DNA of 64,000 bases from Gammaproteobacteria bacterium (lineage in GTDB: Bacteria; Pseudomonadota; Gammaproteobacteria; Tenderiales; Tenderiaceae), in the NCBI GenBank assembly GCA_016200485.1, contig JACQEP010000012.1:1-64000 (forward strand), given 5' to 3'. Below, in pieces: positions 1-64,000 of this stretch (its first letter is position 1; each line of letters begins with the position of its first letter). Under the pieces are notes generated by a model, which had not been told where the DNA came from, searched no databases, and saw nothing but the letters and a program-made list of their open reading frames with translations. The translations under genes were made by a program, and so were the position numbers.

Positions 1-85
1 GCGTAAACTGCTGCATGCCATTCACGGCATGTTGAAGGACAACAAGCCCTTCGATAACACCCGCTTTTACGCGATTCCAGCATGA
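1..85 (+). CDS. IS110-family transposase, C-terminal fragment
   Basis: An open frame enters from the left edge (codons from base 2) and stops with TGA at 83-85. The 27 visible residues contain RKLLHAIHGMLK and KPFDNTRFY, which I recognise as the end of IS110-type (Transposase_20) proteins. About 70 bases of apparent IS end follow before the nnr stop codon. The rest of the gene lies outside the window, so whether the element is intact cannot be seen. Family assignment rests on a short C-terminal motif only. Confidence 0.55.
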   Translation, partial: RKLLHAIHGMLKDNKPFDNTRFYAIPA

Positions 86-158
86 GCCGGAAAGTGCAAA
101 AATTACAGAAAAAATGCTTGACCTCGAACAGAGTATCTACCATGAATAGCAACCCATC
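86..158. mobile_element. probable right end of the IS110-like element
   Basis: The stretch between the transposase stop and the nnr stop is A-rich and contains a TTGACCTCGAACAGAGTATC-like segment at about 118-137. It resembles the noncoding end that IS110-type elements carry after the transposase. The exact boundary and target core cannot be set from one end. The element lies where tsaE commonly follows nnr in Gammaproteobacteria. Confidence 0.35.
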
Positions 159-1637
159 TCAGCCATTCACCAACCGCCGCAAATACAGAAATAAATCCCC
201 AGCCAATAACCCGCGCTCACCTTCCAGGGCCACACGATCACCGGCAGCCGCATGCAAACTCACACCCACACGCGCAGCATCACTGAGCGCTAAACCTTGT
301 GCGACCAAGGCGACGATCACCCCAGTCAATACATCACCCATGCCGCCGACCGCCATACCGGGATTACCTTCGCTACAAAGCGCAATCGCACCCTGTTCAT
401 CGGCAATCAAAGTACCCGCACCTTTGAGTACGACAACCGCCTGGTAATGTTCACGTAACTTTTGCACCGCTCCAAAACGATCCGCGTTAATTTCGCTGCT
501 GCTAGATTGCAACAACCGCGCCGCTTCACCAGGATGTGGCGTGAGTATCCAATTATTGCGCGAACAAGGCTCGTGCGCGAGCAGGTTCAAGGCATCGGCA
601 TCGACAACCAACGGCAATGAACTCTCCAACACTCGCGCCAGGAGCTGTTGTGCCCAGGCATCTTGGCCCAGACCGGGACCGATGGCGATGACCGTGGCAC
701 GCGCCAGCAACGGCGTTAAATCACTCGCCGCTTCCACCCCATGCCACATAATTTCGGGCCGCGCAGCTGCCATGGCGGCAACATGCTCGCGACGTGTTGC
801 CACACTCGTTAATCCGGCGCCTGTTCGTGCCGCCGCTTCCGCCGCCATACGCACGGCACCTGCCATGCCGTGATTACCGCCAATCACCAACACATGTCCA
901 AACATGCCTTTATGCGCGTTGCGCGGCCGTGGTGGCAGACAAGACTTTTGCTGTGCCCAGTCGATGCGTGTCGCACTCGGCGTCACTTCGTCATACACCG
1001 CCAGCGGCACACCTAAATCCTCAAACCGGATTGCACCACACAGTTCCGATCCGGCCCCCGTAAACAAACCTTGTTTTAAACCTATAAACGTTACTGTTGC
1101 CTCCGCATGCACAGCGCACCCCATCACCACACCGCTATCCGCTGACAAACCTGAAGGAATATCCACCGCCAACACCGGGATGCCGCTGTTGTTGATAGCA
1201 TGAATCACATTCGCCACTGCGGCTTCAATGGGACGATCCAGACCTATGCCGAAGATGGCGTCGACAATCACATCTGCATCGTCAAACACACTCGGTTTAA
1301 ACGGCACCGGCACCAATCCCGCCGCCTGCGCCGCTCCCCACGCCTTGCGCGCATCGCCTTTTAGCGTCGCCGGATCAGTGACACAAATCAGCTTCGGTTC
1401 CAAACCTTGTTCCAACGCCAAGCGCGCTACCACAAAACCATCGCCGCCGTTATTCCCGCCACCGCACACCACCGCAAGGCGGCGAGCGTCCGGCCAGCGA
1501 ACGATTAACTCGTCAAACAACGCCGCCCCGGCGCGGTTCATCAATTCGATGCCCGGCATGGCATGGATTTCGATGGCCTGCCGGTCCAGCTCACGCACCG
1601 CGGCGGCATGATAAAGGGTATGGGGAAGTTGGCTCAT
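159..1637 (-). CDS. nnr: bifunctional NAD(P)H-hydrate epimerase / ADP-dependent dehydratase
   Basis: Repairs hydrated NADH/NADPH: the N-terminal domain epimerises NAD(P)HX and the C-terminal domain dehydrates it using ADP. The 492-residue length is normal for the fused enzyme. Visible epimerase motifs are GNNGGDG (residues 61-67) and DIPSGLSADSG. The dehydratase half shows GPGLGQ, DADALN, LTPHPGEAARLL, VVLKG and GNPGMAVGGMGDVLTG. The ATG overlaps the divergent queG ATG within the tetranucleotide CATG at 1635-1638. Downstream, the usual tsaE neighbour is replaced by the IS110-like end. Confidence 0.96.
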   Translation of the reverse strand: MSQLPHTLYHAAAVRELDRQAIEIHAMPGIELMNRAGAALFDELIVRWPDARRLAVVCGGGNNGGDGFVVARLALEQGLEPKLICVTDPATLKGDARKAWGAAQAAGLVPVPFKPSVFDDADVIVDAIFGIGLDRPIEAAVANVIHAINNSGIPVLAVDIPSGLSADSGVVMGCAVHAEATVTFIGLKQGLFTGAGSELCGAIRFEDLGVPLAVYDEVTPSATRIDWAQQKSCLPPRPRNAHKGMFGHVLVIGGNHGMAGAVRMAAEAAARTGAGLTSVATRREHVAAMAAARPEIMWHGVEAASDLTPLLARATVIAIGPGLGQDAWAQQLLARVLESSLPLVVDADALNLLAHEPCSRNNWILTPHPGEAARLLQSSSSEINADRFGAVQKLREHYQAVVVLKGAGTLIADEQGAIALCSEGNPGMAVGGMGDVLTGVIVALVAQGLALSDAARVGVSLHAAAGDRVALEGERGLLAGDLFLYLRRLVNG

Positions 1638-2739
1638 GAGCAGTATCCAGTATCATAGCGCTATGGACTCAAATTCAACATTACCCCCTTCGCCTGCCCC
1701 TGTCGACCTTTCGGCCTTGGTTAGCCAAATTAAGCAATGGGGCCGTGAACTGGGGTTTGATCAGGTCGGGATCAGCGATCTTGACCTTAGTAGCGCCAGT
1801 GCCGAACACCAACAATGGCTGGCGGCCGGCTTTCATGGCGAAATGGACTATATGGCACGCAACTGCGACAAGCGCAGCGTGCCGCAAGAACTTGTCCCCG
1901 GCACATTAAGCATTATCAGCGTGCGCATGAATTATCTGCCTGAAGGCAGCGATCCCGATACCATTCTTAATTCGCCGGAATTGGGCTACGTGTCACGTTA
2001 TGCGCTGGGTCGCGATTATCACAAAACCTTGCGCAACCGACTGCAAAAGCTCGCCGAGCGCATCCAGGAAAATATTGGTCAATTTGGCTATCGCGTATTT
2101 GTCGATAGCGCACCGGTGATGGAAAAACCCATTGCCCAAAAGGCCGGGCTCGGCTGGATCGGCAAACACACCAACGTACTGTGCCGTGAGGCCGGATCGT
2201 GGTTTTTTCTCGGCGAGATTTACGTCTCGCTCAACTTGCCTCCCGACCAACCCGTCACCGATCATTGCGGTAGCTGCCGGGCCTGCATTGATGTCTGTCC
2301 CACGCAAGCCATCATCGCACCGTACAAACTCGATGCCCGGTTATGTATTTCTTATCTCACCATTGAATTACGCGGCAGCATCCCCGAAGAACTACGTCCC
2401 AAAATCGGTAATCGCATTTATGGCTGCGATGATTGCCAACTGGTTTGTCCCTGGAATCGCTTCGCGCAAATGACAAAGGAACCTGATTTTTTCCCACGCC
2501 ATCAACTCGACGCGCCGAAGCTGGTGGAGTTATTTAATTGGAGTGAGGCTGAGTTCCTGAAAAAAACCGAAGGTTCCGCCATTCGCCGCATTGGTTACGA
2601 CTGCTGGTTGCGGAATATTGCTGTGGCTTTGGGTAATGCGCCGAAGACACCCGAAGTTATCGTCGCCCTGCGAACACGGCTCGATCATATGTCGGATATA
2701 GTGAGGGAGCACGTGCGATGGGCTCTAGAGCGGAGTTAA
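1636..2739 (+). CDS. queG: epoxyqueuosine reductase
   Basis: Catalyses the last step of queuosine tRNA modification, reducing epoxyqueuosine with cobalamin and two [4Fe-4S] clusters. Two ferredoxin-like cysteine groups are visible: CGSCRACIDVCP near residue 212 and GCDDCQLVCPW near 263. The family signature GRDYHKTLRNRL occurs around residue 130. Length (367) fits the family. Two in-frame starts are possible, ATG 1636 (GGGGAAG eight bases upstream) and ATG 1663; the first has the better ribosome binding site, but the first nine residues look unlike family N termini. Confidence 0.95.
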   Translation: MSSIQYHSAMDSNSTLPPSPAPVDLSALVSQIKQWGRELGFDQVGISDLDLSSASAEHQQWLAAGFHGEMDYMARNCDKRSVPQELVPGTLSIISVRMNYLPEGSDPDTILNSPELGYVSRYALGRDYHKTLRNRLQKLAERIQENIGQFGYRVFVDSAPVMEKPIAQKAGLGWIGKHTNVLCREAGSWFFLGEIYVSLNLPPDQPVTDHCGSCRACIDVCPTQAIIAPYKLDARLCISYLTIELRGSIPEELRPKIGNRIYGCDDCQLVCPWNRFAQMTKEPDFFPRHQLDAPKLVELFNWSEAEFLKKTEGSAIRRIGYDCWLRNIAVALGNAPKTPEVIVALRTRLDHMSDIVREHVRWALERS

Positions 2740-2766
2740 TGACTTTACGCCCATTCATAAAAAATG

Positions 2767-2869
2767 TGTCGCCTTCGGCGACAACTGGGTGGGTTACGCG
2801 GCTATGCCGCTAACCCACCCTACATTTATTCGTCAATTTTGTAGATCGGGTTAGCGAACGCGTAACCCG
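2767..2869. repeat. REP-like palindromes (three hairpins)
   Basis: Three consecutive inverted repeats fill the queG-DyP intergenic space: GTCGCCTTCGGCGAC at about 2768-2782, a GGTGGGTTACGCGGC/GCCGCTAACCCACC stem at 2787-2820, and CGGGTTAGCG/CGTAACCCG at 2847-2869. The same GTGGGTTA...TAACCCAC design recurs at 3801-3836 on the other side of the peroxidase gene, so the family brackets that gene. They lie between convergent ends and may also stop transcription, but no T-run follows. Confidence 0.8.
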
Positions 2870-2877
2870 ACATCAGC

Positions 2878-3759
2878 TTAAATTCCAATTGCACTTAAAT
2901 CAAGCCGCCCTTTCTTCATCGGCGGACACCAAAAATAAGCGCCGGTAATCGGCCGCGTGAAACGGAATAGCGCATCGGAAATACCATCTTCAGCACCTAC
3001 CATTCTGGCCAACTGTGCTTCGTATGCAGCAGTAGATTTACCGAAGGCCACAAACACCAGCCCGGCGCGTTTATCGTCGGCCCAGGGCATAGATCGTCGC
3101 AGGACAAACGCCTCAGGATCGAAACTTTCTTGGGCGGTTCTTTTTACGTGCGCCGAAGGAGGGGCATCTGTAATTTCCTGATTATCGCGCCGGCGGCGGC
3201 CGATGACGTTGTCTTGTTCCTCCGGCTGCATGGTTTCGAAATGCTCGAAGTTATGCAACCATTGCTGCACAGCAACAAAACTCGCGCCATCAAGACCAGG
3301 GCCGGTGTCTTTGACAATGGCCGCATCTATCGCGGCTTCGCCTTTTGGATTCTCGGTGCCATCTTCGTAGCCGGTTAAATCGCGGCCTGATTGAAAACGG
3401 AAAGCATCGATAGTTTGAGTCAAGACTAAATCAGGCACCAAGGCGTGTTCGATCTGCCGTGTGAGGTGCAACAGCTCGCCGCGATCATCACCGCGTAACC
3501 AGCACCACAGTGCAGCAGGCGTGGACGGAACATCGAACCCCACCCCTGCGTAGCGCGGAAACACACTGAGTCCAGGAATATTTTTACCTAATGCTTGGAC
3601 TAGCGACTGACCGAGTCCGGCAACAATCGTCTCGCCTTCGACGAGATTAGCCAGTGCACGAAGTGCGCGCGCTGGTTGATTATCGGGTGTGGACGTGAAG
3701 AACAAATGGCGTGCGGTAGCGGGAACATCGGCAAGTATTCCCTGTTGTATGTCGCTCAT
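2878..3759 (-). CDS. Dyp-type (YfeX-like) heme peroxidase
   Basis: Predicted dye-decolorizing-type heme peroxidase, cytoplasmic because no signal peptide is visible. The hallmark GxxDG distal motif is present as GYEDG near residue 130. The C-terminal part carries the conserved RRSMPW and FTRPITGAYFW segments. The 293-residue length equals the short YfeX class. ATG 3759 is preceded by a G-rich ribosome binding site. It is downstream of orn on the same strand, separated by a palindromic repeat. Physiological substrate unknown; no encapsulin gene or targeting tail is seen nearby. Confidence 0.9.
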   Translation of the reverse strand: MSDIQQGILADVPATARHLFFTSTPDNQPARALRALANLVEGETIVAGLGQSLVQALGKNIPGLSVFPRYAGVGFDVPSTPAALWCWLRGDDRGELLHLTRQIEHALVPDLVLTQTIDAFRFQSGRDLTGYEDGTENPKGEAAIDAAIVKDTGPGLDGASFVAVQQWLHNFEHFETMQPEEQDNVIGRRRRDNQEITDAPPSAHVKRTAQESFDPEAFVLRRSMPWADDKRAGLVFVAFGKSTAAYEAQLARMVGAEDGISDALFRFTRPITGAYFWCPPMKKGRLDLSAIGI

Positions 3760-3781
3760 GTTGCCCCCAACCGATATTGTA

Positions 3782-3840
3782 TCGCCTACGGCGACGGCTT
3801 GGTGGGTTACGCCGCAGAAACGCGGCTAACCCACCCTACA
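3782..3840. repeat. REP-like palindrome overlapping the orn stop codon
   Basis: A short TCGCCTACGGCGA hairpin (3782-3794) is followed by a long stem GGTGGGTTACGCCGC / CGCGGCTAACCCACC (3801-3836). The outer GTAGGGTGGG edge on the minus strand provides the TAG stop of orn (3836-3838). Same family as 2767-2869. Confidence 0.8.
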
Positions 3841-4390
3841 TTGTTGGTAATTTAATAAAATGCTCCCGATAATATTGTAGCTCGCGAATCGAGTCACGGA
3901 TATCATCCAGCGCCAAATGAGCAGCGTTTTTGGTGAAGCCATCGGCAAGTTTTGGGGCCCAGCGCTTGACCAATTCTTTGATAGTGCTGACATCAAGATT
4001 GCGATAATGGAAAAACTTCTCCAGTTCAGGCATCCCGCGATAAAGAAAGCGCCGATCCTGACAAATACTATTGCCACACATGGGCGATGCCTTGGCGGGA
4101 AGGTATTGGCGCAGGAACTCCAGCGTTTGCAGCTCGGCTGCGCGTTCACTGACTGTACTGGCCCGGACGCGGGCGGTGAGCCCTGAACCCCCATGTTGGC
4201 GGGTATTCCATTCGTCCATGCCGTTGAGAATTTCATCGCTTTGATGGATGGCCAGCACAGGCCCTTCGGCCAGGATATTGAGCTCAGCATCGGTGACAAT
4301 GGTGGCGATTTCAATAATACGGTCTTTGTCCGGGTCTAGACCGGTCATTTCAAGGTCGATCCAGATCAAGTGGTTGGGATTTTGCGCCAT
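3836..4390 (-). CDS. orn: oligoribonuclease
   Basis: 3'-5' exoribonuclease of the DEDDh family that degrades 2-5 nt RNAs and the c-di-GMP product pGpG, relevant given the c-di-GMP enzymes elsewhere in the window. Visible motifs are [17 protein letters not shown] (Exo I), [19 protein letters not shown] and [11 protein letters not shown] (Exo III with the catalytic His). Length 184 is typical. The stop codon TAG lies inside a REP-like palindrome, so the last residues (LPTM) may have been reshaped by its arrival. Confidence 0.96.
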
Positions 4391-4512
4391 ACCTGTCTCA
4401 CTTCTTGGAAAATTTAGATCTTATCAGATTGGCAAGGAAATTTTGCGCTATTGCTGCGATCAGAGATTGGGCTAGAATGGTGGTTTATTTGGCGGACACC
4501 TGGAGATTATTG

Positions 4513-4800
4513 ATGCCCCGTATTTATTCCATTCTGGCCTTAGGCTTGTACAGTGTATTGCTCTCACCGGTCGCTTTGGCAGCTGCGGATGGTGGTAAGG
4601 CTTTACAAAAGAGCAAGTGCCAGAGCTGCCATGATGACAGCATCTATACGCGCAGCCCACGCATTGTAAATTCGTACCCGGAACTACAGGCACGGGTGGA
4701 GTTTTGTGATACTCAGGCACAGACACATTGGAATAAAAAACAATTGGATTCTGTAATCAATTATCTTAATGACACGTTTTATAAGTTTAAGAAGCCTTGA
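4513..4800 (+). CDS. small periplasmic monoheme c-type cytochrome
   Basis: A 95-residue protein with a clear signal peptide (hydrophobic core about residues 5-22, cleavage near ALA-AA) and one heme-binding CQSCH motif near residue 36. A C-terminal helix (LDSVINYLNDTFY) is typical of cytochrome c class I folds. I chose ATG 4513 because of GGAG eight bases upstream and the signal peptide; the open frame extends further upstream (4405) without support. No obvious axial Met is seen in the usual place, so it may be bis-His or five-coordinate. Role in respiration or as a donor is inferred only. Confidence 0.75.
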   Translation: MPRIYSILALGLYSVLLSPVALAAADGGKALQKSKCQSCHDDSIYTRSPRIVNSYPELQARVEFCDTQAQTHWNKKQLDSVINYLNDTFYKFKKP

Positions 4801-4863
4801 CGCTCCCTTGCATATTTTTATATCTCTTCCTAACTCCGCCATTAATCACCACAGGGCAACATA

Positions 4864-5859
4864 ATGCGTAAGCGCCCTGCCCACCGCGGTCGTGATCACG
4901 AGCGACAGGAAGCTTCTGCGCAAACACCAACGGGTAGCAGCGACTCTTCCTTCATGGGCTTGGTAGTAACGCGATATGGCCACAGCATCGACGTGGAAGA
5001 TGAACAAGGCCGCGTCTTCCGTTGCGCAGTCCGTCGCAAGTTAGGCGATGTAATTTGCGGCGACCGCGTAGTATGGCAACCAACGACAAATGAAGATGGC
5101 GTGATCATTGAACGCCTGCCGCGCACGACTCTGCTCTCGCGCCCTGATGATCGCGGCATGGAGAAGCTAATCGCAGCTAATATCGATCAGGTAATTGTAG
5201 TGTGTGCTGTGCGTGGCGCACGTGATGATCGCTTTGAATTCAATACCGATCTGGTCGATCGCTATATCGTAGCAGCGGAGACGTTAAGCATCGAACCGCT
5301 GCTAATCATCAACAAAATTGATCTTTTGACTGATAATGATCGCCGACAACTCGAGACTGATATCGCTCCGTATCTGGCAATAGGTTACAGAGTATTGTTC
5401 ACCAGCACCAAGCAAAACGGTGGCATGGATGCGCTGATATCGGTTTTACAGAACCGCACCAGTATCTTTGTCGGTGAATCAGGCGTGGGAAAATCGTCGC
5501 TGATTCGCTGGTTATTACCAGACCAAGAAATCAGGGTTGGGGAGTTATCGGCTTCCACCTACAAAGGCCGTCACACAACAACCTCCACCAACCTTTATCA
5601 TCTGCTACACGGTGGCGACTTGATCGATTCGCCGGGGGTACGTGAATTTGGCTTGTTCATTACCGAGAAAGAAACGATCGCCTATGGTTTTCGCGAATTC
5701 CGGCCACTCATCGGCCACTGCAAATTTAACAATTGCATTCACCAGAGCGAACCTGGCTGTGCAATCAAGACGGGCGTGGCGCAAGGCGCGATCGATACCC
5801 GCCGTTATGAGAGTTATCTGAAAATCATTGAGTCGCTACCAAAACCGGGCTACGATTAG
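4864..5859 (+). CDS. rsgA: ribosome small subunit-dependent GTPase A
   Basis: Circularly permuted GTPase acting in late 30S maturation. The order of motifs is permuted as expected: NKID (G4, about residue 149), GESGVGKSS (G1, about 203), DSPG (G3, about 254). The C-terminal zinc site is seen as C..N.CxHxxxxxC around residues 285-297. An N-terminal OB-fold region precedes them. Length 331 is usual. The stop codon TAG lies inside a 48-bp perfect palindrome shared with the convergent nsrR gene. orn and rsgA are commonly neighbours in this class. Confidence 0.96.
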   Translation: MRKRPAHRGRDHERQEASAQTPTGSSDSSFMGLVVTRYGHSIDVEDEQGRVFRCAVRRKLGDVICGDRVVWQPTTNEDGVIIERLPRTTLLSRPDDRGMEKLIAANIDQVIVVCAVRGARDDRFEFNTDLVDRYIVAAETLSIEPLLIINKIDLLTDNDRRQLETDIAPYLAIGYRVLFTSTKQNGGMDALISVLQNRTSIFVGESGVGKSSLIRWLLPDQEIRVGELSASTYKGRHTTTSTNLYHLLHGGDLIDSPGVREFGLFITEKETIAYGFREFRPLIGHCKFNNCIHQSEPGCAIKTGVAQGAIDTRRYESYLKIIESLPKPGYD

Positions 5860-5899
5860 CTGTAGAGGCACGGCGCGCCGTGCCTCTACAGCTAATCGT
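5852..5899. terminator. 48-bp perfect palindrome, probable bidirectional terminator
   Basis: Every base from 5852 to 5899 is matched by its reverse complement; the core is GGCACGGCGCGCCGTGCC and the axis lies between 5875 and 5876. The palindrome includes the final GAT TAG of both convergent genes (rsgA and nsrR), so each gene ends with the same codons. The hairpin would be extremely stable but lacks a T-run, so termination may not be intrinsic. It belongs to the dispersed GTAGAGGC/GTAGGGGC palindrome family. Confidence 0.8.
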
Positions 5900-6335
5900 C
5901 CAACTTGATCTTAAGATGAACAGCCAGTTCGCGCCTGTTCCCCACTACATCGCCGAGCGTGTATTTATCAAGTTCATGCAGAAATGCATCGCGCGCCAAT
6001 TTGAGCGGACGAATCAATTTACATGCGGGTGCAATCGGGCAAGTGTTGTGATCTAAATCAAAACATTCCACCAGATCAAAATTGGGCTCTGTTTTGCGCA
6101 CTACTGCACCGATGTTGATTTCTTTTGCCTCTCGCGCCAGCACCAGGCCGCCCCCGCGACCACGTACCGTACGAATGTATTCCAACGAGCCAAGGTTGTG
6201 CACTACTTTCACCAAATGGTTGCGCGAAATCTTGTAGTGCTGGGCTATTTCCGTAATCGTTGCCTGCATACCCGGACGAATACCGAGATAAATCAACACT
6301 CGCAACGAGTAGTCGGTATATAACGTCAATTGCAT
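5892..6335 (-). CDS. nsrR: Rrf2-family nitric-oxide-sensing repressor NsrR
   Basis: Fe-S cluster transcription factor that represses NO-detoxification genes. The start MQLTLYTDYSLRVLIYL and the winged-helix core (SRNHLVKVVHNL, RGRGGGL) match NsrR closely. Three cysteines in ECF...NTCPIAPAC (about residues 90-105) are the cluster ligands. I use ATG 6335, which follows GGAAAGGG, rather than the upstream TTG. It is downstream of a four-helix membrane protein (34-bp gap), suggesting one transcript. Its stop is in the 48-bp palindrome. Assignment to NsrR rather than another Rrf2 member is based on the cysteine pattern. Confidence 0.88.
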   Translation of the reverse strand: MQLTLYTDYSLRVLIYLGIRPGMQATITEIAQHYKISRNHLVKVVHNLGSLEYIRTVRGRGGGLVLAREAKEINIGAVVRKTEPNFDLVECFDLDHNTCPIAPACKLIRPLKLARDAFLHELDKYTLGDVVGNRRELAVHLKIKLDD

Positions 6336-6369
6336 GCGCAACCCTTTCCAATCATTCTTGTAACCGCCA

Positions 6370-6768
6370 TCAGCCGTGCTTATCGGGCTCGATCAACAGG
6401 GCCGCTGAAAGTACCACCAACCCTCGCACAACCAGGATTCCTATGCCCTGACTACGATGCCCGTTCTTCGCTGTCATGTCACCCTGTAACATTTTACGGG
6501 CTGTGGAAATTTGGAGAACGTATAAGGCATATAGAGTGATAATCAGGATCAGATGCATCCAGATCATAAAGGAAAATATTTCTTCCTGTTCAATCAATCG
6601 CTTATACCAATCCCGGTTCAGTATTAAATAGATGGGAAACATCATATCCAGCATAATCACAGCGGCCATCAACGGCATATGCACAAACCGCCACTGCTTC
6701 ATGTAATAGGCAAACAGCATGACGAAATAACTGCCAATGGCGACTATCAGACTTGTTTCCATACCCAT
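6370..6768 (-). CDS. four-helix membrane protein upstream of nsrR, unknown function
   Basis: A 132-residue protein with four predicted membrane helices (about 6-24, 29-50, 65-88, 109-127). Histidines lie near the membrane edges of helices 2 (H30) and 3 (H72), an arrangement compatible with heme or metal binding but not proof of it. I do not recognise the family with certainty; small DUF420-like proteins have similar size and topology. It is the first gene of a two-gene unit with nsrR, which suggests a link to NO or redox stress. The start could be Met1 or Met3. Confidence 0.6.
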   Translation of the reverse strand: MGMETSLIVAIGSYFVMLFAYYMKQWRFVHMPLMAAVIMLDMMFPIYLILNRDWYKRLIEQEEIFSFMIWMHLILIITLYALYVLQISTARKMLQGDMTAKNGHRSQGIGILVVRGLVVLSAALLIEPDKHG

Positions 6769-6903
6769 CGCCTTCTTAGCGTTGCCATAGCCGATGCACC
6801 TTATAAAATACCATATTACTTATATGTTGCATACCAAGTACTACAATAGGTTTATATACCTGAGTAGAACAGTATTGAATGGGCAGTGTCTAGAGAATTG
6901 GGT

Positions 6904-7500
6904 TTAGAGCGATTGGCGGCTAGCCATGGCGTGGGACAACGTGCCTCCGTCCACAAACTCCAGTTCGCCACCCATGGGTACGCCACGGGCGATACGACTG
7001 GCGTTGATTTTCTGACTGCGCGCCAGCTCGGCAATATAGTGAGCGGTCGCTTCTCCTTCGACCGTAGAGTTGGTCGCCAGGATCACTTCCTTGATTTCGC
7101 CTTGAGAGAGACGTGCTCTCAATTGATCCAGACCAATCTGTTCTGGTCCTATCCCATCCAAAGGCGATAAATGCCCCATCAGGACAAAATACACGCCATT
7201 AAACACATGCGATTGCTCGATCGCTGCGACATCGGTCGGCATCTCTACAACACAGAGTTGACTGCGATCGCGACGCAAAGAGACGCAAATAGAACACTGT
7301 TCATGTTCGGTCAGCGTGCGGCAATCGCGGCAATGCCCGACACGATCTGCCGCTGCCTCCAACGATTGCGCCAAACGCCGTGCGCCAGTGCGATCGCGCT
7401 CCAGCAAATGATAGGCCATGCGCTGCGCCGATTTGGGGCCTACCCCCGGCAGGCAGCGCAAGGACTCGATCAGTTGTGTGATGAGATTGTTGTCTGACAT
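6904..7500 (-). CDS. recR: recombination mediator protein RecR
   Basis: Acts with RecO (and RecF) to load RecA on SSB-coated gaps. Visible features are the helix-hairpin-helix [13 protein letters not shown] near residue 18, the four-cysteine zinc motif C..C...T....C..C around residues 57-72, and the Toprim domain with [12 protein letters not shown]. The 198-residue length is normal. It ends the conserved ffs-dnaX-ybaB-recR series; the gap to ybaB is only 7 bp. Confidence 0.96.
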
Positions 7501-7507
7501 TAGCGCA

Positions 7508-7834
7508 TTAGAACGGGAGTTTCATACCCGGCGGCAGCCCCATCCCCGCCGTCATCGACGACATTTTTTCCTGGGATTGGCGCTCGACCTGACGCACGGC
7601 ATCGTTCACCGCAGCGGCCAGCAAATCTTCCAGCATCTCTTTCTCTTCCTGCATCAAGCTGGCATCGATGCTTACCCGGCGCACGTCGTGACGGCCCGTC
7701 ATCACCACCGACACCATGCCGCCCCCGGCTTGGCCGGTCACTTCCATCTTGGCCAATTCTTCCTGGGCCTTCTGCATGTTTTCCTGCATTTTTTGCGCCT
7801 GCTTCATCAGGCCGCCAAGTCCGCCTTTCATCAT
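7508..7834 (-). CDS. ybaB: YbaB/EbfC nucleoid-associated protein
   Basis: Small DNA-binding dimer that coats the nucleoid. The 108-residue sequence has the Met/Gln-rich N-terminal helix ([18 protein letters not shown]), then [23 protein letters not shown] and the C-terminal [12 protein letters not shown] helix, all typical. Two consecutive ATGs begin the frame; AGAGGTAAC precedes them. Located between dnaX and recR as in most Gammaproteobacteria. Confidence 0.95.
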
Positions 7835-8075
7835 ATTAGTTACCTCTTAACATTAATTGGAAAATTTCGCACCCTCTCCCCTACCCTCTCCCGCAAGCGG
7901 GAGAGGGAGTGAAACAACTATCAGAGCACGTGAGTGCTTTAACGCAATATTTAACAACACTCATTTTTTTAGCATTTCTCTGCGTCTTTGCGTCTCGGCA
8001 ACTGCTCCCGGCGTTGCCCTACCTCGTGCATCCATGCACTCGTCTGCGTTGGATTTTTTGCAATAACCACAAAAA
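7835..8075. repeat. dnaX-ybaB spacer with a perfect inverted repeat
   Basis: This 241-bp spacer has no gene. It contains a perfect CCCTCTCCCGC/GCGGGAGAGGG hairpin at 7884-7907, a short member of the CCCTCTCCC repeat family found also at 32507, 39131 and 58421. The rest (about 7960-8070) looks like decayed CTCTGCGTCTTTGCGTCT-type repeat. It separates dnaX from ybaB, which are usually closely spaced, so the spacer is probably an insertion of repeats. Confidence 0.6.
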
Positions 8076-9686
8076 TCAATCAATCGGCTGAATCGATTCT
8101 TTTACCACCTGTGCATTAAACGTTTCGCGAATGCGCTGCACATTGGGATCGTCCGCAATCGCATTAACTGCCGACTGCTGCCGGTCACTCGCCTGCCGCT
8201 GCTGCATCAAGGCCGGTGTTTCCTGTGCCAGCTCGCCCACTGTCATCACCAGCCGGCTATCCTGCCCAAACAGTTTTTGCAACGCTTCCTGCAACCGTTG
8301 TTCCTGCGCCTTGCTACGTAATGAAACGTGTTGTGGTGACAACATCAGACGAAAAGTGTTGCCTTCACGCCCTGTCATCACGCAATTGGACGCCAGTTGC
8401 AGCAACATGCCCTGCAAACCCAGTTTGACTATCAATTCCGGCCACGACTCATTACCGGTCATTGTAACCGTGGTCGGCACGGGCGCTGTTTTGAGTGCAG
8501 GTGCGGCGGCAGGTACGGGTCGGACAGGACTCGGCGATGCAGAAACTGCAGCAGGCTTTGCCGCAGGTGCGGTCCGCGCCCCAGCCACCGGCATCACCTT
8601 CAAATCCAGTGGCCGGAACAACAACATGCGCAGAACAATCATCTCAAAACCGCCGCGCATTTCGGGCGCAAAAGGTAGATCGCGGCGGCCATTCAACCCA
8701 ATCTGATAATACAGTTGCACATCTTCAGGACTGATAGCCTTAGCCAAATTGGCCGGGATTTCATGATCAGTGGCATGATCCAACGCTTGCGGCACGGCCT
8801 GCAACAAGGCAATACGATGCAATTGCGACAGCAATTCTGCCAGCACAGTGGAAAAATCCACGCCCTGCTGCGCAAGATTATCAACGACCTGCAACAATGA
8901 ATTACCATCTTGATCAGCCAAGCATTGCAGCATGCGATAGACGTAACTGCGATCAATGGTGCCAAGCATGACCCGCACTTCATTCTCACCCAGTTTGCCG
9001 CCGCCATAGCCAATCGCCTGATCAAGCAAACTCAAGGCATCACGCATACTGCCGTCAGCCGCTGCGGCGATCTGGCGAATCGCGCCTGCTTCCGCCGGCA
9101 CGGCTTCTTGTGCCAAGACATATTCCAAATGACCGGCAATCAACTCCGGCGACATACGCCGCAAACTGAATTGCAGACAACGCGAGAGAATGGTGGCGGG
9201 TAATTTCTGCGGGTCGGTGGTCGCCAACAGAAATTTCACATGCGGCGGCGGTTCTTCCAGCGTTTTGAGCAGCGCATTGAAGCTGTGCGTCGAGAGCATG
9301 TGCACTTCGTCGATGAGGTAGACCTTGTAGCGACCACGCGTCGGCGAATATTGCACGTTCTCAAGCAACTCGCGGGTGTCTTCCACCTTGGTGCGCGAGG
9401 CGGCATCGACCTCGATCAAATCGATAAACCGGCCTTCGTCGATCTCGCGACATGCGCTGCACTGGCCGCAGGGATTGGCGCTCACCCCTTTTTCACAGTT
9501 GAGTGATTTGGCGAAGATGCGCGCCACTGTAGTCTTGCCGACACCACGGGTGCCGGTGAACAGATAGGCGTGGTGCAGCCGATCGTTGTCGAGGGCGTTG
9601 ATCAAGGCCCGCAGCACATGCTCCTGGCCGACCATGGTACCGAAACTGCGCGGCCGCCATTTGCGGGCCAGAACCTGATAGCTCAT
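8076..9686 (-). CDS. dnaX: DNA polymerase III subunits gamma/tau
   Basis: AAA+ clamp-loader ATPase. The N-terminal region shows Walker A GTRGVGKTT near residue 45, a zinc site C.....CGQCSAC around residues 64-79, Walker B LIDEVHML near 126 and SRC sensor motif. A Pro/Ala-rich linker (about 370-405) precedes the C-terminal polymerase-contact region. At 536 residues tau is shorter than in E. coli. I found no A AAA AAG type slippery site, so a separate frameshift-made gamma is not supported. ATG 9686 is conserved (MSYQVLARKWRP). Confidence 0.96.
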   Translation of the reverse strand: MSYQVLARKWRPRSFGTMVGQEHVLRALINALDNDRLHHAYLFTGTRGVGKTTVARIFAKSLNCEKGVSANPCGQCSACREIDEGRFIDLIEVDAASRTKVEDTRELLENVQYSPTRGRYKVYLIDEVHMLSTHSFNALLKTLEEPPPHVKFLLATTDPQKLPATILSRCLQFSLRRMSPELIAGHLEYVLAQEAVPAEAGAIRQIAAAADGSMRDALSLLDQAIGYGGGKLGENEVRVMLGTIDRSYVYRMLQCLADQDGNSLLQVVDNLAQQGVDFSTVLAELLSQLHRIALLQAVPQALDHATDHEIPANLAKAISPEDVQLYYQIGLNGRRDLPFAPEMRGGFEMIVLRMLLFRPLDLKVMPVAGARTAPAAKPAAVSASPSPVRPVPAAAPALKTAPVPTTVTMTGNESWPELIVKLGLQGMLLQLASNCVMTGREGNTFRLMLSPQHVSLRSKAQEQRLQEALQKLFGQDSRLVMTVGELAQETPALMQQRQASDRQQSAVNAIADDPNVQRIRETFNAQVVKESIQPID

Positions 9687-9752
9687 GGGTGATTTACTGC
9701 GAATATGAGTAATGGCATAGGGTTGGATTCTAACCCAAAACGACCCTTAAAT

Positions 9753-9870
9753 GGGTGGCGACCCACGCCCGCCATACCCCGGCACACGAGTCCACTACTA
9801 CCGTTGCTCCCTTCCGGGCCTGGCGGGGTTTGCAGTGTATCGTTGCGAAGTGACCGACGTGAGCCACCAT
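9753..9870 (-). ncRNA. ffs: 4.5S RNA, bacterial signal recognition particle RNA
   Basis: The minus strand carries the universal SRP domain IV sequence CAGGCCCGGAAGGGAGCA with the GGAA tetraloop at about 9805-9822. The flanks pair into the long hairpin: GGTGGC at the 5' side (near 9868) with GTCGCCACC at the 3' side (near 9754), and AACCCCGCC with the GGGGTATGGCGGG strand. About 115 nt, the short bacterial form. It sits just upstream of dnaX, the conserved location. A TATACT -10-like box lies about 10 bases further upstream (about 9888), which would give a short 5' precursor. Confidence 0.93.
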
Positions 9871-9951
9871 AACGTGAAGGGGTGGTAGTATAACGAATCG
9901 GGCCCCGGCTGGCGAATATGGCTTATCTGAAAACTGCCCGCTGGGCATGAT

Positions 9952-9970
9952 AATTCATGAATCGCCCCTT
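9952..9970. repeat. half copy of the CGATTCATGAATCGCCCC palindrome family
   Basis: AATTCATGAATCGCCCCTT matches the right half of the palindromes at 55538-55569 and 58363-58390. The left half is missing or diverged. It lies between ffs and the rlmJ stop; nothing else is seen in this spacer apart from the putative ffs promoter. Confidence 0.5.
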
Positions 9971-10014
9971 GTGGTCGTTAGCAGATGCCTCGAGCACTTA
10001 ATCAGCGCATTTAT

Positions 10015-10866
10015 TCAGGCGGAGTCGGCGGTCCCTGCCAACCACTCCAGCCGGTAACGACCGGAACCGGTCTGGGCCAGGCAATCGGTCAACCACGGCA
10101 GGACAGCCGCCATCTGCTCCTCGAACTGCCAGGGTGGGTTGACCACGATCATACCGCTGCCGGTCATGCCCTCGGCGCCGTCGGGGACCACACACTGCTC
10201 CACCACCACGGCTCGCTCGACCCCGCTCCGCCCTACGTCGGCCCAGAGCTTTTCCACCACCCGCCGCTGCAAGACGGGATACCAGATGACGTAAGTACCG
10301 GTGCCAAAGCGGCGATAGCCTTCCTGCATGGCATTCACCACCGTTCGAAAGTCAGTCTTGATCTCATAGGAAGGATCGAAGAGCACCAGGCCGCGCCGTT
10401 CCTTGGGCGGCAATTGCGCCTTGATCGCATGGAAACCGTCTTCAAAAGCAACTTTAACCTGCGGGTCATCCTCAAATTCTACCCGTAGCGCTTCTACATC
10501 ACGGGGGTGCAATTCACACAGCCACATCCGATCCTGGGCGCGGAAGAAATGGCGCACCACTCGCGGTGATCCCGGATAATGAAGCAATTCGCCATCTGGG
10601 TTCATCGCTCGCACGACATCAAGATATGGCTGCAACGCCGCTGGTAAATCTGGGCGCGACCAGATCCGGCCGATCCCCTGCCGCCACTCTCCGGTCTTTT
10701 CCGCCGCCATGCTCGCCAGGTCATAACTGCCGACTCCGGCATGCGTGTCGAGGTAAAAAAACGGCTTGTCCTTCCGCGTCAACGACCGTGCCAACACCAC
10801 CATTACCGTGTGTTTGAGCACATCGGCAAAGTTTCCGGCGTGATAGGCATGACGATAACTTAACAA
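10015..10866 (-). CDS. rlmJ: 23S rRNA (adenine2030-N6)-methyltransferase
   Basis: SAM-dependent methyltransferase modifying A2030 of 23S rRNA. The start MLSYRHAYHAGNFADVLKH and the catalytic NPPW motif (VVNPPW, about residue 245) are diagnostic. DTHAGVGSYDL is the SAM-binding motif I. The start codon is TTG (10864-10866), immediately after the terC TGA stop and preceded by GGAGAGGA; homology at residue 1 supports this non-ATG start. Length 283 is normal. Likely translationally coupled with the TerC-like gene. Confidence 0.94.
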   Translation of the reverse strand: MLSYRHAYHAGNFADVLKHTVMVVLARSLTRKDKPFFYLDTHAGVGSYDLASMAAEKTGEWRQGIGRIWSRPDLPAALQPYLDVVRAMNPDGELLHYPGSPRVVRHFFRAQDRMWLCELHPRDVEALRVEFEDDPQVKVAFEDGFHAIKAQLPPKERRGLVLFDPSYEIKTDFRTVVNAMQEGYRRFGTGTYVIWYPVLQRRVVEKLWADVGRSGVERAVVVEQCVVPDGAEGMTGSGMIVVNPPWQFEEQMAAVLPWLTDCLAQTGSGRYRLEWLAGTADSA

Positions 10867-11616
10867 TCAGTGATCCTCTCCCTGGAGCTGTTTATGCAAC
10901 TTCACCGGCGCGGCGCGCCTGGCGCGCATGCGGATATTGAGCAACTCCACCGCCACCGAGAAGGCCATAGCGAAATAGACATAACCCTTCGGCACATGGA
11001 AATCCAGCGACTCGGCAACCAGCACTGTGCCGACCATGGTGAGGAAACTCAGCGCCAGCATCTTGATTGAGGGATGACGATCGACAAATTCGCCGATCGG
11101 TTTGGCGGCGAACATCATGATGCCCACCGAGGCGATAATCGCCAGGATCATGACCATCACCTGATCGACCAGACCCACCGCGGTGATGACTGAATCGAGC
11201 GAAAAGACAATATCAATAATCGCAATCTGCGCCAGAATCGACCTCAAACTCACGCCTCTGCCTGCCTTCTGTTCCTCTTCCGCATTCTCCAGACTGTGGT
11301 GAATCTCGTTGGCACTCTTCCATAACAGGAACAGACCTCCGCCAAACAGAATAAGATCACGCCCCGAAACCTCCTGATCAAAAACGGTAAACAGCGCGTC
11401 CTTGAGCCCCATCACCCAGGCCAGAGACAGCAATAGCAAAATACGCGTGCCCATCGCCAGCGACAGCCCCAAACGTCTGGCCAGATCGCGCTGCTCGGGC
11501 GGAAGGCGGCCGACCAGAATCGAAATGAAGATGATATTGTCGATGCCGAGGACGATTTCCAGTGCGGTCAACGTAAAGAAAGCAACCCAAGCTTGCGGAT
11601 CAGCCATCCATTCCAT
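10867..11616 (-). CDS. TerC-family integral membrane protein
   Basis: A 249-residue membrane protein of the TerC/YgdQ type, possibly a metal (Mn) exporter or tellurite-resistance relative. Motifs EIVLGIDNIIFI near residue 20 and DIVFSLDSVITAVG near 135 are the paired acidic intramembrane signatures of the family. Seven or so hydrophobic segments are visible. A basic C-terminal tail follows. Substrate is not determinable from sequence. It abuts rlmJ. Confidence 0.9.
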   Translation of the reverse strand: MEWMADPQAWVAFFTLTALEIVLGIDNIIFISILVGRLPPEQRDLARRLGLSLAMGTRILLLLSLAWVMGLKDALFTVFDQEVSGRDLILFGGGLFLLWKSANEIHHSLENAEEEQKAGRGVSLRSILAQIAIIDIVFSLDSVITAVGLVDQVMVMILAIIASVGIMMFAAKPIGEFVDRHPSIKMLALSFLTMVGTVLVAESLDFHVPKGYVYFAMAFSVAVELLNIRMRARRAAPVKLHKQLQGEDH

Positions 11617-11853
11617 AATAAATTTTCTCTCTCACATCCAATGACGGGGGGAATCAAATAGACAAACGTGCGTATGATACCCCAAGTCACCGCCACCCAG
11701 CCGCGCCTATAAATCGAAATTTCAACAGCTCTCTAACATCATGAATATGATGACAATAATTTGACTTCCCAATACCTTAATTAACCCGAAACTGATACGA
11801 GGCTGATCAATTCTCCTACAATGAAACCAATAACCTATTAATAAGGAACAGCG

Positions 11854-12774
11854 ATGTACGATTACCTCACCCTCTTTGCAGGCATCGTGTGTGCCGGTAT
11901 CGGTGGCGAGCTATTTGTGCGCGGCAGTGTTGGCCTTGCTCACTGGGTCCGTGTTTCCCCGGGCATCATTGGCGCCACCGTTGCCGCCTTCGCCACGTCC
12001 AGCCCCGAACTGGCTGTCGCCATCAGTTCTGCCATTGCCCACAAACCACAAATTTCCATGGGCGACGCGCTCGGCAGCAATGTCGTCAATGTAGCGCTGA
12101 TTCTTGCTATCGCGCTTCTAATTTCGGGCATTCAATGTCCTCACAGCAGCATTAAACGTGATTTCCCGATGGCGCTGTTTGCTCCCGCGATCACTGCCGC
12201 CTTGCTCATTGATGGCCAACTCTCACGCCTGGATGGTTTTTTATTGCTGTGCATTTTCATTGTCTGGCTGATCGCCACCATTATTGAAGCGCGCCGTCAA
12301 CGCAGTGTCACAGATAAAGTATTGGGAGAAATGAAAGGCTGGCGTTCAATTCTGCTCTCAATCGCAGGCTTGATTCTGCTGATCAGCGCTGGCCGCTTGA
12401 TTGTGACTGGTGCTGTCGGCATTGCCACCGCCTATGGCATCAAGGAGTTCGTCATTGGCGCGACCATTGTAGCGGTTGGCACCTCGGTACCTGAACTGGC
12501 GACAGCCATCATCTCGAAATTACGGGGGCATGACGAAGTAGGACTTGGCACCATCCTCGGTAGCAATATTTTCAACGGACTATTTATTATCTCTGTCGCC
12601 GCCTTGATATATCCCATCGCCGTTGATACTCGCCGGGTGATGGCAACACTGCTCATCGGACTTGTCGCCGTAATTCTCACATACCCCTCGCGAAGTGGCT
12701 TGGTGGAGCCGCGTCGGGCGGCATTTCTATTAGCGCTATACGCTGTGTATCTTGTCACTATCTTGCAAAGATAA
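11854..12774 (+). CDS. calcium/sodium antiporter (CaCA family, YrbG-like)
   Basis: Inner membrane cation exchanger with two inverted halves. Each half has the alpha-repeat signature: ATSSPELAVA plus GDALGSNVVNVALI in the N half, and GTSVPELATA plus GTILGSNIFNGLFI in the C half. About ten hydrophobic segments, length 306 (family about 320). ATG 11854 is preceded by TAAGGAAC. It is monocistronic with a 237-bp AT-rich upstream region. Ion specificity (Ca2+ versus other) is inferred from family. Confidence 0.92.
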   Translation: MYDYLTLFAGIVCAGIGGELFVRGSVGLAHWVRVSPGIIGATVAAFATSSPELAVAISSAIAHKPQISMGDALGSNVVNVALILAIALLISGIQCPHSSIKRDFPMALFAPAITAALLIDGQLSRLDGFLLLCIFIVWLIATIIEARRQRSVTDKVLGEMKGWRSILLSIAGLILLISAGRLIVTGAVGIATAYGIKEFVIGATIVAVGTSVPELATAIISKLRGHDEVGLGTILGSNIFNGLFIISVAALIYPIAVDTRRVMATLLIGLVAVILTYPSRSGLVEPRRAAFLLALYAVYLVTILQR

Positions 12775-13083
12775 AACGATGACGATGAAATCGACGCCAC
12801 GCCAACCAAGAGCGCCATATATCATGACAACGTGACTCGGTATATGATAAAGTCCATTCACAATCTTTTATAAAAATACTACTAATCAGCGTAAATCAAC
12901 TAATACTTTCTATTGATCACAATGCTGATTGTTAAGTATTAATCACTAGTAATAAGTAAATCTTATTACTTTTAACGACCCAATGTACGCATTAATTCTT
13001 ATCGAGAAAAGGCTGGCTATCCCGATAAATGTAGCAAATAACCTACATCATTAATGGCAATAGAATTTAATAACGGTCAAATA

Positions 13084-13473
13084 ATGGCGCACATTTTAAT
13101 TGTTGATGACGATCCTGCAATACTCGCACTACTAAGCGAGGCGTTGCTATTGGATGGATACAAGGTCATTACCGCCACTAACGGCCACGAAGCCAAAGAG
13201 CTTTGTCATCATGACATCGGCCTAATCATTACTGATCTTGTAATGCCGGAACAAAATGGCTTAGACCTGATTATGGATATAACCAGAAAGTATCCAAACA
13301 TACCAATAATTGCCATTTCCGGCGGCGGTGGAATTAAATCGAATTTTTTTGATTACCTTTCCGTCGCGAAACTCATTGGCGCAACGCATACCTTTGAAAA
13401 ACCATTTCGCATATGCGACCTAAAATATAAAATAAAAGAATTCTCCTCTCTTTCAACATTCACACAAATATAA
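13084..13473 (+). CDS. single-domain response regulator
   Basis: A receiver-only protein with the acidic pocket (VDDD), phospho-acceptor Asp (IITDLVMP, near residue 52) and the lysine in FEKPF. The switch residue region reads AISGGGG, as in many stand-alone receivers. I prefer ATG 13084 (MAHILIVDDD) over the upstream ATG 13054; neither has a strong ribosome binding site. First of three consecutive plus-strand two-component genes in a stretch that is visibly AT-richer than its surroundings. It has no output domain, so it probably acts in a phosphorelay or by protein contact. Confidence 0.85.
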   Translation: MAHILIVDDDPAILALLSEALLLDGYKVITATNGHEAKELCHHDIGLIITDLVMPEQNGLDLIMDITRKYPNIPIIAISGGGGIKSNFFDYLSVAKLIGATHTFEKPFRICDLKYKIKEFSSLSTFTQI

Positions 13474-13629
13474 AATATTGATCTAGAAAAATGATTATTG
13501 AAAAAATCAACAGATCAGACCGATATACATAAACCATTAAGCATTATCTTATCATGAAGCGTTCTGACCTATACCTCGAAGCCCGGACACATAGGTCTCA
13601 CCCTACCGCGAAGCCATCGGCTTAATAAT

Positions 13630-14244
13630 ATGGACAGAGAATCAGAAATCCGTTACGAACAAATTATCTACATCATTGACGATGATGAAAGCGTAAGAAA
13701 TCTAATACACGATCTCATGCTCTCCGTTGGCATGAGCGCACGCAAGTTTTCATCGGCTGCGGAGTTTATTTCATGCCTGGATCATGAAATCAGGGGCTGT
13801 CTAATTGCGGACATCCAAATGGCCGGAATGACAGGCCTTCAACTCCAGGATCACTTAATAAAGCTAGGAGTCTCAATACCCATCATTTTCGTAACCGGTC
13901 ACGGTGATATTAGCACAGCCGTCCGCGCCATCAAGGCGGGCGCTTCTGGTTTTCTGGAAAAACCATTTGATAACAACACACTCCTCGAAATGGTAAATAC
14001 GGCGTTAATGGAAAATATCCATCATCTTAAAAAAATCGAATCGACCATTGAAATAAAGAAATTCTACCAAGACCTCACGAAAAGAGAGCAGGATGTGTTA
14101 AATCTAATACTAAACGGAAAATCCAGCAAAAAAATAGCTAAAGACTTAGCCATCAGCCACAGGACAGTCGAAGTCCACAGATATAGAATTTTCAGAAAAC
14201 TTAACGTCAACACGATTACACAGCTACTTCATATTTTCAAATAG
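13630..14244 (+). CDS. FixJ/TodT-type response regulator with LuxR HTH
   Basis: Residues 10-130 form a receiver (IDDDES, IADIQMAG with the phospho-Asp, VTGHGD, FLEKPFD). Residues 145-204 form a LuxR-type helix-turn-helix (LTKREQDVLNLIL.GKSSKKIAK, SHRTVEVHR). The receiver features VTGHGDI and MTGL are characteristic of the FixJ group. Transcription activator; targets unknown. Codon use is AT-rich like its neighbours. The adjacent receiver-kinase is a plausible partner. Confidence 0.9.
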   Translation: MDRESEIRYEQIIYIIDDDESVRNLIHDLMLSVGMSARKFSSAAEFISCLDHEIRGCLIADIQMAGMTGLQLQDHLIKLGVSIPIIFVTGHGDISTAVRAIKAGASGFLEKPFDNNTLLEMVNTALMENIHHLKKIESTIEIKKFYQDLTKREQDVLNLILNGKSSKKIAKDLAISHRTVEVHRYRIFRKLNVNTITQLLHIFK

Positions 14245-14296
14245 CTAAATTAAGCTGCAACATCGATCAACAAAAATCAGACACCTGATATCCACG

Positions 14297-15499
14297 ATGA
14301 TGATAATAAATAACAATAATAGACCGACTGTTATAGTGGCTGATGACGATGAAGACATGCTATCGATCACGAAAGCACTACTGGAACGTGATGGATACCA
14401 AGTGTATTGCACAACGAATGGCGTTGATGCCATCAGGCTATGTGGCGACTTTCATCCTGATGCACTTATAATAGACGCAATAATGCCTATCATGGATGGG
14501 TTCGAGGCGGTTGCTGTCATCGCAAATAAATTTCGTGAAAAGAAATTCCCGATTCTCATGGTTACCAACCTTGATGATAAACAATCAATCGAACTTGCGT
14601 ACAAAGCTGGCGCCAGCGATTTCATACCAAAGCCAGTGCATTGGACCGTCCTACTCCATCGATTACGGCAGCTAATCAACACTTATCAAAACGAAAGGGC
14701 GCTTGATAAAGAGCGCCAAAATGCGCTCGAGAACAGGATCGCTCATGAGAATCAACTCATGAATGCGCACAAAATGGAGGCCATTGGCAGACTTGCAGGC
14801 GGAATAGCACATGACTTCAACAATATACTTACCGCCGTCATCGGCTATGCTGATCTATCAATACATTCAGCAAAGAAACACGCCGACAATGATCTACTGA
14901 GGTATCTCGGTGAAATCTCAATTGCCAGCGAGCGCGCTCGCCGCCTTATTAAGAAAATTTTAACATATAGCCGAAACCAGCAGGACGACAACCCTATACT
15001 TGTAAATCCGATCCAAGTTGCACATGAAGTAATCTCATTGATAAAATCCATCCTTCCAAGCAGCATCCATATCGATGTCAAACACAGAGATGATCCGCTA
15101 CATATCAAAATTGATCCTGTCCAATTACATCAACTGTTGATGAACCTGTGCGTTAATGCAAAAGACGCCATGAATGGTAAGGGCCTACTCTCCATATCAA
15201 TAGACTGCGTTACCTTAGATAAAGCCCAATGCGACTCCTGCCACCAAAATTATAACGGCCATTATGTGGTCATCGCGGTCTCGGATACTGGCAGTGGCAT
15301 TCCGAAAGAAATTATTGAAAAGATATTTGAGCCATTTTTCACTACCAAGCCCATTGGCGAAGGCAGCGGCATGGGATTATCGGTGGTTCACGGCATTGTC
15401 CACAAGCATGATGGCCATATTCATGTAAGATCAACCCAGGGTGAAGGCTCTACCTTCAAAGTTTTTTTTCCATCCACACCAGAAGCCCCTAATTACTAA
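14297..15499 (+). CDS. receiver-linked soluble histidine kinase
   Basis: An N-terminal receiver (residues 12-130; ADDDED, IIDAIMP, PKPVHW) is joined by a coiled linker to HisKA with the phospho-His in [11 protein letters not shown] (about 170-175), then HATPase_c (N box [11 protein letters not shown]1 DTGSGIP, F box, G2 [11 protein letters not shown]). No membrane segment or other sensory domain, so input presumably comes by phosphotransfer to the receiver. Ends 11 bp inside the convergent mechanosensitive channel gene. Kinases with HDFNN around the His commonly pair with FixJ-type regulators, such as the gene just upstream. Confidence 0.9.
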
Positions 15500-17177
15500 G
15501 CCTCTCTATTGAATCATCCCGCCCTGCAATATGCACTTGTAACTGGTCAAATGGAATCACCCAATTGTAGGAATTCGCTGCCTCCACTGCTAAACGCCGC
15601 AGCCAGCGACGCAGCTGCAGGTAATGCTTGGCGGCTCCCGCCTCATAATCTGCTGTAATGACAAAATCCAAAGATGAAGCGCCAGCTTCAGAAAATTCGA
15701 CACTCAACTTCCGTAACATATCTCTACTAGCATGTTGACCTAGTTGCACGGAGATATATTTTTCCAATTTGTCACGAATCTCACTGATCACCAGCGCCTG
15801 GTGTTGGTAATCTACTCCAAATTTCACAGTAATAGAAAAACCATCCTGACTTAAGTTGTGAGGCGCCAGATCAAGAAATGCCATCACTGGAAATGTTTTC
15901 ACTGCACCCGCAACCCGCACTTGTACAATTTCTGGCGTTTGTAACGTTACCTGACCAAAACTACCGTCATTCAGCAGCACAAAATCATTTTCTCGGGTTG
16001 GAAACCAGAGTTCATTTTCATCATAACGCCGCGAGGTATACTGCCCAAGCAAGCGAACTGGCAATACCAACCGTCCGCCACGTAAAGCCGGATTTACCAA
16101 GGTTGAAGCAATGCGCAATGATTGCACCTTCCAGGGTAAACCGTTGTAAATGATACGTTCTCCTTCTTTTACCGATCCGATGTTAAGCATCAACTTAACT
16201 TCAGTAATATACGCCGGCAATGAACGCTGCAAGGTCAGCGCCAGTCCCACTAACACTAACATCAGCAAGCCGAGAAGTATCCAATCGCCTCTCGCATACA
16301 GCACTGCCATTGCAGCGAACAGCGCCAATATCGTGCCAATCATCACCAGAACTAAATTCACCGCCCGTGTGAAGAACGCGGGATAGCGGCCCCGACGCAT
16401 CAGCGATTGGGCGTAGAGCCGGTTGACCTGCCACAACAGGCCATAAACAGCACCTGCCGCCGCCAATGCCAACAGCAAATTAACCAAGCGCCCGCTCAGC
16501 AGTTCCTTTAAAGCTTCACGCGCCTTGAATTCAGCCGAAGCATCCGGTGCCAACAGCTCCTGCAACTCAAAATTAACCAAATCAAGACGACCTTTAACAT
16601 CGTCTCGCCGCTTTTGCCAGCGTGACTCAAGATCTGAAAATGCATCCTTCAATTGCGACGAAGGCGCGCCAGAACGATACACCGCGACGCTCTTTAACGC
16701 CGATTCGGCGGCTTGTAACCGCTGGGAATAATAGGCCTGTTCACCACGCAGCCGTTCAATCTTTCTTGGTCGCTCAGTCACACGGCGTAATTCGATAACA
16801 ATCGGTTCAAAGACCGACTGCAACTCCTCGCGCCAATCAAATTTTTTCTGGTCGGTTTGGGGTTCAAATAACTGCAAGTCCACGCCGCCGGTTGCCCACA
16901 TCTCCCAGGCAATCTGCAATGACATGACTTCCTGTGTAATACGTTCCACCTCGGCTGAGTACCTGGCCCGCTCGCTGTCTATTGAAGCCGCTGCCAAACG
17001 TTTGCGGGCGTCATCCAAATCCTGCTGCGAGCCATGAATGGCATGCACCAGGGTCTCGAAATTCTGCCAAGCCTCGGGCCGTACAGGTTGTGGTCCCTGC
17101 TCTGTCTGAGCCCAAACCATCGAAACGCTAAAAAATGATAGGCACGCTATTACAAGCAGTTGTCTTATAAATGTCAT
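15489..17177 (-). CDS. MscS-family mechanosensitive ion channel protein
   Basis: Has a signal peptide (MTFIRQLLVIACLSFFSVSMVWAQ), a helical periplasmic region (about 25-215), three or so membrane helices (about 220-325), then an MscS-type beta domain and C-terminal alpha/beta domain (VKFGVDYQHQALVISEIRD). The pore helix region is diverged from E. coli MscS. I chose ATG 17177, preceded by GGGGAG, over an upstream start lacking a signal sequence. It overlaps the convergent kinase gene by 11 bp. It follows cheB on the same strand with about a 110-bp gap and may be co-transcribed. Confidence 0.82.
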   Translation of the reverse strand: MTFIRQLLVIACLSFFSVSMVWAQTEQGPQPVRPEAWQNFETLVHAIHGSQQDLDDARKRLAAASIDSERARYSAEVERITQEVMSLQIAWEMWATGGVDLQLFEPQTDQKKFDWREELQSVFEPIVIELRRVTERPRKIERLRGEQAYYSQRLQAAESALKSVAVYRSGAPSSQLKDAFSDLESRWQKRRDDVKGRLDLVNFELQELLAPDASAEFKAREALKELLSGRLVNLLLALAAAGAVYGLLWQVNRLYAQSLMRRGRYPAFFTRAVNLVLVMIGTILALFAAMAVLYARGDWILLGLLMLVLVGLALTLQRSLPAYITEVKLMLNIGSVKEGERIIYNGLPWKVQSLRIASTLVNPALRGGRLVLPVRLLGQYTSRRYDENELWFPTRENDFVLLNDGSFGQVTLQTPEIVQVRVAGAVKTFPVMAFLDLAPHNLSQDGFSITVKFGVDYQHQALVISEIRDKLEKYISVQLGQHASRDMLRKLSVEFSEAGASSLDFVITADYEAGAAKHYLQLRRWLRRLAVEAANSYNWVIPFDQLQVHIAGRDDSIERLSN

Positions 17178-17288
17178 TGCTCCCCCTCTATCCCAATAGC
17201 AACCCACTACACACACATACTAGCGGGTTAGCGGGCTTAAGGTCTATTCCGGGATATCGGAATTAGACGTAATAAAGCGAATAAAAAA

Positions 17289-18365
17289 TCACACTTTTCT
17301 GCCACGTCCAAACTGCACAATCTCTGCAGTGATTGTGGTCAGCGAGACAGACCGTTCCACAGCGCCCATTTTGACTGCTTCTTTCGGCATGCCATAGACT
17401 ACACATGTTTCCTCATCCTGACCGAGTGTTACGGCGTTGGCATCGCGCATTTCCTTGAGTCCACGTGCCCCATCATCACCCATGCCGGTCATGATGATGC
17501 CCAGTGCGTTTTTCCCGGCATATTTGGCCACCGAACGAAACAATACATCCACAGATGGGCGATGGCGATTGACCAGTGGGCCGTCAATGACCTCGACCTT
17601 GTACTGGGCGCCACTTAATTTGAGTAACATGTGTTTCCCTCCGGGGGCGATCAATGCACGCCCTGGAATAACACGATCGCCGTTCACGGCCTCTTTGACC
17701 TCAATCTGGCATATGCTATTTAGCCGTTCGGCAAATGACGCGGTAAATTTTTCCGGCATATGCTGCACAATGACGATCCCTGGACAAACACGTGGCAACG
17801 CGCTCAACACCACCTCCAGCGACTGAGTTCCACCTGTGGACGTACCGATGGCCACAACGCAATCCGTTGTCTCGCTCATCGCCACGCTGACGGCGGGAAT
17901 AATGGCATCCGCACTCAATTTCTTGGACACTACAGGAGAGACAGCGGATTTCAGATTCTTGATATTCACCTGGACGGCGGCCTTGACAGCATATACTAAA
18001 TCTTCCGAACTATCCTCCAGAAAACGCTTCAGATTCATCTTCGGCTTGGTGACAACACTCACCGCACCGGCCTCAAGCGCCTGCATCGACGTTACGCTAC
18101 CCTTCTCGGTAAGCGTGGAGCAAATCACCACCGGAGTCGGCCGCTCGGCCATGATCTTTTTCAAAAAGCTGATGCCGTCCATGCGCGGCATTTCGACATC
18201 CAGCACAATCACATCTGGCCAATTACCGACCATCTTCTGCATGGCAAATAAGGGATCGGAGGCGACACCAATCACGTCGATTTGCGGATCATGACTGAGT
18301 ACTTCTTGCAGTACCTGGCGTACCACAGCTGAATCGTCGACAACCAGTACCTTGATCTTAGGCAC
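17289..18365 (-). CDS. cheB: chemotaxis-type protein-glutamate methylesterase/deamidase
   Basis: Removes methyl groups from chemoreceptors when phosphorylated by CheA. Residues 1-120 are a receiver ([17 protein letters not shown] with phospho-Asp, KP). Residues about 160-355 are the esterase with GTSTGG (catalytic Ser), QHMPEKFT (His) and [11 protein letters not shown] (Asp). I prefer GTG 18365 because GGGGGTGA lies just upstream; GTG 18374 is the alternative. Last gene of the che cluster, 21 bp after cheD. Confidence 0.94.
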
Positions 18366-18386
18366 GAATATCACCCCCGTTAATCA

Positions 18387-18902
18387 TTATGGTATCGATA
18401 TATGCCGCATCCATACGTCGCCGCTCCAGATATCGAAGATAATCTGACGATGACCAGTGCCGCCCACATGCTCTGCACTAATCTTCAACCCGTGCTGTTT
18501 CAAAATCTCCCGCCCAAGAGTGACATTTCTGCACGAAACATGGGCACATGTCTCGCCCAAACACCCGAATGCCGGGAGCTGACAAGAACGATCCTTAGGA
18601 AACATGTTACCACCGCCAAAAACCTTGATGATGTAATCCTTTGGATCGGTTCTATTGCGATCAGCTTCTCGCAAAAAGATCGCAATGGCATCTTCGCCAT
18701 ACTTCGCATCGAGGTTTTTATCTGCACTTGCTGGCCGTGACGCCAGCATATAGTGGCACATAAAACCGACGAATCTTTTTGGATGCCAGGCCGTCATTGA
18801 AACGCATGACCCCAAAATAGTACGGATACGCGTATTCTCATCTCCGAAATAGCACTCGGCAGGCTGGAGAAATATTTCTATTATGTGTTTTGTCACTCTC
18901 AC
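18387..18902 (-). CDS. cheD: chemoreceptor glutamine deamidase CheD
   Basis: Deamidates receptor glutamines and can work with CheB/CheR. The catalytic Cys is in LGSCVSM (near residue 33), the His in MCHYML, and the Thr/Gly region is in KVFGGGNMFP. Length 171 is typical. The start is GTG (18902 or two codons in); no ATG is available in frame. It starts 10 bp after the cheR stop, indicating a tight cheR-cheD-cheB unit. Confidence 0.92.
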   Translation of the reverse strand: MRVTKHIIEIFLQPAECYFGDENTRIRTILGSCVSMTAWHPKRFVGFMCHYMLASRPASADKNLDAKYGEDAIAIFLREADRNRTDPKDYIIKVFGGGNMFPKDRSCQLPAFGCLGETCAHVSCRNVTLGREILKQHGLKISAEHVGGTGHRQIIFDIWSGDVWMRHISIP

Positions 18903-18912
18903 ATGCAGTCAC

Positions 18913-19719
18913 TCACAGCCTGCGATACACAGACGGCACCACGGTCGTCACACTATCCGCGATACCATTCAGACTTTCAGAATGCCCGATGAACAGATGA
19001 CCACCAGGTTTCAGTTGCTGCAACAATCTGTCCACCACCTGACGCTTGGTATCCGTATTGAAATAGATCATGACATTGCGCAGAAAGATGACATCGAATT
19101 CACCAAGCCGTGGCAGGGTTTGATTGAGGTTGATTTGCTGATAGCCGATCCGGCTGCGCAGGCGGCGGTCGATGATAAAGGTCCCCTCTTCCGGCCCAAC
19201 GCCTTTCATGCAATATTTGCGCAGATAGGTCTCGGGGATCTCCTCCGCCTGCTCCAGCGCATACTGTCCGGCACGCGCCCGCTCCAGTACCCGGGTACTG
19301 AGATCAGAAGCCACGATGTCCCAGGCGGCATCGCCAAAGTGATCTGCCAATACCATTGCTAATGTGTATGGCTCCTGGCCACTGGAACAGGCCGCACTCC
19401 AGATACGAAACGGCTGACCGGTGCGATGCGGTACCAATATCCGTTCGCGCAAAAAATCAAAATGCTTGGGCTCGCGAAAAAAATGGGTTTCGTTCGTGGT
19501 CAGCAGATCGATTGCCACTTGCAGTTCGCCGGGATTTTGGCCATTACTCAATAGCTGAAAATATTCGCCATAGCTCTTGAATCCGCACTTTTCTACCCGT
19601 TTTCCCAGCCGGCCACATACCAGATTTTTCTTGGCGTCGGACATATGAATACCCGCCAGTTCGTGCAGCAATCGACGGATCTGATTAAACTCCTGATCGG
19701 TGATTGTCGTTGCCAGCAT
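18913..19719 (-). CDS. cheR: chemotaxis protein-glutamate O-methyltransferase
   Basis: SAM-dependent methyltransferase for chemoreceptor glutamates. N-terminal four-helix domain (QIRRLLHELAGIHMSDAKKNLVCGRL), then SAM fold with TTNETHFFREP, WSAACSSGQEPYTLAM and FLRNVMIYF, the CheR signatures. I chose ATG 19719, one base after the TAA of the upstream di-iron protein; the longer open frame (to 19818) lies inside that gene and is not plausible. Length 268. Confidence 0.94.
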   Translation of the reverse strand: MLATTITDQEFNQIRRLLHELAGIHMSDAKKNLVCGRLGKRVEKCGFKSYGEYFQLLSNGQNPGELQVAIDLLTTNETHFFREPKHFDFLRERILVPHRTGQPFRIWSAACSSGQEPYTLAMVLADHFGDAAWDIVASDLSTRVLERARAGQYALEQAEEIPETYLRKYCMKGVGPEEGTFIIDRRLRSRIGYQQINLNQTLPRLGEFDVIFLRNVMIYFNTDTKRQVVDRLLQQLKPGGHLFIGHSESLNGIADSVTTVVPSVYRRL

Positions 19720-19720
19720 G

Positions 19721-20476
19721 TTAGGCGACCGCCTCTCGCTTGATGCCCACACCCACTTCCAATTCTGCAAGCCAGTTGATAAACCTTTCGACATCGCTGC
19801 CCTGATAAATGGCACCATGTTGCGGACAGAGCATATCGATCTTCAGCTTCGATACGCGCTCACACCAGTCTACCTTCGCCTCATTCGAACCCATCCAGCG
19901 CTTATGAAACCCCTCGGCATGGCCGATGTGCCGATCGAAGTTTTCCACATACAGGCCATCCTCACCCGGCGGCATCATTGCTGCACCAATATCTCCCGAA
20001 AACAGGATGCGTGCCTTGGGATCGTATAAATGAAAATTTCCCGATGAGTGTAAATAATGCGCCGGGATTGCACGCAAGGTGAGCCCACCCACCATCAGCT
20101 CCATACCGTCATCCGGCATTTTGATGAAAGTTGAATCATTTCCGCCAAAATGAGGAATAAATCCGGCCCATAACCAGCTCAGATAACATTTGATATCAGG
20201 GTTGAAATCCAGCCACAGCCCCAAGGATGAAATAATGTCCGGATCTTGATGCGAAGCAAACAGATGGCGCACCTGATTAGGATCAAACTCGGCACTCAGC
20301 GCGGAAAAAACCGCCGGAAAAATTTCCATCCCACCCGGATCAGCGATGAGCAATTCCTTGCCGTGGGCGATCACGTACTCGTTGGTGTCGATCACGTAAT
20401 TCGGTTTCGCCGGGTCGCGGGCGATCACCGCCCACTTGTGACTGCCTTGCTGATAAATCAACTGCGACTTCTTCAT
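19721..20476 (-). CDS. MBL-fold di-iron protein of the ODP (oxygen-binding) type
   Basis: A 251-residue metallo-beta-lactamase fold with the flavodiiron-like ligand pattern: HQDPDI (about residue 84), AHYLHSSGN (about 146), LFSGDIG (about 163) and CPQHGAIY (about 225). It lacks a flavodoxin domain, so it is not a normal flavodiiron reductase. In Treponema denticola a protein of this kind (ODP) binds O2 at a di-iron site and signals to CheA. Here it lies between an MCP-tip-like protein and cheR, the same chemosensory context. ATG 20476 has GGAGA upstream. Sensor function is inferred. Confidence 0.82.
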   Translation of the reverse strand: MKKSQLIYQQGSHKWAVIARDPAKPNYVIDTNEYVIAHGKELLIADPGGMEIFPAVFSALSAEFDPNQVRHLFASHQDPDIISSLGLWLDFNPDIKCYLSWLWAGFIPHFGGNDSTFIKMPDDGMELMVGGLTLRAIPAHYLHSSGNFHLYDPKARILFSGDIGAAMMPPGEDGLYVENFDRHIGHAEGFHKRWMGSNEAKVDWCERVSKLKIDMLCPQHGAIYQGSDVERFINWLAELEVGVGIKREAVA

Positions 20477-21068
20477 TGAGATTCTCCGAACTTAAGGTTT
20501 TGGACTCTAATAATTTTTCCAGCGACTTTATGGCATCCTCAATACATCCCACGGTGACCTCGACCTCCATCGCTACCTGGGTCAACTGTTTTGCCAGCGA
20601 CCCGCCATGGACCGCCTCGATGCGTGCAGCACGGGATATTATCGTGCCTACGGTACAGCTGCGGCGTATCTTGGCCAAACAACTCAAAAGCTGATCACGC
20701 AACCCCGAAATCAACTGGTTTGACGCTGTCCTTTCGGATTTATGACGCGTAACGATAATACGCGTGCGATCACTACAGGTATCATCCTTGGCCAGTTGAT
20801 GGTAGTACTCAGCCAATCTGTCATGACGGCGCGCCACCGCCACTACGACCACCAGCTCCGACACCAGCGCCATCAATTCCGCCATGGAACCTTCGAGCTT
20901 GCGGCTGAAATGCCGCAGTTCACCAGACACCACCTGAAAGCCTCGCGCACTCTCACCCGATTGCCTTGCAATCAACATCGCGTTTAATGCCTTAAGCGCC
21001 ACCTCGTTCGAAATATTAAGAATCTGTTTAATTCGCTCAGTAATTTCTACTATTTCGGTGAAGTTCAA
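20340..21068 (-). CDS. soluble MCP hairpin-tip-like protein
   Basis: The first about 65 residues match the conserved receptor tip that binds CheA/CheW: ALKALNAMLIARQSGES and ARGFQVVSGELRHFS align with the [16 protein letters not shown] and [12 protein letters not shown] segments of MCPs. There is no membrane segment, HAMP or ligand domain; residues 65-195 are helical with no recognised domain. The frame runs 137 bp into the ODP gene in another frame, so the last about 45 residues (RPRPGETELRD...) are probably not ancestral. Likely function: coupling the ODP protein to the CheA complex (inference). Confidence 0.65.
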   Translation of the reverse strand: MNFTEIVEITERIKQILNISNEVALKALNAMLIARQSGESARGFQVVSGELRHFSRKLEGSMAELMALVSELVVVVAVARRHDRLAEYYHQLAKDDTCSDRTRIIVTRHKSERTASNQLISGLRDQLLSCLAKIRRSCTVGTIISRAARIEAVHGGSLAKQLTQVAMEVEVTVGCIEDAIKSLEKLLESKTLSSENLNEEVAVDLSARQSQVGGDRPRPGETELRDRHQRVRDRPRQGIAHR

Positions 21069-21174
21069 ACGTCATACCCTCTCTGTTATCAACTACGCTA
21101 ACGTTCGAACGTTTTCTGGGTTCTTGTTGCGAAAAACATTTATTTAAGCATTAATTTTATTCAGCCCAACAACA

Positions 21175-21198
21175 TCATGCCCGCATACGCGGGCATGA
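21175..21198. repeat. perfect 24-bp palindrome within the che cluster
   Basis: TCATGCCCGC/GCGGGCATGA flanking an AT centre, with mirror symmetry from 21175 to 21198. It lies in the 169-bp gap between cheW and the MCP-tip-like gene, the only sizeable gap inside the cluster. On the minus strand no T-run follows. It may partly uncouple the two halves of the cluster or be a common dispersed repeat. Confidence 0.65.
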
Positions 21199-21237
21199 CA
21201 ATTTCAGAAAAACGACAACTAGTAACACCACTTCCAA

Positions 21238-21789
21238 TCAATTCGTCTTAACCTCATCAGTCGGCATCTGTCCTCCCATGACCCCCAGCATCGACATCTC
21301 ATCCACCGACAATACCTTGCCCACATTCAGAATGATCACGAATTTGCTGTTCACCTTGCCCATGCCGGCGATAAAATCGGCGCGGATCTTAGCCCCGAAG
21401 CTCGGTGCAGGCTCAACTTCGGAACCCGGGATTTCCAAAACTTCGCTGACCGAATCGACGGTGACGCCAATATCGTGTTTCCCACCCTCGCTTTCCACTT
21501 CGATGATGACGATGCAGGTGCGCCGCGTGACGGCCGATGTCTGCCGTCCGAAGCGTACGGAGAGATCGATCACCGGCACCACCGCACCGCGCAGATTGAT
21601 TACGCCACGGATAAATTCAGGCATCATCGGCACCGACGTTAAACTGCCGTACTCGATAATCTCTTTAATATTGAGAATACCGATGGCGTACAGCTCACCG
21701 CCCAAAACAAAGGTAAGGTATTGACTCTGTTCATCATCAGCCCGCTGTGTCAGTGGGCCAGTCTTTTCGACTTTTGCCAATGTACTCAT
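21238..21789 (-). CDS. cheW: CheW-type coupling protein
   Basis: Adapter linking receptors to CheA. A single CheW domain: YLTFVLGGELYAIGILNIKEIIEY, VPMMPEFIRGVINLRGAVVPVIDL, and VDSVSEVLEI. Length 183 with short N- and C-terminal tails. ATG 21789 is preceded by AGGGGG; a GTG one codon earlier is less likely. It starts 9 bp after the MCP gene stop, so they are co-transcribed. Confidence 0.94.
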   Translation of the reverse strand: MSTLAKVEKTGPLTQRADDEQSQYLTFVLGGELYAIGILNIKEIIEYGSLTSVPMMPEFIRGVINLRGAVVPVIDLSVRFGRQTSAVTRRTCIVIIEVESEGGKHDIGVTVDSVSEVLEIPGSEVEPAPSFGAKIRADFIAGMGKVNSKFVIILNVGKVLSVDEMSMLGVMGGQMPTDEVKTN

Positions 21790-21798
21790 CACAACCCC

Positions 21799-23439
21799 CT
21801 AGAAACGCACGAAGTTGGCTTCTGAAAGTGTTTTTTCAGTAGTATTAGCAGCGATCACTTTGGGAGCAGAAGAAAGCTGAGTCATAGTAGCCGGATTTTT
21901 TGCAGATGGCTTAGCCACGCCACTGACCACCCCACCTTCAATGCGGAAGAAGGCCATCAATTGTTGTAATTGCTCTGCCTGGCCACTCATTTCCTCAGCC
22001 GTTGCCGCCAGCTCCTCCGAGGCGGATGCATTCTGCTGAGTTAATTGATTGAGCTGGCTCATCGCGGTGTTTACTTGGGCAACCCCCGTCGATTGCTCCT
22101 GGCTGGCGGCGGTAATTTCCTGTACCAGATCGGAAGTCTTGTTGATCGAGGGCACCATTTCATCGAGCAGCTTGCCAGCTTTCTCGGCCAATGCCACACT
22201 GCCCTTAGCCACCTCGCCAATTTCCTGCGCTGCGATCTGCGAACGCTCGGCCAGTTTACGGACTTCCGCAGCGACCACGGCAAAGCCTTTACCATGTTCA
22301 CCCGCACGCGCAGCTTCAATGGCAGCATTGAGCGTCAGCAGATTGGTCTGATAAGCGATGTCGTCGATGATGCCAATCTTGTCGGCGATAGATTTCATCG
22401 CGGTCACGGTTTCTTTCACCGCACCACCGCCCTCCGTTGCTTCTTTAGCCGCCTTGGAAGCCATGCCGTCGGTGACCTTGGCATTTTCAGTGTTCTGCGC
22501 AATTGACGCGCTCATCTGTTCCACGGAGGAACTGGTTTCTTCGACACTGGCCGCCTGTTCATTAGACGCCTGCGACATCGATTGTGCCGTGGCAGAGACT
22601 TCTTCAGACGCTGAAGACAAACTATCTGCTGCCCCGCGTACTTCGCCGATGATTTGTGACAGCTTGGCGACCATGCTCTGCATCGCTTCCAGCAACTTGC
22701 CGGTTTCGTCTTTCGAGGTGACTTCGATCTTGGCCGTCAGGTCGCCTTGCGATAAGGCATTGGCCACGCCTACGGCTTCGTTCAGCGGTTTGGTGATACT
22801 GCGGGTGATCCAGAAAGCGATACTAGCGCCAAGCAGTACAGCGACTATCCCCATGACAATTATAATATTTCGAGAGTTATCATATTCCTCCTGAGCATCA
22901 TGCCCAACCACCTTCATCAGCTCACTTTGATACTCGATCAAATCTTCAACCGCAGTCATATATACTTTTTGCTTGGGTCTAAGCTCAGAGAACAAAAATA
23001 TCTTGGCGTCATTAATCTTGCTTTCACCCACCAACTTGATAAATTTTTCCTGATCACCCACATAGGCGCTACGTGTATCGACAACCGTTTTGAGCATCGC
23101 CTTACCCTTGTCACTCTTGATCATTGTTTCCAGCTTATCCAGCCGTTCCTTAATTTCTTTGCGCGATTGTTCGATCGTTTCCAGTTCACGACTGATTTCC
23201 TCCTTATCGTTTAAGAGCAGGATCTCGCGCATGGAAAGACCGATAACGTTTATATTGTCTATGATCTCATTGGCATAGGCCGTCTTTGGGTATTTGTCAT
23301 TGACCATCTCTTCAATATTTCCATTCAAATCTGCCAGCCGATTGATGCCGATAAAAGCCACCGCCCCGAGCAGTATCAAAACGAGGCCGAAGCCCAACCC
23401 TAAACGCATACCGATTTTCATATTCCTGAACTTGAACAT
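21799..23439 (-). CDS. methyl-accepting chemotaxis protein with 4HB sensor domain
   Basis: A classic transmembrane receptor. TM1 is about residues 11-30, followed by a periplasmic four-helix bundle (about 31-185; [16 protein letters not shown]), TM2 about 190-210, HAMP ([13 protein letters not shown]), then the signalling hairpin with tip [28 protein letters not shown]. The C terminus ends in ANFVRF; no canonical NWETF pentapeptide. ATG 23439 has AAGGAGCAA upstream. The upstream open frame (to 23562) lies within cheA and is rejected. Ligand unknown. Confidence 0.92.
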
Positions 23440-23482
23440 GTGTTGCTCCTTGTAATGAAATTTAAAAACATAATCCGATAAA

Positions 23483-25675
23483 TTAAATTGATTGCAGACT
23501 GCCTGCCGAGGCCATGGTCCGCGCTTCATTCGCCCCAGCCCGATGCACCAGCGATGGCACATCCAGAATCAATGCCACTTCACCCGTGCCCAGGATCGTG
23601 GAACCTGCTATTCCCTTTAAACTTCCAAATAATTTGCCCAGTGGCTTGATCACGGTCTGAAACTCACCCAGCAGCTCGTCCACGACCAGACCGGCTTTTT
23701 GACCCCCGTATTGCATGACCACAATGTTTTCGCGTTTGGGGGGTGGCGCCTCCATCTCGAACAGATCGCGCAACCGGACATAGGGCAACACTTCACCGCG
23801 CAGATTGACGTAATTACGCTTGCCCGATGCTTCGCGATCGGCTTCATCGAGATCGACGCATTCCAGCACCATGTCCAGCGGTACTACATATGCCGCCTTA
23901 CCGACACCCACCAGGAAACCGTCAATAATGGCCAGTGTCAGTGGCAGACGAATACGCACCATGGTGCCAACACCTTCCTCGCTATCCAGTTCGACAGTGC
24001 CACGCAGCGCTTCGATGTTGCGGCGCACGACATCCATACCCACGCCACGACCGGAGAGATTGCTGACTTGATCCGCAGTGGAAAAACCGGGCTCGAAAAT
24101 GAGCTGGTAGATTTCGTGATCGCTGAGGATTTGCCCCTCAGCGACCAAGCCTTTTTCAACAGCCTTGGCGAGAATTTTGTCCTTTTTCAGGCCACCGCCA
24201 TCGTCACTGATTTCGATAACGATACTGCCGGAGTCGTGATAGGCATTGAGCTTGACAGTCCCTTTTACCGGTTTGTCATGTGCGGCACGCACAGTCGCGG
24301 GTTCGATGCCATGATCCATGGCATTGCGCACCAGATGGGTGAGTGGATCACCGATTTTCTCAACTACTGTCTTATCGAGTTCAGTCTCTGCACCCACTAT
24401 CACCAGCTCGATATCTTTGCCTAGCTCCTTGGAAATATCACGCACCACACGTTGAAAACGATTAAACGTCTCGCCGATCTGCACCATGCGCAATTGCAAG
24501 GCGCTGTCGCGAATTTCTTCCACCAACCTGGAAACTAACGATGTCGATTCCTGCATCGCAGAATCCCCGCTGCGCTGTGCCAGCATATTGACGCCCGCAC
24601 CGGCGATGACCAGTTCACCGACAAGATTGATCAGTGCATCCAGCTTGTCAGCCTGAACTCGCACCAGTTTCGATTCCGTGGCCTTGTGTTCCTTGATTTG
24701 TTTCTGCTTGTCCAGTGCGCCATCGACAATCCCTTTCTGTATGCAGTGTTGCTCGACCAGGATTTCGCCGATTAGCCGTGCGTTGCCGGCCTCCTGTTGC
24801 TGCTGGGCGCGCAAGCCTTCTTCCAGTTCCTGACGGGTCAGCGCGCCACTGGCGATTAGAATCTCGCCAATGCGTACATCATGTTCAGGCAAGGCTTTGA
24901 TCAGCGAGACGTAGTGTTCGATCTGACTATGTGGCGGCAGAATATGCAGCGTGCAGTCATGGCGGACAAAATCAAACACATTCTCGATATTCTGTTTATC
25001 GGCATCAGAACGCAAGTCAATCTCAAACCCCAGATAACACGATTCAGGATCCATGGTTTCGAAATCCGGCATTGCGTCATCCAGCGTAGTCACCGACACA
25101 AGTTCGCCGACTTTGCCCAGGTAACGAATGAACGAGAGCGGATCCATGCCGTCCTTCAGTACACCGTGTCCAAAGCGCAATGACAAATGCCAGGTGTCAC
25201 TGGCCACGGCACCGCCGCCACTCGCCTCGGCCTTGGTCTCGTGCATGGCAGGTGCCGGGTGACTTGCTGCTGCAACCGGCGCCGCTGGCACCCCCAGAAA
25301 CGTGCGCAGTTTGGCCACCAGTTCCGCACCCCGGGCCTGTAACTTGGCATCAAGATTCATATTCGGAATCAGATCCAGCAGCACGGCGATATGATCACAA
25401 CACTCGAGCAATACCGCCGCCAGGCCGGGGGTGACCATGAGCTGACCGTCACGCACTTGATCCAGCACATTCTCCGCCACGTGGGTAAAGGCAACGATGG
25501 GATCCAGGCCAAACAGCCCGGCAGACCCTTTGATGGTGTGCGCCGAACGGAACATGGCATTGACCATGTCGTCGTCGGCAGGATCGGTCTCCATCCGCAG
25601 CAGGATGTTTTCCATGTCCTGCAACAGTTCGCGGCTTTCGGCAACGTAGGTTTACAGCGCTTGATCCATATTCAT
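23483..25675 (-). pseudogene. cheA: chemotaxis histidine kinase CheA interrupted by TAA at codon 8
   Basis: All kinase domains are present: Hpt with AHTIKGSAG (phospho-His), a P2-like region, P3, HATPase (LVRNAMDHGIEP, DDGGGL, GRGVGMDVV) and the CheW-like P5. The start at 25675 has an excellent AGGAGAAA site, yet codon 8 (25652-25654) is TAA, giving MNMDQAL-stop; the next codons (TYVAESRELLQDME) restore normal CheA helix A. The frame is then open to 23483. Functional CheA would need readthrough, or reinitiation at TTG 25624 or the ATG at 25615, losing part of Hpt helix A. A sequencing or assembly error is possible. Confidence 0.85.
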
Positions 25676-25711
25676 TGATTGTTTCTCCTGGTAGTTCTTA
25701 CTGTTTGTGCC

Positions 25712-26014
25712 TTACATCACCATCGGATCGCCGAAGTAGCTCGCCAGATTGCAGACGTCGATCACCTCGATCACGGCGGGACTGTGGGCCGTCAGCCGCA
25801 GCGTTGACTTATGCTTGCGCGCTTCACGCCTGATGAACATCAGCAATTGCAACCCGGCGGTATCGATTTCGGTGACACCGGAAAGATCGATTTCTGTCTC
25901 ATGCGAATGGTTGACAGGCATCAAATTATTTTTGAGTTCGAGCGCGGTGTAAATGGTCATCTCACCTTCAATGCGAATCTGGCCACCATTGTTGATCTTC
26001 ACGTTCACTGTCAT
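25712..26014 (-). CDS. STAS-domain anti-sigma-antagonist-like protein
   Basis: A 100-residue single STAS domain. The phosphorylation-loop motif appears as TEIDTAGLQLLM, with Thr at the usual Ser position. Located between cheY and cheA with ribosome binding site CCGGAGAA. STAS proteins of this kind occur in several F-type che operons, where a role as a CheA/partner switch has been proposed; here the function is inferred from position only. Confidence 0.88.
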   Translation of the reverse strand: MTVNVKINNGGQIRIEGEMTIYTALELKNNLMPVNHSHETEIDLSGVTEIDTAGLQLLMFIRREARKHKSTLRLTAHSPAVIEVIDVCNLASYFGDPMVM

Positions 26015-26053
26015 GCGCGCATTCTCCGGTTGGCGTAACGATTGAAGTACCGA

Positions 26054-26422
26054 TCAGGGCGCAATCAGCTTGGACACCGCCGCCAGCATCTGGTCGGGCT
26101 GGAATGGCTTGACCACCCACGCCTTGGCACCGGCGGCTTGGCCTTCGGCCTTTTTCCCTTCCTGGGATTCGGTCGTCAGCATAATCACTGGGGTGAATTT
26201 GTAATTGGCCAGCTTTTTGAGTTCTTTGACAAAGGTGATGCCGTCCATATTGGGCATGTTCACATCGCTGATGATGAGATGGATCTTGTCACCGTTGAGC
26301 TTGGCCAGCGCATCTTTGCCGTCACAGGCTTCGATGACGTTGTAACCCGCGCCTTTGAGGGCGATCCCCACCACCTGTCGCACCGAGGCGGAATCATCAA
26401 CAATCATTACTGTTTTGCCCAT
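26054..26422 (-). CDS. cheY: CheY-type single-domain response regulator
   Basis: A 122-residue receiver: IVDDSASVRQ (acidic pair), IISDVNMPNMDG (phospho-Asp near 53), MLTTES (switch Thr) and VVKPFQPD (Lys). AAGGAGACTGCT precedes the ATG, a strong site. It is second in the che transcript. Output could be a flagellar motor or another effector; no flagellar, pilus or cheZ genes are in the window. Confidence 0.94.
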   Translation of the reverse strand: MGKTVMIVDDSASVRQVVGIALKGAGYNVIEACDGKDALAKLNGDKIHLIISDVNMPNMDGITFVKELKKLANYKFTPVIMLTTESQEGKKAEGQAAGAKAWVVKPFQPDQMLAAVSKLIAP

Positions 26423-26456
26423 AGCAGTCTCCTTAGCGAATATTCAGTTGCCTTAT

Positions 26457-27611
26457 TTAGAAAAATGTAATCTCCACGTTTTTGGCCACAGCCTTTTCGC
26501 CACGATGGGTATTGCGTTCCTCAGCCATGGCGTAGCTATTCTCCAGATCACTCATGATTGCGTTGACATCCAGCAGCGCTGGCGTTCCGCCCTGTTCCAG
26601 CACGGTCACGCTATCGCGCACCTGATTGGATAGCGTGATTGCATGATCGCGCACATGCGCCAGAATCTGGCTGACACGATCCTGAAATTGCAGATAGACC
26701 AGCGATTCGGCGATTTCGGCCTGTATGCCCATGCTTTCAGTGCGCAGCACCTCGCCGGATTCCACCAATGAACTGGTACTTTGCCTGAAATCAGCGAGCA
26801 CCTTATCGATGGCCTGTTCGGCGGTGGCCAGCGATGCCGACTCTTGTTGTGTCGATTGCTGCGCCGTAAGCACCGCTTCATTGATTGCTTTGCTGATCGT
26901 TTCAACTTGCTCTTTAATTCGTGTCCCTATTTGCATAGAGCGAGTAGACAAGGTACGCACTTCATTAGCGACCACGGCAAACCCTCGCCCTGCATCGCCG
27001 GCCCGGGCGGCTTCAATCGCGGCGTTAAGTGCCAGCAGGTTAGTCTGCTCGGCGATACTCGATACGTCTGTCGCCATCTGTTTCAACTCACCCGTAAACT
27101 GCATCAACCCATTAATCTCGCTCAACATCTGTTCCTTGTTTGCCAACATGGTGCGCAAAGAACTGATGACTTCATTCAGTTCACGCTCGCTCTGGGACAA
27201 GATAGCAACCACGCCGTGGTTATCACCTGATCCAGTAGTGCCTAGCGCTGCCCCAAGACGATCAACTATCGCTGAAAATCTCGACGTCAGCGCGGAGATC
27301 TCCTGCTCCATCTGGCTGCGTGCAAGCTCTATCTGTCGTGACCATACCGGCATCACCTGCACACACAGTGTGTCTACGCCCACCAGGAATTTCGGCATTG
27401 CCACAATGCGTCGCTCAAATTCAGTTTCAACTGCATGCTTAATGGCAGCGATGACTTTATTCACATGCCAATTCATTAGTGCGCCAACCATGGCGCCAGC
27501 TATCACTCCTACCAGTGCCCACCACCCGCCATCGCCGGCATAAATTGCCGTGATCCCCGCAATGAGCCCCAGCATCAGTGGCCCACCAAACAGTACATAT
27601 TTATTGGTCAT
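26457..27611 (-). CDS. methyl-accepting chemotaxis protein with minimal membrane anchor
   Basis: Two adjacent membrane helices (about residues 6-24 and 30-48) with almost no periplasmic loop, then a helical region and the MCP hairpin (tip [32 protein letters not shown]). It therefore has no obvious external ligand domain and probably senses cytoplasmic or membrane state. The C terminus ends VEITFF after a linker. I chose ATG 27611 rather than TTG 27632. First gene of the cluster. A CCGATAA sequence resembling a sigma28 -10 lies about 100 bp upstream, but no matching -35 is visible. Confidence 0.9.
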
Positions 27612-27632
27612 TTGATTCTCTGTATTATTCAA

Positions 27633-28194
27633 GGCTCTTTGACTTCCGGCTCAGGCGCTTATCCCTGATTCCGGGCAACCACAGACATCCCCCGGTTGTA
27701 ACTGAATCTTGCAAATTTATTTATCGGATGAACGGCAAATTAGTAAACATTGTAAATTGCATTGTTTAATCTGAATCGATTGTAGGATGACTCCTACATC
27801 TATCAAACACCTATCAAGGGAACTAATTATTAATGTTCGATTTATTAATGAGTTGGTGCTAAGCAGCCGGATGAAGATACGTCCCGGCAGAAATGAAATC
27901 TATGAAAATGTTGTGTATTCAGAAAACGTCCGTTTTGGTTACCATAAAATTATGCTGAATTGCGTAGCGCAGCAACTCGATACCCGAGTTCACGTTAGCT
28001 ATCATGTTATCGATATGCGATTTCATCGAAGTTATATCGATAGTGTCGCTTATTATTAAATATTACTTATTTCATTGAGTTGTAAGCCCTGTATCACACA
28101 CAAACCTTTTGTTCCCCAACAGGTTGCTGAACAATTGTGCAACATAGGCAGGGTGTCGCTCTGCATTATAAACAACACCTGCTATCCCAAGTAT
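27633..28194. other. intergenic region upstream of the che cluster
   Basis: About 560 bp of AT-rich sequence without a convincing gene. A 90-codon plus-strand open frame (27787-28059) lacks a ribosome binding site and homologous-looking motifs. The cluster promoter must lie near 27640-27740 on the minus strand; CCGATAA (reverse of 27716-27722) is the only promoter-like element I see. Confidence 0.5.
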
Positions 28195-28515
28195 GAAAAG
28201 GAGGGGTTACTCGGGGCTTACGCCCCTCGCCCTGCAGGACGCCTTCGGTGTTTTCCCTCGCGCACATGTACTCGGTCGTCAAACCAACTTGTTGATCGAG
28301 GGTTCGAACCCTCTACTTCACGGGTAATTCGAGGCTGTGGGGAAAATTAAATAGAAAGGCGTAAATTGGCGGAGAGGGGGGGTTACTTGGGGCCTACGCC
28401 CCTCGCCCTGCGGGCCACCCTCGCTTCGCTCCGGCGTTCTTCGCTCGCGCTATCGCGCTCACTTGTCGAACCTGCTTTATAAATCGAGGGTTCGAACGCT
28501 TAATGACTAAGGGTT
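28195..28515. repeat. two degenerate tandem units related to the tRNA-Ser 3' end
   Basis: Two similar blocks (about 28199-28315 and 28370-28500) each begin with GAGGGG(G)GTTACT(C/T)GGGGC, continue with TACGCCCCTCGCCCTGC and a variable GC-rich part, and end with ATCGAGGGTTCGAAC. The second is preceded by TTGGCGGAGAGGG, identical to the 3' end of the real tRNA-Ser at 28557-28569 on this strand. Each unit looks like a tRNA 3' end with a foreign segment placed in the T-loop. They may be remnants of integration events at the tRNA. Confidence 0.55.
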
Positions 28516-28556
28516 AGTTTTAGCACAACAGGAATATTTGAATACATGACTAAATT

Positions 28557-28644
28557 TGGCGGAGAGGGAGGGGTTCGAACCCTCGATACGTTGCCGTATA
28601 CACACTTTCCAGGCGTGCGCCTTCAGCCGCTCGGCCACCTCTCC
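28557..28644 (-). tRNA. tRNA-Ser (anticodon GGA)
   Basis: The minus strand reads GGAGAGGTGGCCGAGCGG (acceptor and D arm), an anticodon arm with CTGGAAA (anticodon GGA), a long class II variable arm (TGTGTATACGGCAACGTATC), GGGTTCGAACCCC T arm, the acceptor 3' strand and an encoded CCA at 28557-28559. Length is 88 including CCA. Acceptor pairs GGAGAGG/CCTCTCC are intact. The 3' side is bordered by degenerate copies of its own end. Confidence 0.97.
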
Positions 28645-28818
28645 TTCTGGACTTTTGGTTCCCGCGAACGGGGACACCAAAGGGGCGAAAGGTTACCCCA
28701 ACTCGCCCTTTGTTGCAATCCGAATGGGGTTAAAAATGACCTAAATGCCGGTCTGCTATGGAAAAGACATCTGAAAAGCCGTTAACTTATATGTTAAGAA
28801 CCCTCAAGGAAGACGGCC

Positions 28819-31800
28819 GTGCCTGATCACTATCCCACCCTGGAACTCCGCTCCCCGCTCCGGGCTGCGCTCAACCGGGCCTACCTGGCTCCGGAAAACG
28901 AGCATCTTGCGGCGCTACTCGCCCAGCCGCTCATCTCTGCCGATGAGCAGTCCAGGATTCAAGATTTGGCCCAGCATCTGGTAATCGCTGTGCGCGAGCG
29001 AGGCATACAGCACCAGGGTGGCGTCGATGCCTTCATGCATGAATATGACCTCAGTTCGCAGGCGGGCGTGATGCTGATGTGCCTGGCTGAAGCCTTGTTG
29101 CGCATCCCCGATGCCGATACCGCCGACCGCTTGATTCGCGACAAGTTAACCCAGGCCGATTGGGATACGCACCTTGGCAATAGCCCTTCCCTGTTCGTAA
29201 ATGCATCGACCTGGGGCTTGATGCTCACGGGCCAGATCGTGAAACTGGCTCCGGAAGTGGTGAATGATGCGCGTTCATTTTTGAATCGGCTGATCAGTGG
29301 CAGCGGCGAACCAGTGATTCGTCTTGCCGTGAAACAGGCGATGAAAATCATCGGCCATCAATTCGTGATGGGGCGCACCATTGAAGAAGCGCTGCACCGT
29401 AGCGAGCGCGATGAAAATAGACGCTATCGTCATTCCTTCGACATGCTGGGCGAGTCGGCACTCACTGCCGAAGATGCGGAGCGCTATCGCGAATCCTATT
29501 TGCAAGCAATCAAGACGGTTGGCACACATAAACAAGGTACTGATATCTTCGACGGGCCTGGCATTTCGGTAAAACTTTCAGCCCTGCATCCGCGCTATGA
29601 GATTTTCAAGCGTGATCGTGTCATGCGTGAATTAGTACCGGTATTGCTGGAGATTGCCCAGGCCGGTAAGGCAGCGGGCATCAATCTCACCATCGATGCC
29701 GAAGAAGCCGAACGCCTTGAACTGTCTCTGGATATTTTTGAGTGCGTACTGCGCGATTCATCGCTCAAAGACTGGGATGGACTGGGGCTTGCCGTACAGG
29801 CCTATCAAAAACGAGCACCGGATGTGATTGCCTGGCTGGCCGAACTGGCACGAAGCTCGGGGCATCGCATCCCCTTGCGCCTGGTCAAAGGTGCTTATTG
29901 GGATAGCGAAATCAAGCGGGCTCAGGAACGTGGATTGACTGAATACCCGGTGTACACCCGCAAAATTTCAACCGACACTTCTTATTTATATTGTGCGCGC
30001 ACTATTCTTGGTGCCAAACAGAATTTCTATCCCCAGTTTGCCACGCACAATGCGCATACGTTAGCCAGCATTGTGGTAATGGCGGGCAACTATCGTGAGT
30101 TTGAATTCCAGCGCCTGCATGGCATGGGGGAAACACTTTATGATGTCGCACTCAATGAAGAAAAACTGGCGCCAAATTGCCGGGTTTATGCCCCGGTCGG
30201 TAGTCATAAGGATTTGCTGCCCTATCTGGTACGCCGGTTACTGGAAAATGGCGCGAATACCTCGTTTGTAAATCGAATCGTCGATCAGGATACGCCTGTT
30301 GAAGATATCGTGGCTGATCCTGTCCATGAATTGAAAATTCTGGATAACAAGCGTCATCCAAAGATTCCTCTTCCCGTGGATATTTATGGCTCTGGGCGGA
30401 AAAATTCACTAGGCTTCAATCTAGCCGATGGTGAAGTCACGCAATCATTGCTTAACGAAATCTCAGCTGCATCAAGCCACACCTGGAATAGCGGCCCGAT
30501 TATCGGTGGCGAGCGTATTGAATCAAAATCGCGTGCGATCACTAATCCTACCAATCAGGATCAAATCATCGGCCACATGCATTTTGCCAATGATACCAAT
30601 ATTGAGCGGGCTCTTACCCTGGCGGCGGTCGCCGCCCCTGAATGGGGCCGTACACCCGCAGCACAACGGGCGGCGATTTTAGAGAAGGCGGCAGATTTGT
30701 TTGAAGAACATCGTAGCGAACTGATCGCGCTGTGCATCCGCGAAGGCGGCCGTACCCTCGTGGATGCCCTCAATGAAGTACGTGAGGCTATAGATTTCTG
30801 CCGCTACTATGCCCTGCTGGCTCGGCAAGAGTTTGATGCACCAAAACTCATGCCTGGCGTGACGGGTGAACGTAATGAATTACGCCTCTGCGGACGCGGC
30901 GTGTTTGTCTGTATCAGCCCCTGGAATTTCCCAGTTGCAATTTTCACTGGCCAAATCACTGCGGCACTTGCCGCCGGCAACAGTGTTATTGCCAAACCCG
31001 CTGGATTAACACCACTCTGTGCCGCACATGTTATCCAGCTTCTACATCAGGCGGGTATACCCGGCGATGTACTGCATCTGCTACCCGGCAGCGGCTCTGC
31101 TCTGGGTGCAAAACTGCTCAATGATCCAAGAATTTCAGGTGTGGCATTCACCGGCTCGACGGATACTGCGCGCCTGATCAATCAAACTCTGGCTCAACAA
31201 ACAACAATCCTGCCCTTGATTGCTGAAACCGGCGGCCAGAATGTGATGATTGCCGATAGCTCCGCGCTGCCTGAACAAGTGATGCAAGATGCCATGATTT
31301 CCGCTTTTAACAGCGCGGGGCAGCGTTGTTCAGCGTTACGCGTACTATTTGTGCAACAGGAACTGGCGCCGCGCATTATCAAACTCATGCAAGGCGCAAT
31401 GGATCAGTTACAAATCGGTGATCCTTCGTTGTTGGTCACTGATATCGGTCCAGTGATTAGTCATGGCGCGGTAGCCACTTTAAAACAACATGCAGACCGC
31501 ATGGCCAAAGAAGCGACCTTGATTCATTCCGTGGTTTTACCCGCCGAATGCAGCCGAGGATCTTTCTTCGCCCCACGCGTTTATGAAATTGACAGTCTCG
31601 GCCGCTTGCAGGGTGAGGTCTTCGGACCGATTTTGCATGTCGTGCGTTATCAGGCCAACCATCTCAATCATGTCATCGATGCGATCAATAACGCGGGTTA
31701 TGGTCTGACACTCGGTATCCATAGCCGTATCGATGCCACGGTGCGTTATATCAGTCAACGCGTGCGTGCCGGCAATACCTATGTCAATCGCAACATGATT

Positions 31801-31965
31801 GGCGCGGTCGTCGGCAGTCAGCCGTTTGGCGGAGAGGGGCTTTCCGGCACCGGGCCCAAGGCAGGCGGACCTCATTATTTACATCGGTTTGCGACCGAGC
31901 GGACGCTGACCATTAACACTGCGGCTGTCGGCGGTAATGCAAGTTTGCTGGCGATTGAGAAGTAA
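28819..31965 (+). CDS. putA: bifunctional proline dehydrogenase / glutamate-semialdehyde dehydrogenase
   Basis: Oxidises proline to glutamate in two steps with substrate channelling. The FAD-binding proline dehydrogenase barrel (about residues 130-460) shows RLVKGAYWDSE and YAPVGSHKDLLPYLVRRLLENG. The aldehyde dehydrogenase half (about 540-1010) shows SPWNFP, FTGST, ETGGQN and SAGQRCSALR with the catalytic Cys. At 1048 residues it lacks the N-terminal ribbon-helix-helix repressor domain of E. coli PutA, i.e. it is the minimal type. Start GTG 28819 follows CAAGGAAG. Confidence 0.96.
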   Translation: MPDHYPTLELRSPLRAALNRAYLAPENEHLAALLAQPLISADEQSRIQDLAQHLVIAVRERGIQHQGGVDAFMHEYDLSSQAGVMLMCLAEALLRIPDADTADRLIRDKLTQADWDTHLGNSPSLFVNASTWGLMLTGQIVKLAPEVVNDARSFLNRLISGSGEPVIRLAVKQAMKIIGHQFVMGRTIEEALHRSERDENRRYRHSFDMLGESALTAEDAERYRESYLQAIKTVGTHKQGTDIFDGPGISVKLSALHPRYEIFKRDRVMRELVPVLLEIAQAGKAAGINLTIDAEEAERLELSLDIFECVLRDSSLKDWDGLGLAVQAYQKRAPDVIAWLAELARSSGHRIPLRLVKGAYWDSEIKRAQERGLTEYPVYTRKISTDTSYLYCARTILGAKQNFYPQFATHNAHTLASIVVMAGNYREFEFQRLHGMGETLYDVALNEEKLAPNCRVYAPVGSHKDLLPYLVRRLLENGANTSFVNRIVDQDTPVEDIVADPVHELKILDNKRHPKIPLPVDIYGSGRKNSLGFNLADGEVTQSLLNEISAASSHTWNSGPIIGGERIESKSRAITNPTNQDQIIGHMHFANDTNIERALTLAAVAAPEWGRTPAAQRAAILEKAADLFEEHRSELIALCIREGGRTLVDALNEVREAIDFCRYYALLARQEFDAPKLMPGVTGERNELRLCGRGVFVCISPWNFPVAIFTGQITAALAAGNSVIAKPAGLTPLCAAHVIQLLHQAGIPGDVLHLLPGSGSALGAKLLNDPRISGVAFTGSTDTARLINQTLAQQTTILPLIAETGGQNVMIADSSALPEQVMQDAMISAFNSAGQRCSALRVLFVQQELAPRIIKLMQGAMDQLQIGDPSLLVTDIGPVISHGAVATLKQHADRMAKEATLIHSVVLPAECSRGSFFAPRVYEIDSLGRLQGEVFGPILHVVRYQANHLNHVIDAINNAGYGLTLGIHSRIDATVRYISQRVRAGNTYVNRNMIGAVVGSQPFGGEGLSGTGPKAGGPHYLHRFATERTLTINTAAVGGNASLLAIEK

Positions 31966-31971
31966 AAATTA

Positions 31972-32080
31972 ATCACCACAGAGGCGCGGAGAACACAGAG
32001 AAAATCTTAGAATCAACCCTGGAGCATCGCATTTCATGCTCAATCAGCTTTGTGTCCTCTGTGCCTCTGTGGTAAATGAT
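31972..32080. repeat. ACCACAGAGG inverted-repeat element
   Basis: ATCACCACAGAGGCGCGGAG at 31972-31991 is mirrored by GTGCCTCTGTGGTAAATGAT at 32061-32080, with AGAACACAGAG / TGTGTCCTCTG inner arms. The loop is about 45 bp. It lies just after the putA stop. The element at 51954-52074 has the same design. Confidence 0.7.
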
Positions 32081-32085
32081 ATTTG

Positions 32086-32454
32086 TCATTCAATAAACTC
32101 CAACGCATTCCCATCCGGATCGCGGCAAAACAAGGCGCGACGGCCGGATTTACTGAGCGTATATGCTGTTCCGGCCTGATCCAGGCGCTGCTGTAATTCC
32201 GTTAATGATGTCACCGCCAGGGCGACATGCCGATCGCGGCCACCATGCGCGGGTCGATTATCGATTGGGTCAGGGTTGGGCAAACGTAACAAATGAATTT
32301 GTTGTGACCCGACCCACAACCAGGCGCCGGGATAGCCAAGGTCTGGCCGAGCGGTATCCTCCTCCAGTTGCAGCACCCCACAATAAAAGGCCAGTGCCCG
32401 GTCCAAATCCTCGGTCAGGACGCTGGAATGCAAGATTGCGTGGATATTAGGCAT
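32086..32454 (-). CDS. VOC-superfamily (glyoxalase-like) protein
   Basis: A 122-residue protein with two beta-alpha-beta-beta-beta modules: SSVLTEDLDRALAFYCGVL at the N-terminal half, and RHVALAVTSLTELQQRL ... FCRDPDGNALEFIE at the C-terminal half. Candidate metal ligands are His near the start (ILHSSV), a central His (RHVALAV) and Glu near the end. The start was set at ATG 32454; the upstream extension runs into a repeat. Could be a dioxygenase, lyase or resistance relative; no substrate can be assigned. Confidence 0.82.
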   Translation of the reverse strand: MPNIHAILHSSVLTEDLDRALAFYCGVLQLEEDTARPDLGYPGAWLWVGSQQIHLLRLPNPDPIDNRPAHGGRDRHVALAVTSLTELQQRLDQAGTAYTLSKSGRRALFCRDPDGNALEFIE

Positions 32455-32506
32455 ATAGTTATTGACCCCGAGATAATAGATGCTCAAGATTCTAAACTTA
32501 ATCGAA

Positions 32507-32625
32507 CCCCCTCTCCCCCAGGGAGAGGGTTGGGGTGAGGGGATCAATGAATGATAGGATAACAACTTATTTTGATTCCCTCATCCTAACCTTCTCCCGG
32601 AGGGAAAAGAGACTGATGTGTTTAA
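32507..32625. repeat. composite CCCTCTCCC repeat element, full copy
   Basis: Contains CCCTCTCCCCCAGGGAGAGG, GTTGGGGTGAGGGGAT, an AT-rich centre with AATGA, then CCCTCATCCTAACCTTCTCC and GGAGGG. The whole order matches the element at 58421-58568 over about 120 bp. It lies in the divergent space between the VOC gene and the 2-hydroxyacid dehydrogenase gene. Confidence 0.75.
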
Positions 32626-32663
32626 CAGCACGCTATTAACATAACTCTTCACGGAGCCTCACC

Positions 32664-33617
32664 ATGCTAGGCGTATTCCTTGACCGCGATACCGTAGACC
32701 GGGGTGATCTTGATTTCAATAGTTTGGAAAATGTGGTGTCAGATTGGCAATTTTATGGGTTCAGCCGCCCTGCTGATTTAAGCACTCGCCTGGCAGATGC
32801 CGAGCTCGTCATCACCAACAAGGTCAAACTCGATGCCGATGCCTTCACCCTGGCACCCAAATTACGTTTGATCTGTGTCGCCGCCACCGGCACCAATAAT
32901 GTCGATCTGGACGCTGCGCGCCGCCATGGCGTCGTCGTGAGCAATGTGCGTGGCTACGCCACGCCATCGGTGGCACAACATGTCTTTGCCTTGATGTTGT
33001 CGTTGTCGATTCATCTCGGCACATACCGCCGCGCGGTGATGAAGGGTGAATGGCAACGCAGCCCCTATTTTTGCCTGCTGGATTATCCGATACGTGAAAT
33101 TGCGGGCCGCACCATCGGTATCGTCGGCTACGGTGAACTTGGTCGCGAAGTGGCGCGCTTGGCTGAGGCCTTTGGCATGAAGGTGCTGATCACTCAGCGT
33201 GCCGGAGTATCGCAACCTGGACGTTTGCCCTTGCATGAATTATTGCCGCAAGTCGATGTTCTGTCATTGCACTGCCCGCTGACACCGGAAACACGCAATT
33301 TGATTGGTGCCAAGGAGCTCGCCTTGATGAAACACGACGCACTGTTAATTAATACCGCACGCGGCGGCATCGTGGATGAGAAAGCTTTGGCCGAAGCCTT
33401 ACGCGAAGGCCGCCTTGGTGGCGCGGGAATCGATGTGCTGAGCGAAGAACCGCCAATGCGCGGCAACCTGTTATTGGAGAATGACATTCCGAATCTGATT
33501 GTGACGCCACATATCGCCTGGGCCAGCCACGAATCACGCCAACGGCTGGTGAATGAAATGGCGCTCAACATTGCCGCGTTCCTTGCGGGCACACCGCGCA
33601 ACAGCGTAACCGCGTGA
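32664..33617 (+). CDS. D-2-hydroxyacid dehydrogenase (glycerate/hydroxypyruvate type)
   Basis: NAD(P)-dependent reductase of 2-keto acids. Nucleotide-binding motif GIVGYGELGREVA near residue 150; catalytic Arg in NTARGGIVDE (about 230), Glu in SEEPP (about 258) and His in TPHIAW (about 285). Length 317 is normal. Closest in appearance to HprA-like hydroxypyruvate reductases. It overlaps the FGGY kinase start by four bases (GTGA), so it heads a catabolic transcript that continues to at least glpD. Confidence 0.9.
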   Translation: MLGVFLDRDTVDRGDLDFNSLENVVSDWQFYGFSRPADLSTRLADAELVITNKVKLDADAFTLAPKLRLICVAATGTNNVDLDAARRHGVVVSNVRGYATPSVAQHVFALMLSLSIHLGTYRRAVMKGEWQRSPYFCLLDYPIREIAGRTIGIVGYGELGREVARLAEAFGMKVLITQRAGVSQPGRLPLHELLPQVDVLSLHCPLTPETRNLIGAKELALMKHDALLINTARGGIVDEKALAEALREGRLGGAGIDVLSEEPPMRGNLLLENDIPNLIVTPHIAWASHESRQRLVNEMALNIAAFLAGTPRNSVTA

Positions 33618-35041
33618 CGCCCCCTCCCCCGCTCTATCTTGCTATCGATCAGGGTGGTCATGCCAGTCGCGCCTTAATTTTCGATACTACTGGTAAAGTC
33701 GTTGCTGCTGCTGAATGCGCAGTGACCACCTACACACCCGAAACGGATTGGGTAGAGCATGACAGCGAGGAGATGATCACCTCGATTGAGAATGCTATTC
33801 ACGAAGCAGTCACGCAGGCCGGGGCGCGTCAATCACAAATTGTTGCCGCTGGACTGGCGACACAACGCTCCAGCATCGTCTGTTGGGATAAAAGTTCGGG
33901 TCGTGCCTTATCGCCAATCATCAGTTGGCAGGATCGGCGTAATGCGCAATGGCTGGCGCAATTATCGCTCGATCAACAATCATTGCATGATCTTACCGGG
34001 CTTTTCGCCTCACCCCATTACGGCGCCAGCAAGATCCGCTGGTGTCTGGATCACCTGGCTGAAGTACAACGCGCGTTTACGCAACAGCGGCTAGTCATCG
34101 GCCCGATGGCGAGTTATGTCATACAGCGACTGACACATCGCTCAGCCCCCGTCACCGATCCGGCAAATGGTTCCCGTACCTTGCTGCTGAATCTAGCCCA
34201 TTTAAATTGGGAACCGAAATTGTTAATGCAATTCGGCATTCCTCTCGAAATTTTGCCGCACTGCGTTCCCAGCCGCCACGCATTTGGTGAAATTGAGGTA
34301 AATGGCTTGCACATACCACTGACGGTAGTCACGGGCGACCAATCAGCAGCCATCTTTGCCTGGGGCAAGCCGAACACGAATGCCGCTTATGCCAATCTGG
34401 GAACCGGTGCTTTCATTCAACGAATCCTCAGCCAACCACTGCATCACCCACACCTGTTGAGCAGCATCGTTTACAGCGATCAGGCGACCACTTACGCCTT
34501 GGAAGGCACGGTCAATGGCGCGGGCCGGGCATTGCAATGGTTCAGTGAACAAGAGCAGATTCTCAACCTTGAAACTCAACTGCCGCGCTGGCTGGAACAA
34601 ATCGATAATCCGCCACTGTTCATCAATGCCGTCTCCGGACTCGCCGCTCCCTATTGGCGGCCTGACCTGCAATCTGAATTCATTGGTGACGCGGATAACG
34701 CACATAAAACCGTCGCCGTCGCGGAAAGCATCATATTTCTGCTGCAACGCAATCTGGAGGAATTGGAAACCATGCTTGCCCCCTCACGGGAGATTATCGC
34801 CAGCGGCGGACTGGCGCAGCTCGATGGCCTGTGCCAACGGCTTGCCGATCTGAGCCAAAAAACACTGCTCCGCCCACAAGCCCATGAAGCCACTGCCCAG
34901 GGGCTGGCATGGCTGATTGCGGGTCAACCAAGCAAATGGGCTAGCTTATCTGAGGCTAATCGCGTCGAACCGCGCCCCGCTTCCGCTTTGCAACAGCGTT
35001 ACCATCGCTGGCGTGCGACATTAGAGGACCGAATTTCCTAA
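33614..35041 (+). CDS. FGGY-family carbohydrate (glycerol-like) kinase
   Basis: ATP-dependent sugar/polyol kinase of 475 residues. N-terminal LAIDQGGHASRALIFD is the phosphate-1 motif; WQDRR, GDQSAA and NLGTGAF match glycerol kinase-type FGGY proteins. The adenosine motif is seen as IASGGLAQLDGLCQRLADLS. Start GTG 33614 overlaps the upstream stop. With GDPD and a GlpD-like dehydrogenase downstream, glycerol is the simplest substrate, but the sequence differs enough from GlpK that another polyol is possible. Confidence 0.85.
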   Translation: MTPPPPLYLAIDQGGHASRALIFDTTGKVVAAAECAVTTYTPETDWVEHDSEEMITSIENAIHEAVTQAGARQSQIVAAGLATQRSSIVCWDKSSGRALSPIISWQDRRNAQWLAQLSLDQQSLHDLTGLFASPHYGASKIRWCLDHLAEVQRAFTQQRLVIGPMASYVIQRLTHRSAPVTDPANGSRTLLLNLAHLNWEPKLLMQFGIPLEILPHCVPSRHAFGEIEVNGLHIPLTVVTGDQSAAIFAWGKPNTNAAYANLGTGAFIQRILSQPLHHPHLLSSIVYSDQATTYALEGTVNGAGRALQWFSEQEQILNLETQLPRWLEQIDNPPLFINAVSGLAAPYWRPDLQSEFIGDADNAHKTVAVAESIIFLLQRNLEELETMLAPSREIIASGGLAQLDGLCQRLADLSQKTLLRPQAHEATAQGLAWLIAGQPSKWASLSEANRVEPRPASALQQRYHRWRATLEDRIS

Positions 35042-35119
35042 GTCTCTCTCTTATCCATTGACTAAGCGCCTGGTTTAAGGTCATATTTAGCGCAGGGACT
35101 GTGTCTTATCGGACGGGCA

Positions 35120-35878
35120 ATGGAATCACCCATACTGATCGCACACCGGGGTTATGCAAAACGTTACCCCGAAAACACTTTGGTCAGCATCGAGGCTGCC
35201 TTATTGGCAGGCGCGAACTGCATTGAGTTCGATGTCCAATTCACCAGTGACGGCATCCCCGTCGTTCTGCACGATGCCAGCCTGAAACGCACTACCGGCG
35301 TGAATAAGCGCATCTTCACGGTTGATGCCGCATCCCTTGGCAACATTGTCGTCAACGAAGCCAAGGAACACCCGAAAAAATTTGCCAATGTCGGCATTCC
35401 CACGCTGGAATCCGTGGTGCGCTTGTTATCGCAGTGGCCCAAAGCCAAAGCCTTCGTTGAGATCAAGCAAGAATCCATTGATAAGTTTGGTATCGAGCGG
35501 GTGGTGCGGACACTCATCGGATCCTGCCAGCCGATTATGGATCGCGCCATACTCATCGCGTATGACGCACTGGCCTTGCGCTGCGGTCGAGCGATGGGGT
35601 TCAAGTCTGTGGGCTGGATACTCAAAAAATATGACGCTGCGGGCCTGAGCATGGCGACCGAATTAGCCCCTGATTATCTGATCTGCAACTACACCAAGCT
35701 ACCCAAAACGCTTGATAAACTGTGGCCAGGCCCATGGCAATGGGCCTTCTACGAAGTCACCCAAGCCAAAGTCGCCTATGAACTGGTGGGGAAAGGCGCA
35801 AAATATATCGAAACCATGGCCGTCAGTGAAATGCTAAAAGATCTGGCCCACAAGAAACACGCTTGCACTGTTGAATAA
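35120..35878 (+). CDS. glycerophosphodiester phosphodiesterase
   Basis: Hydrolyses glycerophosphodiesters to glycerol-3-phosphate and an alcohol. Cytoplasmic UgpQ-like form: no signal peptide. Catalytic motifs IAHRGYAKRYPENT (residues 7-20), EFDVQFTSDGIPVVLHD (metal Glu/Asp and His) and VEIKQE are present. Length 252 is standard. Its stop overlaps the glpD-like start by eight bases, which makes glycerol-3-phosphate hand-off to that enzyme likely. Confidence 0.93.
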   Translation: MESPILIAHRGYAKRYPENTLVSIEAALLAGANCIEFDVQFTSDGIPVVLHDASLKRTTGVNKRIFTVDAASLGNIVVNEAKEHPKKFANVGIPTLESVVRLLSQWPKAKAFVEIKQESIDKFGIERVVRTLIGSCQPIMDRAILIAYDALALRCGRAMGFKSVGWILKKYDAAGLSMATELAPDYLICNYTKLPKTLDKLWPGPWQWAFYEVTQAKVAYELVGKGAKYIETMAVSEMLKDLAHKKHACTVE

Positions 35879-37052
35879 ACAGTTTGATTTAGTTGTCGTT
35901 GGTGCCGGCATCCACGGCGCCGGCATCGCCCAGGCCGCCGCCGCGGGTGGTTATTCTGCTCTAATTCTGGAACAAAATGATATCGCCGCTGGCACCTCCA
36001 GCCGTTCCAGTAAATTGATCCATGGTGGTCTTCGTTATTTGGAAAGCGCACAGTTCAGCTTAGTGCGCGAATGTCTGCATGAACGCACCTTGCTGCTTAA
36101 ACTGGCGCCGGAGCTGGTGCAACTTAAACCCTTTTTCATCCCCGTCTATCCCAACACAACACGCCGCCCCTGGCAATTACGCAGTGGACTCGCGCTTTAC
36201 GCCACCCTAGGCAGTTTTGGCCCTGGCACACAGTTCCGCGCCGTACCACGCCGCGAATGGGATCAGCTCGATGGTCTGACGACTAATGGTCTGGAAAAAA
36301 TTTTTCAATACCATGATGCACAAACCGATGATGCCGCGTTAACACGTGCAGTGATCAAATCTGCCCAACAGCTGGGCGCAGAATTATTGCTGCCTGCAAC
36401 ATTGATCAGCGCTGAATTAGAAAGCAATGGCGTGACCGTTAATTATCGCTACCAAGGACAGGAACACCGCTGCCACTGCCGGATGCTGATCAACGCTGGT
36501 GGTCCGTGGGTCAATAGGGTGCTGGATCTTGTCACACCCGCTGTCGATAAACTCGAAATCGATCTGGTGCAAGGCACTCACATTATTCTGGATAGCGAAT
36601 TCAAATCCGGAATTTACTATGTCGAGGCGCCACAAGACCGGCGCGCGGTGTTTGCGATGCCGTGGTATGGCAAATTGATGGTCGGCACCACCGAAACATT
36701 TTATGACGGTGATCCTGCCAACGTGGTGCCGCTGGCAACAGAGATCGACTATTTACTCGAAGTGCTGGGCCACTACTTCCCCCGTTATCACGGCCTTCAG
36801 GCCAGTGATGTTGCACATGCCTTCGCTGGGCTGCGCGTATTGCCCAAGACCCAAGGCACTGCCTTTTCCCGACCGCGGGATACCGTGTTCCACTGCGATC
36901 GCCCCCACCAGCCGCGGCTGGTGACCATCTACGGTGGCAAACTCACCGCCTATCGCGCCACGGCAGAGAAATTCATGCTCCGTTTCGGCCCCACCCTGCC
37001 CACACGACACGCCGTGGCCGATACCCGTAACCTGCGCTTGTCGCCTGCCTGA
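35871..37052 (+). CDS. GlpD-like FAD-dependent glycerol-3-phosphate dehydrogenase, short form
   Basis: FAD-dependent oxidoreductase of the DAO/GlpD type. Rossmann motif VVVGAGIHGAGIAQ near residue 8, the GlpD signatures TSSRSSKLIHGGLRYLE and GTHIIL, plus FAGLRVLPK and YGGKLTAYRATAEKFM. At 393 residues it lacks the about 110-residue C-terminal DAO_C domain of E. coli GlpD. The start codon is TTG 35871, overlapping the GDPD gene. The TGA stop is directly followed by a GGAGGGGCGGG palindrome. Substrate is probably glycerol-3-phosphate but could be another polyol phosphate. Confidence 0.88.
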   Translation: MNKQFDLVVVGAGIHGAGIAQAAAAGGYSALILEQNDIAAGTSSRSSKLIHGGLRYLESAQFSLVRECLHERTLLLKLAPELVQLKPFFIPVYPNTTRRPWQLRSGLALYATLGSFGPGTQFRAVPRREWDQLDGLTTNGLEKIFQYHDAQTDDAALTRAVIKSAQQLGAELLLPATLISAELESNGVTVNYRYQGQEHRCHCRMLINAGGPWVNRVLDLVTPAVDKLEIDLVQGTHIILDSEFKSGIYYVEAPQDRRAVFAMPWYGKLMVGTTETFYDGDPANVVPLATEIDYLLEVLGHYFPRYHGLQASDVAHAFAGLRVLPKTQGTAFSRPRDTVFHCDRPHQPRLVTIYGGKLTAYRATAEKFMLRFGPTLPTRHAVADTRNLRLSPA

Positions 37053-37053
37053 T

Positions 37054-37082
37054 GGAGGGGCGGGTTTGAAACCCGCCCCTCC
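37054..37082. repeat. GGAGGGGCGGGTTT palindrome
   Basis: GGAGGGGCGGGTTT and its exact reverse complement flank a single G. It begins two bases after the GlpD-like stop codon. Same family as 39198-39226, 55538-55569 and 58363-58390. Confidence 0.8.
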
Positions 37083-37154
37083 CGCGTCCTTCGAGTTCAC
37101 GCTGTTTTTAAGGTAAAATGCCTGCCTTTACCTATCTGGATAGAGGCAGGATCA

Positions 37155-39128
37155 ATGAAGAGTTTGTGGAACGACCAGGAAGCCAGTCAGTATCAGGGCG
37201 ATTTAGCCCTCCGCGTCTACACCTCTCGCCTGCTCGGCCGCGACAAGTCGCTGGTGCTGCACGGCGGCGGCAATACCTCGGTCAAAATTACTGAAAAAAA
37301 TATTCTGGGGCAAGATGAAGCCCTGCTTTATGTCAAAGGCAGCGGTTGGGATCTGGAGACGATTGACGCACCCGGATTTGCACCGGTGCGCATGAACCAC
37401 CTGCTGGCATTGGCCAAACTGGAACGGCTCAGCGATCCGCAAATGGTCAATGAACTACGTACCCATATGACCAACGCCAATGCACCGACACCCTCTGTCG
37501 AAGCCATTTTGCATGCGATCTTGCCCTACAAATTTGTCGATCACACGCATGCCGATGCAGTGGTCACCGTCACTAACACGCCTGACGGGTTGAAGCACAT
37601 CAAGCAAATCTATGGCGACACGATGGTCATCATTCCTTACATCATGCCCGGCTTCGATCTGGCACGACTATGCGCCATCGAATTCGAGAAACAACGCAAT
37701 GCCAAGACCATCGGCATGGTATTGCTCAATCACGGTATTTTCTCGTTCGGCGATAATGCCAAAGAAGCTTACGAGCGTATGATTTATCTGGTCAATCAAG
37801 CTGAAGAATTCCTGAAAGCCAAAAAGGCATGGGATTTATCATTACCGGCAACTACCGAAATCAAAACCGAACTGAGACACTCGCTGGCGGCACTGCGACA
37901 GCGAACCTCCAAGGCCTTCGGCAAACCCGTGATCCTGCGTAGCACACGCAATGCCGCGACCCTCGCCTTTGCTCAGCATCCAAAAATTGCAGACATCTCA
38001 CAACAAGGCCCGGCAACACCGGATCATGTGATCCGCACCAAACGCCTGCCACAACTCGGCCGCGATGTCACAGCCTACTCTCAATCATACAAACAGTATT
38101 TCGATACTCACGCACCTAACGCACGCGAGCCGAAGACCATGCTTGATCCGGCGCCACGTGTCATACTCGATACCGAGTTTGGACTCTGCACTATTGGCCG
38201 CAGCGCAGGCGATGCTCAAATCGTTGCCGATATTTATGAGCGCACCATCGAAATCATCCTTCGCGCCGAAATGCTGGGCGGTTATCGCGCCCTGTCCGCC
38301 AAAGATATTTTCGACATGGAATACTGGGATCTGGAACAGGCCAAGTTGAAGAAAAGCGGCAAACCAACGGTATTCAGCGGTGAAGTCGCCTTGGTAACGG
38401 GCGCCGCCTCCGGCATCGGCAAGGCCTGTGTCGATTCACTGCTACAACGCGGTGCCGCTGTCGTCGGCCTCGACCTCAGCCCCGCCATCACCGAAATGCA
38501 TCAACGCACGGATTATCTCGGCATCCGCTGTGACGTCAGCGATGAACAACAACTGCGCGATGCCCTCGAACAAACCGTGCGCGCCTTCGGCGGCCTCGAC
38601 ATGTTGGTGCTCAATGCCGGCATTTTTCCAGCGGGCTGCCGCATTGAAACGATCGCAACAGAGGAATGGCGCAAGGTGATGGCGATCAACCTCGACGCCA
38701 ACCTGGCCCTGATGCGCGAGTCCCACCCACTGTTGAAACTTGCACCACAAGGCGGGCGCATTGCCATCGTTGGCTCCAAGAACGTCCCCGCGCCCGGCCC
38801 TGGCGCCGTCGCCTATTCGGCCTCCAAGGCAGCGTTAACCCAGGTGATGCGCGTCGCCGCACTGGAATGGGGACAAGACAACATCCGCATCAATAGCGTT
38901 CATCCGGATGCCGTATTCGATACTGCCATCTGGACCGACGAAGTCCTTGTAGCCCGCGCCAAACACTATGGCCTGACGGTTGAGCAATACAAACGCAAGA
39001 ATATCTTGAAGACAGAAATCAGCAGCCGTGATGTTGCCGAGCTGGTCGTTGAAATGTGCGGGCCGTTGTTTGCAAAAACGACTGCAGCGCAGGTGCCGAT
39101 TGATGGCGGCAATGAGCGTGTGATCTAA
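37155..39128 (+). CDS. bifunctional class II aldolase / short-chain dehydrogenase
   Basis: Fusion of a zinc aldolase/adducin-type domain (residues about 1-390; LHGGGNTSVK, DHTHADAVV with metal His, LLNHGIFSFGD) and an SDR domain (about 410-657; TGAASGIG, NAGIF, YSASKAAL catalytic Tyr/Lys, IDGGNERVI). The layout equals RhaD/YuxG-like rhamnulose-1-phosphate aldolase/alcohol dehydrogenases, which split a phosphorylated ketose and process the aldehyde. ATG 37155 is preceded by GAGGCAGGA. Its product DHAP would join the glycerol branch encoded upstream. True substrate unknown. Confidence 0.9.
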   Translation: MKSLWNDQEASQYQGDLALRVYTSRLLGRDKSLVLHGGGNTSVKITEKNILGQDEALLYVKGSGWDLETIDAPGFAPVRMNHLLALAKLERLSDPQMVNELRTHMTNANAPTPSVEAILHAILPYKFVDHTHADAVVTVTNTPDGLKHIKQIYGDTMVIIPYIMPGFDLARLCAIEFEKQRNAKTIGMVLLNHGIFSFGDNAKEAYERMIYLVNQAEEFLKAKKAWDLSLPATTEIKTELRHSLAALRQRTSKAFGKPVILRSTRNAATLAFAQHPKIADISQQGPATPDHVIRTKRLPQLGRDVTAYSQSYKQYFDTHAPNAREPKTMLDPAPRVILDTEFGLCTIGRSAGDAQIVADIYERTIEIILRAEMLGGYRALSAKDIFDMEYWDLEQAKLKKSGKPTVFSGEVALVTGAASGIGKACVDSLLQRGAAVVGLDLSPAITEMHQRTDYLGIRCDVSDEQQLRDALEQTVRAFGGLDMLVLNAGIFPAGCRIETIATEEWRKVMAINLDANLALMRESHPLLKLAPQGGRIAIVGSKNVPAPGPGAVAYSASKAALTQVMRVAALEWGQDNIRINSVHPDAVFDTAIWTDEVLVARAKHYGLTVEQYKRKNILKTEISSRDVAELVVEMCGPLFAKTTAAQVPIDGGNERVI

Positions 39129-39130
39129 AA

Positions 39131-39192
39131 GTTTGTTGAGAAAACGCTTAATCCCTTTTTCCCTCCGGGAGAAGGCAAGGACGAGGGGATCA
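39131..39192. repeat. partial, diverged copy of the composite repeat
   Basis: TTTGTTGAGAAAACGCTTAA followed by CCCTTTTTCCCTCCGGGAGA and AGGACGAGGGGATCATTCAT corresponds, in reverse orientation, to the right half of the element at 58421-58568. It follows the aldolase/SDR stop codon. Confidence 0.6.
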
Positions 39193-39197
39193 TTCAT

Positions 39198-39226
39198 GTA
39201 GGGGTGGGTTTAAAACCCGCCCCTAC
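39198..39226. repeat. GTAGGGGTGGGTTT palindrome
   Basis: GTAGGGGTGGGTTTAAAACC pairs with the following CGCCCCTAC, with a single G-T type mismatch. It lies between the convergent ends of the aldolase/SDR gene and the GGDEF protein. Confidence 0.75.
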
Positions 39227-39237
39227 TACTTTTCCAA

Positions 39238-41019
39238 TCAAGCACCCGCTGCCGGCAAACCATCCGTCCGCCGACGGCGAGCGGTTCTCTTTTCAATGGC
39301 AGTAGAAATCAATGGGGGCTTAGTCGACCACATCTGAGTCACTTCGTTTACCACTCGTGGCGAACCGAAGCAAGGCCCCGTCAGATAATCAAATCCCAGC
39401 TTCTGCAGAAGTGAAATCTGCGACGGATCTTCCACACCCTGCGCCATCACACGCGAACCCAGTGCATTTCCAAAACTCACCATTCCCTGCAAAACTCTAT
39501 CTCCGACTATACCAGAGAAATCAGCATCGATAATCAGCGTATCGAATTGCATTTTTCCAAACCAGCTTATCGATGACGCCCCTTTGCCATAATGGCTCAG
39601 CGCCAGCCTCACGCCTAACCCGCGCAATGACGCCCACAAATCATGAGCAACTTCCTGGGATTCAAGCAACGCCCGCTCCGTGATCGACAACTGCAAGTAG
39701 GGCCCCTCAATCCCCGCCGATTCAAACAATGTCAGCAACAATTTGGGCAAATTCCTATCACAAAACTGCCACGAGGAAATCGCAACATTCACTGGCATGG
39801 GAGAAATTCCACTCTCTCGCCAACCAGAAATATCCTGACAAACTTTGCGCAACCACCATTCGCCCACGTTCCAGTTCAGCTCAGACTCATCGACAAAATC
39901 AAGAAACCCATTCAGCTCCACCCAACCATCCTTCGGATGCGACCAAAACATCAGCGAATCCAGCGAGTTCACCAAACCAGTTCTTGCATCGACGACCGGA
40001 ACATATCTGACTTGTAATTGATCGGCGGCCAGCGCCTGAGTCAATGACCGCAACACGGACACCAGATCTTGGGTATGCTCACTAAAGTTGTGCCCTGCGT
40101 ATCTGAAAGTAGCGCGCCCATTTTCCTTGGCTTCATACATCGCTGAATCGGCACACTTAATCAAGTCTTCTGCTGTTTCCCCGCAGCGCGGGTAGACGCC
40201 AATCCCGATGCTCGGTGTCACCGTTACCTTATGCCCATCAACTTCCAGCGCTGGTGTCAGCATATCAATCATCTTCTGCGCCACCACGGCACAAGCCTTC
40301 TCGGTCGAAATATCTTCAAGAATGACAGTGAACTCGTCGCCACCCAAACGGGCTACCGTGTCACTTTCACGCACGCATTTTTGCAAACGTACAGCAACTT
40401 CTTTCAAAACCTTGTCCCCAAAGTCATGCCCAAACCCATCATTGATCTGTTTGAAGTGATCCAGATCAAGAAACATCAAGGCCAAAGCAACTGGTTTCTG
40501 GCTTCGATGCGAACGGCTTATCGCCCGCTCCAATCGCTCACGAAACAATATCCGATTCGGCAATCCAGTTAATACATCATAGTGCGCTAGATAGGCCAGA
40601 CGCTCCTCGCCACGTTTACGCTCAATGGCATATTTCAATGCGCGCACCAGCAGGTTTCCATCGCACTGACCCTTGATCAGATAATCCTGCACCCCAAGCT
40701 GCACTGCCTGCATCGCCCGCCGCTCACCCTTGGCTCCTGTCAATACCACAATAGGTAACCCAGGCGCGGCCTCCTGCAAACGGCTAATAATTTCCATCCC
40801 CTCGCCGTCGGGTAGCGACATATCCGCCAGAACAACATCAAATGACCGGTCTGCAATATCCTCCAATGCCGAACCCAGCAGCGCATGATGCGCCACCGAA
40901 AAAACACCCTGCGCCGCCTCGGCAAGAAATTCTCGCACCAGACGCGCATCACCAGAATTATCCTCGATCAACAGGACATCCACTGGTTTTATTGTTTGAA
41001 AGCTCTCTCTTGATGACAT
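39238..41019 (-). CDS. response regulator with GGDEF and degenerate EAL domains
   Basis: A receiver (residues 10-130; IEDNSGDARL, LADMSLPDGEG phospho-Asp, IKGQ in place of the usual KP) is followed by GGDEF (about 165-320; RLGGDEF intact, DLDHFKQINDGFGHD) and an EAL-like domain (about 330-575). EAL is degraded: DSLMFW for EALLRW, SHYGKGASS for [14 protein letters not shown] for AEGVE. So it can be a diguanylate cyclase but hardly a phosphodiesterase. Four bases after the Rcp1-like regulator; the receiver is also Rcp1-like. Third gene of a kinase-regulator-effector unit. Confidence 0.9.
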   Translation of the reverse strand: MSSRESFQTIKPVDVLLIEDNSGDARLVREFLAEAAQGVFSVAHHALLGSALEDIADRSFDVVLADMSLPDGEGMEIISRLQEAAPGLPIVVLTGAKGERRAMQAVQLGVQDYLIKGQCDGNLLVRALKYAIERKRGEERLAYLAHYDVLTGLPNRILFRERLERAISRSHRSQKPVALALMFLDLDHFKQINDGFGHDFGDKVLKEVAVRLQKCVRESDTVARLGGDEFTVILEDISTEKACAVVAQKMIDMLTPALEVDGHKVTVTPSIGIGVYPRCGETAEDLIKCADSAMYEAKENGRATFRYAGHNFSEHTQDLVSVLRSLTQALAADQLQVRYVPVVDARTGLVNSLDSLMFWSHPKDGWVELNGFLDFVDESELNWNVGEWWLRKVCQDISGWRESGISPMPVNVAISSWQFCDRNLPKLLLTLFESAGIEGPYLQLSITERALLESQEVAHDLWASLRGLGVRLALSHYGKGASSISWFGKMQFDTLIIDADFSGIVGDRVLQGMVSFGNALGSRVMAQGVEDPSQISLLQKLGFDYLTGPCFGSPRVVNEVTQMWSTKPPLISTAIEKRTARRRRTDGLPAAGA

Positions 41020-41023
41020 GCAA

Positions 41024-41464
41024 TCAATCCGGCAAACGCACTATGGATAACCAAAACTCCTCAATACTCCTTACAACACCCAGGAATTTTTCATATTCAA
41101 TCGGTTTTGTGATGTAACAATTGGCATGACAGTCGTAACTTTTCAATATGTCTTCTTCTGCGCGAGAGGTTGTCAATACCACTACGGGTATCCGGCGTAG
41201 TTCATGGTCATGCTTTAGTTCATCCAGAACCTCCCATCCATCTTTGCGTGGCAGGTTCAGATCCAGCAGGATCAAATCCGGTCGCTTCACATCGACATAT
41301 TTCCCAGTGGCCCGCAGATAAGCAATCGCCTCTTCACCGTCATTGACCACGGCCAGCTTATTGCGCACCTTCCCTTCATGAAAAGCTTCTATCGTCAATC
41401 GTACGTCGCCTGGATTGTCCTCCACCAGCAGAATCTCGATTGCCCTCCCCGTTGCCAACGCCAT
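41024..41464 (-). CDS. Rcp1-like single-domain response regulator
   Basis: A 146-residue receiver of the phytochrome-partner (Rcp1) class: LLVEDNPGDVRLTIEAF at the start, LILLDLNLPRKDG with phospho-Asp near 70, VVLTTSRAEEDI and CYITKPI. The start is set at ATG 41464, 89 bp inside the 3' end of the kinase gene; the upstream extension to 41728 is the kinase in another frame. Kinase and regulator overlap suggests tight coupling. Confidence 0.9.
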   Translation of the reverse strand: MALATGRAIEILLVEDNPGDVRLTIEAFHEGKVRNKLAVVNDGEEAIAYLRATGKYVDVKRPDLILLDLNLPRKDGWEVLDELKHDHELRRIPVVVLTTSRAEEDILKSYDCHANCYITKPIEYEKFLGVVRSIEEFWLSIVRLPD

Positions 41465-42596
41465 TGACCGCATCCCCCAATTGTTTGCTGATCGTGAAAT
41501 TGAACACTGAGCCCTCCCCAAATACGGACTCGACCCAGATTCTCCCTTTATGAAGCTCCGCAATCCTTTTGCATACCGCCAAACCGATCCCTGTTCCCGG
41601 ATATTCATCCTTGGCATGTAGCCGTCTGAATACCTCAAATATTTTTTCATGATGCTTGGGTTCGATTCCGATTCCATTATCGGCAACGCTGAACCGCCAA
41701 TAGTCGCCTTCATCGTGACAGGAAACATATATTTTCAATTGACTTTTAGAACGATATTTAATGGCATTTGAGATCAGGTTCTGAAACAGTTGAGTCAGTT
41801 CAATGGGCAAACCATACAACTTTGGCAGGGGCGAAGGTTCGATAATGGCATGACTTTCTTCGATATGAGGTTGAAGATTCGTCAGCGCTGTATGCAACAT
41901 ATCTTCAACATTGACTAGTCTATATTTAAACTCACCGCGACCGAGTCGTGAGTAATCAAGAAGGTCATTAATCAATGCCTGCATTCGATTGGCACCATCG
42001 ACCGCATAATTAATAAATTCATCGGCATCGGCATCCAACTTGCCTTGATAGCGCCGGCCGAGCAATTGCACATAACTCGATACCATCCGCAATGGTTCCT
42101 GCAAATCGTGTGAGGCGACATAACCAAAACGCTCCAACTCCTTGTTAGAGCGCGCAAGGTCCTCCGCTTGGCGTTGCAACTGGCGTTCTTTCTGTTTACG
42201 TTCGGTCGCATCGCGAATGGAAACGATGATCGACAATTGCTGATCGATATACGCGGGACTTAGGCTGATTTCGACCGGCACAGATTTGCCATCGCGACGC
42301 ACTGCTGACAATTCGGTCAGCAAACCCATGGGGCGGGCATTGGGATATTGATTGTAAGCTTCACGGTTCAAGACATGCCGCGCCCGCGCGGCTTGGGGAA
42401 TCAAAATCTCAACCTTGGCACCGATTAACTCGTCGCGGGAATAACCAAACAAGGTCTCCGCCATGTTATTAACCAGGGTGATAGTGCCGTCGGCATCGAC
42501 GATTAACTGGGCATCGGGGGCGCTATCAAATAAAACCTCCCCTAACCGCTCGATTGGCCTTTGGGGAATAGTATCGATTGGTTTCTTCTTGACCAA
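41376..42596 (-). CDS. PAS-domain histidine kinase (phytochrome-kinase-like)
   Basis: Soluble sensor kinase. One PAS domain (residues about 20-135; DADGTITLVNNMAETLFGYSRDEL) with a PAC segment (RRDGKSVPVEISLSP), coiled linker, HisKA with VASHDLQEPLRMV (phospho-His near 163) and HATPase_c (NLISNAIKY, DNGIGIEP, GTGIGLAVCKRI). The HDLQEPLR type is the class found in cyanobacterial/bacterial phytochromes and their Rcp1 partners, here encoded next. Start is TTG 42596 with AGGGG upstream. Signal unknown; the PAS could bind heme or flavin. Confidence 0.9.
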   Translation of the reverse strand: MVKKKPIDTIPQRPIERLGEVLFDSAPDAQLIVDADGTITLVNNMAETLFGYSRDELIGAKVEILIPQAARARHVLNREAYNQYPNARPMGLLTELSAVRRDGKSVPVEISLSPAYIDQQLSIIVSIRDATERKQKERQLQRQAEDLARSNKELERFGYVASHDLQEPLRMVSSYVQLLGRRYQGKLDADADEFINYAVDGANRMQALINDLLDYSRLGRGEFKYRLVNVEDMLHTALTNLQPHIEESHAIIEPSPLPKLYGLPIELTQLFQNLISNAIKYRSKSQLKIYVSCHDEGDYWRFSVADNGIGIEPKHHEKIFEVFRRLHAKDEYPGTGIGLAVCKRIAELHKGRIWVESVFGEGSVFNFTISKQLGDAVNGVGNGEGNRDSAGGGQSRRRTIDDRSFS

Positions 42597-42819
42597 TTGC
42601 GACCCCTGTCACGTGAACAACTGCCACGGACTCAAAGAAATCTTTATAATTGGCATCCGTTAATGGCACTTCGGCTTTTCGCCATTAATCCGGACATCAT
42701 TACCTGATAAATTTACTATAGATATAATTACGTACTAGGGCAATAGTATCTTGACTATTAAGTTTCCGTTGGCAACTACCACTAATTAATTAGCGATTTA
42801 TTAATCCGGAAGGAACATC

Positions 42820-44487
42820 ATGGCGCAATACATCTTCACAATGAATCGGGTCAGCAAGGTGGTTCCACCTAAACGGGTGATCTTGAAAGACATATCTCTT
42901 TCCTTCTTCCCCGGCGCCAAGATTGGGGTGCTGGGCCTGAACGGCTCCGGTAAATCGAGCCTGCTGCGCATCATGGCGGGCGTTGATAAAGAGTATGAGG
43001 GTGAGGCGCGCCCGCAATCCGGGATCAAGGTCGGCTATTTACCTCAGGAACCGAAGCTCAACCCTGAAAAAGATGTGCGCGGCAACATTGAAGAATCCGT
43101 CCAACCCATCAAAGATGCCCTCGACCGTCTCAATGCTGTCTATGGCGCCTATGCCGACCCCGATGCTGACTTTGATGCCCTGGCCAAGGAACAGGCCGAA
43201 CTTGAGGCCCTCATCCAAACCACGGACGGTCACAATCTTGACCGCCAGCTGGAGATCGCCGCTGATGCCCTGCGCCTGCCGCCGTGGGATGCCGATGTCA
43301 GCAAACTCTCAGGCGGTGAAAAACGCCGCGTTGCGCTGTGCAAACTGATCCTGTCGAAACCCGACATGCTGCTCCTCGACGAGCCCACCAACCATCTGGA
43401 TGCGGAATCCGTCGCCTGGCTGGAACACTTCCTGCACGAATACACCGGGACCGTCGTCGCAGTCACCCATGATCGCTACTTCCTCGACAACGTCGCAGGC
43501 TGGATACTCGAACTGGATCGCGGCCACGGCATTCCATGGGAAGGTAATTACTCTTCCTGGCTGGAGCAAAAAGGAAAACGCTTAGAGCAAGAACAGAAGA
43601 CAGAAGCGGCGCATATCAAGGCCATGAATCAGGAGCTGGAATGGGTGCGTTCTAATCCAAAAGGCCGCCAGGCCAAAGCCAAAGCGCGTATTGCCCGCTT
43701 CGAAGAACTGAGTCGTGTTGACTATCAGAAGCGTAATGAGACCAATGAAATTTTCATCGCGCCCGGCCCACGCCTCGGTGACCAAGTTATTGAAGCTATC
43801 AATTTAGGCAAGGGATTCGGTGACCGCCTGTTAATCGATAATCTTAATTTCAGTCTGCCACCGGGCGGCATCGTCGGCGTCATCGGCCCCAATGGTGCCG
43901 GTAAAACGACTCTTTTCCGAATGCTGATCGGCCAAGAGAAACCAGATGCCGGTGAGCTGCGTTTGGGCAGCACCGTGAAACTGGCGTATGTCGATCAAAA
44001 CCGGGATTCTCTGACAGGCAATAAAACCGTATGGGAAGAAATTTCCGATGGCCAGGATATTATTCAAGTCGGCAATTTCGAACTCAACTCGCGCGCCTAT
44101 GCCAGCCGCTTCAATTTTAAGGGTACCGATCAACAGAAACGCGTTGGCGAACTTTCTGGCGGAGAGCGCAACCGTTTGCATCTGGCCAAGTTGTTACGCG
44201 CGGGCGGCAATGTGCTGTTATTGGATGAACCGACAAATGACCTGGATGTGGAAACCTTACGTGCCCTTGAAGAAGCGCTACTCGAATTCGCCGGTTGCGC
44301 GGTGGTCATCTCCCATGACCGCTGGTTCCTCGACCGTATAGCCACTCACATCCTCGCCTTCGAGGGTGACAGTCACGTCACCTGGTTTGAGGGCAACTAT
44401 GCCGACTATGAAGCCGATCGCATCCGCCGCTTAGGCGATCAGGCGAAGCAACCTCACCGCATCAGCTTCAAGAAATTCAGTGCATAG
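42820..44487 (+). CDS. ettA: energy-dependent translational throttle protein EttA (ABC-F)
   Basis: Ribosome-binding ABC-F ATPase gating the first translation elongation cycle according to ATP/ADP level. Two ABC domains: [35 protein letters not shown] in the first; [35 protein letters not shown] in the second. The EttA arm and linker ([20 protein letters not shown]) are present. Length 555 equals the family. Start ATG 42820 with GGAAGGA. Its end overlaps the convergent GGDEF/EAL gene by 11 bp. Confidence 0.97.
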
Positions 44488-47400
44488 CAACATTTGACGT
44501 CATCTCGGTCAAAGGCCGGTTGAAGAAGGAGATCACTTCTTCAGCCGGTACTGGCTTGCTGAAGAGGAAGCCTTGCACTTCATCACAACCTTGACGCCGC
44601 AAAAACTCCAGCTGCTCGACAGTTTCGACACCCTCTGCCAGCACCCTGATATTCAAACTACGTCCCATCGTGATAATTGCGGTACTTAAAGCCGCATCAT
44701 TGGCATCAGTCAGCGCATTCCGTATAAAAGAGCGATCAATCTTCAGCGTGTCGACAGGGAAACGCGTCAAATAACTCAGCGATGAATAGCCGGTACCAAA
44801 ATCATCTAACGATATTTTAATATTATTAGACTTAAACTCCGCCAGCAATGCCACGCTCTCATCAACATTATCCATCAAGCTGCTTTCGGTAATCTCGAGG
44901 TCGAGATATTGGGGATCGATTCCACTGGCAACAATTGCCTGCCGTATAACCTGCGCCAGCTGTCTTCCCTGAACAAACTGGCGCGGCGAAATATTAACTG
45001 CTACTCTGACCATGTATCCTGCTTCATGCCAACGCTTGCCTTGACGACAGGCCTCCTGTATCACCCATTCGCCTACTTGCAAAATGAGCCCGGTTTCTTC
45101 AAGCAACGGAATAAAACGGATCGGAGACACCATCCCGAGGTCAGGATGATTCCAGCGGATCAATGCCTCCACACCCACCACATTGCCGTGCTTGAGATCT
45201 ATTTGTGGTTGATAGAATAATACAAATTCATTTCTCTCCAGCGCCCGACGCAGGCTGTTCTCCAACACCAACTGCTCAAACGCCATGGCGTCAAGATCAT
45301 TGGAGTAAAACTTATAGGCATTACGGCCATGCTCTTTCACATGATGCATAGCCGCACCTGCGTGCTTCATAAGATCGTTTGCGTCATGGGCATCATCAGG
45401 ATAAATAGCCACTCCGATGCTGACGGTAATAAACACTTCCCTATCCCCTATCACAAAAGGCTGCTCAAACTGAGACAACACCTTCTTTGCAATTACTTCA
45501 GCATCCTGACTACGCGCTATCCCGGGCGACATGATGGAAAACTCATCACCACTCAGCCGACTTACGACATCAATATCTCTGACATTGTAAGTCAACCTTC
45601 CGGCCACACTTTTCAATAACTCATCTCCAGCATTTTGACCCAATGTTTCATTCAGAGTCTTGAATCGATCCAGGTCGACTCTTAATAGCGCAATCTTTTC
45701 TCCGCGCTGATAAGAGCGTGCGATTGACTGCACCAACTTCTCATTCAATAACGTACGATTTGGCAACTCGGTTAACACATCGAAGTTAGCCAGTCGGTGA
45801 ATCTGGTCTTGGGCCTCCCTCATCTGTGTCACATCGTTACAAACCATGATGTAGTTGGAGACGAACCCTTTTTCATCCTTTGTAACACTAACTGTCGCCC
45901 ATGCGGTGTACTCTCCCCCCTCCCCCTTATAACTACTGAATTCACCGCGCCAGCTACCCTGATGATCAACAATTTTCCATATATTGTTAACCATTTCCTG
46001 ACCATTCAATGCCGACTTGAACAGGAAATCCATCGTTTTCCCGACAATGATGTCCGGCGTATAACCACTAATCTCGACAAAGGAACGATTAACCCGCATA
46101 ATCGACTTTTCTGGTGACAATATAACAATCCCTTCTATGCTATTGGAAAACACCTGCTCCGCCAGTCGCATGTTTTGCTCAGTTTGACGGCGAACGCTCA
46201 GATCACGAACAATTCCAATAAAAATTGGCTCTTTACCAAGATGAACCGCACTTAACTCAATCTCAATTGGAAATAAATCATTATTCTTGCGCTTGCCAAC
46301 CAGCTCCCTTCCTGATCCAATCACTCGCGCCTCACCACTGAGCAAATAACGGTTCATAAACACATGGTGCTTATCGGCATATTCATCCGGCATCAGTATT
46401 TGCACTGGACTCCCAAGCACCTCATTTCTCTTGTAGCCAAAGATATACTCAGCCGCCTTATTAAAAGTAATCATTAATCCATTCTTATCAATGGCGATAA
46501 TTGCATCCAATACGTTATCAAGGATTGTGCGTACTTGCTCCTCGCTGTTGCGCAAGGCCTCTTCAGCATCACGCCTTTCGGTAACATCACGAAAATAGAC
46601 AGATACTCCGGTACGATGTGGGTAGACATGGATCTCCAACCACCGATTTTCCGGTGGGTAATATCCCTCGAACTCGATTGGCACACGATCCATGGCTGCC
46701 TTGTATATCGGTTTATAAAAACTGCTCGCCAATTCAGGGATCATATCCCAAAGATTTTTGTTTACACTCTCATCCTTGGTTATTGAAAATATTTCCCTCG
46801 CCTTCGAATTGCAATATTGAATCTCAAAGTCATTATCGATAGCAATATAACCATCTGTCGTGCTTTCCAGGATATTAAGCACCTGTTTTCGTTTCAGGTT
46901 TAGCTCATGTTCGACTGCTTTTCTATCACTAATATCGAGAACCGTTCCGAAGAGACGTACTATCTCACCCTCATCATTAAGCGTTGCTTCGACATGATGC
47001 TGCACGGTCCTGATCACGCCATCTCGCAGAATTATCCGGTGATCCACCGAGAATGACTCCCCCATTTCCATTAATTCCATAATTGCCTGATACACGTATT
47101 CTCGATCTTGGGGATGAACAGTCTTGATCAGATAGCTACGGATAACAACATCGATATTTATATTTTCTCTGCAGTGGATTATGTATAACTCATCTGTCCA
47201 GTAATATTCCCTGGTCTTAGTATTCCACTCCCATAGCCCAAGCCCCGCTACCAGTTGCGCTCTACGCAGCCGTTCATTACTGTTTTCAGCCGACTTTTCA
47301 TGATCATATAATCTTTTTGAAACCAAATTCAGGGAACCCACTAGTTTTCCAATTTCTGAATAACCACCATTACGGTGTAAAATATTTCCTCTGCTGTCAT

Positions 47401-47998
47401 CGATATGGGCTGCAAATTCACTTGCTTCATTAATTATTTTCAATGGACGACGCATAATAAGAACAATGACCACTACGGCAATCAGTGCCACAATCAATCC
47501 ATCTTTGATTTGATGGGCAATAAATGCCTCGCCCAGGAACCCTGCCGCCTGGTCTCGATAATTAATAAATAGCCATCCCTCCAAATGGGTACTCGTGACA
47601 GGCACCCAGACATCGACATTGTCCAGCTGGTGTATCACTTGCGGATTGAAGGACTTCGGTGGCGTGTGATTCGCTATCTTTGAATCTGAGGAACTCGAAT
47701 ATATCAGTGTCCCATGTTCATTAAACACGGCAATTTCTTTAGCATCTGAACTAAGCTTCGCGCCATCGAGGAAATAGCTGATCGCCGTTAAATCCTGCTG
47801 CCTGACATGAACTGAAACCTTATCTGCCAGCACCACCGCTTTTGTTAGACTCCGCTCTGCCGCGATACGCCCCAAATCTTCCTGTAATTCGGAGGCCATA
47901 TGAAACGCAAAAATCATGGTGCTGGCCACCAGCAACCAGCCGACCATGACTGGCAGCTGAATTCTCAATTCCCCAAAACGAGCCAGAAACTTTCTCAT
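44477..47998 (-). CDS. membrane PAS-GGDEF-EAL c-di-GMP signalling protein
   Basis: A 1173-residue sensor. TM1 is about residues 15-35, a periplasmic region about 36-165, TM2 about 170-188, a HAMP-like stretch, then four PAS modules (about 235-720; two with PAC-like [15 protein letters not shown] and [13 protein letters not shown]), GGDEF (about 745-900; signature SGDEF) and EAL (about 920-1160). EAL is intact: [34 protein letters not shown] and AEGVET, so it is likely an active phosphodiesterase; the GGDEF may be catalytic or regulatory. Monocistronic, with orn (pGpG degradation) elsewhere in the window. Confidence 0.92.
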
Positions 47999-48149
47999 GA
48001 ACCGATAGTTCGCCTCGCCATAAGCACAACAATAAATAGATATATCTTTTAATATCAGTTAGTTATATGATTACATCGATAAAATATGTAGAATGCGGCG
48101 CTATTTTTTTAGCGGCAGAATCAAGAGATTCTTGAGGATTAATCAGTAG

Positions 48150-48626
48150 TTATGGAAGGGTGTCAGGAATAAGTTGGAGGGCCATCAATAAGGCATCCTC
48201 CCTGCCCTGCGTAGAAGGGTAATAATTACGCCGCAATCCAATTTCATTAAATCCCAGTGATTCATAAAGCCGGATTGCGGCCTGGTTTGAAATTCTTACC
48301 TCTAACAGGAGCAAATCCGTTTGCCGCCGGGCAGCCTCGGCCACCAGCTGCCGCAGCAAATAACGCCCCCAGCCTTGTTGTCGTTGTTCGGGATGCACGC
48401 ACACATTCAGGATATGTGCCTCACCCGCGCCGGTGGACATCACACCATAACCGATGATGCGCTCACCGCTTAACAATATCTGGCAATAATGTTCAGCCTG
48501 TAAACAATCGCGAAAGATGCCCCTCGTCCATGGAAAATCATAAGAAAGCCCCTCGATCTCCAATACCGTATCGAGATCGGCCTCCGTCATGTCCCGCGTG
48601 TACACTGAATCGGTGATCTTCGTCAC
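48150..48626 (-). CDS. rimI: ribosomal protein S18 alanine N-acetyltransferase
   Basis: GNAT acetyltransferase that modifies the S18 N terminus. Motifs HILNVCVHPEQRQQGWGRYLL (acetyl-CoA loop), LEVRISNQAAIRLYESLGF and RRNYYP are strongly RimI-like. I set the start at GTG 48626, one base after the udg TAA, so that the first beta strand (KITDSVYTRDMTEADLD) is included; ATG 48590 would remove it. The longer frame to 48821 lies inside udg. Length 158. Coupled to the udg gene. Confidence 0.9.
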   Translation of the reverse strand: MTKITDSVYTRDMTEADLDTVLEIEGLSYDFPWTRGIFRDCLQAEHYCQILLSGERIIGYGVMSTGAGEAHILNVCVHPEQRQQGWGRYLLRQLVAEAARRQTDLLLLEVRISNQAAIRLYESLGFNEIGLRRNYYPSTQGREDALLMALQLIPDTLP

Positions 48627-48627
48627 A

Positions 48628-49329
48628 TTAGGAAACTGAACGCAGTGTCTGGCGCGCCAGCAACAAATCACTCCACGCCTTACGCTTTTCACTGGGCGAG
48701 CGCAACAAATAGGCGGGATGGTAGGTGACGACAATGGGGGTTTGAGTTTCAGGATGTGTCCACACGCGACCACGCAATGTCCCCACGGCCCGATCGGTAT
48801 GCAATAGGTTATGCGCAGCAATGCGGCCTACGGCAAGGATGATTTTAGGCTTGAGCAATGCAATTTGATTGCGCAAGTAACCGGCACATGCGGCTGCCTC
48901 TTCCGGTTGCGGGTCACGATTTTGTGGTGGACGGCATTTGACAATATTAGTGATGTATACTTGCTCACGCGGCAATCCAATCGACAATAACATTTGATCC
49001 AATAATTTGCCGGCGCGGCCGACAAAAGGCTCGCCTTGCCGATCTTCATCGGCCCCAGGTGCCTCACCGATGATCATCCACTCGGCTTGTCGATTACCCA
49101 CCCCAAATACACTCTGTGTCCGCTGCTGCGATAACGGACAGCGAGCACAACTACGCACCTGTTCGGCGAGAGTATCCCAATCAACTGTTGTATCTGAAAT
49201 GGAATAAGATTCAATTTTGGACTCTGAAACCGTTGGCACAACCGTTTCAGAAACAGCACGCGCCTGCCACACCTGAACACCCATGGCATCCAGGTAAGAT
49301 AAGCGACGTGCGGTTTCTTCGTGGCTCAT
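48628..49329 (-). CDS. type 4 (Fe-S) uracil-DNA glycosylase
   Basis: Removes uracil from DNA. Family 4 signatures are [20 protein letters not shown] (motif 1) and [10 protein letters not shown] (motif 2). Cysteine ligands for a [4Fe-4S] cluster are seen at CARCPL (about 60-63), CRPP and CAGYL. An N-terminal extension of about 50 residues is low-complexity ([12 protein letters not shown]) and not conserved in this family. Length 233. It lies 9 bp after leuA and one base before rimI. Confidence 0.93.
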
Positions 49330-49338
49330 ACGTGCGAT

Positions 49339-50877
49339 TTACAGTGATTGCGGATGTGCCCGCTCGGCTGGGAGCAGGATCTTGTTCAGCGCATTGATAT
49401 AGGCCTTGGCTGAAGCGATTACGATATCGGTATCCGATCCCTGGCCATTCACGATCCGCCCACCCTTCTCCAGCCGCACGGTCACTTCACCTTGCGAGTC
49501 CGTGCCACTGGTGATGTTGTTGACTGAATAAAGCTGTAAATCGGCACCGCTATTGATCATACCTTCGATGGCTTTAAAGGTTGCATCCACCGGTCCGCCG
49601 CCTTCGGCTTCGTGATGTTTTTCATCACCTGCCAACCACAAACTTACCTTGGCGCGTGGCGTCTCACCGGTTTCGGAACAGACGCGAAGGTACAACAGCT
49701 TGATACTCTCATTTTCCGCACTAAGATTGGCGTCCGTCACCAGTGCCTGTAAATCTTCGTCATAGATTTCGTGTTTCTTGTCGGCAAGATCCTTGAAACG
49801 GGCAAAGGCTTCGTTCAACTCTTCATCCGTTTCAAAAATGATCCCAATTTCCTGCAACCGGGTACGAAAGGCATTACGGCCAGAGTGTTTGCCCAGCACC
49901 ATGCGATTAGCGGCCCAACCCACATCTTGCGCACTCATGATTTCATAAGTCTCGCGGCTCTTGAGCACACCATCCTGATGGATACCCGATTCATGGGCAA
50001 AGGCATTGGCACCGACAATCGCCTTATTCGGCTGCACCGCAAAACCGGTAATGCCGGACACAAGACGCGACGTGGGAACAATGTGCGTGGTATCCAGCTC
50101 GACATCACAGGGGAAAATATCACGCCGGGTGCGTACGGCCATTACGATTTCTTCCAGCGCGGCGTTACCGGCACGCTCGCCAAGACCGTTGATCGTGCAC
50201 TCGACCTGGCGCGCACCATTGATCACCGCCGATAAAGAATTGGCCACGGCCAAACCCAAATCATTGTGGCAATGCACGGAAAATATCGCCTTATCAGAAT
50301 TCGGCACACGCTCAATCAATTGCTTGATCAAATTGCCGAACTGATGTGGCAGATTGTAACCCACCGTATCCGGAATGTTCACTGTACGCGCACCGGCATC
50401 GATTACCGCTTCGATTACACGACACAGAAAATCCAACTCGGAGCGGCCCGCATCTTCAGGCGAAAATTCGACATTATCGGTATATTGCCGGGCACGCTTC
50501 ACCGCTTTGACGGCTTGCTCCACCACTTGATCCGGCGTCATGCGCAATTTCATCTGCATATGAATCGGCGAGGTGGCGATGAAGGTATGAATCCGCGCCG
50601 AGTTCGCGCGCTTGAGTGCCTCGCCGGCGCGATCAATGTCCTTATCCAGCGCCCGCGCCAAACCGCAAACCGTGCTGTCTTTCACCATCTTGGCCACAGC
50701 CTGCACCGACTCGAAATCACCGGGGCTGGCAATCGGAAAACCGGCCTCGATCACGTCGACGCGCATTTTCTCCAGGGCCTTGGCGATCCGGATCTTTTCC
50801 TCTTTGGTCATCGAGGCACCGGGGCTCTGCTCACCATCGCGCAAGGTCGTGTCAAAAATAATCAATTTGTCTTTCAT
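49339..50877 (-). CDS. leuA: 2-isopropylmalate synthase
   Basis: First committed enzyme of leucine synthesis: condenses acetyl-CoA with 2-ketoisovalerate; leucine feedback acts on the C-terminal domain. [17 protein letters not shown] at residues 7-24, [25 protein letters not shown] (metal His) and the C-terminal regulatory domain (about 390-512; [24 protein letters not shown]) are present. Length 512 is full. Preceded by a leucine-rich leader ORF and a sigma70-like promoter, implying attenuation by charged tRNA-Leu. Confidence 0.97.
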
Positions 50878-51005
50878 GGTTCACTCCGAAATTCGTATCC
50901 TGATGTTACCTTAGCCCCCTTTTTGCCGCCACAGGGCCGCATGGATTTACCCTTGTTCAGGGGCTGTCTATTTACTCTAGTAGGGGTGCCCGTCCGGGCC
51001 GGGGG
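50878..51005 (-). promoter_or_regulatory. leuA leader RNA with GC-rich hairpins (putative attenuator)
   Basis: Between the leader stop and leuA the minus strand can form CTGCC-CTCG-GGCAG (overlapping the last Leu codons), GCCC-GGAC-GGGC and a longer AGCCCC...GGGGGCT pairing close to the leuA ribosome binding site. No T-run follows any of them on this strand, so either Rho or translation control rather than an intrinsic terminator would be needed. Structure assignment is by eye. Confidence 0.45.
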
Positions 51006-51119
51006 TCATTGTCTGCCCGAGGGCAGCAGCAGGTTCAGCAGAAGAGATTGGCGCAACAACGCAACCATCACCGGGCGGTGACAGCAGGCATTCATCGTGT
51101 TGTTGGCGTTAAAGTTCAT
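51006..51119 (-). CDS. leucine-rich leader peptide upstream of leuA
   Basis: A 37-codon ORF, ATG 51119 (or ATG 51122) to TGA 51006. Its second half reads ALLRQSLLLNLLLPSGRQ: eight leucines within twelve residues, as in amino-acid biosynthetic leader peptides. It lies about 20 bases after a predicted transcription start and about 130 bp before leuA. Leu codons are TTG, CTT and CTG. The expected role is ribosome stalling under leucine shortage, altering the downstream RNA fold. The sequence is unlike E. coli LeuL, so it would not be found by simple homology. Confidence 0.72.
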   Translation of the reverse strand: MNFNANNTMNACCHRPVMVALLRQSLLLNLLLPSGRQ

Positions 51120-51145
51120 CATTCAATCACTTGGGTCAGTATTTC

Positions 51146-51174
51146 ACTATACTGCTGCCAATAAAGAGAATCAA
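51146..51174 (-). promoter_or_regulatory. sigma70-like promoter of leuL-leuA
   Basis: On the minus strand TTGATT (51169-51174) and TATAGT (51146-51151) are separated by exactly 17 bases. The -35 box overlaps the pssA stop codon. Transcription would begin near 51139, about 20 bases before the leader ATG. This allows leuA to be controlled separately from the upstream ilv genes. Confidence 0.65.
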
Positions 51175-51923
51175 CCCTCGCCCTCGCCATGATGTTTGCG
51201 TTCGGCCCGGCGCTTGCGCAACTGGATCAAGGTCAGGGCAGGCCCGGACAAGGCATAGATCAAGGCGATAGCAAATAACACCCGTGGCGGGTCGCCTGCC
51301 ACCAGGACAAAGATCGCCGCCACCAGCAGAATCTTGATAAAGGGCACCTGACCTTTGAGATCAAGGTCTTTAAAGCTGTAATAACGGATATTACTGACCA
51401 TTAATATGCCAGCACTTACCGTCAGGATCAGGGCCGGGATCACCAGATGCTCACGGGGCCATCCTGCATCATCACCCCACCACACCAAGCCCGCCAGCAA
51501 GGCCGCAGCGGCGGGGCTGGCCAAACCCTGGAAATAGCGCTTGTCGATGGTTCCGACCTGGGTATTGAATCGGGCCAGCCGCAGTGCCGCACCCGCAGCA
51601 AAGACGAAGGCGCCGGCAAAACCGATCTTGTGCAGTGGCACTAAGGCCCATTGATACATCACCAGCGCCGGCGCCAGACCAAACGACACCATATCCGCCA
51701 GACTGTCATATTCCTTGCCGAAATCGCTTTGGGTATTGGTCATGCGTGCGATACGACCATCAAATGCGTCCATAATCATGGCAAAAAAGATGGCAATCGC
51801 CGCTGCCTCGAAACGGCCGTTCATGGCCGAAACCACGGCATAAAATCCGGCAAACAAGCCTGCCGTGGTAAACAGATTGGGCAGTAAATAAATGCCGCGG
51901 CGGCGTTTGATTTCAGGTTCCAT
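51171..51923 (-). CDS. pssA: CDP-diacylglycerol-serine O-phosphatidyltransferase
   Basis: Membrane enzyme forming phosphatidylserine, the precursor of phosphatidylethanolamine. The CDP-alcohol phosphotransferase motif DGRIAR...GKEYDSLAD (about residues 54-75) is intact. About eight hydrophobic segments; length 250, the PssA type II class. A basic, hydrophilic C-terminal tail follows (KRRAERKHHGEGEG). Placed between ilvC and leuA, a common proteobacterial arrangement. Confidence 0.94.
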   Translation of the reverse strand: MEPEIKRRRGIYLLPNLFTTAGLFAGFYAVVSAMNGRFEAAAIAIFFAMIMDAFDGRIARMTNTQSDFGKEYDSLADMVSFGLAPALVMYQWALVPLHKIGFAGAFVFAAGAALRLARFNTQVGTIDKRYFQGLASPAAAALLAGLVWWGDDAGWPREHLVIPALILTVSAGILMVSNIRYYSFKDLDLKGQVPFIKILLVAAIFVLVAGDPPRVLFAIALIYALSGPALTLIQLRKRRAERKHHGEGEG

Positions 51924-51953
51924 GATGGTCTGTCATTGATTTAAAACAGCACT

Positions 51954-52074
51954 TACCGCAAAGGACACGAAGGACGCGAAGGAGGAAGCCAACGGGCACT
52001 TTGCATCTCGCACACATGGGAATTTTCTATCCAGCATTTAATCCCTTTGCGTTCCTTAACGTCCTTTGCGGTTA
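51954..52074. repeat. ACCGCAAAGGACGCGAAGG inverted-repeat element
   Basis: TACCGCAAAGGACACGAAGG (51954-51973) is mirrored by CCTTAACGTCCTTTGCGGTTA at the right end (to 52074), with an inner ACGCGAAGG / CCTTTGCGT pair. It fills the pssA-ilvC spacer. Same layout as 31972-32080 but different arm sequence. Confidence 0.7.
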
Positions 52075-52092
52075 TCTGCTTTTCCAAGACAA

Positions 52093-53133
<1,041 letters not shown>

Positions 53134-53163
53134 TTAGTCAAATGATAAATTCGATTACCCGTT

Positions 53164-53655
53164 TTAAACGGACAAACTCTTTTCGCCACGGCCGATACCG
53201 GAGACACCGGAACGCACTGTTTCAAGAATTGCGGCTGAACCTACCGCTTCCAAAAAAGCATCCAGCTTATCGCCGGTACCGGTCAATTCAATTACATAGG
53301 TACTGGGTGTCACATCGATGATGTGACCACGGAAGATATCGGACAAACGTTTCAATTCGGCCCGATCCTCGCTTGCCGCACGCACCTTGACCAGCATCAT
53401 CTCGCGCTCGATATGCGGGCCTTCGGTCAGGTCAATCAGCTTCACCACATCGATCAGCTTGTTGAGCTGTTTGGTGATCTGCTCGATGATCTCGTCCGAA
53501 CCACGCGTCACCAAGGTCATGCGCGACAGCGACGGATCTTCGGTCGGCGCCACCGTCAGCGATTCAATGTTGTACCCACGCGCCGAAAACAACCCTGCAA
53601 CACGTGACAGGGCACCCGCTTCGTTTTCCATCAAAATTGAAATTATGTGCCGCAT
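53164..53655 (-). CDS. ilvH: acetolactate synthase small (regulatory) subunit
   Basis: ACT-domain regulatory subunit conferring valine feedback inhibition. N-terminal ACT: MRHIISILMENEAGALSRVAGLFSARGYNIESL; C-terminal half includes FRGHIIDVTPSTYVIELTG. Length 163 is normal. It starts 4 bp after the ilvI TAA. Confidence 0.97.
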   Translation of the reverse strand: MRHIISILMENEAGALSRVAGLFSARGYNIESLTVAPTEDPSLSRMTLVTRGSDEIIEQITKQLNKLIDVVKLIDLTEGPHIEREMMLVKVRAASEDRAELKRLSDIFRGHIIDVTPSTYVIELTGTGDKLDAFLEAVGSAAILETVRSGVSGIGRGEKSLSV

Positions 53656-53659
53656 CGCC

Positions 53660-55369
53660 TTACACCAGAATCATTTCATTCAAGCCCGCACCGGCCGGGA
53701 TCATCGGATAGACATTTTCTGTCTGATCAGTGACGAAATCCATAAACACCAAGCGATCCTTGAGCCTGATCGCTTCTTTCAACGCACCCTCAACATCGCC
53801 CGGTTTTTCGATGCGCATGCCGACATGACCATAGGCCTCTGCCAGTTTGACGAAATCCGGTAACGCATCCATGTAAGACATGGCGTAACGGCCTTGATAG
53901 AAAAACTCCTGCCACTGCCGCACCATACCCAGGAAACGATTATTCAAACAGATAACCTTGATCGGCAGGGCGTACTGAAGACAGGTAGACAACTCCTGAA
54001 TACACATCTGGATGCTGCCCTCACCGGTCACACAGGCAACCGTGGCATCGGGATGCGCCAATTGTGCACCCATTGCCGCGGGCAGACCGAAACCCATCGT
54101 GCCCAGACCACCGGAATTGATCCAGCGATGGGGTTTGTCGAATTTATAGAACTGCGCCGCCCACATCTGATGTTGTCCAACATCGGACGTGACAAAGGCT
54201 TCGCCTTTGGTGACCTTGTACAAGGTTTCAATCACATACTGCGGCTTGATCAATTCGCTGCCACGATCAAACTTCAGGCAATCCAGTCCGCGCCATTCCT
54301 CGATCTGTTTCCACCAGTCGGCCAATACTTTCTTGTCCGGCATCTCGCCGATTTCCTTGATCGTTTTGATCAGGTCCTTGAGTACGGTATCGACATTGCC
54401 AACAATCGGCACATCGACTTTAACGTTTTTGGAAATCGACGCCGGATCGATATCGACATGAATAATCTTCGCTGTCGGACAGAACTTCTGCACATTACCC
54501 GTCACACGATCGTCAAAGCGCGCGCCGATGGCAATCAACACATCGCAATGGTGCATCGCCATATTGGCTTCATAAGTGCCGTGCATGCCCAGCATGCCCA
54601 GGAATTGTTTATCGGTGGCGGGATAGCCACCGAGCCCCATCAGCGTATTGGTGATGGGATAACCCAGATACTTAATCAGATCGGTTAATGGTTTCGCCGC
54701 ACCGCCAAGAATGATGCCGCCGCCGGTGTACACCATGGGCCGCTTGGCCGACAGCATCAATTCCGCAGCTTTTTTAATTTGACGCTGATTAGCCTTAATC
54801 ACCGGGTTGTAAGACCGCATGTCGATCTTCTTCGGATAGCTGTACTCCGCCTTGTGCGCCGAAACATCCTTCGGAATATCGACCACCACCGGACCGGGAC
54901 GACCGGTCGTCGCGATATAAAACGCTTTCTTAATGGTCTCGGCGAGCTTGGTGACATCCTTCACCAGAAAGTTGTGCTTCACACACGGACGCGTGATGCC
55001 CACATTATCGACTTCCTGAAACGCATCGTTGCCGATCAAGTTCGTTGGTACCTGACCGGTAAAAATGACCATCGGAATCGAATCCATGTATGCCGTGGCA
55101 ATCCCGGTGACGGCGTTGGTGGCGCCCGGACCGGAGGTCACCAGGACAACGCCCGGTTTGCCTGTGGCACGCGCATAACCGTCGGCGGCATGCGTGGCGC
55201 CCTGCTCGTGACGCACCAATACGTGCTTTACCTGTTCCTGCTTGTAGAGCGCATCATAAATATGCAGGACGGCCCCACCCGGGTAGCCAAACACGTATTC
55301 GACACCTTCATCCTGCAAACAGCGGACAAAGATCTCGGCGCCAGTCAATTCCACCTTGTTATCTCCCAT
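53660..55369 (-). CDS. ilvI: acetolactate synthase large subunit
   Basis: TPP- and FAD-dependent catalytic subunit making acetolactate or acetohydroxybutyrate. N-terminal TPP domain ([34 protein letters not shown]), central FAD-type domain and C-terminal TPP motif [14 protein letters not shown]...[12 protein letters not shown]. Length 569. ATG 55369 lies about 25 bp after an intrinsic-terminator-like hairpin, so transcription entering the operon appears to be conditional. Confidence 0.97.
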
Positions 55370-55391
55370 ATCACATCCAAATAATCCAACG

Positions 55392-55418
55392 CAAAAAAAG
55401 CCCGCACCCGCGAGCCCC
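55392..55418 (-). terminator. intrinsic terminator (attenuator candidate) before ilvI
   Basis: On the minus strand GGGGCTCGCGGGTGCGGGCT folds into a 7-8 bp stem (two G-U pairs) and is followed at once by a seven-T run. It sits inside the predicted ilvI 5' leader, downstream of the promoter and 23 bp before the ATG, so it can only act as a conditional terminator. The upstream leader holds another palindrome (GCTACTGATTCAGTAGC, 55456-55472) but only a 7-codon ORF (MRLTARY) without branched-chain codon runs. Confidence 0.65.
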
Positions 55419-55499
55419 TTCTTAAGCCTGCGATTCTACGCAATAAACTTCGGAAGCTACTGATTCAGTAGCGCGCCGTCAAGCGCATGAAACAAGCGG

Positions 55500-55510
55500 A
55501 TTAGTATAAC
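55500..55510 (-). promoter_or_regulatory. extended -10 promoter for the ilvIHC operon
   Basis: The minus strand reads TGTTATACT, an extended -10 element (TG-N-TATACT at 55503-55511 region). No good -35 is visible 16-18 bases upstream, which fits extended -10 promoters. The start would be near 55496, giving a leader of about 125 nt containing the terminator hairpin. Confidence 0.5.
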
Positions 55511-55537
55511 AAAAAGACCCTTGCCAGGGGATCGATA

Positions 55538-55569
55538 TTGCAGGGGCGATTCATGAATCGCCCCTGCAA
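55538..55569. repeat. 32-bp perfect palindrome (GGGGCGATTCATGAATCGCCCC core)
   Basis: All 32 bases are self-complementary, with the axis at 55553/55554. Found between the DLH gene stop and the ilvI promoter. The core is identical to 58363-58390; 9952-9970 is a half copy. Confidence 0.85.
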
Positions 55570-55595
55570 GGACCATCCAAATATTCCGTGGACCG

Positions 55596-56432
55596 CTAAC
55601 CGCCGCTTCCCGCCTCCCCTTTTTCAATGTGGGTCGCCAGGAATTGATCCACTTCCTTCCAGGCATCCTCGGCCAAACCAGGGTTATAGCTGGGATACTG
55701 CGGATCGGCAAAACCATGTTGCCCTGCGTAATGACTGGCACTGAATCGAATCAGCGCTCGTTTCATCAGTCGCTCATAACCCTCCACTTTCGGCGGCGGG
55801 ACAATGCTGTCGTCCTTGGCATAAATGCCGAGCACTGGCGCCCGTAACCGGCGCACACCCTCGACACTCTCATCCAGGGGGCCATACCAGATCACCGTCG
55901 CCGAAATCTCATTGGGTGCAATCAACGCCGCCTGGAAGGATTGCCAGCCGCCATAGCCCCAACCCATGGTGGCGATCTTGCGCCCCGGGGCTTTGAGGTA
56001 TTTGAGCCCGGCCAGGATGTCGTATCTCACCCACTCGGGATCGATTGCACCCATGATTTCCTGGGCCAGCCATTGCTTACCCGTCTTACGTCCGTCAAAG
56101 ACATCGATCGCCAGCGCACGATAACCCTTGGCGGCATAGCGTTGCACCCATTGCCGCATGCTGTCGTTCAAACCCCAATAGTCATGCAGCAGGAGTATCC
56201 CAAAAGGCGCATCTTCTGGGCCGGCAACGTAAGCGTCCAAAGTAGTGCCCAGGGGCGTGGTCAGCGTAATCTTCTGAACAGCTGTGGAATCAGTCTTTGG
56301 CGCGGCAGGCACAGCTTCGGCGGGGACAATGGGCGCGGCCGTGTCGACCACTGGCGCATCTTCCTGCGCCCAAGCGATATTGACACTGACCACAAAGGCT
56401 AGAAATGCCCGCTTAATCGTTTGAATGTTCAT
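55596..56432 (-). CDS. secreted dienelactone-hydrolase-family protein lacking the nucleophile
   Basis: Alpha/beta hydrolase of DLH type with a signal peptide (residues 1-22, cleavage at AWA-Q) and a Pro/Ala-rich spacer to about 50. Motifs: LLLHDYWGLND, AIDVFDGR, Asp in YAKDDSIVPP and His in GQHGFADP. The nucleophile elbow, normally G-x-C-x-G-G, reads GWGYGG here: the Cys position is Gly (GGC, one base from TGC). So it is probably not an active hydrolase, or uses another residue. Length 278. Transcribed away from the methyltransferase. Confidence 0.85.
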   Translation of the reverse strand: MNIQTIKRAFLAFVVSVNIAWAQEDAPVVDTAAPIVPAEAVPAAPKTDSTAVQKITLTTPLGTTLDAYVAGPEDAPFGILLLHDYWGLNDSMRQWVQRYAAKGYRALAIDVFDGRKTGKQWLAQEIMGAIDPEWVRYDILAGLKYLKAPGRKIATMGWGYGGWQSFQAALIAPNEISATVIWYGPLDESVEGVRRLRAPVLGIYAKDDSIVPPPKVEGYERLMKRALIRFSASHYAGQHGFADPQYPSYNPGLAEDAWKEVDQFLATHIEKGEAGSGG

Positions 56433-56542
56433 GATCTCAAGACCTTAGCATGGGCCTTTAACGACGACAAGCAGGCGCATTTGCATATCCAGCCGGTTGG
56501 ACCATACTTGGCCATGCATAAACAACTGAGGGACGGATCACG

Positions 56543-57349
56543 ATGACCACTGGCAGCCAACCCAACTGGGATGCAATCGCGGAAAAGTTTGATCTCTGGT
56601 TACCCCACATCGCCCCGGTGGGCGCTGCCCTGCTCGATGTCTTGCAGGCCGAGACCGGGGACAAGATTCTGGACCTTGCCTCGGGCACGGGCGAACCGGC
56701 GCTGACCCTGGCCCGGCAACAACCGGGCGTCAACATCGTCGGCGTCGATGCCGCCGAGGGCATGGTGCGCACAGCACGGAACAAGGTTGAACGCGAACGA
56801 CTGGCTAACATTCGCTTCCAGACCATGCCCGCAGAGAGGCTCGAATTTACCGACGAAAGTTTTGATAAGGTATTATGCCGCTTCGGAATTATGCTCTTCG
56901 CCGATCCCCAACAAGGTGTAAATGAAATGGCCCGGGTGCTGAAAACGGGCGGCCGTTACGCCTTCACCGTATGGGGCACAGCAGAGACCATGACCACTAT
57001 GTATTGGGCACGACAGGTGTTCAAGGGGCGCATTGCTGAGGAATTGGCGCCTGCCTTGGAGAAAGTCACGTCACTGGGACCACCGGGCGTGATCGAGGAA
57101 ATGCTCAACCGCGCCGGACTCACTCGCTTTCAAGTTTCCAGAAAACGTTTTAACTATGAATTCCAGTCCTTTGATGACTACTGGAATCTGATTGAAGCGT
57201 CCGACATCCTGCGCCAACAGTTCGAGGCCCTGCCCACCGATCAGTGCGACCTGATTCGCGATGAGGTCGCGCGCTTCGCCCGAGACTTTCAAACGCCGGA
57301 GGGATTAAAGATTCCGCATGAATATGTGTTGGTGTGGGGGGATAAATAA
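56543..57349 (+). CDS. class I SAM-dependent methyltransferase (UbiE-like)
   Basis: A 268-residue methyltransferase. SAM motif I ILDLASGTGEPALTLA near residue 40, motif II region VGVDAAEGM, then FTDESFDKVLCRFGIMLFADP and VLKTGGRYAFTVWG. Resembles the UbiE/COQ5-type fold, with an unassigned C-terminal substrate region. Substrate unknown. ATG 56543 with GGATCACG. The adjacent DLH gene is divergent. Confidence 0.85.
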   Translation: MTTGSQPNWDAIAEKFDLWLPHIAPVGAALLDVLQAETGDKILDLASGTGEPALTLARQQPGVNIVGVDAAEGMVRTARNKVERERLANIRFQTMPAERLEFTDESFDKVLCRFGIMLFADPQQGVNEMARVLKTGGRYAFTVWGTAETMTTMYWARQVFKGRIAEELAPALEKVTSLGPPGVIEEMLNRAGLTRFQVSRKRFNYEFQSFDDYWNLIEASDILRQQFEALPTDQCDLIRDEVARFARDFQTPEGLKIPHEYVLVWGDK

Positions 57350-57547
57350 CGGGTCAAGAGCAACGGCACGTTGACTAGTACAACAATTGTATGTATTTAA
57401 TGTGTGTGATTTCAATATTCCGAAGATTAGGAAAAATTCGAATTACTGGATGAGGCATTAAGAAAGGTCAGCAATTCACTATAAGACCTATCTCAACCAA
57501 TTGTTGATAATGGATTTTTTATAACTAAGATATAATTCGGTGCTCAC

Positions 57548-58366
57548 ATGGATGTCTATAAGGACTTACACTTCTTCCCGATTCTTGTTGCCGATGATGA
57601 CCCGTTTCAGCGGCGTCTCGTGCGACATACGCTAAACAGCATAGGCTACAAGGATATCGAGGAGGCCGACTCTGGCCTGGCAGCACTAAAAATGGTTAAG
57701 AGTGCAGATTACTCGCTCATCTTCACTGACGTGGAAATGCCTGGCATCAACGGGCTGGAGTTATTGCGGCAGATTCGCTGCGGTAATACGCGCACCCCGC
57801 GTGATACCCGGACTGTTATCTTTACAAGTTTTTCCAATATGACGGTACTTCGCGCTGCTATCGCTTTGGACGTAAACGGCTTTCTAGCTAAACCACTAAA
57901 AACCGGTGACTTACTGGACAACATACGCAAAGCGATCAATGAAACCCTGCATTTAAAGCCTGAGAGCGCCTACCAGTCCGTGAATACTGATATCTCCGAG
58001 GTACATACCGCCCCTTCCGCACCCAAACTACATATTACTACGTCTCCAAAAAGCACCGCCAAGATCAGTACTCCGATCAAACAAAAACCGGATGAAACCG
58101 CCGCCATCACGCTACAAGTCTCAAGCAATGTGGATTCTGGAGCAGAAGAACCACCACCGGACGGCGCGGTAAAAATCTCGCTCCTGCAGCTAAAACCCGG
58201 GCTCGTTCTGATGAGAAACATAGTGGCCAAGGACAGTACCCTGTTACTCGCGGCGGGAAGCACGCTCAGCCAGCTGGTCATTAACCGCTTGCAAGAGCTC
58301 CGCAGCATGCTGGTCTCGGAGCAGATTTGGGTGATGGCGCCAGACGACATATCTCAAGACCTGTAG
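57548..58366 (+). CDS. response regulator with a C-terminal HD-GYP-leader-like domain
   Basis: Receiver at residues 10-130 (VADDDPFQRRLV, IFTDVEMPGINGLE phospho-Asp, FTSFSN, FLAKPLK). A low-complexity linker (about 135-205, Ser/Pro/Thr-rich) leads to a module ISLLQLKPGLVLMRNIVAKDSTLLLAAGSTLSQLVINRL that resembles the segment preceding HD-GYP phosphodiesterase domains, but no HD-GYP follows. The TAG stop (58364-58366) lies in a GTAGGGGC palindrome, which may have cut the gene short. Length 272. Confidence 0.8.
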   Translation: MDVYKDLHFFPILVADDDPFQRRLVRHTLNSIGYKDIEEADSGLAALKMVKSADYSLIFTDVEMPGINGLELLRQIRCGNTRTPRDTRTVIFTSFSNMTVLRAAIALDVNGFLAKPLKTGDLLDNIRKAINETLHLKPESAYQSVNTDISEVHTAPSAPKLHITTSPKSTAKISTPIKQKPDETAAITLQVSSNVDSGAEEPPPDGAVKISLLQLKPGLVLMRNIVAKDSTLLLAAGSTLSQLVINRLQELRSMLVSEQIWVMAPDDISQDL

Positions 58367-58390
58367 GGGCGATTCATGAATCGCCCCTAC
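58363..58390. repeat. 28-bp perfect palindrome containing the upstream gene's stop codon
   Basis: GTAGGGGCGATTCATGAATC followed by GCCCCTAC, perfectly self-complementary. Bases 58364-58366 are the TAG stop of the response regulator. Confidence 0.85.
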
Positions 58391-58403
58391 GTCCCCGATC
58401 ACA

Positions 58404-58568
58404 TTTTTCAACAGGCTCCCTAACAGCTTGTTGAAAAACTCCCTCTCCTTCAGGGAGAGGGTTGGGGTGAGGGGATAAATGAAGCATAATTGTTTGATTA
58501 TACCCCCCTCATCCTAGCCTTCTCCCTGAGGGAGAAGGGACTAAGTGCTTTTTTCAACAAGCTGCTAA
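58404..58568. repeat. composite MITE-like element with TTTTTCAACA ends
   Basis: AGCTTGTTGAAAAAC at 58424-58439 and its reverse complement TTTTTTCAACAAGCT at 58550-58564 bound the element; a further TTTTTCAACAGGCT lies at 58404-58417. Inside are CCCTCTCCTTCAGGGAGAGG, GTTGGGGTGAGGGG, an AT centre and CCCTCATCCTAGCCTTCTCC/GGAGAAGGGACTAAG. No ORF of its own. Matches 32507-32625 in order. It lies between convergent genes. Confidence 0.75.
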
Positions 58569-58580
58569 GAAAATGTCCGA

Positions 58581-61500
58581 TCAAGCGCCCGCCTGACTCA
58601 CATAATCCTGTATCCACGCCTTCACTGAAGCAAAGAGTCCCGGCAATTCTGCCATTTGCCGATCAATCTCCGCCCAATCCCCGGCCTTTCCGGATTGTTC
58701 CAGCGCCAGGCAGCAATCGGCCAATGTGTTGGCGCCGACGCTGCGCGCCGAAGATTTCAAACGGTGCGCCAGTGCTCCGATTTCGCCGTGTTGCCGTGCA
58801 GTATAGGCTGATTCAAGAGCAGCCACTGTCTCTTCGGCATTACACAAAAAATCATTGTAGAAATCCGCCATCAGGCTTTTGTCATCAACGCCCAGCACCT
58901 CGGCAAGGGCAGCGGGATCGACGGCACTGGCAGCCATCATCCGGTCAGCCGCTGCGGGGGTGTCATCTCCACCGGCGATTGATGCCAGCGGCAACCATTT
59001 TTTCAGCTTCTCCTGCAACACATGCAATTGCACCGGCTTGGACAGATAATCGTCCATGCCTGCGGCAAGACAACTCCGATCCGTGCCTTTGAGCGCATCC
59101 GCGGTAATGGCAATGATGGGGATATGTTGCTTGCCATCCTCCTCGCACCGGATCGCGCGGGCCAGGTCATAACCATCCATTTCCGGCATATGACAATCGG
59201 TCAATACCAAACCAAAACGCCCTTCACGCCAGCGTTCCAATGCCTCGCGGCCATCAGCGGCCAGTTCGGCCGGATAGCCCAGCATGCCGAGCTGATGGCT
59301 GAGCACCTTGCGGTTGATTTCGTTATCCTCGGCGACCAGTATCAACATCCCCGCCGCTTCTGCGGCTGCCAGGGTCAGCGGTATCGGGCCAGGCAGTGCG
59401 TCGGCGACGGGCGGGATTTTTTCCAGAGAAGCGCGCCCCACCGCTGCCGCAACGGCATGCAGAAACGTCTTCCGGCGCATGGCCTCCAGGTCTACGGCCA
59501 CGCCGTCATCGCCATCGAGCCGGGCGCGCCGGCGCTGCCCGCGGCTGACGATCACAAATCGTGGCCGAGAATCGCTCAATGCCTGCCGCACACGATCGCG
59601 CACGGCGCCGGTATCCTGCGTTCCGTCACAATCCATGACCACGACAAGCCCACTGCTCGCGGCCGTGCGTGCCTGCTGGACTAAATCCTGGTCACTACTG
59701 GCTGCAGTAACGGTTGCTCCGGCGGAAGACAGGTAACGTTCGATCAAGGAGCGGACGACCTCATCCTGGCTTAATACCCATGCCTTCACGCCCGTCAACT
59801 CAAAATCAGGCCGCTCGATGTTATCGGAGGCAACCGGTAAATCGAGGTGTACGGAAAAAATCGAGCCCTCCCCCGGCTGACTCTCCAGACTGATGTGTCC
59901 GCCCATGAGTTCGACCAGACGGCGACTGATCGTCAGACCCAGTCCAGTGCCACCAAAACGCCGCGTGGTGGAGCTTTCGGCCTGGACAAAGGGCTGGAAC
60001 AATTGCGTCTGGACTTCAGGGCTGATGCCGATACCATTGTCCTCCACCCGCAACAACAGCTGTGCCCGTTGCGCCGAGGTTGTCTCCAGTTCCGCGCGAA
60101 TCACGACCCGTCCGCGACGGACTGGATCACCGCCGGTGAACTTAACGGCATTGCCCGCCAGATTGAACAGCACCTGACGCAACCGCACCGGATCGGCTTG
60201 AATTTCCGGCAAACGTGGATCACAGAACAATAGCAACTCGACTCCCTTGCGATTCGCCAAGGGCAACAGCGCCTCGCCAACGCTCTCGACCAGACTCGTC
60301 AGTGACAGCGGCACCTGTTCCAGGTCCAGGCGACCCGCCTCGATCTTGGAAAAGTCGAGAATGTCGTCGATGATCCCCAGCAGCGAGAAGGCGGATTCGC
60401 GCACGGTTCCCAATAAATCGCGCTGATCGTCATCAAGAGTGGTGCGGTCCAACACCTCAACGATACCCACGACACCGTTCATAGGCGTGCGAATCTCATG
60501 ACTCATGGCAGCCAGAAATTGGCTTTTGGCCTTGGCGGCCGCCTCGGCCTGATCCTTGGCCTCGACCAGCGCGGCATTGGCACGCTGCAACTGATCACGC
60601 TGCGCCTGGAATTCGATGTCCGCCCGCACCCGTTCGCTGATATCACGCAAGACCCCGGTAAACAAGGTCTTATTCGCAACGCGGGTGACGGTCACCGCCA
60701 GATCCAGGGGGAAGAAGCTGCCATCCTTACGTCGACCTTTCACCATGCGTCCGACACCTATGATTTTAGCAGCCCCGGTTTCTTGATAACGCTTTAGATA
60801 ATCATCGTGCTGACTGGCATCCGAGTTATCCATCAGCATGCTGACATTGTGACCAATCAGTTCCTCGGCGCAATATCCGAAGATCTTCCGTACCATAGCG
60901 TTGGTGGACTTGATAACGCCTTTATCGTCGATGACGATGATCCCGTCGATGACCGCATCGAAAATAGACGCTAAACGAGTTTCGCTCATGGCCACTTGTT
61001 GCATTGATGCCAGCAGGCGTCTGAGCAGAAATCCCCCCAGAACCAGCACCAACACCAACGTTGCAATCAACAGATACAATGACTCTGCAGCCGCCTGCTC
61101 CCGTTGCTCCAGACGAGTGTCCAGCTGCACCAGAACGGCATCGTAGAACTGAAAAATATCCGCGAGGGCATGGCTGCCAGCATCAAAAAATGAAGCGGGG
61201 ACAACGTCAACACTATGCTCACCCAGAAGTTGGGTTGTCGCCAGAACAATAAACCCAAATGATTCTTGCACCGCCTCATTTGCCAAATCCCTAAGTGTCC
61301 CGGCTTGGTCCTTAGTCTGTTCCAGAACGTGTGCGACACTCACCTGCAATTGTCTGCTATTCTCCCGCCCCAGTTCTATTTTCACCATAGCATCCAGTCT
61401 GCTGTCCGTATCGAGATGATTGATCGCTGCACTACCAACGCCGCGAATCTGCGCGATGGACTCGATGAATAGCGGTAACCGCTTAGCTGCGATGTCCATC

Positions 61501-62021
61501 AAGTAATAGGTTTCCGCCACCGGATCAAGAACCAGACCGGAGCTGTCCGCCACGTGGTCGATCAGATCGCCCATTTCATCGATCAGTGCTGTGTGCTGGC
61601 TAAAAAAATCATCCGCAGACAAATCAACAGTTCGCTTTTTGAGCCGCTGCCACCATTCTTGAAGGGCATTGACGCGTACCGAGGTCTCGAGTGCGTTTCC
61701 TACCTCGCTGTTCACCCGGGCCAACCGCTGAAAATCCCGATCGACAGTCTGCTCTAACGCAAGACACCGATCACGCCAGGTAGCCTCGCCTTGACGCTGA
61801 ACGATACACACGCCACGATGCTCAGGAATGTGTTCCAGCAGTGGACGGAGCGCGACCAGAAAAGCCACGCCACGGCGCTCCTGTTCCACAAAGTGCTGCT
61901 GTTGAAGGAAATTGGGAACCAGCAACGCGCCCACACTGGCAATCAACGCCAGAAAAACGGCGTACAAAATAGTGAATACCGATCCACGCTGCGCAATGGT
62001 GGTGGGGGCATCTGTGTTCAT
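58581..62021 (-). CDS. hybrid sensor histidine kinase with two receivers and Hpt (BarA/BvgS-like)
   Basis: A 1146-residue phosphorelay protein. TM1 is about residues 13-33, a large helical periplasmic domain about 35-320, TM2 about 322-342, PAS (about 355-470; VIDDKGVIKSTNAMVRKIFGY), HisKA MSHEIRTPMNG (about 515), HATPase_c (NLAGNAVKF, DNGIGI, GTGLGLTI). The first receiver is degenerate (VLSQDEVV; acceptor region VVMDCDG). The second is intact (AEDNEINRKVL, LTDCHMPEMDG, SKPV). Hpt at about 1050-1140 has AHRLKSSARSVG. No cognate regulator adjacent. ATG 62021 with AAGGG. Confidence 0.93.
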   Translation of the reverse strand: MNTDAPTTIAQRGSVFTILYAVFLALIASVGALLVPNFLQQQHFVEQERRGVAFLVALRPLLEHIPEHRGVCIVQRQGEATWRDRCLALEQTVDRDFQRLARVNSEVGNALETSVRVNALQEWWQRLKKRTVDLSADDFFSQHTALIDEMGDLIDHVADSSGLVLDPVAETYYLMDIAAKRLPLFIESIAQIRGVGSAAINHLDTDSRLDAMVKIELGRENSRQLQVSVAHVLEQTKDQAGTLRDLANEAVQESFGFIVLATTQLLGEHSVDVVPASFFDAGSHALADIFQFYDAVLVQLDTRLEQREQAAAESLYLLIATLVLVLVLGGFLLRRLLASMQQVAMSETRLASIFDAVIDGIIVIDDKGVIKSTNAMVRKIFGYCAEELIGHNVSMLMDNSDASQHDDYLKRYQETGAAKIIGVGRMVKGRRKDGSFFPLDLAVTVTRVANKTLFTGVLRDISERVRADIEFQAQRDQLQRANAALVEAKDQAEAAAKAKSQFLAAMSHEIRTPMNGVVGIVEVLDRTTLDDDQRDLLGTVRESAFSLLGIIDDILDFSKIEAGRLDLEQVPLSLTSLVESVGEALLPLANRKGVELLLFCDPRLPEIQADPVRLRQVLFNLAGNAVKFTGGDPVRRGRVVIRAELETTSAQRAQLLLRVEDNGIGISPEVQTQLFQPFVQAESSTTRRFGGTGLGLTISRRLVELMGGHISLESQPGEGSIFSVHLDLPVASDNIERPDFELTGVKAWVLSQDEVVRSLIERYLSSAGATVTAASSDQDLVQQARTAASSGLVVVMDCDGTQDTGAVRDRVRQALSDSRPRFVIVSRGQRRRARLDGDDGVAVDLEAMRRKTFLHAVAAAVGRASLEKIPPVADALPGPIPLTLAAAEAAGMLILVAEDNEINRKVLSHQLGMLGYPAELAADGREALERWREGRFGLVLTDCHMPEMDGYDLARAIRCEEDGKQHIPIIAITADALKGTDRSCLAAGMDDYLSKPVQLHVLQEKLKKWLPLASIAGGDDTPAAADRMMAASAVDPAALAEVLGVDDKSLMADFYNDFLCNAEETVAALESAYTARQHGEIGALAHRLKSSARSVGANTLADCCLALEQSGKAGDWAEIDRQMAELPGLFASVKAWIQDYVSQAGA

Positions 62022-62135
62022 AACAAAACCCTTTACTGATTATTGCCGACGGGCGTCCGGCCGTTGGATGAACGATATCCAAGTCAGTTAGCGGCACACG
62101 CCATCATTGGTTAACCTGATAAAAGGCCGTATTAC

Positions 62136-62232
62136 TCTGTCATTTCGAGTGCTAGCGAGAAATCTTGCTTCTACGGCCTGAATTGTAAAAATTTGTTACA
62201 AGGTCTCTCCCTTCGGCCAGAATGACAGTCGG
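62136..62232. repeat. TGTCATTTCGAG inverted-repeat element
   Basis: CTGTCATTTCGAGTGCTAGC near 62138-62157 is mirrored, imperfectly, by TCGGCCAGAATGACAG ending at 62229; GAGAAATCTTG pairs with CAAGGTCTCTC inside. It occupies the space between the hybrid kinase and the permease gene. The arm sequence resembles a widely dispersed proteobacterial repeat. Confidence 0.55.
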
Positions 62233-62250
62233 CATACAAGTGGAAAAATC

Positions 62251-64000
62251 TTATACGTTGCGCAAGGTCTGCAACGGCGGCTGATTGAGCACGTGCTTTG
62301 TACCCAACGTTCCCGCCAACCCGACACCGATCGCCCCGACGAGCATTCCGCCCAACCACAGACTTGGTCCGGGCACGTAACTCAATTCAAACACCCGTTC
62401 GGCGAGGATCATACCCACGACCCCGGCAGCGACCGACGCCACCAAGCCCGACAACAAACCGAGACCGGCGTATTCCAAGACGATGCTGCCGAGAATCTGA
62501 CCTCGCCGGGCGCCAAGGGTGCGCAGGATCGCGGCCTCGTGAATCCGTTCGTCGAGGGTGGCGTGGATGGCGGCGTAGAGCACCATCAATCCCGCGCTCA
62601 GGGTAAAGAGAAAGACATACTCCACCGCCAAGGTGACGCGATTGATGATGCTGCGCACTTGATCGAGAATGACGCCGACATCCAGTACGGTGATATTGGG
62701 GAACTGGCGCACCAAACGATTCAATACATCATGCCGCGCCAGAGGCAGATAAAAACCGGTGATGTAGTTGACCGGATAAGCATCCAACATGCCCGGCGGC
62801 GCCAGCACAAAAAAATTGGCGCGGAAGCTATCCCACTTCACACTACGCAGACTGGTGATCTCAGCGCTGAAGCGCTGGCCGCCAGCGCTATATGTGAGTG
62901 TGTCGCCAAGCTTGAGTCCCAATTCTTTGGCAAGCCCCTCTTCGACCGAGAACAACGCCTTGCCAAAATCACTCGCCTGCCACCAGTGACCGGCAATGAT
63001 CTGGTTATCGTCTTGCAGCTGTTCAGCCCAGGAAAGATTGAATTCGCGATTCACCAGCCGTTTGGCGCGCTCGACCGGAAAATCATCCATCGACACTGGC
63101 CGGCCATTAATCTCCACCAGCCGCGCGCGAACCATCGGATACAACAGCGGCACGTCGACCGCTTCCGATTTAAAAAAATCCTGCAACGGTTTGAGCTGAT
63201 CTGGCTGGATGTTGATCAGAAAACGGTTGGGCGTATCTTCCGGTAACCGTCCCTGCCACTCTTCCAGCAAATCGCTACGCACGACGACCAGCAACAACAA
63301 CGCCATCAGCCCGATACCAAAACCGATCATTTGCACAATGCTGTGATTGGCGCGACGTGAGAGATTGCTCAATCCCAGCCGCCAGGCGGAACCACCTCGC
63401 TTGAATGTGCGCAATACAAACAGCAACCCCGCCGCCAACAACGCTAATAATCCTGCCAACAACACCAACCCCAACACTACCGCCAGCGCCAATTTAAGAT
63501 TTTGAGCTTGAACGATCACCAGCAATAAAAACGCACCCAAGCCGAAACCATAAGCCAACACCGCGTTGATGCGCGGTGGACCAAGATCACGGCGCAACAC
63601 GCGCAGCGTAGGCACGTTGGTCAGTTGCAACATCGGCGGCATGGCAAAACCCAGTAGCGTGATCATGCCAGTGAGCAGGCCCCACACCACTGGCCATGCG
63701 CCCGGCGCAGGCAGATTAACGCCTGCCAGCGGTCCAAGAAAAACCACTAACCCGGATTGCGCGACAAAACCGATCACGATGCCGATGGCGCTGGCCACCA
63801 CACCGAGAAACAACATTTGTTGCAGATAAAGCCGGCTAATAAATTTCTGCTCGGCGCCCAGACACCGCATCACAGCACAGTTATCGAGATGACGGCTGAC
63901 AAAACGCCGCGCTGCCATTGCCACGGCAGTCCCGGCCAACAACACGCTGACCAGCGCCGCCAATCCGAGAAAACTCTCGCCCCGCGCCAATGCCGTGCGC
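62251..64000 (-). CDS. FtsX-like ABC transporter permease (YbbP type), 3' part
   Basis: The frame is open through the window edge, so the N terminus is missing. The visible about 583 residues contain two FtsX-like membrane blocks: helices around LAALVSVLLAGTAVA and FLGVVASAIGIVIGFV, several central helices (ALLLLVVVRSD), a large periplasmic domain (about 235-430 of the fragment) and a terminal block with LGARRGQILGSIVLEYAGLG. The RTLGARR and RCLGAEQ motifs after FtsX helices match YbbP/lipoprotein-type permeases. In other genomes YbbA (ATPase) is next to it; here it would be off-window. Confidence 0.88.
   Translation of the reverse strand, partial: RTALARGESFLGLAALVSVLLAGTAVAMAARRFVSRHLDNCAVMRCLGAEQKFISRLYLQQMLFLGVVASAIGIVIGFVAQSGLVVFLGPLAGVNLPAPGAWPVVWGLLTGMITLLGFAMPPMLQLTNVPTLRVLRRDLGPPRINAVLAYGFGLGAFLLLVIVQAQNLKLALAVVLGLVLLAGLLALLAAGLLFVLRTFKRGGSAWRLGLSNLSRRANHSIVQMIGFGIGLMALLLLVVVRSDLLEEWQGRLPEDTPNRFLINIQPDQLKPLQDFFKSEAVDVPLLYPMVRARLVEINGRPVSMDDFPVERAKRLVNREFNLSWAEQLQDDNQIIAGHWWQASDFGKALFSVEEGLAKELGLKLGDTLTYSAGGQRFSAEITSLRSVKWDSFRANFFVLAPPGMLDAYPVNYITGFYLPLARHDVLNRLVRQFPNITVLDVGVILDQVRSIINRVTLAVEYVFLFTLSAGLMVLYAAIHATLDERIHEAAILRTLGARRGQILGSIVLEYAGLGLLSGLVASVAAGVVGMILAERVFELSYVPGPSLWLGGMLVGAIGVGLAGTLGTKHVLNQPPLQTLRNV

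Follow-up and report, generated by a model that had tools for sequence, protein, structure and literature searches.

A candidate leucine-sensing leader without an intrinsic terminator upstream of leuA in Gammaproteobacteria

Leucine leaders are textbook knowledge through Escherichia coli, where the enterobacterial leu operon attenuator (leuL; the Leu leader of Rfam) has a terminator and an antiterminator. In the tna operon (TnaC) and in Rho-dependent leaders, an upstream open reading frame (uORF) is followed by RNA that has no intrinsic terminator. Proteobacterial attenuators were reportedly surveyed by Vitreschak in 2004, and some of the leaders described here may already be listed there. The leuA attenuator of Shewanella has a terminator and an antiterminator (PMC2659441). 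The actinobacterial LEU element, located 5′ of leuA, is described in the text of Seliverstov et al., 2005 (PMC1262725) as a terminator-free leader peptide region with a Leu codon run and a pseudoknot, in which Leu codons pair with the leuA Shine-Dalgarno sequence (SD) to form the base stem. In Sinorhizobium meliloti, the leader peptide gene trpL is leaderless (PMC7298713). Finally, loss of the tRNA pseudouridine synthase TruA raises LeuA 4.2-fold in Pseudomonas putida, and in enterics the his operon, which is under attenuator control, is derepressed when this enzyme is lost (PMC7822408).

Here, we analyzed a 64,000-nucleotide stretch of gammaproteobacterial DNA (hereafter, the window) in which a leucine-rich uORF lies between pssA and leuA, and compared it with leuA loci across the class. 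The features of the locus, in the direction of transcription, are:

51923..51171, minus strand: pssA, the upstream flank (NCBIfam equivalog, as is leuA)
51146..51174, minus strand: sigma70-type promoter TTGATT-17-TATAGT, whose -35 overlaps the pssA stop codon; equivalents stand before nearly all related leaders
51122..51006, minus strand: leader uORF MMNFNANNTMNACCHRPVMVALLRQSLLLNLLLPSGRQ, 38 amino acids long if started at the first ATG, 37 if at the second
51024..51059, minus strand: Leu codon run LLRQSLLLNLLL (8 Leu in 12 residues), the proposed sensor; the run is kept in relatives
51013..51026, minus strand: first hairpin (hp1), CTGCC(CTCG)GGCAG, covering the last Leu codons; the uORF stop codon is 3′ of it
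50988..50999, minus strand: second hairpin (hp2), GCCC(GGAC)GGGC, a derived form found at the same place in L003-L008 and L010
50902..50909, minus strand: GTAACATC block before the leuA SD; GTAA.ATC is identical in 8/8 aligned family leaders, with C or T between
50884..50887, minus strand: leuA SD, GGAG, with no complementarity of at least 4 nt to the Leu codons
49339..50877, minus strand: leuA, 2-isopropylmalate synthase, the putatively regulated gene (NF002087, 925.8 bits; TIGR00973, 739 bits)

A preliminary description of this DNA had singled out positions 51006 to 51174, which indeed cover both the promoter and the Leu-rich ORF between pssA and leuA. The ORF has the 37 codons then reported (38 from the first ATG), with its leucines at residues 22, 23, 27, 28, 29, 31, 32, and 33 (codons 51059..51024, minus strand). 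The hairpin CTGCC-CTCG-GGCAG was rightly placed over the Leu codons (51026..51013), and, as the description also held, no T-run terminator precedes leuA: no terminator-like site was found on the minus strand between the uORF and leuA in the window. The promoter TTGATT-17-TATAGT was recovered as well, matching at 9 of 12 positions and as the sole match in 800 bp (0.5 expected), with the gap to the ORF revised from about 20 bases to 23-26 nt between -10 and ATG. Measured from the second ATG (51119), the gap is 26 nt and thereby resembles the 25-27 nt of most leaders in the family. An NCBIfam search with the leader peptide gave no match. The GTAACATC block may be the -10 of a second promoter or belong to a hairpin as its 3′ arm. 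Family members have a longer block, TTTGCCGCTGATGTGGCCCTGCTGTAACATCAGC, just 5′ of the leuA SD, of which the window keeps only GTAACATC; this longer block resembles both a promoter (TTGCCG-17-TAACAT) and a hairpin, the latter with changes in L003 and L008 that compensate each other. Elsewhere in the window, a terminator-like hairpin with T5 lies upstream of ilvB (start 55369) at 55516..55533 (minus strand), and nearer to ilvB GGGCTCGCGGGTGCGGGC is followed by seven T (55370..55420, minus strand), which may mark an attenuator, or else a terminator, in the leader of ilvB. A bacterial small SRP RNA is located at 9763..9859 (minus strand; Rfam RF00169, 68 bits).

The uORF could be a chance reading frame whose Leu run merely reflects composition, but the combined Leu and hairpin score was matched by only 0.2% of 1000 dinucleotide shuffles of the window region (P=0.002), and its Leu count was reached by none of 500 shuffles. 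The family members, moreover, share the position, the promoter, and the hairpin. What speaks for a chance ORF is that the N-terminal half of the uORF is not conserved and that the class covariance model R1, built from 12 distant leaders, scores the window leader only marginally, placing it at the top with 13.9 bits (E 0.019 for the window) against chance matches of 12.8 and 12.3 bits elsewhere in the window. The predicted fold of the whole leader is no more stable than that of shuffles (z=+0.80). On balance, we regard a chance origin as highly improbable.

Among relatives, we examined ten family members with a complete leuA upstream region (window included). The preliminary description had staked its reading on the Leu run persisting in close relatives, and this held for 8 of the 10 (window counted), whereas L009 and L027 are without the leader. 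Most family peptides end in LLPSGR or near it, their hairpin reads CTGCC-UUCG-GGCAG, and the family members score 20-28 bits with R1. Substitutions among L005, L008, and L010 are distributed 8/9/32 over the three codon positions, a third-position bias that is expected of a translated frame; class-wide, the bias is weaker (97/100/145 over 20 pairs).

The same plan was found in many of the 80 named leuA loci that we compared, drawn from Chromatiales, Ectothiorhodospira, Methylophaga, Methylococcales, Acidiferrobacterales, and many metagenome-assembled genomes. A score of at least 9 was reached by 56% of 103 leuA upstream regions, whereas shuffles attained it in 0.9% of cases and randomly drawn genomic windows in 0.3%. 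The class leaders begin with a strong sigma70 promoter (mostly TTGGCA-17-TATAGT/TATATT), and the gap between the -10 and the ATG of the uORF is bimodal: either 6-8 nt (25 loci) or mostly 25-30 nt, the window being of the second type. With a gap of 6-8 nt, the predicted +1 coincides with the A of the AUG or adjoins it, so these uORFs would be leaderless, as judged from predicted start sites. The class peptide varies at its start and is rich in Leu at its end, and its sequence is not conserved. Over its last Leu codons lies hp1 (UGCC..GGCA), usually with the stop codon in the loop; because this position varies within the class, we treat it as usual rather than required. In the window and its family, the stop codon is 3′ of hp1. 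The preliminary description had proposed looking for covariation in related genomes, and hp1 does show compensatory variants: UGCC-GGCA, UGCGCC-GGCGCA (peptide end LLRR), UGCCGC-GCGGCA, and UUGCCC-GGGCAA (LLAL). Since hp1 is compensated while the peptide end shifts from LLP* to LLRR* or LLAL*, it is the RNA structure and the Leu codons that are kept, and not the peptide. A conserved stalling peptide (RLLP*) was considered and rejected, as the end varies while the hairpin covaries.

Downstream, the class hp2 consists of a GGCG loop on a variable stem (C-G, G-C, or U-A at the fourth pair), followed by a linker and then ACGC. Across 95 hp2-type hairpins from related sequences, in which independent events are fewer than the counts, a GGCG loop is accompanied by downstream CGC in 84 and by CGU (G.U) in 7, and a GACG loop occurs in 3, all with CGU (A-U); the last one is a chance stem at a locus that has no leader. 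These combinations support the prediction that the hp2 loop and its downstream partner form an H-type pseudoknot. The hairpin and pseudoknot are present in most strong class members and absent in several others besides the window, whose hp2 has neither the GGCG loop nor the ACGC partner. In four Methylophaga-like loci (L016, L079, L088, and L101), hp2 is absent, and the stretch between hp1 and the leuA SD is closed off by long-range pairing of CAGACTT with AAGTCTG (CAGACTT...AAGTCTG). The near-invariant GGCG loop and its ACGC partner in relatives would suit a structured leader that directly binds a protein or small molecule, with the uORF secondary; we find this improbable, given that the window's family retains the Leu run and hp1 but no pseudoknot. 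Based on the comparison of these sequences, we consider the window leader to be a derived, divergent member of the class-wide leuA leader that is without the pseudoknot. This assignment is based on its position, the leader (a uORF ending in a Leu run directly 5′ of leuA), the promoter, the presence of hp1, and the 20-28 bits of its family members, and not on its own R1 score.

In a blind search of 369 class genomes, R1 matched at E<=0.001 in 85, nearly always once per genome, and 79 of the 83 matches that were fetched lie directly 5′ of leuA, the exceptions being L129, L184, L191, and L193. In a sample of the phylum, matches beyond the class were weak (23-26 bits) and had no leuA adjoining them except at L195, where a distant homologue (31% identity) is found on the same locus; the weak matches in other classes away from leuA look like chance. 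With 79 of 83 matches adjoining leuA and only weak ones outside the class, the element is leuA-specific and, as far as tested, class-specific. A search of Rfam 15 gave no match above gathering and, at a low threshold, nothing relevant; an element whose blind-search matches lie almost only before leuA is thus absent from Rfam 15. At one exception, L129:1380-1600 (genome G095), we observed a complete second class leader, comprising promoter, Leu uORF, hp1, hp2, and ACGC, with no adjoining leuA; the other copy in this genome, L141, precedes leuA.

We propose, with a probability of roughly 80%, that the leuA 5′ leader senses leucine starvation by way of a stalled ribosome. Transcription would start near 51139, and a ribosome would translate the uORF. 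When Leu-tRNA is ample, the ribosome would pass the Leu codons to the stop codon and depart, allowing hp1 to fold and keeping leuA low. When Leu-tRNA is scarce, it would pause on the Leu codons, holding hp1 open and covering the Leu stretch, and leuA would go up. The output is something other than an intrinsic terminator. The tests of mechanism described below led us to commit to a stalling-based Leu sensor, to favor, for the class, a translational output tentatively, and to hold a Rho-dependent one as the less probable choice.

The preliminary description had read the arrangement as that of a leucine attenuator, in a Rho-dependent or translational variant. The Leu leader before leuA is supported, an E. 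coli-type switch between 2:3 and 3:4 pairing with a U-run is not, and both of the proposed variants stay among the candidate outputs. A classical attenuator with 1:2, 2:3, and 3:4 pairing would account for one behavior of the window, where placing a ribosome mask on a single Leu codon lets the 2:3 pairing (CGGGC:GCCCG) prevail, with loss of hp2. Most of the family, however, is without this switch, there is no U-run, and over 62 loci the complementarity between the 3′ arm of hp1 and the 5′ arm of hp2 equals that of permuted pairs (P=0.51). With 2:3 pairing at the permuted level and no intrinsic terminator, this mechanism is largely refuted, and we give it very little credence.

For the class, the most likely output, which we put forward tentatively, is that the free Leu-codon stretch occludes the leuA ribosome-binding site. 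Complementarity of at least 6 nt between SD and Leu codons was found in 34 of 69 loci, compared to about 20 expected, with an energy difference at P=0.0008 (permuted and codon-order-shuffled controls). In a hold-out of 61 loci, the only set that was deduplicated (elsewhere, the statistics leave shared ancestry partly out of account), the counts were 24 vs 16.4 expected (P=0.006), and the codon shuffle gave P=0.024. Striking pairs include CAGGAGTAG/CTACTCCTG in L020, and GGAGTAG/CTACTCC in L070 vs GGAGCAG/CTGCTCC in L061. The SD is predicted to become more accessible when the Leu codons are occupied by a ribosome (0.35, up from 0.21), compared to 0.25 with the ribosome at the stop codon; masking any stretch raises accessibility somewhat. 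In the first set, the leader N-terminal control is likewise below permuted, so that composition accounts for part of the excess of SD-Leu pairing; in the hold-out this control was not significant. In the window, pairing is not above that of codon-shuffled leaders (P=0.93 for the SD and 0.34 for the wider region).

Alternatively, the leader might act through Rho: with leucine, the ribosome would leave at the uORF stop, and Rho would load on C-rich, G-poor RNA past hp1 and hp2 and end transcription before leuA, which a stalled ribosome would prevent. Intrinsic terminators are present in 0 of 69 leaders, C exceeds G in 54 of 69 over the 60 nt after the stop codon and in 49 of 65 after hp2, and the window has a 78-nt span in which C/G is as high as 1.6. 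This excess of C over G keeps Rho-dependent termination among the candidates, as a rather unlikely one. However, leuA upstream regions that carry no leader share the bias in a milder form (C>G in 26 of 38, P=0.025), the difference between the two groups is modest (median maximum 1.89 vs 1.65), and a rut site is not provable from sequence.

Compared to known systems, the class leaders share with the leuL attenuator and that of Shewanella leuA (PMC2659441) a Leu-rich peptide before leuA and the same inferred signal; those attenuators have a terminator and an antiterminator, whereas the present leaders have neither and no Rfam match. As in the TnaC and Rho-dependent leaders, the RNA beyond their uORF has no intrinsic terminator, but they show no sign of a nascent-chain arrest sequence, as the peptide end varies freely while the hairpin is kept. 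The many class members with a -10 at 6-8 nt before the AUG, whose RNA is predicted to start on the AUG or immediately beside it, resemble S. meliloti trpL; the window, with its gap of 23-26 nt, does not, and the class start sites are predicted ones. By analogy, the rise of LeuA in P. putida would fit a leader-controlled leuA in that species. A further parallel is the LEU element, which belongs to another phylum and which we liken by its description (PMC1262725). As described there, it has in common with the leaders found here a leader peptide with a Leu run, a pseudoknot (in the class), and no terminator. Its Leu run pairs with the leuA SD around the pseudoknot in a defining stem, whereas here such pairing is a class-wide statistical excess that is absent in the window, and no hairpin like hp1, its loop holding the stop codon, is among the features described for it in that text (PMC1262725). 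Much of Gammaproteobacteria may thus use a leucine leader other than that of E. coli, one that combines a stop codon inside a hairpin loop with a covarying pseudoknot and does without a terminator, and the present set of sequences allows testing of ribosome stalling that acts via the start site or Rho and not via a terminator. Taken as a whole, and more speculatively than any preference stated above for a single output, we suggest that non-enteric Gammaproteobacteria might possess a separate structured Leu leader, often with a leaderless uORF, a stop codon in the hairpin loop, and an H-type pseudoknot, which the window's family has lost, and that this leader would be a terminator-free leuA switch in which Leu codons mask the ribosome-binding site, in parallel to the actinobacterial LEU element.
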